NCBI GenBank assembly: GCA_903916765.1
Contig: CAIWXV010000078.1
Span: forward strand, 1-35,571
Direction: 5' to 3'
DNA from: an uncultured Dehalococcoidia bacterium
GTDB taxonomy: Bacteria > Chloroflexota > Dehalococcoidia > Dehalococcoidales > Fen-1064
DNA length: 35,571 nt
Part shown: piece by piece, positions 1 to 35,571 of the stretch
Position numbering within the stretch: position 1 is the first letter of the stretch
Layout: the number at the start of each line of letters is the position of its first letter
Notes under the pieces: generated by a model
Seen by the model: the letters and a program-made list of their open reading frames with translations, nothing else
Told to the model about the DNA's origin: nothing
Database searches by the model: none
Position numbers and translations under genes: made by a program

Positions 1-1656
1 AATTTCGCCTTCAAGCATGGTGATTTGCTCTCCCAATTCACCGGACAGTCTTGAAAGCAAGCCGATATCCAGCTTGATACCATTCTCTTCCATATCGAAC
101 AGAACCGGCACCAAAGGCATTTCTACCTCATCGAACAATTGCCAAAGGTTCTGCCGGCGCAGTTCATTGCTAAGGATTTCGCTCAGCCGCCCGGTCATAT
201 CGGCATCAGCACAGGAGTAATCGGAGGCTTTTTCAATTTCCACCTGTGACATCGGGATTCGTTTACTGCCCGAGCCCATCAGGTCGGAAATTGGCGCCAT
301 TTCCACCCTTAATAAAGCAAAGGCCAGTGATTTGAGTCCCAGTGACGGTTCGCTGAGAAGATAGCTGGCAACCATAGTATCGAAGGTAAGATTGGTTACA
401 TTAATACCGACTCCACTGAGCACTTCCATATCGAATTTGCCATTGTGGGCAATTTTGGACTTCGTAGCATCCTCAAAAATGGGCTTGAGCCTCTCGACAA
501 CCTGTTGAAGAGGTAATTGAGGCAACTGCATCATGCCGATATGCCCGACCGGGATGTAATACGATTCACCGGGAGTAGGTGAGACAGAGATACCGACAAG
601 CTGAGCCTGGATTGAATTTAAGCCAACTGTCTCGGTATCGAAGGCAAAAGATGCGGAAGCGGAGAGCCGCTTAACCAGTGCCTCCAGAGCTTCGGAGGTA
701 TTAACAAGATGGTAATCACGTTTTACCGATGGTCCGGCTTCGGTTTGCAACGGTGTTTCAAACAACTGCGGCTCTTCGGCGGATGGCTGTAATTTGTTCA
801 GGAGACTGGAAAACTCAAGCTCACGGAAAAGGTCAGCAACCTTACTACGATTGAAGTGGCTAGCTTGCGCCTCCTCGAGGTTAAGGGTCACTGGGGCTTT
901 GGTGACGATGGTTGTCAATTCCTTACACTGACGGGCAATCGCCTCATTTTCACTAAGTAGCGTCTGGAGTTTGAGAGGTGTAACCTCATCGAGGCGGGTA
1001 TAGATTTGCTCCAGACTACCGAATTGCTGGATCAGCTTTACGGCAGTTTTTTCGCCGATACCCTTAACACCAGGGATATTATCCGAAGGGTCGCCTTTGA
1101 GCGCCTTATAATCGGCGACGTTTTCGGGTTTGATCTCATATTTAGCAACGACCGCCGCCTCGTCAAAGAGGTCGGCATCACTGAAGCTGCCTCGCGGCCT
1201 AGGGTAGAGGACCTTGACCTTATCATTAACCAACTGCATAGTATCCGCATCGCCGGTAACGATAACCGTATCGATACCCTGCTCACTTGCCTGTCTGCCG
1301 AGAGTGCCAAGGACATCGTCCGCCTCGAATCCTTCCAGCTCATAGACGGGCACATTGAGAGCCTGCACCAGTTCTCTGACCCTTCCGAATTGCCCTACCA
1401 ACTCGGAAGGAGTCTCCGGACGTGTCGCTTTGTACTGGTCGAACATCTTATGACGGAAGGTAGGCGCCGCTTTGTCGAAGGCAATGGCGTAATGCGTAGG
1501 TTGAAGGTCATTGATTACCTTGAGCAGAATCGAGGCAAAGCCGTAAACTGCTCCGACCATCTCGCCGGTCTTGCGAATAGTCAGCGGAGGTAGAGCGTGG
1601 AAAGCACGGTGTACCAAGGCATTGCCATCGAAGAGGATGAGTAAGGGTTTTTTCAT
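1..1656 (-). CDS. polA: DNA polymerase I, N-terminal part (5' nuclease and 3'-5' exonuclease domains); truncated by window edge
   Basis: Manual minus-strand translation from ATG at 1656..1654: MKKPLLILFDGNALVHRAFHALPPLTIRKTGEMVGAVYGFASILLKVINDLQPTHYAIAFDKAAPTFRHKMFDQYKATRPETPSEL...; GDPSDNIPGVKGIGEKTA motif; exo motifs FAFDTET and YSCADAD. Open through base 1, so absent from the ORF track. Confidence 0.95.
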   Translation of the reverse strand, partial: MKKPLLILFDGNALVHRAFHALPPLTIRKTGEMVGAVYGFASILLKVINDLQPTHYAIAFDKAAPTFRHKMFDQYKATRPETPSELVGQFGRVRELVQALNVPVYELEGFEADDVLGTLGRQASEQGIDTVIVTGDADTMQLVNDKVKVLYPRPRGSFSDADLFDEAAVVAKYEIKPENVADYKALKGDPSDNIPGVKGIGEKTAVKLIQQFGSLEQIYTRLDEVTPLKLQTLLSENEAIARQCKELTTIVTKAPVTLNLEEAQASHFNRSKVADLFRELEFSSLLNKLQPSAEEPQLFETPLQTEAGPSVKRDYHLVNTSEALEALVKRLSASASFAFDTETVGLNSIQAQLVGISVSPTPGESYYIPVGHIGMMQLPQLPLQQVVERLKPIFEDATKSKIAHNGKFDMEVLSGVGINVTNLTFDTMVASYLLSEPSLGLKSLAFALLRVEMAPISDLMGSGSKRIPMSQVEIEKASDYSCADADMTGRLSEILSNELRRQNLWQLFDEVEMPLVPVLFDMEENGIKLDIGLLSRLSGELGEQITMLEGEI

Positions 1657-1670
1657 GCCCTCATTATAGC
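1657..1670 (-). promoter_or_regulatory. polA extended -10 promoter (TGC-TATAAT) placing +1 at the A of the ATG
   Basis: Minus strand reads TGCTATAATGAGGGCATG; TATAAT at 1668..1663, six nt before the start codon. Confidence 0.5.
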
Positions 1671-1724
1671 AGAGGGAGTGGAGTGAAGAAACTCGTAGGG
1701 ATGCGAATGTCCGTTGTTATATGG

Positions 1725-1744
1725 ATCCCGATTTACATCGGGAT
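1725..1744. repeat. Perfect inverted repeat ATCCCGAT-TTAC-ATCGGGAT in polA/gyrB divergent intergenic region
   Basis: 8-bp perfect arms, 4-nt loop. Confidence 0.7.
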
Positions 1745-1750
1745 AACACT

Positions 1751-1785
1751 CACGCCTCATAGCTTCACTTTGAAGCTAAGGTGTG
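1751..1785. repeat. Imperfect long hairpin CACGCCT-ca-TAGCTTCA-ctt-TGAAGCTA-AGGTGTG
   Basis: 8-bp perfect inner stem plus 7-bp outer stem (one G-T wobble) with a 2-nt bulge; overlaps the -35/spacer of the gyrB promoter. Confidence 0.65.
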
Positions 1786-1792
1786 GTATAAT
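1764..1792 (+). promoter_or_regulatory. gyrB promoter TTCACT-N17-TATAAT with TGG extended -10
   Basis: TATAAT at 1787-1792 preceded by TGG; TTCACT 1764-1769; 17-nt spacer. Confidence 0.6.
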
Positions 1793-1816
1793 GAAATAAA
1801 TGGGGAATTAGCTTTC

Positions 1817-1857
1817 GGACGCGGATGGTAAAAAGTATCTGTCAAGCGTCCTTTTTT
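1817..1857 (+). terminator. Terminator/attenuator-like hairpin in gyrB leader
   Basis: GGACGC (1817-1822) ... GCGTCC (1846-1851) followed by TTTTTT (1852-1857); 23-nt loop. Confidence 0.45.
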
Positions 1858-1896
1858 ACATTCTGAAATACGAAATTCGTCCCTGCGGAGTAATAG

Positions 1897-3854
<1,958 letters not shown>

Positions 3855-3855
<1 letters not shown>

Positions 3856-3892
3856 ACTTAACTAACAACTGACAAGCATCTTTTGTTAAGTT
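3855..3892. terminator. Weak AT-rich bidirectional terminator-like inverted repeat between convergent gyrB and DUF1846 gene
   Basis: AACTTAAC (3855-3862) / GTTAAGTT (3885-3892); overlaps both stop codons. Confidence 0.3.
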
Positions 3893-5460
3893 ACAAAGAG
3901 ATTATGGGAAGAAGACTTACCATCGGTCGTCAGATTCATCCCCAATCTTTTTAAGCCCACCTCATCTCCGGGAGTAGGCATATGCGTCATATGCATTTCA
4001 CAACCTTTTAATTCTACCAACTTCTTCATCGCTAATTCTGCGGTGTGATTAGTAGTAGCACTTATGGAGAGGGCAATCAGAGTTTCTTCCAAATCCAAAC
4101 TCGCGGATTCTGCGCCCAAAATCTCTTTCTTTAATTTGGATATTTGATTTATTATGTGCGGGGAGAGCAAGAGAATCTCATCGGGTATGTTCGCCAGAAC
4201 TTTGGTGGCATTCAATATCAGACTTGAAGAAGTATGCAGGAGCTGGGAATTTTTTCCTGTGATAATTCTACCGTCGCTTAACTGGACGGCCGCGCCGCAA
4301 TATATACCGGCATTACCTTTAACCTTTGCCTCTGCCTCAGCAGCAGCGTTTCTGGCTGCCTCAACCACCACCCTATCTGTAATCTTGACGCCCAATTCTT
4401 CCATCAAGCGCATTACCCTGTCCGCTGTCTCTTTCTTTTCTATCCCCAATATATATTCTTCGCTGTATCTAAAATAGCGCCGGATTAATTCCTGTTTTGC
4501 AGCCTCCTTCACTATCTCATCATTGACAATACCAAAACCTGCCCGATTCACTCCCATATCCGTAGGCGAATTATAGAGTGATTGTTTCGCCCATCTAAGC
4601 AAGCCATCGGAGGAGCCGCCTTCTTTGCCTATGGCAGCCTCGGCAGCAAAGATTTTACTTAAGATAAGTTTTAATATCGGAAAGCTCTCTACATCACGAT
4701 TATAATTTACAACAGTCTCGTTATAGGCATTCAAATGAAAGGGGTCAACCAGATTAAAATCCTGAATATCGGCAGTGGCTGCTTCGTAGGCAATGTTTAC
4801 AGGGTGCTTAAGCGGTAAATTCCAAATGGGGAAAGTCTCAAATTTGGCATAGCCGGCGTTTATTCCACGTTTTTGCTCCTGATATAACTGCGATAAGCAG
4901 GCAGCTAGTTTTCCACTACCCGGTCCGGGCCCGGTCACTACCACAATCGGATTCTTGGTTTCTATATACTCATTTTTGCCGAAGCCATCGTCACTGACCA
5001 CCGAATCTATATTCGCAGGGTATCCATCTATAGGGTAATGTAAATAGACTCTAACACCCCTATGCTCTAGTTTATTTTTAAAGATAATAGCAGAGGGTTG
5101 ATTGGCAAAGCGTGTAATCACCACGGCGATGACATGCAGATCCCACTTTCTTAAATCATCAATCAATTTTAAAGTGGCATCATCGTAGGTTATCCCAAAG
5201 TCACCCCTTACCCTTCCTTTTTCGATGTCGCCGGCATAAATACACAAGACAATATCTATCTTATCCTTTAATACCCGTAAGAGACTTATCTTGACATTAG
5301 GGTCATAGCCTGGAAGGACACGCGCAGCGTGATAATCAAAACAGAGCTTTCCACCGAACTCCAAGTAGAGTTTATTGCCGAACTTTGCCACCCGGTCTAA
5401 AATGGCGGCAGTCTGCTCTTTAAGATATTTCTCATTATCAAAACCGATTTTCTGTTTCAT
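3886..5460 (-). CDS. DUF1846 domain-containing protein (UPF0371-like)
   Basis: 524 aa; GFDNEKYLKEQTAAILDRV...KLYLEFGGKLCFDYHAARVLPGYDPN...VVTGPGPGSGKLAACLSQLYQ..., characteristic of the family. Confidence 0.85.
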   Translation of the reverse strand: MKQKIGFDNEKYLKEQTAAILDRVAKFGNKLYLEFGGKLCFDYHAARVLPGYDPNVKISLLRVLKDKIDIVLCIYAGDIEKGRVRGDFGITYDDATLKLIDDLRKWDLHVIAVVITRFANQPSAIIFKNKLEHRGVRVYLHYPIDGYPANIDSVVSDDGFGKNEYIETKNPIVVVTGPGPGSGKLAACLSQLYQEQKRGINAGYAKFETFPIWNLPLKHPVNIAYEAATADIQDFNLVDPFHLNAYNETVVNYNRDVESFPILKLILSKIFAAEAAIGKEGGSSDGLLRWAKQSLYNSPTDMGVNRAGFGIVNDEIVKEAAKQELIRRYFRYSEEYILGIEKKETADRVMRLMEELGVKITDRVVVEAARNAAAEAEAKVKGNAGIYCGAAVQLSDGRIITGKNSQLLHTSSSLILNATKVLANIPDEILLLSPHIINQISKLKKEILGAESASLDLEETLIALSISATTNHTAELAMKKLVELKGCEMHMTHMPTPGDEVGLKRLGMNLTTDGKSSSHNLFVT

Positions 5461-5485
5461 GTTTACGCCATTTTACCCCTTACCA

Positions 5486-6091
5486 CTATCTCTTCCGGTA
5501 CAACCTGTTTTCTTCGATGTATTTCTCAACTGCTGGGGGTACTAAATATTTGATAGAGTGACCCTCGGCTACTCTATGCCTGATATCGGTAGCGCTGATA
5601 TTTATTAGTGGCTTATCCAGAAAAATAACCCTCTTCGCTAAGCCGGGAATTGTGGCTTCCAGAGATTTGAGGTCGGGACGGGTATAACCGGGTCTACAGA
5701 CAACCGCTAGGGAACACATCTTTATCAACCTCAATGGTTCTTTCCAGTAAGGCAACTGTACCAGACTATCCCAGCCCATGATTAGAAACAACTCAGATGC
5801 TTCGCCAAGCTCTGTTTTCAACTGGGTAATGGTATCAGCGGAGTAAGATGGTCCCTGACGCTCTACTTCAACCGTAGAGAGTTTGAAGTAAGGTCTGCCG
5901 TCGATTGCCAGTAATACCATCTGGACTCTGTGGATAACCGAGAGGATCGGCTTGCCCGATTTCATCCACGGTTGGCCTGCAGGTAGAAAAAGCACTTCCG
6001 CTAGGTCGAGGTCAGCTCTTGCTTCGTAGGCAATCGCAAGATGCCCGTTGTGGATGGGGTTGAAAGTTCCGCCAAGGATGCCTACTTTAAT
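5486..6091 (-). CDS. nadD: nicotinate-nucleotide adenylyltransferase; apparent ATT start
   Basis: Extended upstream of the listed ORF: (I/M)KVGILGGTFNPIHNGHLAIAYEARADLDLAEVLFLPAGQPWMKSGKPI...; GGTFNPIHNGH nucleotidyltransferase motif and C-terminal ISATDIRHRV. In-frame TAG (obgE stop) at 6097..6095; no ATG/GTG/TTG before GTG at 5995. Confidence 0.9.
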   Translation of the reverse strand: MKVGILGGTFNPIHNGHLAIAYEARADLDLAEVLFLPAGQPWMKSGKPILSVIHRVQMVLLAIDGRPYFKLSTVEVERQGPSYSADTITQLKTELGEASELFLIMGWDSLVQLPYWKEPLRLIKMCSLAVVCRPGYTRPDLKSLEATIPGLAKRVIFLDKPLINISATDIRHRVAEGHSIKYLVPPAVEKYIEENRLYRKR

Positions 6092-6094
6092 TTT

Positions 6095-7351
6095 CTACCA
6101 CTCCCATTCGATATTACCACAGCGTACCTTATGCCCATACTTGATACCGGCTTTTTCCAAGGCCTTGTCAATACCCCACTTGGTTATTTGCCCGCGTACC
6201 TGCCCCTTCACCACAGGGTCGCTCATATCCACTCTTGCCACAATACGTTCCAAATCCGGCATCTGGATGACAAAAGCATCGCCTTTACCGGTTACCTCCA
6301 CGCGGTTACGCCGCGGGTGGGGATGGAATACTTTGGGAGCAGTTTCTTCCGTATGCACATCGGCTTCTTTTAATAAACCCATTAACATTCTCATAAGCTC
6401 AGTGATACCCTCACCGGTTACAGCGGAAATGAATCTCACATTGATTCCGGCTTCATGGAAGGCTATTTTGATTTCATCTTTTCTTTCTTTTACCTGAGGT
6501 AAGTCAATTTTATTGATAATGACAATCTGAGGCTTCCGAGCCAACCGAGAATCGAAGAGGCTGAGTTCGTTATTCACTTTTATCATATTGTCCAGAGGAG
6601 AATCCGCCGTGCCGTCGATAAGGTGAATCAATACTCGGGTGCGCATACTGTGGCGCAGGAAATCATGCCCCAGCCCGCGTCCTAAATGAGCACCATCGAT
6701 TAACCCCGGGATTTCGGCTAAAACAAAGGTTCCGTATTCTACTTCAACGATACCTACCACCGGCTCCTTGGTAGTGAAAGGGTAATCAGCTACCTGCGGT
6801 TTAGCAGCAGTAGCAAGTGCCAGTAATGATGACTTCCCAACATTCGGATAGCCGATAATACCGACATCGGCGATTAACTTCATTTCCAGCAAGATAATCT
6901 TTTCTTCCCCGTTATCACCGGCTTGTGCCAAGCGGGGGGTCTGGTTAGTAGACGATGCAAAGTGGATATTTCCCCAACCACCTCTGCCACCCCGAGCTAC
7001 TGCGATCTGCTCTCCATCCTTTCCCAAATCGCCTAGCAGCATATCTGAATCATCCTTGTTCTTTTCATAAACCACAGTTCCTTCCGGAACCTTCAGGATA
7101 AGGGCATCTCCATTTTTACCGTGTTTCTTTTGAGCCTGACCATTCCCACCATCTACCGACCGATACAAACCCTTTTTCTTGAAACCCCACAGATTCATCA
7201 CTGAAGGGTCAGCTTGTAATATAACATCTCCACCTTTACCCCCATCCCCACCATCAGGACCACCAAAAGGTACAAACTTCTCCCTACGGAAGGTAATTGC
7301 ACCGTTACCACCCTTACCAGCTTTAACACAAACTTCAACGATATCGAACAT
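6095..7351 (-). CDS. obgE: Obg family GTPase
   Basis: 418 aa; FDIVEVCVKAGKGGNGAITFRREKFVPFGGPDGGDGGKGGDV, GYPNVGKSSLL, C-terminal OCT-like domain. Confidence 0.97.
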   Translation of the reverse strand: MFDIVEVCVKAGKGGNGAITFRREKFVPFGGPDGGDGGKGGDVILQADPSVMNLWGFKKKGLYRSVDGGNGQAQKKHGKNGDALILKVPEGTVVYEKNKDDSDMLLGDLGKDGEQIAVARGGRGGWGNIHFASSTNQTPRLAQAGDNGEEKIILLEMKLIADVGIIGYPNVGKSSLLALATAAKPQVADYPFTTKEPVVGIVEVEYGTFVLAEIPGLIDGAHLGRGLGHDFLRHSMRTRVLIHLIDGTADSPLDNMIKVNNELSLFDSRLARKPQIVIINKIDLPQVKERKDEIKIAFHEAGINVRFISAVTGEGITELMRMLMGLLKEADVHTEETAPKVFHPHPRRNRVEVTGKGDAFVIQMPDLERIVARVDMSDPVVKGQVRGQITKWGIDKALEKAGIKYGHKVRCGNIEWEW

Positions 7352-7403
7352 TTAATGTTATGGTACACCAAATCATTCTCTTTTTCTATATTGGAGAAGG
7401 GAG

Positions 7404-7438
7404 AAGTAGTAATAATATAGGGGAGGGCGTGTGTAACA
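7404..7438. other. DnaA-trio-like tract, GC cluster and box-like site (candidate origin unwinding element)
   Basis: AAG-TAG-TAA-TAA (7404-7415), GGGGAGGGCG (7420-7429), TGTGTAACA (7430-7438; reverse complement TGTTACACA is 7/9 to TTATNCACA). Confidence 0.25.
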
Positions 7439-7498
7439 GGCGTTGAATTGCGGCAGAGGATATTATTTTGGGAGTTTCTTGGAATCGACCGGGGGAAA

Positions 7499-7567
7499 AG
7501 TTATAGAAAACCGCAGGGAGTTATCGAAAAAAAGAGAGTGAATTTAAAGATTTGCGGAAAGTTACCG
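7499..7567 (+). repeat. Short direct repeats AGTTATnGAAAA beside the 3' end of dnaA
   Basis: AGTTATAGAAAA at 7499-7510 and AGTTATCGAAAA at 7519-7530 (20-nt period); degenerate AGTTACCG at 7560-7567. Confidence 0.6.
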
Positions 7568-8887
7568 TTAATTGCGAGCGCGGGTGGAATGAATTCTCTG
7601 TTGGATATTGAAGATCTGTCGTTTCAGTAACGGGTCATTGTTGATAGCATCGGATATCTTCCCAAATGCATAACTGACGGTGGAAGAGCTCCGGTCACCG
7701 AATTCCTTACCGATTTCCGATAGAGAGCAATCGGTTTCCTGCCGTATCAGATACATGCACAGGTGGCGAGCAAAAACTGTGGCCTCATCCCGTCTTTTGC
7801 CTCTAAGGTCGGAGAGGGTCAACTGGAAAGTGCCGGCGACTGCTTCGGTGACGAGGTTTGGGGTGACGATTGCTAGCTGGGGTTCCTTGCCGACGATATC
7901 TTCCAAGGCACGCGCGGCGATTTCAGGGGTTACCATCGTTCTCAGAAGCTTTGAGTAAGCGACGACCCGGTTTAGGGAACCTTCCAATGCCCGTATATTT
8001 TCTTTAATTTGGAGAGCAATGAACTCCAGGACATCAGGGTTGATATCGACACCGTCCCGCTCGGCTTTAAGTTGAAGGATGCCAAGGCGGGTTTCAAAAT
8101 CCGGCGATTGAAGGTCGGCTACCAGCCCCCACTCAAGACGGGAGCGCAACCTTTCTTTAAGCATAGGGATAGATTTCGGTGACTGGTCGCTGGCAAGAAC
8201 AATCTGTCGGTTGTTGCTGTGGAGCTCATTGAAGGTGTAGAAAAAGTTCTCCTCGGTTTGTTCTTTGCCAGCGAAGAATTGCACATCGTCTACCATCAGA
8301 ATATCGACAGTGCGAAACTTCTTACGAAATTCATCGGTAGTTTTTTCGCGGATGGCGGTGACCAGCTCGTTGGTGTACTGCTCGGCGCTGACGTAGAGGA
8401 CTGCCAGATGGTTGGCGACAGCCCTGTTACCGATGGCGTGGAGTAGGTGAGTTTTGCCGAGGCCTGCTCCGCCGTAGAGGAATAAGGGATTGAAAGCCAG
8501 CCCCGGGTTTTCTACTATCTTAGCAGCGGCGGCATAGGCGAGGTTATTGGAATTGCCCACCACGAAAGTATCGAAAGTATATCTGGGATTGAACAGTGGC
8601 AGGTTAGTCCGCCCAGGTAGAGTTTTTTCGGTGTTGTTGGCGACGCTAAATTCAACCTTAACGGGTTCCCGGAGGACATCGGTAAGCACCTTCTCGATGA
8701 GAGAGTGCTGATTTCTCCCTAGATACTCGGCTATAAAAGTGTTAGGTACGCCAACGACAAATTTTCCATCCTGATAATTTTGACCGCAGGTCTTGTTCAG
8801 CCAGGTGTGAAAATTTGCCTTACTGACCTCGAGTTGTAATTGTCCTAAAGCGGCTTCCCAGATTTCCGGGGCCGAACGAATTATCAT
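7568..8887 (-). CDS. dnaA: chromosomal replication initiator protein DnaA
   Basis: 439 aa; GGAGLGKTHLLHAIGN Walker A, ILMVDDVQFFAGKEQTEENFFYTFNEL, SRLEWGLVADLQSPDFETRL; domain IV KRRDEATVFARHLCMYLIRQETDCSLSEIGKEFGDRSSSTVSYAFGKI. Confidence 0.97.
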   Translation of the reverse strand: MIIRSAPEIWEAALGQLQLEVSKANFHTWLNKTCGQNYQDGKFVVGVPNTFIAEYLGRNQHSLIEKVLTDVLREPVKVEFSVANNTEKTLPGRTNLPLFNPRYTFDTFVVGNSNNLAYAAAAKIVENPGLAFNPLFLYGGAGLGKTHLLHAIGNRAVANHLAVLYVSAEQYTNELVTAIREKTTDEFRKKFRTVDILMVDDVQFFAGKEQTEENFFYTFNELHSNNRQIVLASDQSPKSIPMLKERLRSRLEWGLVADLQSPDFETRLGILQLKAERDGVDINPDVLEFIALQIKENIRALEGSLNRVVAYSKLLRTMVTPEIAARALEDIVGKEPQLAIVTPNLVTEAVAGTFQLTLSDLRGKRRDEATVFARHLCMYLIRQETDCSLSEIGKEFGDRSSSTVSYAFGKISDAINNDPLLKRQIFNIQQRIHSTRARN

Positions 8888-9014
8888 AGCTATTCCTAAT
8901 CCAAACTACAGGCTCGGAGTAAGCACAACTATACCCCCTTACGCCTTCTGCAGGTTGGTGAAAAATATCCCGGGTCCGATGATGACAAGTAACGATTACC
9001 AGAATAATATGTCC

Positions 9015-9043
9015 GACAGCAAGATAGCAAGGGTCTTGTTGTC
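9015..9043. repeat. Hairpin GACAGCAAGA-TAGCAAGGG-TCTTGTTGTC
   Basis: 10-bp stem with one G-T wobble, 9-nt loop. Confidence 0.55.
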
Positions 9044-9267
9044 AACTGCTGGCGGTTGCCGAGATTTAATTGCCCCGTTATTCTCACTCAAAGGGTACGT
9101 CAAGCTTTCTCTTTCTCTGTTTTTCTCGCTTACAGAGTGGATTATCAAGGGTTAGAGAAAAGTCGAATTCGGGTCAGAATTTTCCTGTCTTTCACGTGCG
9201 AACGGAGAACAATAAATTCGCTTTGGTTTATATATTCTTGTGGTCGAATCAAGCATCCCTGGTGTTG

Positions 9268-9297
9268 ACACAATGCCCTATCCCTTTGTCCCTTCCC
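9268..9297 (+). repeat. Copy 1 of a putative dispersed short repeat ACACaATGCCCtATCCCTttGTCCCttCCC
   Basis: 24/30 identity by eye to 20918-20947. Confidence 0.4.
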
Positions 9298-9306
9298 GTC
9301 GGGAAG
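9292..9306. repeat. Small hairpin CTTCCC-GTC-GGGAAG
   Basis: Perfect 6-bp arms; immediately before the larger hairpin at 9315-9341. Confidence 0.55.
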
Positions 9307-9314
9307 AGAAAGAT

Positions 9315-9341
9315 GTTTAGAGGGGTTGTACCCCTCTAAAC
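9315..9341. repeat. Strong hairpin GTTTAGAGGGG-TTGTA-CCCCTCTAAAC
   Basis: 11-bp perfect stem (12 with the loop-closing T-A), not followed by a T-run. Confidence 0.8.
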
Positions 9342-9424
9342 CGAGCCCTGCTTTCTCAATTGTAGAGGGAGGTTTGTGGCTGGGGTGTTTAGGTGCTAAA
9401 ATGCGTTAGTCGGGAGAGAAAGCG

Positions 9425-10360
9425 ATGAAAATTGTCTTTATGGGTACTCCGGAATTTGCTGTTCGACCACTAGAAAGCCTTGCCGGTAACGGGTATGAGG
9501 TAGCGGCAGTTTATACGCAACCCGATAAGGCGGTGGGGAGAGGTCGTGTGCTGGAAGAGTCGCCGGTGAAAAAGATGGCACTGCAGTTGGGCCTTCCGAT
9601 TTTACAACCGACCAATCTGAAATCGCCGGAGGTGCAAGCACAGCTGGCGGAATTAAAGCCGGATGCTATTGTGGTTGCTGCCTTCGGGCAGATTCTACCC
9701 CCAGCTGTCCTGGTAATCCCACCCTACGGGTGCATCAATATTCATCCTTCTTTACTGCCGCGGTTCCGCGGCACGGCACCGGTGCCGGCGGCGATATTGA
9801 GCGGCGACAAATTTACCGGCGTCAGTATCATGTTGCTGGACAAAGGGGTTGATACTGGTCCGGTGTTGGCGAGGACTCAGGTCCCGATTTTGCCGGAAGA
9901 TACCGCCGGTTCGTTGATGGAAAAATTAGCGCGCATCGGCGCTCAGCTATTGCTGGATGTCCTGCCGCGGTGGTACAGGAAAGAATTGAAACCGCAACCA
10001 CAGGGTGATGCCGTCGCTACATACACGAAAATGTTGACTAAAGAAGTCGGGGAAATCGATTGGCATTTGACGGCGGTGGAAATCTGGAGGCGAGTTCGCG
10101 CTTATCAACCTTGGCCAGGGTGCTGCGCCAGATGGCAGGGTAAGCAGTTGAAAATACTGGAAGCAGTACCGATGGCCGGTGAAGGAGTTACAGAACCGGG
10201 TCGGGTAGTAACGGTTGCAAAAGGACCAACGGTATTTGGGATTGGTACCGGAGATGGGGTTTTAGGGATTGTGAAGGTGCAGTTGGAAGGTAAGAAAGTA
10301 ATGACTTCCGGGGAGTTTTTGAGGGGGCAGAGGAATTTTGTGGGGGCGGTGCTGCATTAA
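9425..10360 (+). CDS. fmt: methionyl-tRNA formyltransferase
   Basis: 311 aa; MKIVFMGTPEFAVRPLE, YTQPDKAVGRGR, NIHPSLLPRFRGTAPVPAAILSGD; SD GGGAG upstream. Confidence 0.97.
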   Translation: MKIVFMGTPEFAVRPLESLAGNGYEVAAVYTQPDKAVGRGRVLEESPVKKMALQLGLPILQPTNLKSPEVQAQLAELKPDAIVVAAFGQILPPAVLVIPPYGCINIHPSLLPRFRGTAPVPAAILSGDKFTGVSIMLLDKGVDTGPVLARTQVPILPEDTAGSLMEKLARIGAQLLLDVLPRWYRKELKPQPQGDAVATYTKMLTKEVGEIDWHLTAVEIWRRVRAYQPWPGCCARWQGKQLKILEAVPMAGEGVTEPGRVVTVAKGPTVFGIGTGDGVLGIVKVQLEGKKVMTSGEFLRGQRNFVGAVLH

Positions 10361-10377
10361 ATAACAAGGGGGGAAAA

Positions 10378-11169
10378 TTGGCTTTACCTGAAGATTTGAG
10401 CAAATTTGATGCTTTGAAGGAAGTGATTGCCCGTTTACGTGGACCGGAGGGCTGTCCCTGGGATTGTAAACAAACACACGCCTCTCTACGGGAGACTTTC
10501 CTGCAGGAGTGCTATGAAGTGTTGGAAAGTCTCGATGAGGGCGATGCCAAAAAACTACAAGAAGAACTGGGCGACCTACTCCTGCACATTGTTTTGCAGG
10601 CGCAGATTGCCGAAGAAGCCGGCGAGTTTAAGATTGAGGATGTGATAAAGGAAATCAATGAGAAACTGATTTACCGACATCCGCATGTTTTCGGGGAAAA
10701 GAAGGTAGCAGATGTTGCGGAAATCGTCCACAACTGGCAAACGTTGAAACAGGAAGAAAAACACAAGAAGGGTAATTACGAATCCCTGCTTGCCAGCGTG
10801 CCGAAGAATCTGCCTGCCCTGAGTTACAGTCAGGAAATTCAGCATCGTGTGGCGCAGGTCGGTTTCGATTGGGAAGATGACCAGGGTGTGGTTGAAAAGC
10901 TGATGGAAGAAGTGGCGGAATTTCAACAAGCCGCAAACAAGAAAGAAAAGACCCAGGAATTCGGTGACCTTTTGTTCACCTTGGTGAATATTGCACGGCG
11001 GCAAGGATTGGATGTAGAAATCGCTTTAAGAGAAGCCAATCAAAAATTTTACCATCGGTTCACATATATGGAAGAGGTCTGTAAAAAGCGCGGTATAAAG
11101 CTGGGCAACCTCTCTTTCGCCGAGCAAAACAATCTCTGGGACGAAGCGAAGGAAAAAGCGGAAAAGTAG
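10378..11169 (+). CDS. mazG: nucleoside triphosphate pyrophosphohydrolase MazG (TTG start)
   Basis: 263 aa; LRGPEGCPWDCKQTHASLRETFLQECYEVLESLDEGD...EELGDLLLHIVLQAQIA; strong SD GGGGGGAAAA. Confidence 0.95.
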   Translation: MALPEDLSKFDALKEVIARLRGPEGCPWDCKQTHASLRETFLQECYEVLESLDEGDAKKLQEELGDLLLHIVLQAQIAEEAGEFKIEDVIKEINEKLIYRHPHVFGEKKVADVAEIVHNWQTLKQEEKHKKGNYESLLASVPKNLPALSYSQEIQHRVAQVGFDWEDDQGVVEKLMEEVAEFQQAANKKEKTQEFGDLLFTLVNIARRQGLDVEIALREANQKFYHRFTYMEEVCKKRGIKLGNLSFAEQNNLWDEAKEKAEK

Positions 11170-11172
11170 TAA

Positions 11173-11277
11173 ATGAAAGCGGTTGCATGCGATTTGGGAA
11201 ACACTCTCATATCAAGCGGTCTTCCTCCCGTTGGTTTGGATAGACCTCACCAATCACTTTGCCCCCAAGCACGGTAG
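11173..11277 (+). pseudogene. Possible N-terminal gene remnant (34-codon ORF MKAVACDLGNTLISSGLP...; weak HAD-like resemblance)
   Basis: ATG 3 nt after mazG stop; start MKAVACDLGNTLI resembles a HAD-like N-terminus, then runs into sequence antisense to the GNAT fragment. Confidence 0.3.
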
Positions 11278-11566
11278 CAAATACCTGGAGCAGACCCGCT
11301 CCACTTCCGGAAGAGGATAGTCCCCGATGGCCTGTCTCCCAGTAAGATGGGTTCGAAAACATTGCCACGAACGTCTCCACATCTTTTCTTGTATAGGGAA
11401 CCGGCGGGATATTTATCTGGTATCTGGCCCACTCAGGGCCGTTGGTATATTCAAGTACATCGTCCACATCACTCAACCTGAAAGGTCTGAGTAAGAGTCG
11501 TTTCGTCTTTAGTTCAACCGTATTATAAAATATTCCCGAAATTTCATTGAAAGCTAGCTGTGGCAC
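11207..11566 (-). pseudogene. Truncated GNAT (RimJ/RimL-type) N-acetyltransferase, N-terminal half only
   Basis: 119 aa; VELKTKRLLLRPFRLSDVDDVLEYTNGPEWARYQ...GGKVIGEVYPNQREEDRLI then stop; acetyl-CoA-binding C-terminal half absent. Confidence 0.6.
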
Positions 11567-11613
11567 GAGTATAATTGAGTGTAAGAGTTGGAAGCCTTAG
11601 GGGTTTAGGTAGA

Positions 11614-11690
11614 TGGTCGGGGCGAGAGGACTTGAACCTCCGGCCTCAGCGTCCCGAACGCTGCGCGCTACCAAACTGCGCTACGCCCCG
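11614..11690 (-). tRNA. tRNA-Pro (anticodon CGG), encoded CCA
   Basis: CGGGGCG TA GCGCAGTTTGGTAGCGC G CAGCG TTCGGGA CGCTG AGGCC GGAGG TTCAAGT CCTCT CGCCCCG A CCA. Confidence 0.95.
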
Positions 11691-11738
11691 CAAAAGTTAA
11701 TTATAGGCTGAACTGCTCCCAATAAGCAAGGAAAACGG

Positions 11739-12926
11739 ATGAAATACTGTGTGCTGATTATGGATGGCTCTGCCGGCTTGCCGATACCGGAGTGTGGTGG
11801 CAAGACCTCGCTGGAACTGGCTCGCACCCCGAACCTCGATGCGATGGCGTCGGCGGGTTCAGCGGGGCTGTCGTATAACGTCCCGCCCGGTATGGACCCG
11901 GACAGCGCGGTCGCTTGTATGGCGATTTTCGGTTATGACCCGAAGGTTTATTACACCGGCCGGGCGCCCATCGAGGCAAAGAGTTTGGGCATCAATTTTG
12001 TGCAGGGTGAAGTCCTTTTCCGCTGTAATCCAGTGACAATTCAAGACGGCAAAATGGTCAGTCACAGCGCCGGGTCTATCAGCACTGAAGAAGACCAGCA
12101 ATTGATGGTGGCTCTGAATGAGAAGCTGGGGAATGACAAAATTCACTTTTATCCCGGTGTCGCCTACCGCAATATTTTGAAGTTGAAAGGGGCTGAAGAT
12201 ACTGTACAGGCAGTCTGTGCCCCGCCCCATGATATTCCCGGGAAACCAGCGGCGGAGTTTCTCCCACATGGTAAAGGGAGTAGTTTACTCCTGGAATTGA
12301 TGAAAAGTTCCGAGGAGGTGTTCAAGGACCATCCGGTAAATGCAAAGCGCCTTGCCGGTGGTAAATTACCGGCAACCGGTATCTGGCTTTTCTGGGGTAG
12401 CGGGCGAGCGCCTGCTTTACCGTCCTTCAAAGAAGTTTATGGTCTGAAAGCGGCAATTACCTCGGGCGTCGACCTGCTCCGCGGTTTGGGCAAAATGACC
12501 GGGATGTCGATTCTGGGAATTCCCGGTGTAACCGATGGACCGGATAATAATTATGCGGGACAGGCTAAGGGTGCTCTTGAAGCTCTGAAAGATTATGATA
12601 TAGTAATAATACATATAGAGGCTCCCGATGAGGCAGGGCACGCCGGTTTGATAGAGAAAAAAATCGAAGCTATCGAGAGGATAGATGCGGAAGTCGTCAG
12701 CCGACTGCAAAATTCTTATCAAGGTGAAATGAGGGTGTTGACGATGTCCGACCATCCTACTCCGGTAAAAGTGCGTACTCACACCAGCGACCCGGTGCCG
12801 TTTTTACTCTGGGGAGCAGGGATTAGCGCCAATGGCGGCAAGAGATTTACCGAATTGGAAGCAAAGAAAACGGGATTGGTCGTAAATCCTGGACACAATA
12901 CAATAAACAAATTAATCAGGGAATAA
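11739..12926 (+). CDS. apgM: 2,3-bisphosphoglycerate-independent phosphoglycerate mutase, archaeal type
   Basis: 395 aa; MKYCVLIMDGSAGLPIPE...TSLELARTPNLDAMASAG...PPGMDPDSAVACMAIFGYDP...IIHIEAPDEAGHAG. Confidence 0.92.
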   Translation: MKYCVLIMDGSAGLPIPECGGKTSLELARTPNLDAMASAGSAGLSYNVPPGMDPDSAVACMAIFGYDPKVYYTGRAPIEAKSLGINFVQGEVLFRCNPVTIQDGKMVSHSAGSISTEEDQQLMVALNEKLGNDKIHFYPGVAYRNILKLKGAEDTVQAVCAPPHDIPGKPAAEFLPHGKGSSLLLELMKSSEEVFKDHPVNAKRLAGGKLPATGIWLFWGSGRAPALPSFKEVYGLKAAITSGVDLLRGLGKMTGMSILGIPGVTDGPDNNYAGQAKGALEALKDYDIVIIHIEAPDEAGHAGLIEKKIEAIERIDAEVVSRLQNSYQGEMRVLTMSDHPTPVKVRTHTSDPVPFLLWGAGISANGGKRFTELEAKKTGLVVNPGHNTINKLIRE

Positions 12927-12930
12927 GCAG

Positions 12931-14145
12931 ATGGCACTAATTGTGCAAAAATACGGTGGTTCGTCAGTCGCTACAGCCGAAAGAATTAAGGCGGTGGCTC
13001 AACGGGTAGCCAGGGTTCATGACAGAGGCGACCAGATAGTGGTCGTTGTTTCTGCAATGGGTGACACCACCGACGACCTTATCAAGCTGGCAGGGCAAAT
13101 CACCAAACAGCCGCATCCGAGAGAGATGGATATCCTACTTTCCACTGGGGAGCTTGTTACCAGCACCTTGCTGGCATTGGCTCTCGGGGATACGGGTTAT
13201 AAGGCAATCAGTCTCAGTGGTGCTCAGGCAGGCATCAAGACAAACGGCGACTATCGCAAGGCGAGAATCGTAAAGGTTGAAACAAAGCGTATTCTGGAAG
13301 AACTGGAAGAAGGGCAGATTGTTATTGTCGCTGGCTTTCAGGGTATTACCGACGATATGGATGTAACCACTCTCGGCAGAGGTGGTTCAGATACTTCGGC
13401 AGTAGCTCTGGCGGCGGCTCTGAGCGCTAAAGTTTGCGAGCGCTTGACCGATACGGACGGAATCTATTCTGCCGACCCGCGGATTGTGCCTGAAGCAAAG
13501 CGCCTCGAGGAAATCGGGTATGAGGAAATGCTGGAACTGGCGACCTATGGTAATAAAGTGATGCAACCGCGTGCCATCGAGCTTGCCGAGCTCTACAATA
13601 TTCCCATTCGCGTTGCCTCGAGTTTTAACGATAATCCAGGCACTCTGATTCATGGAGGGGTTTCAATGGAAGTCAGAAATAAAGTAAGAAATGTCGCTTA
13701 TGATATGGATGTGGCGAAGATAACCGTCGTGGGAATTCCGGACAAGCCTGGTATCGCCGCCTCGATATTCGTGCCTTTGGCAAAGGCAGGTATCAGCATC
13801 GATACAATTGTGCAAAATGCCAGTATTAACAAAATCACCGACCTGACCTTTACCGTGACCAAAGACCAGATGAACGATGTAATGAAAGTAATGAAACCAA
13901 TCGCTAAGAAAATTGGCGCAAGAGAAATCGTCGGCGATGCTAATCTGGGGAAGGTCAGTATTATCGGTACCGGTATGCAGAATACACCCGGTTTTGCGGC
14001 GAAGATGTTCGCCACTCTCAGTGAGAATGGCATCAATATTGAACTGATTTCTACTTCGGAAATCAGAATCACCTGTATTATCGAGGAGAGTAAGGTTAAA
14101 GAAGCGGTGCGCGCTTTACACCATGCATTTGAAGTAGAAGTGTAA
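12931..14145 (+). CDS. lysC: aspartate kinase
   Basis: 404 aa; MALIVQKYGGSSVATAERIKAVAQRV, TTLGRGGSDTSAVALAAAL, two ACT domains at C-terminus. Confidence 0.97.
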   Translation: MALIVQKYGGSSVATAERIKAVAQRVARVHDRGDQIVVVVSAMGDTTDDLIKLAGQITKQPHPREMDILLSTGELVTSTLLALALGDTGYKAISLSGAQAGIKTNGDYRKARIVKVETKRILEELEEGQIVIVAGFQGITDDMDVTTLGRGGSDTSAVALAAALSAKVCERLTDTDGIYSADPRIVPEAKRLEEIGYEEMLELATYGNKVMQPRAIELAELYNIPIRVASSFNDNPGTLIHGGVSMEVRNKVRNVAYDMDVAKITVVGIPDKPGIAASIFVPLAKAGISIDTIVQNASINKITDLTFTVTKDQMNDVMKVMKPIAKKIGAREIVGDANLGKVSIIGTGMQNTPGFAAKMFATLSENGINIELISTSEIRITCIIEESKVKEAVRALHHAFEVEV

Positions 14146-14173
14146 AGAATTATAATTGGTTGCTCCTGCCCTA

Positions 14174-14202
14174 TTGACTTTTGAGTAGTTTTTCCCTAAA
14201 GT
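14174..14202 (+). promoter_or_regulatory. Promoter TTGACT-N17-TAAAGT for TPR-gyrA operon
   Basis: -35 14174-14179; -10 14197-14202; CDS start at 14238. Confidence 0.5.
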
Positions 14203-14237
14203 ACGTTAGCGACTTTGCTGTCTTGAGGTGAGATAGA

Positions 14238-15065
14238 ATGACCTATCAAGAAGAAGAACAATCCAGATTGAGGCGACAGTCCAGTAAAGAAGCCATAACC
14301 CTGGCGATGCAGGGAAAGTGGCGGGAAGCGATTACCGTCAATAAAACTTTGATAGAAGCGTTCCCTACCGATGTCGAGGCTTATAACCGTATGGGCAGGG
14401 CTCATATGGAATTGGGTGAGTATGCCGATGCAGAAGCTGCTTATCGCAAGACTCTGGGAATCGATTCTTACAATGCGATTGCCCAGAAGAACCTTCAGAG
14501 GCTCGTTGTTCTCAAGAAGGCTTCGAAGAAAACTAAAGCCGCAGTTGCCGTCGACACTCACAAACTGGAGCCGCGGCAATTCATCGAGGAAATCGGTAAA
14601 GCCGGGGTGGTGCTGTTGAATAATCTGGCACTCCCTGCAATTATAGCCAAGGTGGTTGCCGGGGATGCGGTGTCTCTGAAAATCAAGGGGAACAATTTGC
14701 TGGTAGAGAACAGTCTGGGAGAATACCTCGGGCAGGTGGAATTACGGCATAGCCAGCGCTTGATTAGGCTGATGCGTGGCGGTAACCGGTATAGCGGGGC
14801 GATTATCAGTTCGACAGAGAAATCCATCACGGTCATTATCCGTGAGGTTTATCAGGATCCCAGTCAAGCAGGACAATTATCATTCCCGACGAGAGGTATC
14901 GAGGGCGTTCGTCCCGATATTACCGACCGTGTCATCAGACGCGAGTTGGAACAGGAAGAGGCTCTACTTGGGGAGTCAGGGTATACCGTGGTCGGCGGTG
15001 AAGAATCCGAGGTTCTGGAAGAAGAACCTATCAAAGATGATTTTGAGGAAGATTCGGAGTCTTAA
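14238..15065 (+). CDS. TPR-repeat-containing protein, immediately upstream of gyrA
   Basis: 275 aa; AITVNKTLIEAFPTDVEAYNRMGRAHMELGEYADAEAAYRKTLGIDSYNAIAQKNLQRL; acidic C-terminus. Confidence 0.8.
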   Translation: MTYQEEEQSRLRRQSSKEAITLAMQGKWREAITVNKTLIEAFPTDVEAYNRMGRAHMELGEYADAEAAYRKTLGIDSYNAIAQKNLQRLVVLKKASKKTKAAVAVDTHKLEPRQFIEEIGKAGVVLLNNLALPAIIAKVVAGDAVSLKIKGNNLLVENSLGEYLGQVELRHSQRLIRLMRGGNRYSGAIISSTEKSITVIIREVYQDPSQAGQLSFPTRGIEGVRPDITDRVIRRELEQEEALLGESGYTVVGGEESEVLEEEPIKDDFEEDSES

Positions 15066-15070
15066 GATAA

Positions 15071-17497
15071 ATGGTTACTGAAAAGATTAAGCTAGTCACG
15101 ATAGAAGAGGAAATGAGGAGCTCATACCTCGACTATGCGATGAGTGTTATCGTAGCGCGTGCCTTACCCGATGTGCGGGACGGTCTGAAGCCGGTTCACA
15201 GGCGCATCCTTTATGCGATGTCAGAAATGGGGTTGGTACACAACAGCCCGTTCAAAAAGAGCGTCCGTATCGTCGGTGAAGTTTTGGGTAAATTCCATCC
15301 TCACGGCGATGCCCCTGTCTATGATGCCATGGTGCGTATGGCTCAAGACTTTTCGATGAGATATATGCTGGTAGACGGGCAGGGTAACTTCGGAAGTATT
15401 GATGATGACCCTCCTGCCGCCATGCGTTATACGGAAGCGCGTCTGACCGAGATTGCGGAACAGATGCTGATGGATATCGACAAAGACACCGTCGATTTCA
15501 TGCCTAATTTCGACGATAGCCTGAAAGAGCCGAAGGTCCTACCGGCTCGATTACCCAATCTGCTGATAAATGGTAGTTCCGGCATCGCGGTAGGTATGGC
15601 AACCAATATTCCGCCGCATAATCTTACCGAGGTATGCGACGGTATTGATTATTTGATAAATAATCCCAACGCTACTATCGAAGACCTCACACAGATTATC
15701 AAAGGGCCTGACTTCCCTACCGGCGGCGTCATTCTGGGCGAAGAGGGTATTCAGAGTGCCTATGCTACCGGACGGGGTAGAATGATTGTCCGTGCTAAGG
15801 CATACATCAGCGATGCTCACGACGGAACCCGCCGTCAGATTATTGTCAATGAGTTGCCGTATCAGGTGAACAAGGCGGCACTGATTGAGAAGATTGCCGA
15901 ATTGGTAAGCGATAAAAAGATTACCGGCATCGGGGACCTGCGTGACGAGTCAGACCGACAAGGCATGCGGATAGTCATTGAATTGAAGAGAGAAGCCCAG
16001 GCGGAACTGGTGCTGAATAACCTGTATAAATATACATCGATGCAGACGACCTTTGCCGCTAACATGCTGGTGTTGGTCGATGGGCAGCCTCGTGTTATCA
16101 GTATCAGGGAAGCATTGCAGCATTATATCAATTTCCGGCGCGAGGTTATCAATCGGCGTTCCCGTTTCGATTTGAAAAATGCTAAGGCTCGTGCACATAT
16201 TCTCGAAGGATTGAGAATTGCGCTCGATAATATCGATAAAGTGATTGCTATCATCCGCAAGTCCGAGACTACGGATATTGCCCGTCAGAACTTGATGAGT
16301 AATTTCAGCTTGAGCCGTCTTCAGGCGGATGCCATACTGGAAATGCCTTTACGCCGTCTGGCAGGTCTGGAACGGAAGAAAATCCTCGACGAACTGGCGG
16401 AGATCTTGAAGAATATCTCTTATCTTGAAGACTTACTGGCTAATCCTTCCCGCGTGCTCGCCTTAATTAAGCAGGAAACCATTGAGTTGAAAGAGAAATT
16501 CGGAGATGAGCGCCGCACCGAGATTAACAAAGAAGGGATAAAGGAATTCCGTGAGGAAGACCTGATTCCTCACCAGGAAATGGCGGTAATTCTCAGCAAC
16601 CGGGGTTTTATCAAGAGAGTACCTTCCCATGTTTATAAGGCACAACATCGCGGTGGCAAGGGTATTATCGGCATGGTGACCAGAGAAGAAGACGCAGTGC
16701 GACTGCTTGCTATTGCCGATACTCATGATTATCTGCTCCTATGTACCACGAGGGGTAGAATTTTCTGTCTTAAATGTTATGAAGTACCGCCGGATGTCTC
16801 GCGTGTTGCCAAGGGACTGGCGGTAGTCAATCTCTTCTCAATACCGCCGGAAGAAAAAGTGTCGGATATGGTAGTCATTACCAATTTTGACCCGAATCTG
16901 TATTTATTGATGGGTACCCGTGGCGGGGAAATCAAGAAAACGTCGCTGGACCATTTTACAGCCGTCCGCAGTAGCGGGCTTATCGGAATGGATGTGGAAA
17001 AGGACGATGAACTGACGTCAGCACGGATTGCTACCGAAAAGGATGACGTTGTCATGGTGACTCAACAAGGGCAGTCCATCCGGTTTGCGGTTGAAAGTAT
17101 CCGTACCAGTCAACGCACCAGTGGTGGCGTACGGGGTATCCGTTTGAACGAGGGCGATAATGTAGTGGGCATGGGTATTGCTACCCCCGGTTCTTACGTT
17201 CTGGTGGTTTCTACTGAGGGCTATGGTAAATTGACTCAAATCGACCGCTATCCTAAACAGCATCGTTCCGGTAGCGGCGTCAGGACAATCAAACTGGTGG
17301 AAAAGACCGGAGATTTGGCAGATGCCAGAATTGTCGCCCCGTCTCAACAGGTGATGATTATTTCTGCTAACGGAATTGTCACCCGCGTACCGGTGAAAGA
17401 AATCAGCATTCTGGAGAGAAGCACTCAGGGCGTGCGCTTGATGCGAATGGAAGAAGGCGACCATGTGGTTGCCGTGGCTCATATGGAAGCTGAATAG
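15071..17497 (+). CDS. gyrA: DNA gyrase subunit A
   Basis: 808 aa; [33 protein letters not shown]; active-site RYTEARL; GyrA box QHRGGKG. Confidence 0.98.
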
Positions 17498-17520
17498 TTA
17501 TAGGTAGAGAAGCGAGCAGA

Positions 17521-19329
17521 TTAAGAGCACGCACTCTCCCATTTCTCTAATCCGCAGGCATTACAGGAGCCTTCTCGGCAGTCCGGAGTCGCTTCAGCTT
17601 TCAGTGCTTTTTCGAATTCCGACTTGAGATATTCGGTGGTAACACCCACATCGATGTGTGCCCATGGTAGCAGTTCATCCAGAGCGCGTTCTCTCTGAGC
17701 GTAAAACTTTATGTCCAAACCGGCTTCTGCGAAGGCTTTTTGCCACAGTTCGTATTTGAAATTCTCTTCCCAGGCATCAAAGAAAGCGCCCATCTGCCAG
17801 GCGAGGTAAATAACCTTACTTAAACGACGGTCACCACGGGACAGTGCCGCTTCCAGCAGACTGACTTTCGGATTGCCCCAGGATAGTCTGACGCCTTTGT
17901 GTTGTAAGCCTGAAAGCAGGATTTCGTGTTTAGCGGTAAGCTCCTCCTCGCTATTCTGTGCAACCCACTGAAAAGGCGTGTGTGCTTTAGGCGCAAAGGT
18001 AGAAGCATTGATTCTGATTTGCGGGGTCTTGCCGGTGTTCTTTTTACATAGAGTGCGGATTTTGTCCACCAATTCCACAATTGCCCGGATGTCATCGAGC
18101 GATTCGGTGGGTAAACCGACCATAAAGTACAACTTGACGCTCAACCAGCCTTTTTCAAAGACTTCCGCAAAGGTCTCTAAAATTTCCTGTTCGGAGAGGT
18201 TTTTATTGATAACGTTTCGCATTCTTTCACTGCCGGCTTCCGGAGCAAAGGTCAAGCCCATCTTTTTACGCGGAGATAATGCCTCCATCAGGTCCAGCGA
18301 GAAACTATTGATATGCAAGCTGGGCAAAGAGAGCGCTAGATTTTCGAACCGGCGGGATAAGTTGTTTACTAACTGGTCGATGCCAGGGTAATCTCCGGAA
18401 CTCAGCGAAACCAGCGAAACCTCGTCGTATCCGCAGTTATTCAAAATGTCCTCGACTGCCTTTTCGATCTCAGTTTGGGGACGTTCACGTCGAGGACGGT
18501 AAATGATACCTGCCTGACAGAAGCGACAGCCGCGTGTGCAACCGCGTTGAATTTCAATGGCGCCACGGTCATGAATGATTTCGATATAAGGGACGATTGG
18601 TTTGGTGATCGGTGGAGTTAACTGCTTGACGAATCTTTTCCGAATGGTCAGGCTTGCCTCCGGCACAGTCGGAGTAAGGCTTTTGAGGCGTCCGTCGGCG
18701 TGATATTCCGCTTTGTACAGACTAGGGGCATAAATACCGTTAATGGTCGCCATCCTCCACAGAAGTTGCTCACGGGATAGCCCCGATTTTTTTGCCGCGC
18801 GAAATGTTTCTAATAATTCCTGTAACACTTCTTCCCCGTCCCCGATGACAAATAAGTCGAAGAAGTCTGCCATCGGCTCCGGATTGAGAACACAGGTGCC
18901 GCCGGCAATGATTAAGGGGTGAGTTCCGTTTCTTTCCGAGGAGAGGACGGGTATACGGGAAAGGGCGAGCATCTCCAGCACGTTGGTATAGGTCATTTCG
19001 TGCCCCAGGGAAAAGCCGATGATATTGAATTCTTTTAACGGATGTTTGGTCTCAAGGCTGAATAGAGGGATATCGTGGGCTTTCATCTCTTTAATCATGT
19101 CCACCCACGGAGTGAAGACTCTCTCGGCAAGGACATCCGTCTGAGAATTGAGTAGGTTGTAAAGTATGGGGATTGCCATATTGGACATGCCAATCTCGTA
19201 GATATCAGGATAGGAGAGAGCGATTCTGATAGGTGTGCTATCCCAATCTTTGATAATGCTATTCCATTCCCCGCCCGTATAGCGGGCAGGTTTTTGAACT
19301 TTATGGAGTAAACTGTTCAGGTCGGTCAA
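17521..19329 (-). CDS. B12-binding domain / radical SAM protein (TIGR03960-like)
   Basis: 602 aa; RYTGGEWNSIIKDWDSTPIRIALSYPDIYEIGMSNMAIPILY; RGCTRGCRFCQAGIIYRPRRERP radical SAM Cys motif. Confidence 0.85.
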   Translation of the reverse strand: MTDLNSLLHKVQKPARYTGGEWNSIIKDWDSTPIRIALSYPDIYEIGMSNMAIPILYNLLNSQTDVLAERVFTPWVDMIKEMKAHDIPLFSLETKHPLKEFNIIGFSLGHEMTYTNVLEMLALSRIPVLSSERNGTHPLIIAGGTCVLNPEPMADFFDLFVIGDGEEVLQELLETFRAAKKSGLSREQLLWRMATINGIYAPSLYKAEYHADGRLKSLTPTVPEASLTIRKRFVKQLTPPITKPIVPYIEIIHDRGAIEIQRGCTRGCRFCQAGIIYRPRRERPQTEIEKAVEDILNNCGYDEVSLVSLSSGDYPGIDQLVNNLSRRFENLALSLPSLHINSFSLDLMEALSPRKKMGLTFAPEAGSERMRNVINKNLSEQEILETFAEVFEKGWLSVKLYFMVGLPTESLDDIRAIVELVDKIRTLCKKNTGKTPQIRINASTFAPKAHTPFQWVAQNSEEELTAKHEILLSGLQHKGVRLSWGNPKVSLLEAALSRGDRRLSKVIYLAWQMGAFFDAWEENFKYELWQKAFAEAGLDIKFYAQRERALDELLPWAHIDVGVTTEYLKSEFEKALKAEATPDCREGSCNACGLEKWESACS

Positions 19330-20147
19330 TGTACCTCCTCGGGTTTGTCCAGTTCCGATAAATCGAATTTCATACCGTCTCTGGCGGCAATGACCCTGAT
19401 GCCGGTTTTCCGTGTGAGTTGTTCGGCGATTAACCAGGGCTTTGCCTGCCAGACCTTCATGCCGAAATGGGTGAGAATCGCTGCTTTAGGCTTGATTTCA
19501 TTAACGAGGCGTTCGACGTCAGGTACAGAAAGATGGTCGATAAGTACGTTAGGTGGTACTGATACAGTGCGCGGCTCCAGAAAAGTCATGTTCATTATCA
19601 GTAAATCACCGTGGTAATGGTCGGCGAGTCCTTCGAAATACCGAGTGTCCGTGATATAGGCGATTGTGTGTTTTTCCGTCTTAAAGACCACACCGTAGTT
19701 TTCCACCCCGTGGATATGACGAACCGGAGTGGAGAGAGAGACGTTATCGATTGTGTAGGTTTTACCTGCCTCCAGTATTTCCAGACTCTCCAGACTATTT
19801 TTGAGGTAATCGAAAATGACTGGTTCTGTTTCTATGGCATCTCTAGGAGCGAAAAGCCTGCCGTGCTTATTGAACCCGCCCCGTGTCATTGCTTCGGTCA
19901 TAATATTGACGTCCGCCGAGTGGTCGAGGTGACGGTGGGAAACAATGATGGCACTGAGTTTTTCGGGGTTAAATTTGCGCTTGGTGGCTTGTACGATGCA
20001 TCCGGGGCCGGGGTCCATCAGTATTTCTGTGCCGTTCAAGCTGAACCAGATACCCCCTGAGGCAAGTAACTGGCTGATTATCATAAAACGTGCACCACCG
20101 GTGCCCAGAAAAGTGATAGTTTCGTTTGAAAGGGTTTTTATTTCCAC
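19326..20147 (-). CDS. MBL-fold metallo-hydrolase (GTG start)
   Basis: 273 aa; VSHRHLDHSADVN and ILTHFG motifs; 4-nt overlap with the downstream radical SAM gene. Confidence 0.85.
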   Translation of the reverse strand: MEIKTLSNETITFLGTGGARFMIISQLLASGGIWFSLNGTEILMDPGPGCIVQATKRKFNPEKLSAIIVSHRHLDHSADVNIMTEAMTRGGFNKHGRLFAPRDAIETEPVIFDYLKNSLESLEILEAGKTYTIDNVSLSTPVRHIHGVENYGVVFKTEKHTIAYITDTRYFEGLADHYHGDLLIMNMTFLEPRTVSVPPNVLIDHLSVPDVERLVNEIKPKAAILTHFGMKVWQAKPWLIAEQLTRKTGIRVIAARDGMKFDLSELDKPEEVH

Positions 20148-20156
20148 GCTGATTCT

Positions 20157-20185
20157 ACTATAAGGTATGGCTCTTTATTTTTCAA
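20157..20185 (-). promoter_or_regulatory. Promoter TTGAAA-N17-TATAGT for MBL hydrolase/radical SAM operon
   Basis: Minus strand: -35 20185..20180, -10 20162..20157; predicted +1 about 3 nt before the GTG. Confidence 0.6.
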
Positions 20186-20251
20186 TGTTTTTGACTTGTC
20201 GGCAGATGGCGACTAAAATATTGACTGGAATTACTTATTTTGGAGAAAAAG

Positions 20252-20734
20252 ATGGAACATCTCTATGCACCTTGGCGGATTGAATATATACGGAGGGAAA
20301 AGCCGAAGGGTTGCATCTTCTGTGATAAACCAAAAGAAGACCAAGATAAGCGCAATCGCATACTTTATCGCGGAAAATGGAATTTTGTGATGATGAATAA
20401 TTATCCCTATAACCCCGGTCATTTGATGGTAATTCCTTACCGTCACGTGTCGGGACTGGAGGAGTTATCGAAGAAGGAACTTTACGAGCACGCCGAGATA
20501 GTGACTCAATGCGTCGTGATTCTGAAGAAGACTTTCAAACCAGCGGGTTTTAATCTGGGGACTAATATGGGTAGTGTTGCCGGCGCTGGCATTGCCGACC
20601 ATGTTCATTCTCATATCGTACCGCGCTGGAATGGTGATACCAATTTTATGCCGGTAGTCGGTTGTACGCGGGTCCTCCCTGAGGCGTTGGAAGAGACCTA
20701 TCGGAAGTTAAAGGATGCTTTCGGGTCGGAGTGA
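20252..20734 (+). CDS. HIT family protein (Ap4A phosphorylase/hydrolase-like)
   Basis: ATG at 20252 after SD GGAG; MEHLYAPWRIEYIRREKPKGCIFC; HIT motif HVHSHIVP. Confidence 0.92.
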   Translation: MEHLYAPWRIEYIRREKPKGCIFCDKPKEDQDKRNRILYRGKWNFVMMNNYPYNPGHLMVIPYRHVSGLEELSKKELYEHAEIVTQCVVILKKTFKPAGFNLGTNMGSVAGAGIADHVHSHIVPRWNGDTNFMPVVGCTRVLPEALEETYRKLKDAFGSE

Positions 20735-20736
20735 TT

Positions 20737-20812
20737 TGGTACCCCCAATGGGATTCGAACCCATGTTGGCAGCGTGAAAGGCTGTTGTCCTAGGCCTCTA
20801 GACGATGGGGGC
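20737..20812 (-). tRNA. tRNA-Glu (anticodon TTC), encoded CCA
   Basis: GCCCCCA TC GTCTAGAGGCCTAGGAC A ACAGC CTTTCAC GCTGC CAAC ATGGG TTCGAAT CCCAT TGGGGGT A CCA. Confidence 0.93.
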
Positions 20813-20917
20813 GCACTTATACGAGTATATCAGATGCGGATTTTCCCGACAATGTTAAGGAGGGAGATGATTGAGTTCTAATTTGGTCAAGAGGACGATT
20901 CTCTCTAACCTGTAATT

Positions 20918-20947
20918 ACACTATGCCCCATCCCTGCGTCCCCGCCC
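20918..20947 (+). repeat. Copy 2 of putative dispersed short repeat ACACtATGCCCcATCCCTgcGTCCCcgCCC
   Basis: 24/30 identity by eye to 9268-9297. Confidence 0.4.
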
Positions 20948-20968
20948 TGATGTGTTACAATATTTTCT

Positions 20969-21667
20969 ATGGCTGTTAATCCCGAAAATCAGGAGAAACT
21001 TCCTCCTGTAGTTAAGAAGAGCTGGTTCAGACGGAATCTCGTGTCGGTTCTGATGTTTGTATTGATAGTCGGTGTTACCATTGCTCTCTTTCTATTAAGA
21101 AGTGAGATTGTTAAACTCGGTAATTACGGCTATCTCGGAGCGTTTCTCGTCAGCGTTTTGACAAATGCCTCGATTCTCCTGCCGATGCCCAGCCTATTGT
21201 TAATATTTCCTCTCGGTGCTACTTTCAATCCGTTATATATCGGGCTGGCAATGGGACTAGGCGGTGCGATTGGCGAGATGACTGCCTATGTAGCGGGTTA
21301 TAGCGGGCGCGGTATTTGGAAGGATAACCCTAATTATCTAAAAGCAGAAGCGTGGTTGAAAAAATGGGGCATGCTCGTGGTTTTCTTTTTCACGGTTACT
21401 CCGATGCCGCTGGATTTAATGGGTCTCGCTGCGGGTAATCTGCGTTTCCCTGCCTGGAAATTCTTCCTGCCATGCTGGCCCGGTAAGACTATTAAATACA
21501 TTGTGCTGGCTTTTGTCGGATATTGGGGCTGGGCAGCTTTTCTTAACAGCAGTGATTTCAGGATGACATTATTGGTGACGGCAATCGCAGTTGTAGCTAC
21601 AATTGTTCTGGTAGTACTGGCACTTTTACTGGAGAATGGGAGCTGGAAAAGACTGCAGAAAAGATAA
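20969..21667 (+). CDS. VTT (DedA/SNARE-associated) domain membrane protein
   Basis: 232 aa; several hydrophobic helices; PLGATFNPLYIGLAMGLGGAIGEMTAYVAGYSGRG; FFFTVTPMPLDLMGLAAGNLRFPAWKFFLPCWPGKTIKY. Confidence 0.85.
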   Translation: MAVNPENQEKLPPVVKKSWFRRNLVSVLMFVLIVGVTIALFLLRSEIVKLGNYGYLGAFLVSVLTNASILLPMPSLLLIFPLGATFNPLYIGLAMGLGGAIGEMTAYVAGYSGRGIWKDNPNYLKAEAWLKKWGMLVVFFFTVTPMPLDLMGLAAGNLRFPAWKFFLPCWPGKTIKYIVLAFVGYWGWAAFLNSSDFRMTLLVTAIAVVATIVLVVLALLLENGSWKRLQKR

Positions 21668-21668
21668 A

Positions 21669-21968
21669 TCAAAGCTGACGGTGCAGAATCCATTTTTTGA
21701 ATTCCGGATGTTTGAGGTTAGTCCCGCGGTCATAGTAGATTTCAAACAATTCGCCCTCTGAGGTTTTTACCAGATAGTAATTGCGGTGACGGCGTTGCCA
21801 CCATCTGTTCCTATGCCCCAATGCCATCGGGCCGAAGCTGTGGTCTTGCCATTCCTGAACTATTTCCGAAATAAGGTATTCATGGTCGGCGAGTTTGAAT
21901 GCGGTAGGAACTTTAACATCCCCGCCGGCAGTAACCTGAATCTCCTGACCGAAGAATTTCGGAGGCAT
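21669..21968 (-). CDS. DUF6504-like small protein
   Basis: 99 aa; HRNYYLVKTSEGELFEIYYDRGTNLKHPEFKKWILHRQL. Confidence 0.6.
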   Translation of the reverse strand: MPPKFFGQEIQVTAGGDVKVPTAFKLADHEYLISEIVQEWQDHSFGPMALGHRNRWWQRRHRNYYLVKTSEGELFEIYYDRGTNLKHPEFKKWILHRQL

Positions 21969-21981
21969 AGTACCCTCCGTT

Positions 21982-23022
21982 TTACGGATAAACCGGCAGT
22001 GACTGCAAGCCGGCAGTCTCAGGGATGCCGAGCATCAGGTTCATATTCTGAATTGCCTGTCCGGCAGCACCCTTCACCAGATTATCGATACAGCTGATAA
22101 CGATAATCTTCCCGCTCTGAGGTGAAATGGTGGGGTAAATGATGCAGAAGTTGCTCCCCCAGGTTTGTTTGGTGTGCGGCGGTTCGTTAGCAATCCGGAT
22201 GAAAGGTTTATCTTTATAGAAATCGGAATATAATTGCCTCAGTTCTTCGACTCCCTTTTTGCCACCGGCGAGTTTACCTGATAACGGCGTGGCATAACAG
22301 GTGCTCAGAATGCCACGCGTCATCGGGATCAGGTGCGGAGTGAAAGTAATGAGGCATTTCTGTTTTGGACTGAGGAGGTTCAATTCCTGTGTGATTTCGG
22401 GTAGGTGACGGTGTCCTTCGAGGGCATAAGCGGAAACATCCTCATTAACCTCCGAAAAATGGGTACTGAGGGTTAAAGTCCGTCCTGCCCCGGAAATACC
22501 GGATTTGCTATCGATAATAATGTCGGGTTCAACCAACCCTGCTTTGACTGACGGAGCCATTGCCAGAATTGCCCCTGTGGGATAACAGCCGGGGTTAGCG
22601 ACCAGGCGTGCTGAAGCAATTTTAGATTGATGTAATTCGGGTAAACCGAAAACCGCCTCTTTGAGCAGTTCCGGCGCCGGATGTGTAAAGCCGTACCAGT
22701 TCGGATAATCCTGCGGATTATTCAGGCGGAAATCGGCACTGCAATCAATGACTTTGATGCTTTTTTTGATGAGGGGGACACATTCTTTAGCACTTTCTTT
22801 ATGAGGTAATGCCGAGAAAACTAACTCGACGTCTCCCAGTTCTTCCTCAATCGTCAGGTCGAATACCGACAGCTGCGGGAAGACTTTGCTCAACTTCTGC
22901 CTGGCGGCACTTCGTCCTGTAACAGATGACAGTTCTACATTGGGGTGCTGGTAGATTAAACGTGCCAGTTCAACTCCGACATAGCCGGTGACATTGATGA
23001 TACCCACTTTGGTTTTTTTCAT
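21982..23022 (-). CDS. argC: N-acetyl-gamma-glutamyl-phosphate reductase
   Basis: 346 aa; KVGIINVTGYVGVELARLIYQHPNVEL, VANPGCYPTGAILAMAPSV, SGISGAGR. Confidence 0.97.
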   Translation of the reverse strand: MKKTKVGIINVTGYVGVELARLIYQHPNVELSSVTGRSAARQKLSKVFPQLSVFDLTIEEELGDVELVFSALPHKESAKECVPLIKKSIKVIDCSADFRLNNPQDYPNWYGFTHPAPELLKEAVFGLPELHQSKIASARLVANPGCYPTGAILAMAPSVKAGLVEPDIIIDSKSGISGAGRTLTLSTHFSEVNEDVSAYALEGHRHLPEITQELNLLSPKQKCLITFTPHLIPMTRGILSTCYATPLSGKLAGGKKGVEELRQLYSDFYKDKPFIRIANEPPHTKQTWGSNFCIIYPTISPQSGKIIVISCIDNLVKGAAGQAIQNMNLMLGIPETAGLQSLPVYP

Positions 23023-23249
23023 TTTCCTACCCTCATTGTTATCAGGGTTCTAACGCTTTAGGATACCACAGGCTGTATTTGACTATCAAACGCAACTATT
23101 ATTTCACAGCGACCCACCCCTTTCTACCTTGACACAACCAGATTTACTTCTAAGATACTATCAGCAACCAAAGATTAACTAAGACAGGTAGATGGATCGT
23201 TTGTTGGTGCGCAATGTCGATGATATAATTAGCCAGAGGTTATGCATAT

Positions 23250-24584
23250 TTGACAGACGATTATTTACAGCAGGCTCTGGACTTCATATACGGCTTCATC
23301 GATTACGAGAAACAGAGAGACCCAAATGCCAAGACGTCGTGGGATTTGAGGCGTGTCGAAGAAGTATTACACCGTCTGAATAATCCGCATCTCAGGGCGA
23401 AGACGGTTCATATTGCCGGAAGCAAGGGTAAGGGCAGTGTAGCAGCGATGATTTCCTCGGTACTGACGACAGCGGGATATGTTACCGGTCTCTATACCTC
23501 ACCTCATCTGCATTACTATAACGAGCGTATCCGTGTTGATGGCAAGTTAATTTCCGACGAAGAAATTGTCAATCTGGTTGCAAGGCTCAAGCCTGAAGTG
23601 GAAGCGGTAAATAAAAAAGCTGCTTACGGCAGGTTAACTACTTTCGAAGTCACGACTGCTCTAGGGTTCGACTATTTTGCGCTGAAGGAGGCGGATTTTC
23701 AGGTAGTCGAGGTCGGTTTAGGCGGCAGACTGGATGCTACCAATGTGGTCAAACCGGAAGTTTGTGTCATTACTTCACTCAGTCTGGAGCATACGGATTT
23801 GTTGGGCAATACTCTGACTGCCATTGCCACTGAAAAAGCGGGAATTATCAAGCCGAAAAGTATTGTCGTAAGTTTGCCTCAGGTGGAAGAGGCTGATAAA
23901 GTAATAGAATCGGTTTGCCGGAAACAGGGGGCAAAATTAATCAAAGTAGGGCGAGATGTTACTTATGAAGTTCTTGATTTCGACGATACACGGCAGTCGC
24001 TAATCGTCCACGGCAGGCTGGGGGATTACAAACTGACCATACCGTTACTCGGTGATTACCAGCTAGGAAATGCGGCAACTGCCGTAGCGGCGTTAGAGGT
24101 CTTGATTGAAAAGGGCAACGATATACCCCTAAAGAGTATCATAGACGGCATGGCTTCGGTAAAGTGGGAAGGCAGACTTCAAGTTCTGAAGCGTCATCCG
24201 CTGGTTATTGTCGATGGCGCTCATAATCAGGACTCGGTGCGAAAATTAAAGCAATCTCTTAGGAAGTATTTCAAATTCGATAAAGCAATCTTGATAATCG
24301 GTCTATCATCCGATAAGGATTTACAGGGAATAGTGACGGAGCTAGCGCCGGCTTTCGATAGAGTGTTTGCTACTCGTTCCATTCACCCAAGGGCGATGGC
24401 AACGGCTCCCATTGCGGCTGAATTCAAAAAGCACGGAATTGAAGCTGAACAGACCGAAGATGTTTCCGTTGCTTTGAATGGGGCTTTGAAACTTGCCGGA
24501 GCAGGAGATATGATTTGCGTGACAGGCTCTTTGTTCGTGGTGGCAGGTGCAATCGAGGTGGCGGAAGGCGGGAAATTGCAATGA
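23250..24584 (+). CDS. folC: bifunctional folylpolyglutamate synthase/dihydrofolate synthase (TTG start)
   Basis: 444 aa; VHIAGSKGKGSVAAMISSVLTTAGYVTGLYTSPHLHYYNERIRVDG; VDGAHNQDS; upstream TGA-TATAAT extended -10. Confidence 0.95.
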   Translation: MTDDYLQQALDFIYGFIDYEKQRDPNAKTSWDLRRVEEVLHRLNNPHLRAKTVHIAGSKGKGSVAAMISSVLTTAGYVTGLYTSPHLHYYNERIRVDGKLISDEEIVNLVARLKPEVEAVNKKAAYGRLTTFEVTTALGFDYFALKEADFQVVEVGLGGRLDATNVVKPEVCVITSLSLEHTDLLGNTLTAIATEKAGIIKPKSIVVSLPQVEEADKVIESVCRKQGAKLIKVGRDVTYEVLDFDDTRQSLIVHGRLGDYKLTIPLLGDYQLGNAATAVAALEVLIEKGNDIPLKSIIDGMASVKWEGRLQVLKRHPLVIVDGAHNQDSVRKLKQSLRKYFKFDKAILIIGLSSDKDLQGIVTELAPAFDRVFATRSIHPRAMATAPIAAEFKKHGIEAEQTEDVSVALNGALKLAGAGDMICVTGSLFVVAGAIEVAEGGKLQ

Positions 24585-25045
24585 AGGCTCTATTACAACG
24601 CGTGACAAAAGCCTCCGTAACCGTGAATGATGAAGTAGTCGGGAGAATAGGGCACGGGCTGGTGGTTTTTGTCGGAGTGGCAAACGGCGATAACGAGGAA
24701 GATGCTCAGTATCTGTCGCAGAAAATTGTAGAGATGCGCATCTTTACCGACGCCGATGGTAAGTTCAATTTATCTCTGCTGGATACGAGTGGAGAATTGC
24801 TGGCAGTGAGCCAATTTACTCTCATGGCAAGCACACGGAAGGGACGCCGTCCCGGCTTTACGGATGCGGCGCCGCCGGAGATAGCGGAGTCGCTTTTTAA
24901 TCGATTCGTGGAGCTGTTGAAGACCAGCGGACTAAGAGTGGAGACAGGTAGGTTCCAGCAACATATGCAAGTCGAAATACACAACGACGGTCCTGTCACC
25001 ATTATGATTGACAGCCGTGAACGACTTAACCCACGCTCCTCTTAG
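24581..25045 (+). CDS. dtd: D-aminoacyl-tRNA deacylase
   Basis: ATG overlaps folC stop (ATGA); MKALLQRVTKASVTVNDEVVGRIGHGLVVFVGV; SQFTLMASTRKGRRPGF. Confidence 0.95.
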   Translation: MKALLQRVTKASVTVNDEVVGRIGHGLVVFVGVANGDNEEDAQYLSQKIVEMRIFTDADGKFNLSLLDTSGELLAVSQFTLMASTRKGRRPGFTDAAPPEIAESLFNRFVELLKTSGLRVETGRFQQHMQVEIHNDGPVTIMIDSRERLNPRSS

Positions 25046-25091
25046 CTGTCGGCACCCTTAAAATTCTGCGAATATTTGCAACAACAAGGTA

Positions 25092-25120
25092 TTGCGCTCT
25101 CGTTATACCTCTGCTAGAAT
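25092..25120 (+). promoter_or_regulatory. Promoter TTGCGC-N17-TAGAAT (TGC extended -10) for the Fur-family gene
   Basis: -35 25092-25097, -10 25115-25120; predicted +1 25127, start codon 25130. Confidence 0.5.
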
Positions 25121-25129
25121 ATAAATAAC

Positions 25130-25615
25130 ATGAGATTTCCATGGCAGAAACAACCAGTTCGAATTGAAACCCACCGCAATGTGAATGACGAGTTGAGTCA
25201 TCAGGGCTACCGGATGACTCCGCAACGGTTGATGATTGTCGAAGCGGTGGAAAACAGCACTAACCACATCGGCGCCGACGAAATTTATTCCGAGGTTGTA
25301 GCGAAATATCCTAATGTAAATGTTTCTACTGTGTATCGAACGCTGGAACTTCTCGAGCAACTCGGTTTAGTTACCAAAACAGACCTCGGTGGTGGACGGG
25401 TGGTGTATCACCCGGTTGATAAAGGACATCACCATCATCTGGTTTGTAAAGAGTGCGGCGCTACCATCGACCTCGATGAATCGGTTTTATCTTCTCTGAA
25501 AGATAGTTTGCTTCGCCAGTACCAGTTTGTCGCCGACCTGAGACATCTGGGTATTCAGGGTGTTTGTGTTAATTGTCGACAACATGCCTCTCAAAAGCCT
25601 GCAGAGAGCAAGTAG
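25130..25615 (+). CDS. Fur family metal-responsive transcriptional regulator
   Basis: 161 aa; GYRMTPQRLMIVEAVENSTNHIGADEIYSEVVAKYPNVNVSTVYRTLELLEQLGLV; HHHHLVCKECG and CVNC zinc-site cysteines. Confidence 0.93.
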   Translation: MRFPWQKQPVRIETHRNVNDELSHQGYRMTPQRLMIVEAVENSTNHIGADEIYSEVVAKYPNVNVSTVYRTLELLEQLGLVTKTDLGGGRVVYHPVDKGHHHHLVCKECGATIDLDESVLSSLKDSLLRQYQFVADLRHLGIQGVCVNCRQHASQKPAESK

Positions 25616-25616
25616 A

Positions 25617-25829
25617 GTGGTTAAAGACGAAAGGAATAAGCTCAAAGTATTACTTTCCTACTGGATAGAGCATAATCGGGAACACAGCTCGGAATTCGCA
25701 GAGTGGGTAGAGAAAGCTAAAACGATGGGCGAAGAAGAAGTTGCTCGTGATATTCAGCAGGCAATGCAGCATATGGATAAAGCCGGGGCGATATTTTCAA
25801 AGTCCCTGAAAAAGCTGGGAGGGAAATAG
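25617..25829 (+). CDS. Small conserved helical protein of unknown function
   Basis: GTG start 1 nt after fur stop: MVKDERNKLKVLLSYWIEHNREHSSEFAEWVEKAKTMGEEEVARDIQQAMQHMDKAGAIFSKSLKKLGGK. Confidence 0.75.
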   Translation: MVKDERNKLKVLLSYWIEHNREHSSEFAEWVEKAKTMGEEEVARDIQQAMQHMDKAGAIFSKSLKKLGGK

Positions 25830-25831
25830 TT

Positions 25832-26035
25832 ATGTGCCTTTCAAAAGCTTATGTGGAAAAGGAGAACAAGAAGGAATTTTTGATGACCGATGTTGCTTCG
25901 GTAGGTGTGGAAGGTAAAAAGCTCACTTTAAAAAATCTCTTTGGTGAGAAAAAGGAGATAATGGCAACAATCCGGGAAATCGATTTCGTCGGTAATAGTT
26001 TACGGCTCGAGGTTTCCGGGAAAGGTAGAGAATAA
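25832..26035 (+). CDS. CooT family nickel-binding-like protein
   Basis: 67 aa starting Met-Cys: MCLSKAYVEKENKKEFLMTDVASVGVEGKKLTLKNLFGEKKEIMATIREIDFVGNSLRLEV. Confidence 0.8.
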   Translation: MCLSKAYVEKENKKEFLMTDVASVGVEGKKLTLKNLFGEKKEIMATIREIDFVGNSLRLEVSGKGRE

Positions 26036-26062
26036 AGAGGGTTAAATTTTTTTGGCTATCTG

Positions 26063-26078
26063 TTGCAATTAGTTGCAA
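26063..26078. promoter_or_regulatory. Inverted repeat TTGCAATT-AGTTGCAA, candidate Fur-family operator
   Basis: Two TTGCAA hexamers, 7/8 dyad match, 39 nt upstream of the substrate-binding protein ATG. Confidence 0.45.
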
Positions 26079-26117
26079 ATGCATCGAGTTGCTTGGATAT
26101 ATCAGAAAGAGAATTCA

Positions 26118-26960
26118 ATGTCGAAGAAATATTTGCTTGTCATCGGAGTAATACTTTTAGGGATGGGCTCTCTCCTTTTGGGGGGCTGTAATAAAGCCAA
26201 TGAGTCCAGACTGAAAGTCGTGACGACTACTTCCTTAATTCAGCAGATTGTCGAGCGAGTCGGCGGTAAATATGTCACTGTCAGCAATATCATTCCACCA
26301 GCGCAATGTCCAGGCCATTTTGATGTTAAACCTGCGGATATTCAGAGACTCGCCGATGCCGATTTGTTTCTGATGCACGGCTGGGAGGGAGAGAAGTTTT
26401 CTCAGACTTTAATCGATTCGGTAAATAATACTACGCTCAGCGTGGTTAAAATCAATATCAGCGGTAACTGGATGGCGCCGTCGGTGCAATCCCAGGCGGT
26501 AGATGAGGTTGTAAAAATACTTTCCGAGGCTGATGTTGAGCATAGTTCGAATTATCAGCAGGTGGCAGTTGATTATAAAGAAAAAATCTTAGCGGAAGAG
26601 ACCAATGTAAAAGAGGAACTGGCGGGTGCTAATCTTGCCGGTGTTAATGTGCTTGGGTCTGCAATGCAAGCCGATTTTCTGAAATGGGTCGGTCTCAATG
26701 TCATCGGTACTTATGGCGAAGCTGATTCGCTGACGCCGCAGATTGTTAAGGACATTGTTGATAAAGGTAAAGAGTTTAATGTTACGTTGGTTATCGATAA
26801 CCTGCAGAATGGAGCAGATGTTGGTAAAGGAATTGCCGAAGAACTTGGTGCTAAGAGAATAACAATCTCTAATTTCCCCGGTGGTTTTGCAAATACTGAG
26901 ACATGGGAAAAAGCTCTCGACTATAATATTTCACTAATTTTGGGTGCCATCAGTGAGTAG
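26118..26960 (+). CDS. Metal ABC transporter substrate-binding lipoprotein (ZnuA/TroA superfamily, atypical metal site)
   Basis: MSKKYLLVIGVILLGMGSLLLGGC lipobox; VVTTTSLIQQIVERVGG; PAQCPGHFDVKPADIQ; start moved from 26073 to the lipoprotein signal-peptide ATG. Confidence 0.88.
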   Translation: MSKKYLLVIGVILLGMGSLLLGGCNKANESRLKVVTTTSLIQQIVERVGGKYVTVSNIIPPAQCPGHFDVKPADIQRLADADLFLMHGWEGEKFSQTLIDSVNNTTLSVVKINISGNWMAPSVQSQAVDEVVKILSEADVEHSSNYQQVAVDYKEKILAEETNVKEELAGANLAGVNVLGSAMQADFLKWVGLNVIGTYGEADSLTPQIVKDIVDKGKEFNVTLVIDNLQNGADVGKGIAEELGAKRITISNFPGGFANTETWEKALDYNISLILGAISE

Positions 26961-27746
26961 ATGATAGAATCCTTTGTGATAGAAATAGAAAATGCGGTTG
27001 TTTCCTACCGTGAGGATGTTGCTTTACGCGGTGTTTCTCTCAAGGTAAGGGCTGGTGAATTTGTCGGTGTCATTGGGCCTAATGGTGCCGGCAAAACCAC
27101 TTTGCTCACGATTGTTAACGGTTTGGGTAAATTGGTGAACGGTAGGGTTATAGTATTGGGCAAATCCGTCACCAACGGTGGCCGTCACGAATTGAGAAAA
27201 CAGGTCGGTTATGTTGCGCAGGTAGATAATATCGACCCGCGTATGCCAATGAGCGTTCGAGAGGTGGTAATGGTCGGTCGTTACGGTGTGCTGGGCTTGT
27301 TCAAGCGACCGGGTAAGCACGATTGGGCGATAGTCGATGAGTCGTTGGAATTAGTCGGAATGTCTCATCTGGCAAAGCGTCCCATCGGACATCTTTCGGG
27401 CGGAGAACAACAGCGCGTGTCTATTGCCCGCTGTCTGTCACAGGAGCCTAAAATCTTCTTGCTGGATGAACCGACCGCTTCACTGGATTGGAAAGCACAG
27501 ACGGAAATACTGGAACTGGTAAAGAGTATTCATGATGAACGGCATCTGACAACGCTTTTCGTGACGCATGACCTGGATGCTTTACCGCACACTTGCGACC
27601 GTGTGGTATTGATGAAAGAAGGGCTTATTTTCGGTGAAGGCACTCCGGATAAGCTCATTTCTGCAGAAAGTCTTAGTCGTCTCTACAATTTGCCCCAGTC
27701 CGTGGTCGAGGAACGCCACCCGCACATTCACAAGAGGAAGTCGTAA
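26961..27746 (+). CDS. Metal ABC transporter ATP-binding protein
   Basis: GPNGAGKTTLL Walker A, LSGGEQQRVSIARCL signature, IFLLDEPTASLD Walker B. Confidence 0.93.
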   Translation: MIESFVIEIENAVVSYREDVALRGVSLKVRAGEFVGVIGPNGAGKTTLLTIVNGLGKLVNGRVIVLGKSVTNGGRHELRKQVGYVAQVDNIDPRMPMSVREVVMVGRYGVLGLFKRPGKHDWAIVDESLELVGMSHLAKRPIGHLSGGEQQRVSIARCLSQEPKIFLLDEPTASLDWKAQTEILELVKSIHDERHLTTLFVTHDLDALPHTCDRVVLMKEGLIFGEGTPDKLISAESLSRLYNLPQSVVEERHPHIHKRKS

Positions 27747-27747
27747 C

Positions 27748-28602
27748 ATGGATTTATCAATCTTCGGCTACCAATTTATGCAGAATGCCATGCTGGCGGC
27801 TTTTCTGGGCGGTATCGCCTGTGCTGTCATCGGTGTTTTTGTCGTGCTTCTGCACATGTCTTTTATCGGTGTGGCGATGTCCCATGCGGCTTTTGCGGGA
27901 GCGCTCTTCGGCTTATGGGTCGGTATCAATCCTTTGATTATGGCTTTTGCCTTTAGTCTTGTCGCAGCACTGGTCATCGGGCCCTTGGCTGACCGTGGCG
28001 AATTGCATCCTGAGACTTCCCTGGGAGTCATCTTTTCATTAATGTTGGGGTTGGCTTTTCTATTTCTCGGCTTGAATCCGGCAAGCCGTTCTACTGGGCT
28101 GGAATTACTCTGGGGTAGTATCCTGACTGTGACGCACAGTGATGTGCTAATTCTGGCAATAGTGGCAGTTGTTGTGGCGGGATTGGTCATTGCCTTTTTC
28201 AAGGAAATTCAAGCCACTATTTTCAATCGCAATATTGCTTTGGCGGTGGGGTTACCGGCGACAGTGATTTTTTACGGAGTTTTATTTCTGACCGGTGCTA
28301 CGGTTACGGCGTCGCTTCGCTCCATCGGCGGATTGCTTATCTTCAGCCTGATTCTCAATCCGGCTGCCGCTGCTTATCAATTGACCTACAATATGAAGCG
28401 AATGTTTATTATAGCAGCGGCTTTCGGTGTACTTTCCGGCTGGATTGGATTGCTTTTCTCCTATGTTTTCAATCTCCCCAGTGGAGCTACAATCGTGGTG
28501 ATGTCTTCCGTGATTTTTCTGCTCTCAGCGATCTTCTCCCCAAAGAGAAAGGTCAAAATATGGCGGAGGAAACCGGTTGAGGATTTAGAGGTGGAGAAAT
28601 GA
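27748..28602 (+). CDS. Metal ABC transporter permease (ZnuB/TroC-like)
   Basis: ATG at 27748: MDLSIFGYQFMQNAMLAAFLGGIACAVIGVFVVLLHMSFIGVAMSHAAFAGALFG; multi-TM. Confidence 0.92.
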   Translation: MDLSIFGYQFMQNAMLAAFLGGIACAVIGVFVVLLHMSFIGVAMSHAAFAGALFGLWVGINPLIMAFAFSLVAALVIGPLADRGELHPETSLGVIFSLMLGLAFLFLGLNPASRSTGLELLWGSILTVTHSDVLILAIVAVVVAGLVIAFFKEIQATIFNRNIALAVGLPATVIFYGVLFLTGATVTASLRSIGGLLIFSLILNPAAAAYQLTYNMKRMFIIAAAFGVLSGWIGLLFSYVFNLPSGATIVVMSSVIFLLSAIFSPKRKVKIWRRKPVEDLEVEK

Positions 28603-29189
28603 CCAGGGAATTTTTCAATGAACATGCTGAGCACTGGGATGAGAGGGTGGCGGAAAAAGATGCCTCCAAACTGGAGCAAATGGCAGGGCGGCTGAAGATT
28701 AAACACGGGGACAGAATACTTGATGTCGGTACGGGTACGGGTGTGCTTTTATCCTATCTGCTGAAAAAGGTTGGAAACGGTGGAGGAGTAATTGCCTTGG
28801 ACCACGCTGATAAAATGTTGTCGAAGGCTAAGGCTAAAGATTTTAAAGGACAGATTGACTTTCTCTGTGCCGATGTAATGGCAATTCCCTTTAAAAATGA
28901 TGTTTTCGATGCTGTTGTTTGTTATTCCAGCCTTCCTCATTTCCCGGACAAAACCGCAGCGATACTAGAGATAAAACGTGTACTGAAAAAAGGCGGTCGG
29001 TTTTTTGTTTGTCATACTGTAGGTAGAGAGCATATCAATCAAATTCACCGGCGGATTTCTTCAGTGGAGAATGACTTATTGCCGGATGCAATTGAAATGA
29101 CAACACTGCTTTCCAAAGCAGTGTTTACTGAGATACAGGTAGAGGATAAAGCAGATAACTATCTAGCAAGTGCCTGCAAGGCGGGGTAG
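28599..29189 (+). CDS. Class I SAM-dependent methyltransferase
   Basis: 196 aa; ILDVGTGTGVLLSYLLKKVG, DFLCADVMAIPFKNDVFDAVVCYSSLPHFPDK; ATGA overlap with the permease gene. Confidence 0.9.
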   Translation: MTREFFNEHAEHWDERVAEKDASKLEQMAGRLKIKHGDRILDVGTGTGVLLSYLLKKVGNGGGVIALDHADKMLSKAKAKDFKGQIDFLCADVMAIPFKNDVFDAVVCYSSLPHFPDKTAAILEIKRVLKKGGRFFVCHTVGREHINQIHRRISSVENDLLPDAIEMTTLLSKAVFTEIQVEDKADNYLASACKAG

Positions 29190-29195
29190 TTTTAC

Positions 29196-30077
29196 CTATT
29201 TTGTCTTCCAAATAGTCGGCTCAAATTCCAGACTGATATCCAGCGCTTTTGGCGAGTGAGTCAAAGCCCCAATCGAGATATAATTAACCCCGGTTTTTGC
29301 CACAGAACGTACGTTGTCCAGAGTTATACCGCCAGAAGCCTCTGTTTTTACACCGGCGGGTATTTTTTTCACGGCACGGCGCATTTGTGCCGGACTCATA
29401 TTATCCAGCATGATGATGTCGGCGCCGGCGGAAACGGTCTCAACCACTTCTTTTAAGTTTGTGACTTCCGCCTCGACTTTAAACCCCTTTGGAGTTTTCG
29501 ATTTTGCTTGGGTAACAATCTGTTTGAGGGTCATCCCTTGAGCGCGTAGAGTCGCCAGATGGTTGTCTTTGATGAGGATGCCGTCACTCAGGTTAAGGCG
29601 ATGATTTTGACCGCCTCCTATACGTACGGCATACTTCTCCAGTAGTCTCAGACCCGGTGTGGTCTTGCGTGTGTCTAGAATAACGACAGGCAAGTCGCTA
29701 ATGAGGTCAACATATTGTTTCGTCTGTGTGGCAATGCCGCTGAGCCTTTGCAGAAAATTGAGTGCCAGACGTTCGGCTTTTAGAATACTGCGTGCATTGC
29801 CGGTAACGTTAGCGATAACATCTCCCGGTTTTAATTCTGCCCCATCTTTGAGGAGGATTTTGAATTTTATAGCAGGGTCGACTTTGACGAAAATCAATCT
29901 AGCGATGTCGATGCCTGCCAGTATGCCGTCGGCTTTAGCTATAAAGGTAGCTTTCGCCTGCAATTTTGCAGGAATGAGGATTTCACTGGTGATATCCCCA
30001 GTTCCGACATCTTCGCTGAGGGCGAGGGCGATGATGTTATTAAGTTGATTTTGTGGGATTGAGAGCTTGCCTTTCAT
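29196..30077 (-). CDS. nadC: nicotinate-nucleotide diphosphorylase (carboxylating)
   Basis: 293 aa; LSEDVGTGDITSE, LNFLQRLSGIATQT, ILDTRKTTPGLRLLEKYAVRIGGGQNHRLNLSDGILIKDNH. Confidence 0.97.
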   Translation of the reverse strand: MKGKLSIPQNQLNNIIALALSEDVGTGDITSEILIPAKLQAKATFIAKADGILAGIDIARLIFVKVDPAIKFKILLKDGAELKPGDVIANVTGNARSILKAERLALNFLQRLSGIATQTKQYVDLISDLPVVILDTRKTTPGLRLLEKYAVRIGGGQNHRLNLSDGILIKDNHLATLRAQGMTLKQIVTQAKSKTPKGFKVEAEVTNLKEVVETVSAGADIIMLDNMSPAQMRRAVKKIPAGVKTEASGGITLDNVRSVAKTGVNYISIGALTHSPKALDISLEFEPTIWKTK

Positions 30078-30133
30078 CTTCTGTATCCGACAGTTTCTTA
30101 TTAGTATAGTGCATCTTTCCCGGATTGGCTACA

Positions 30134-31045
30134 CTATTTTATCTCGTTCAATGTCTTCTCTAAATCCGCCGGTAGGGGCGATTCAAACTCCACGTAGTCG
30201 CCGCTGGAGGGGAGGTGGAAGCCGAGGCGGTGTGCATGCAAGAATTGTCGGTTCAGGTAGGCAGATTTTGTGCCGTAGGTCCCGTCACCTACTACCGGAT
30301 AGCCGATTGCCGCCAGGTGGACACGAACCTGATGAGTCCGGCCGGTTTCCGGTGTTATTTCCAGTAAGCTATTGTTCCCGACGTATCTTATGACACGGTA
30401 ATTGGTGCGAGCCTGTCTGCCCCGACTTTCTCCGGTAACAGACATTTTCTTACGGTCACCGGAATCTCTCCCGATGGGCGCTTCGATAACACCGCGTTCT
30501 GGCTTAAGATGTCCTCTCACCAGCGTCAGGTAGACTTTTTTGATGGAGCGTGACTTAAACTGCTCTGATAGGTTAGCCAGGGCGGTGATATTTTTGGCGA
30601 TTAACATCACTCCAGAAGTATCTTTATCGAGGCGGTGCACAATGCCGGGTCGGGAAGTATCATCTGCATCCGCCAGTTCGGAGAGATGGGAGAGCATGGC
30701 ATTGACCAGTGTGTGAGTGGGGTGTCCCGGAGCGGGGTGGACTGTCAAACCTGCCGGTTTATCGATTACCAGCAAATCATCGTCTTCATACAAGATTTTG
30801 ATAGGGATGGCTTCGGGGAGTAATTTGCTCGGAGAGGGAGGGGGTATGTTTATTTCGATTCGGTCGCCGATATCAGATTTGTATTTGGCTTTCTCGATTT
30901 TTCCGTTGACGGTAACATAACCGTCATCGATCAACTTTTGAGCCTGTGTGCGTGATAGTCCGGGGCAATTTTCGCTAACGCATCGGTCAAGGCGCACCGC
31001 TGGTTTCTCGATGGTAAATTGATAGTGGCGTGAATTTTGTACCAT
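30134..31045 (-). CDS. rluD: RluA/RluD-family 23S rRNA pseudouridine synthase with S4 domain
   Basis: 303 aa; VIDKPAGLTVHPAPGHPTHTLVNAML, PGIVHRLDKDTSGVMLIAK, PETGRTHQVRVHLAAIGYPVVGD. Confidence 0.92.
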   Translation of the reverse strand: MVQNSRHYQFTIEKPAVRLDRCVSENCPGLSRTQAQKLIDDGYVTVNGKIEKAKYKSDIGDRIEINIPPPSPSKLLPEAIPIKILYEDDDLLVIDKPAGLTVHPAPGHPTHTLVNAMLSHLSELADADDTSRPGIVHRLDKDTSGVMLIAKNITALANLSEQFKSRSIKKVYLTLVRGHLKPERGVIEAPIGRDSGDRKKMSVTGESRGRQARTNYRVIRYVGNNSLLEITPETGRTHQVRVHLAAIGYPVVGDGTYGTKSAYLNRQFLHAHRLGFHLPSSGDYVEFESPLPADLEKTLNEIK

Positions 31046-31058
31046 ATTTAGGACTCGC

Positions 31059-31556
31059 TTATCGTTTTTCGTGGAGTATCTGGTACAAGAGGGAGATGAT
31101 TATCATAATGACCCCAACAGTTAAGGCGGAATCGGCGACATTAAAAGCGGGGAAGAAACCTGGGTCGATGAAGTCGGTAACGCGTCCGAATCTCAGCCTG
31201 TCAATCAGGTTCCCGATGGTACCCCCGATAATCAGGGCAAAGGCAATCCTATTCGGGATGTTTGCCAGATACGAATAACGGCGGGAAACGAAGATTCCGA
31301 TAAACGAAAAAGCGATTAAACCTACTATCGACACGATTTTCAGCAGGAGTACTTGTCCCTGCAACATCCCAAAAGCGACTCCGGTATTTTGCCAATGGAT
31401 GATTTGTATGAAGCCAATATTACAGATAGTCTGGCCATCGTAAGGAAATGAACGGATCCATATTTTGCTTAGCTGGTCACCCGCAATGATGAGCAGGATG
31501 ATGAGGATGACTAATAGATTTCGCCAGAGTCGAGTTGATTTACCAGTTTTTTGCAT
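31059..31556 (-). CDS. lspA: lipoprotein signal peptidase (signal peptidase II)
   Basis: 165 aa; GDQLSKIWI, NTGVAFGML, GTIGNLIDRLRFGRVTDFID. Confidence 0.95.
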   Translation of the reverse strand: MQKTGKSTRLWRNLLVILIILLIIAGDQLSKIWIRSFPYDGQTICNIGFIQIIHWQNTGVAFGMLQGQVLLLKIVSIVGLIAFSFIGIFVSRRYSYLANIPNRIAFALIIGGTIGNLIDRLRFGRVTDFIDPGFFPAFNVADSALTVGVIMIIISLLYQILHEKR

Positions 31557-31911
31557 TCTTTGCCTGAAGAGCCTTGCAGTTCATACAGTGACTTGTCTGG
31601 GGGAGGATTTCCAAACGTGCGACTTCAATAGGCTTACCGCAGGATTCGCATTGTCCGTAAGTGCCGGTATCAATCTTAATAAGAGCTTTATCGATATCCC
31701 CTAACTGTTCTTTGATTCTTTTTTCCATTGCAAGACGTTTCTCCAGTTCGAGACTTTCCGTAGCCTCTTCTTCTCTTTTGCCAAAAGGACTACCCTCGCG
31801 CCTTTCCTCTGAAGGACGGCCGTCAGCATTCAGTTGCTCCAACTCGGCAAGCAACCGTTTCTTTTCAACCTCTAAACGGGCACGGACTTTTTTGAAGTCA
31901 GCCGCCATCAT
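31540..31911 (-). CDS. TraR/DksA family C4 zinc-finger protein
   Basis: 123 aa; IDTGTYGQCESCGKPIEVARLEILPQTSHCMNCK; SD GGAGGA. Confidence 0.9.
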   Translation of the reverse strand: MMAADFKKVRARLEVEKKRLLAELEQLNADGRPSEERREGSPFGKREEEATESLELEKRLAMEKRIKEQLGDIDKALIKIDTGTYGQCESCGKPIEVARLEILPQTSHCMNCKALQAKNAKNW

Positions 31912-31979
31912 TTCCTCCTCCAGCCTCGAATCTAAGGTTAGAAACCACCACTCCGGCTATAAGCTTTAATGGATAAGCT

Positions 31980-32008
31980 ATTATACTTAGTAATTCCATG
32001 CTTAGCAA
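31980..32008 (-). promoter_or_regulatory. Promoter TTGCTA-N17-TATAAT for dksA-like/lspA/rluD operon
   Basis: Minus strand TTGCTAAGCATGGAATTACTAAGTATAAT. Confidence 0.5.
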
Positions 32009-32017
32009 TAACAAAGA

Positions 32018-32065
32018 GCAGATAATCGAAGTTCCAATCATAATTTTCAGTCACCGATTATCTGC
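32018..32065. repeat. Perfect 11-bp inverted repeat GCAGATAATCG ... CGATTATCTGC
   Basis: Arms 32018-32028 and 32055-32065, 26-nt loop, between the nadB 3' end and the dksA-like promoter. Confidence 0.7.
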
Positions 32066-32154
32066 CTCTAGGATATATTACTTAGATGTTTTCCGCAAGT
32101 ACCCACCGCGGATATCTAAAATATTTAATCGGGATTAATTGCAGAAGCCACAGT

Positions 32155-33693
32155 TTAATCTTTAGTGAAGATAATGTGGTGTTGCCATGCCGGAGAATTC
32201 TGAGGGAAGTCAGTGCGGAAATGTGCACCCCGACTTTCTTTTCTGATAAGCGCCGCCTCGGTCATTAGTCGTCCTGTTAGAATCATATTACTTAGTTCGT
32301 AAGAAGTCCGCTCTGTGAATTGTGGCAGTCTTTTTTGCCATGCCGCCAGAACATCAGCCGCTTCCGTGAGACTTTCTTCGTTTCGGATGATACCTACTTT
32401 GTCCCACATCAGCGATTTTAAATGATTCGAACCGTTTGCGGGCACTTTTTTAAGGGTCTTTCTCATACTCAGAGTGTGGTGTTCATCGGAGGTTTGTGTT
32501 GGTGTTGCTGAATTATTCCCGCTCTTGGTCCTTCCCAGGATTCTCTTGCTGAAAACCAGAACTTCCAACATTGAATTTGAGGCAAGCCGATTAGCTCCGT
32601 GGACGCCAGTGCAGGCAGTTTCTCCGGTAGCAAATAATCCCGGGATATTGGTTTCTCCCCATGTATTTACTTTGACTCCACCCATCATATAATGGGCAGC
32701 AGGCGCCACCGGCACTAGCTCTTTGGTGATATCGAGCCCATGGTCGAGACAAAATTGGTAGATGTTCGGAAAGCGAGTGGTGACGATGTTTCGGGGCAGA
32801 TACGTGACATCGAGGAAGACATTATCAGTGCTCGTTTTCTCCATTTCGTAAAGAATGCTACGCGAGACTACATCACGGGGTGCCAGCTCTTTCTCCGGTG
32901 TATAGTCGGGCATAAAGCGATATCCGTTAACGTTGCGTAGAATCCCGCCTTCACCCCGTACTGCCTCCGATATCAGGAAAGGCGGTACTCCGGGCAGGTG
33001 CAGTGCCGTAGGATGAAACTGGAAAAATTCCATGTCGGTGATTTCAGCCCCGGCATCGAAAGCAAGAGCGATGCCGTCTCCTGTGGCAATCTCCGAATTG
33101 GTGTTGAATTTGTATAATTGACCTGCTCCGCCGGTAGCCAGAATCAACCAACGGCATTCGAATTCTTTTGTAGATCCTGTTCGTAAATCAAGAGTTTTGA
33201 CTCCCTTGACCCTTCCCTTTTCCTGCAGGATTTCCGTTGCCAGACAGTTTTCCAGAACTCTGATATTAGCAGTGCGGACGTGTTTGCTAAGGGTAACTTC
33301 GATATGTTCGCCGGTGGCATCTCCGCCAGCGTGGAGGATACGCGGGACACTGTGAGCCGCTTCCATAGTTAGCGCTATTTTGCCGTTCGTCGTATCGAAT
33401 GGGACGCCGAGGTGTACCAAATCCGAAATGCGGTCGGCGGCTTCGGTGGCTAATATTCTGACAGCGGATTCATCGCATAAACCGTTGCCGGCGGTGAGGG
33501 TATCGCGAATGTGCATTTCCGGCGAGTCGTTGGCGCCGATAGGAGCGGCAATCCCACCTTGTGCATGTTTAGTATTACAATCTTCAATCGTGCTCTTGGT
33601 GATAATGAGCACACTACCCTGCTGTTTTGCCAGCAGGGCAGTGTAAAGTCCCGCAATACCACTACCTATTAAAATGTAGTCGAAATAGCTCAC
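32155..33693 (-). CDS. nadB: L-aspartate oxidase (GTG start)
   Basis: 512 aa; DYILIGSGIAGLYTALLAKQQG; CNTKHAQGGIAA; FHPTALHLPGVPPFLISEAVRGEGGILRN; ESRGAHFRTDFP. Confidence 0.97.
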   Translation of the reverse strand: MSYFDYILIGSGIAGLYTALLAKQQGSVLIITKSTIEDCNTKHAQGGIAAPIGANDSPEMHIRDTLTAGNGLCDESAVRILATEAADRISDLVHLGVPFDTTNGKIALTMEAAHSVPRILHAGGDATGEHIEVTLSKHVRTANIRVLENCLATEILQEKGRVKGVKTLDLRTGSTKEFECRWLILATGGAGQLYKFNTNSEIATGDGIALAFDAGAEITDMEFFQFHPTALHLPGVPPFLISEAVRGEGGILRNVNGYRFMPDYTPEKELAPRDVVSRSILYEMEKTSTDNVFLDVTYLPRNIVTTRFPNIYQFCLDHGLDITKELVPVAPAAHYMMGGVKVNTWGETNIPGLFATGETACTGVHGANRLASNSMLEVLVFSKRILGRTKSGNNSATPTQTSDEHHTLSMRKTLKKVPANGSNHLKSLMWDKVGIIRNEESLTEAADVLAAWQKRLPQFTERTSYELSNMILTGRLMTEAALIRKESRGAHFRTDFPQNSPAWQHHIIFTKD

Positions 33694-33738
33694 CTAGCAC
33701 TACTCCTGTTCTCTAAGAGTTAGTATACGGTGATAATC

Positions 33739-34158
33739 TTAGCTGGTTCTGGGAGTCTCTTCCGGTTGTTTCCCGACGACTGCCCATTTGGCAATTCTTA
33801 CCGTCGCTCCGGATTCTGTTTTGATGAGAAAACTATCCTCGTAAACGCCTTCGATTTGCCCGTAGATGCCAGCATTTGTAATGACTTTGTCGCCTCGTTG
33901 TAGTAACTGCATCATATTCTGCATTTCCTTCTGTCTCTTTCGCTGCGGTCGAATAGTGAAGAAATACATCAAGCCGAAGAGAATTACGATGAAGATAATC
34001 ATCGGTAGCAAGCTGGTCCAGGTGTTAGCAGTCGATGCCGTAGTATCGGTGCCGGTGGTTGTAGTACTTGTTGTCGTCGGATAGCATCCGCCCACAAATA
34101 CTATCGTAGCCAGTAGGACTAGTATTAAACCTATAACTAAAACCTTTGTCTTACGCAA
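33739..34158 (-). CDS. yajC: preprotein translocase subunit YajC (TTG start)
   Basis: 139 aa; IIFIVILFGLMYFFTIRPQRKRQKEMQNMMQLLQRGDKVITNAGIYGQIEGVYEDSFLIKTESGATVRIAKWAV; SD AAGGAGG. Confidence 0.93.
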   Translation of the reverse strand: MRKTKVLVIGLILVLLATIVFVGGCYPTTTSTTTTGTDTTASTANTWTSLLPMIIFIVILFGLMYFFTIRPQRKRQKEMQNMMQLLQRGDKVITNAGIYGQIEGVYEDSFLIKTESGATVRIAKWAVVGKQPEETPRTS

Positions 34159-34172
34159 GTCTTTTTCCTCCT

Positions 34173-35420
34173 TCAGTGATTGACTGTGCCTTGTAACGAC
34201 CAGGGGCTGGTAAGCTCTATCTTTAAGTGTACCAGTTTTCCCGCATAGTTTGCATTATCGCTGAAAAAGACCAATTTATCTGTGCCGGTGCGACCATACC
34301 ATTTTCCTTTCTCTTTGCCTTCGACAAGGACTTCTACGGTTTTTTCCATCAACCCGGCATTAATCTTGGTAGCGATTTTTTCTTGAAGTTTCTCAACTAT
34401 CGATAAACGCCGTTTTTTCTCGTCAGCTGGGACATCATCCACCAATTCTCTGGCGGCAATCGTACCCGGTCGGGGAGAGTAAGCGGCAATATGAACAGTA
34501 TCGAACCTCAATTCCGTTAGCACATCGACCGTTTGTTGAAATTGCGCTTCGGTTTCCGTGGGAAAACCGACGATAATATCGTTACTCAATGAGATATCGG
34601 GTATTTCACGGCGTATCTCATTGATGAGTCGGCGGTAATCTTCTACGGTATAGCCGCGTCTCATTGCCTTCAAAATTTCATTACTGCCGGATTGCATCGG
34701 GAGATTGATGTTTTTACAGACTTTATCCAATTCGGTAATCCTTTGAATTAGACGGAGGCTCATATCTTTGGGGTGGTTGGTCAGAAAGCGGATACGATAA
34801 AGGTTGTCAATGCCATTCAGTTCGGTGAGAAGGTCGGCAAGGTCCGGTTTATCGGGCAAATCATGCCCGTAGGAGTCGACATTTTGCCCGAGCAGGGTGA
34901 CTTCCATGGTGCCACGTTTTACCAGTTCTTTCACTTCGCAGACTACTTCGGATAGAGGACGACTTCTTTCTCTGCCACGGCGATACGGAACAACACAGTA
35001 CGCACAGAAGTTATTGCAACCCTGAATGATGGGTACATAGGTGGTGGGTTGCGGTTGCTTCGGTAGGGCCTGCGACCACTCATTCAGGTCTTCCCATGGG
35101 GGACCATCGCCGGCTTTGAAAAAATAGTCAACATAAGGGAAATTTGCTTTGAGACGGTCGATATTCGAATCCACCCAGCAGCCGGTAACAGCCAGTATCA
35201 GACCAGGGTGCGACTTTTTGAGTGTTTTTAAATTGCGCAGTTTATTAACGGCACGGTCTTCGGCATTCTGACGGACAACACAGGTATTGAGGATGATAAT
35301 ATCTGCCTGTGTGGCATTGGGAACTACCTGATAGCCTTTTTGGTCGAACAGACTGGCAAGGCGTTCCGATTCTGCTTTGTTCATCTGGCACCCGATTGTC
35401 CAGATATGATAGTTAGGCAT
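34173..35420 (-). CDS. miaB: tRNA-2-methylthio-N6-dimethylallyladenosine synthase (MiaB)
   Basis: 415 aa; IWTIGCQMNKAESERL, NTCVVRQNAEDRA, IIQGCNNFCAYCVVPYRRGRERSRP radical SAM, C-terminal TRAM-like segment. Confidence 0.95.
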   Translation of the reverse strand: MPNYHIWTIGCQMNKAESERLASLFDQKGYQVVPNATQADIIILNTCVVRQNAEDRAVNKLRNLKTLKKSHPGLILAVTGCWVDSNIDRLKANFPYVDYFFKAGDGPPWEDLNEWSQALPKQPQPTTYVPIIQGCNNFCAYCVVPYRRGRERSRPLSEVVCEVKELVKRGTMEVTLLGQNVDSYGHDLPDKPDLADLLTELNGIDNLYRIRFLTNHPKDMSLRLIQRITELDKVCKNINLPMQSGSNEILKAMRRGYTVEDYRRLINEIRREIPDISLSNDIIVGFPTETEAQFQQTVDVLTELRFDTVHIAAYSPRPGTIAARELVDDVPADEKKRRLSIVEKLQEKIATKINAGLMEKTVEVLVEGKEKGKWYGRTGTDKLVFFSDNANYAGKLVHLKIELTSPWSLQGTVNH

Positions 35421-35479
35421 TGGTTATTTCTTCCTTAAAACGGTCAAAATGTGTGGGAATGATGGGCTGTTGGTTAAGA

Positions 35480-35571
35480 TGGCGGAGGGAGTGGGATTTG
35501 AACCCACGACCCCGATTTCTCAGGGCAACCGCTTAGCAGGCGGCCGCACTAGACCACTATGCGATCCCTCC
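35480..35571 (-). tRNA. tRNA-Ser (anticodon GCT), long variable arm, encoded CCA
   Basis: GGAGGGATCGCATAGTGGTCTAGTGCGGCCGCCTGCTAAGCGGTTGCCCTGAGAAATCGGGGTCGTGGGTTCAAATCCCACTCCCTCCGCCA; G1 is the last base of the window. Confidence 0.93.

Follow-up and report, generated by a model that had tools for sequence, protein, structure and literature searches.

A DnaA lacking D433 and H434 in its recognition helix and predicted variant DnaA boxes beside its gene in Dehalococcoidales

DnaA-box recognition is treated as nearly universal, yet within one order, the Dehalococcoidales, which includes Dehalococcoides-type genomes, this essential initiator seems to have changed together with its origin. DnaA contacts the bases of its box through positions 399, 423, 432-435 and 438-439 (E. 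coli numbering; PMC5043019). R399 is a minor-groove reader of TTA (PMC5742627). At position 7, which belongs to the 3' half of the box, the nucleobases are contacted by D433 and L438, and the equivalent of D433 is described as highly conserved across all bacterial classes (PMC8235120). In 2008, TTATCGAAA was proposed with Ori-Finder as a species-specific DnaA box of Dehalococcoides (PMC2275245). Here we describe the DnaA encoded in a 35,571-nucleotide stretch of DNA from an uncultured Dehalococcoidia bacterium (the window) and compare its recognition helix, and the sequence beside its gene, with those of its relatives.

The window carries an intact dnaA ORF of 439 aa (7568-8887, minus strand). 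Its product matches Pfam PF11638 (DnaA_N), PF00308 (Bac_DnaA) and PF08299 (Bac_DnaA_C) above cut-off, i.e. domains I, III (AAA+) and IV, and the best PDB matches to its AlphaFold model (13-sequence alignment, mean pLDDT 84.8) are DnaA structures. It is the sole copy, the only PF08299 match across the organism's own 1.37-Mb genome (149 contigs), and presumably binds boxes and opens oriC to start replication. An earlier note on this DNA had read Ser-Ser-Ser in place of D433-H434-T435, which we confirmed: S400 (7688-7690), S401 (7685-7687) and S402 (7682-7684) are encoded on the minus strand by codons AGC TCT TCC (7690..7682). The note had allowed that an alignment shift, or a frameshift or assembly error at 7682-7690, might lie behind this triad, and neither was borne out. 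The recognition segment FGDRSSSTVSYAFGKI aligns gap-free with E. coli 1J1V FGGRDHTTVLHACRKI and B. subtilis 8BTG FGGRDHTTVIHAHEKI (RSSSTV vs RDHTTV), so that no shift gives back DHT and this possibility was rejected; a frameshift was rejected too, as the frame runs on into YAFGKI and DnaAs of the same genus align across the site. In the AlphaFold model the recognition helix spans residues 401-417 and starts at S401; that of E. coli begins at residue 434 (PMC5742627). Among the base-contact positions listed in PMC5043019, the window DnaA keeps only R399 (R366; 7790-7792, minus strand) and R432. The changes named in the earlier note, at D433, H434 and T435, all stand, but its list lacked three others that the alignment reveals on the same strand: L438>S (S405; 7673-7675), H439>Y (Y406; 7670-7672) and P423>S (S390; 7718-7720). 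The first of these matters, since column 438 is, with 433 and 434, one of three that track the box.

The closest relatives with names, Dehalococcoidales and other Chloroflexota MAGs, are 85-87% identical to the window in DnaA. Within our sample the exact SSS triad occurs in the window's species alone; its nearest relative has SPS, one C>T away (CCT vs TCT at the S401 codon), and the norm in the family is RSPATISYA or RSPSTISYA (triads SPA and SPS). T435>S is not special: many DnaAs of the class read DHSTV, and the box does not vary with column 435. The weight that the earlier note had put on T435, and on the three serines as a unit, found no support, and we rejected the triad as the meaningful unit. 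How widespread the change is, a question left open there, could be answered by aligning DnaA across Chloroflexota: it is an order-level trait. Among 130 sampled Dehalococcoidales DnaAs, D433 and H434 are both lost in 81, D433 alone is kept in 25, H434 alone is kept in 3, and both are kept in 21; D433-H434 is kept in 61 of the 86 DnaAs sampled from the rest of the class. Ser occupies position 438 in 73 of the 81 Dehalococcoidales proteins without both residues. The meaningful change is the joint loss of D433 and H434, which is older than the SSS triad.

Two other deviations in domain IV were seen. In other families of the class it is strongly degenerate (Bac_DnaA_C E-values down to 1e-4), as in family f67 (L192, L194-L196, L198-L200) and in loci L183, L184, L186, L187, L191 and L193, and no TTAT array was found 3' of dnaA at these loci. 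A second weak Bac_DnaA_C match (L051, G017:C15:111701-111868; E 5e-4), in a 322-aa frame, occurs alongside a normal dnaA in the same genome.

Downstream of the window dnaA lies the gene for the Obg GTPase (obg; 6095-7351, minus strand), its 3' neighbour here and in most relatives. The intergenic region between them (7352-7567, no strand assigned), a candidate oriC, holds two predicted variant DnaA boxes on the plus strand, TTATAGAAA at 7501-7509 and TTATCGAAA at 7521-7529. They are 20 bp apart and both lie within 12-mers AGTTATNGAAAA, namely AGTTATAGAAAA at 7499-7510 and AGTTATCGAAAA at 7519-7530. Boxes of the TTATCGAAA type or close variants are thus clustered beside dnaA, although two is few for an origin. 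Canonical TTATNCACA boxes clustered at dnaA are absent from the window, whose single TTATNCACA match (5929-5937) is intragenic and at chance level. Thermotoga-type ACCTACCAC boxes without the TTAT half were not found either: the repeats keep TTAT, and the intergenic region has no other direct repeat family.

The signal of these boxes is their pairing, position and conservation, not the abundance of TTATNGAAA, which alone shows no enrichment (3 matches in the window vs 2.1 expected). Paired TTATYRAAA boxes 3' of dnaA were found throughout the window's family, as direct repeats TTTYRATAAC approximately 30-65 bp beyond the dnaA stop and ahead of obg (GTTATYRAAA on the other strand). The organism's own genome has 8 exact copies of the 12-mer pattern, and an adjacent pair only at the window dnaA. 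When the genomes of 15 relatives were searched with the paired pattern TTATYRAAAN{10,12}TTATNRAAA, all 7 matches were 3' of dnaA and the reversed control gave 0; a stricter version, run on 151 genomes of the phylum, matched at the dnaA arrays in two Dehalococcoides-type genomes and at two sites elsewhere, with zero for its control.

Two further stretches near the gene recur in relatives. At approximately 8980-9010, upstream of dnaA, a TATTATTCTRGTTATCGTT-like stretch is conserved in the window's genus and some relatives, and is possibly a promoter -10 element with an autoregulatory variant box, TTATCGTT, after it. At 7404-7420, GAAGTAGTAATAATATAG recurs in relatives on the box strand, as a DnaA-trio-like or obg promoter stretch. 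A search for the DnaA-trio found a TAGTAATAAT-like motif on the box strand, approximately 90 bp from the window boxes, in 18/89 variant vs 7/82 DH loci; this is only suggestive of a conserved DnaA-trio, and the motif is possibly the obg promoter instead.

To relate boxes to protein type we compared approximately 210 Chloroflexota dnaA loci, and then an expanded sample of 285 loci that includes other phyla. Array boxes read TTATNNACA in lineages that keep H434 and TTATYRAAA in those that have lost both D433 and H434. D433-H434 lineages can carry an array (TTATCCACA>20>TTATCCACA>21>TTATCCACA) that matches in place, orientation and spacing the one of lineages without these residues, for example TTATCGAAA>20>TTATTGAAA>21>TTATGCAAA. 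The earlier note had predicted a box that keeps TTAT and differs in the CACA half, floating TTATCGAAA; the comparison of the ~210 loci supports this, with TTATYRAAA standing in for TTATNCACA in the orthologous arrays of both-lost lineages.

The difference is clearest at base 8. Counting every TTATNNANA on the strand opposite to dnaA, up to 350 bp 3' of the gene, we observed C47:A1 for proteins with DH, C9:A1 with H only and A66:C3 with neither, and no such bias in the same-strand control; in the 285 loci, the counts were C91:A7, C19:A2 and A104:C4, respectively. When arrays were called only as pairs of TTAT sites 19-22 bp apart, disregarding the 3' half, base 8 was 38 A:2 C with both residues lost vs 0 A:23 C with H434 kept (Fisher 3e-15, ignoring kinship). 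De novo 7-mer enrichment, with no prior motif, returned TATCGAA/TATCAAA and TTATCCA/TATCCAC for these two groups, respectively. Per-genome exceptions to the pairing of residues and boxes occur, mostly as single sites. Base 6 is mixed in variant arrays (G, A, some C and T). In partial-state DnaAs (NH, TH, GH) base 8 is mostly still C and base 6 is loosened; one such locus, L150, has boxes TTATTGACA, TTATAGACA and TTATCAACA. No recognisable array was found 3' of dnaA in several variant lineages, including genus g47 (L101-L105, L349-L351), of the family of the Dehalococcoides-type genomes. This genus has triads TAA, AAA and SAA and other genes 3' of dnaA, and its origin may have moved away from dnaA.

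We then asked which residues follow the box, computing the mutual information between each of 433 DnaA columns and the box base (104 genomes for base 8). Kinship inflates all columns alike, and hence the ranking of columns is more telling than any p value. The top three for base 8 were 434 (0.61), 438 (0.60) and 433 (0.55), against a mean of 0.084 (sd 0.088) over the 433, and within the order alone columns 438, 434 and 433 ranked 1, 2 and 4. For base 6 the top three were 438, 433 and 434. For base 5, not thought to be read by DnaA, these three columns ranked no better than 85, 142 and 242. R399 and R432 are nearly invariant, and the T435 column is uninformative on the box. This ranking agrees with the published contacts of D433 and L438. 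Outside the helix, L315 (domain III, near the linker; codon 7943-7945, minus strand) follows box type nearly as closely as D433 does: the position is Leu with AAA boxes and Thr, Phe or Val with ACA boxes.

The position of the array relative to the origin could be observed in a complete Dehalococcoides-type genome (G145). Its sampled GC skew stays mostly positive over the first ~0.68 Mb and is mostly negative thereafter, and this change of sign places the origin at the dnaA end. The array at this skew origin comprises TTATCGAAA twice and TTATAGAAA, at 1706-1755, and there is no TTATNCACA in the first 5 kb. The skew of a genome of the window's own family (G010), from sampled stretches, was too noisy for origin placement, so that the window's origin is placed by analogy with the G145 skew origin: the dnaA-obg region would be oriC in the window's species.

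Taken together, the window DnaA is very probably an ordinary initiator with a re-specified DNA-reading helix, whose predicted cognate boxes, approximately (A/G)TTATYRAAAA, lie 3' of dnaA. The retained R399 would presumably still read the TTA(T) half through the minor groove. Losing D433 and H434, in most cases along with L438>Ser, would remove the major-groove contacts that demand CACA, and the altered helix would prefer an A-rich 3' half, by direct contact or through A-tract shape. DnaA would presumably assemble on two to three boxes, phased by 20 and 21 bp directly 3' of dnaA on the opposite strand, where the TTATCCACA boxes of D433/H434 lineages have the same place, orientation and spacing, and open the origin there. 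The changes of residues and of boxes, their covariation and, in a Dehalococcoides-type genome, their position at the skew origin were observed directly; DnaA is predicted to bind the variant boxes physically, and residues 433, 434 and 438 would cause the changed preference.

The main rival reading is that specificity has been relaxed and not switched: bases 6 and 8 would no longer be read, and AT drift or the needs of unwinding would make the sites A-rich. The mixed base 6 of variant arrays and its loosening in single-loss lineages such as L150 fit this view, but we consider it unlikely, given that relaxation alone would yield mixed bases and base 8 is almost fixed as A when neither residue is kept (104 A:4 C:14 T:1 G in the expanded sample), even at ~50% G+C, while the opposite strand of the same regions has no preference for A. 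It is extremely unlikely that the repeats serve another regulator, or form part of a post-dnaA terminator, and are not DnaA boxes at all. They are indeed T-rich on the dnaA strand just beyond the stop codon; however, no inverted-repeat terminator was found beneath them in the window, they keep TTAT, they occupy the site of TTATCCACA in DH lineages and share its 20/21-bp phasing, their bases follow the DnaA recognition residues more closely than any other DnaA column, and in G145 the array sits at the skew origin.

Shared ancestry alone, with one clade changing both traits and no causal link between them, deserves attention because nearly all both-lost loci with a called box sit in one order-level clade (support 99 in trees built from DnaA domains I-III) and contrasts on well-supported branches number just 2-3. 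Ancestry would nevertheless act on all 433 columns, yet the leading three are base-reading residues, also within the order, and the unread base 5 has no such link. On the best tree the protein trait changes approximately 6-7 times among genomes whose box was called, and neither any of these changes nor any well-supported contrast goes in the opposite direction. We hold this explanation to be highly unlikely, and repeated switching of the DnaA/box code is suggested by the trees. A sequencing or assembly error at 7682-7690 in a canonical DnaA could be suspected from the restriction of the exact SSS triad to one species, but its probability is practically negligible: D433/H434 loss is order-wide in separately assembled genomes, which refutes an error as its cause, and at most a single Pro>Ser at S401 would be affected, leaving the conclusion unchanged. 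Nor does the one TTATNCACA of the window, at chance level inside a gene, speak for a canonical protein.

A one-to-one rule of residue and base is weakened by family f36. In 24 genomes D433 is kept, H434 is A or P and position 438 is mostly Thr. About half of these have a third box type, ATnnTCACAAAA repeats spaced by 11 bp within ~350 bp 3' of dnaA (family f36: L339, L310, L330, L334, L338, L344, L341); CACAAAA is on the box strand in 12/32 loci and on the other strand in 0. This family, which has lost H434 and seems to keep a CACA core, departs from the simple rule and weakens the proposal that H434 alone sets base 8, so we restated the rule as loss of D433 and H434 together. There is an even chance, in our judgement, that within the Dehalococcoidales the initiator and its boxes have split, in step with each other, into three or more working codes: TTATNCACA with D433-H434, TTATYRAAA with both lost and L438>S, and the 11-bp-phased ATnnTCACAAAA of f36. 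If so, mixed arrays and intermediates differing by one residue would mark the route along which the specificity of an essential initiator changed.

These loci may be a rare case in which nature has recorded the joint change of an essential protein and its DNA target, the latter from TTATCCACA to about TTATCGAAA, pointing to 433/434/438 as a specificity switch. Canonical relatives and partial states exist side by side, making the change of code testable with a few point mutants and oligonucleotides. Origin finders that look for TTATCCACA will overlook these candidate origins.

Compared with domain IV of E. coli, B. subtilis and M. tuberculosis on TTATNCACA (1J1V, 8BTG, 3PVV/3PVP), the window DnaA shares the fold, a helix-turn-helix aligned without gaps, R399 and R432, and the TTAT half of the box; it differs at D433, H434, T435, L438, H439 and P423, and its predicted box has RAAA and not CACA as 3' half. 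Epsilonproteobacterial DnaAs also have lineage-specific residues at the start of the helix (K432, S435 and S438 in many), linked to an altered box preference (T at position 5, contact with G4), but unlike the window they keep D433-H434 and the CACA half (PMC5043019). The best precedent is the DnaA of Thermotoga maritima (RSHPVV), which likewise deviates from the DHT signature and whose box, ACCTACCAC, is changed as well (PMC10316083; PMC7561715), although in another phylum, with other substitutions, and with a box of unrelated sequence that has also lost the TTAT half. The Ori-Finder box of Dehalococcoides is the same TTATCGAAA, proposed by comparative genomics in the same order, and here it is found at the skew origin of a Dehalococcoides-type genome. 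That proposal covered one genus and named no residues, and a search mostly of literature outside subscription found no paper tying TTATCGAAA to residues of DnaA domain IV. The present analysis follows the box across the order, the window's family included, with a looser consensus of TTATYRAAA, and ties it to positions 433, 434 and 438.
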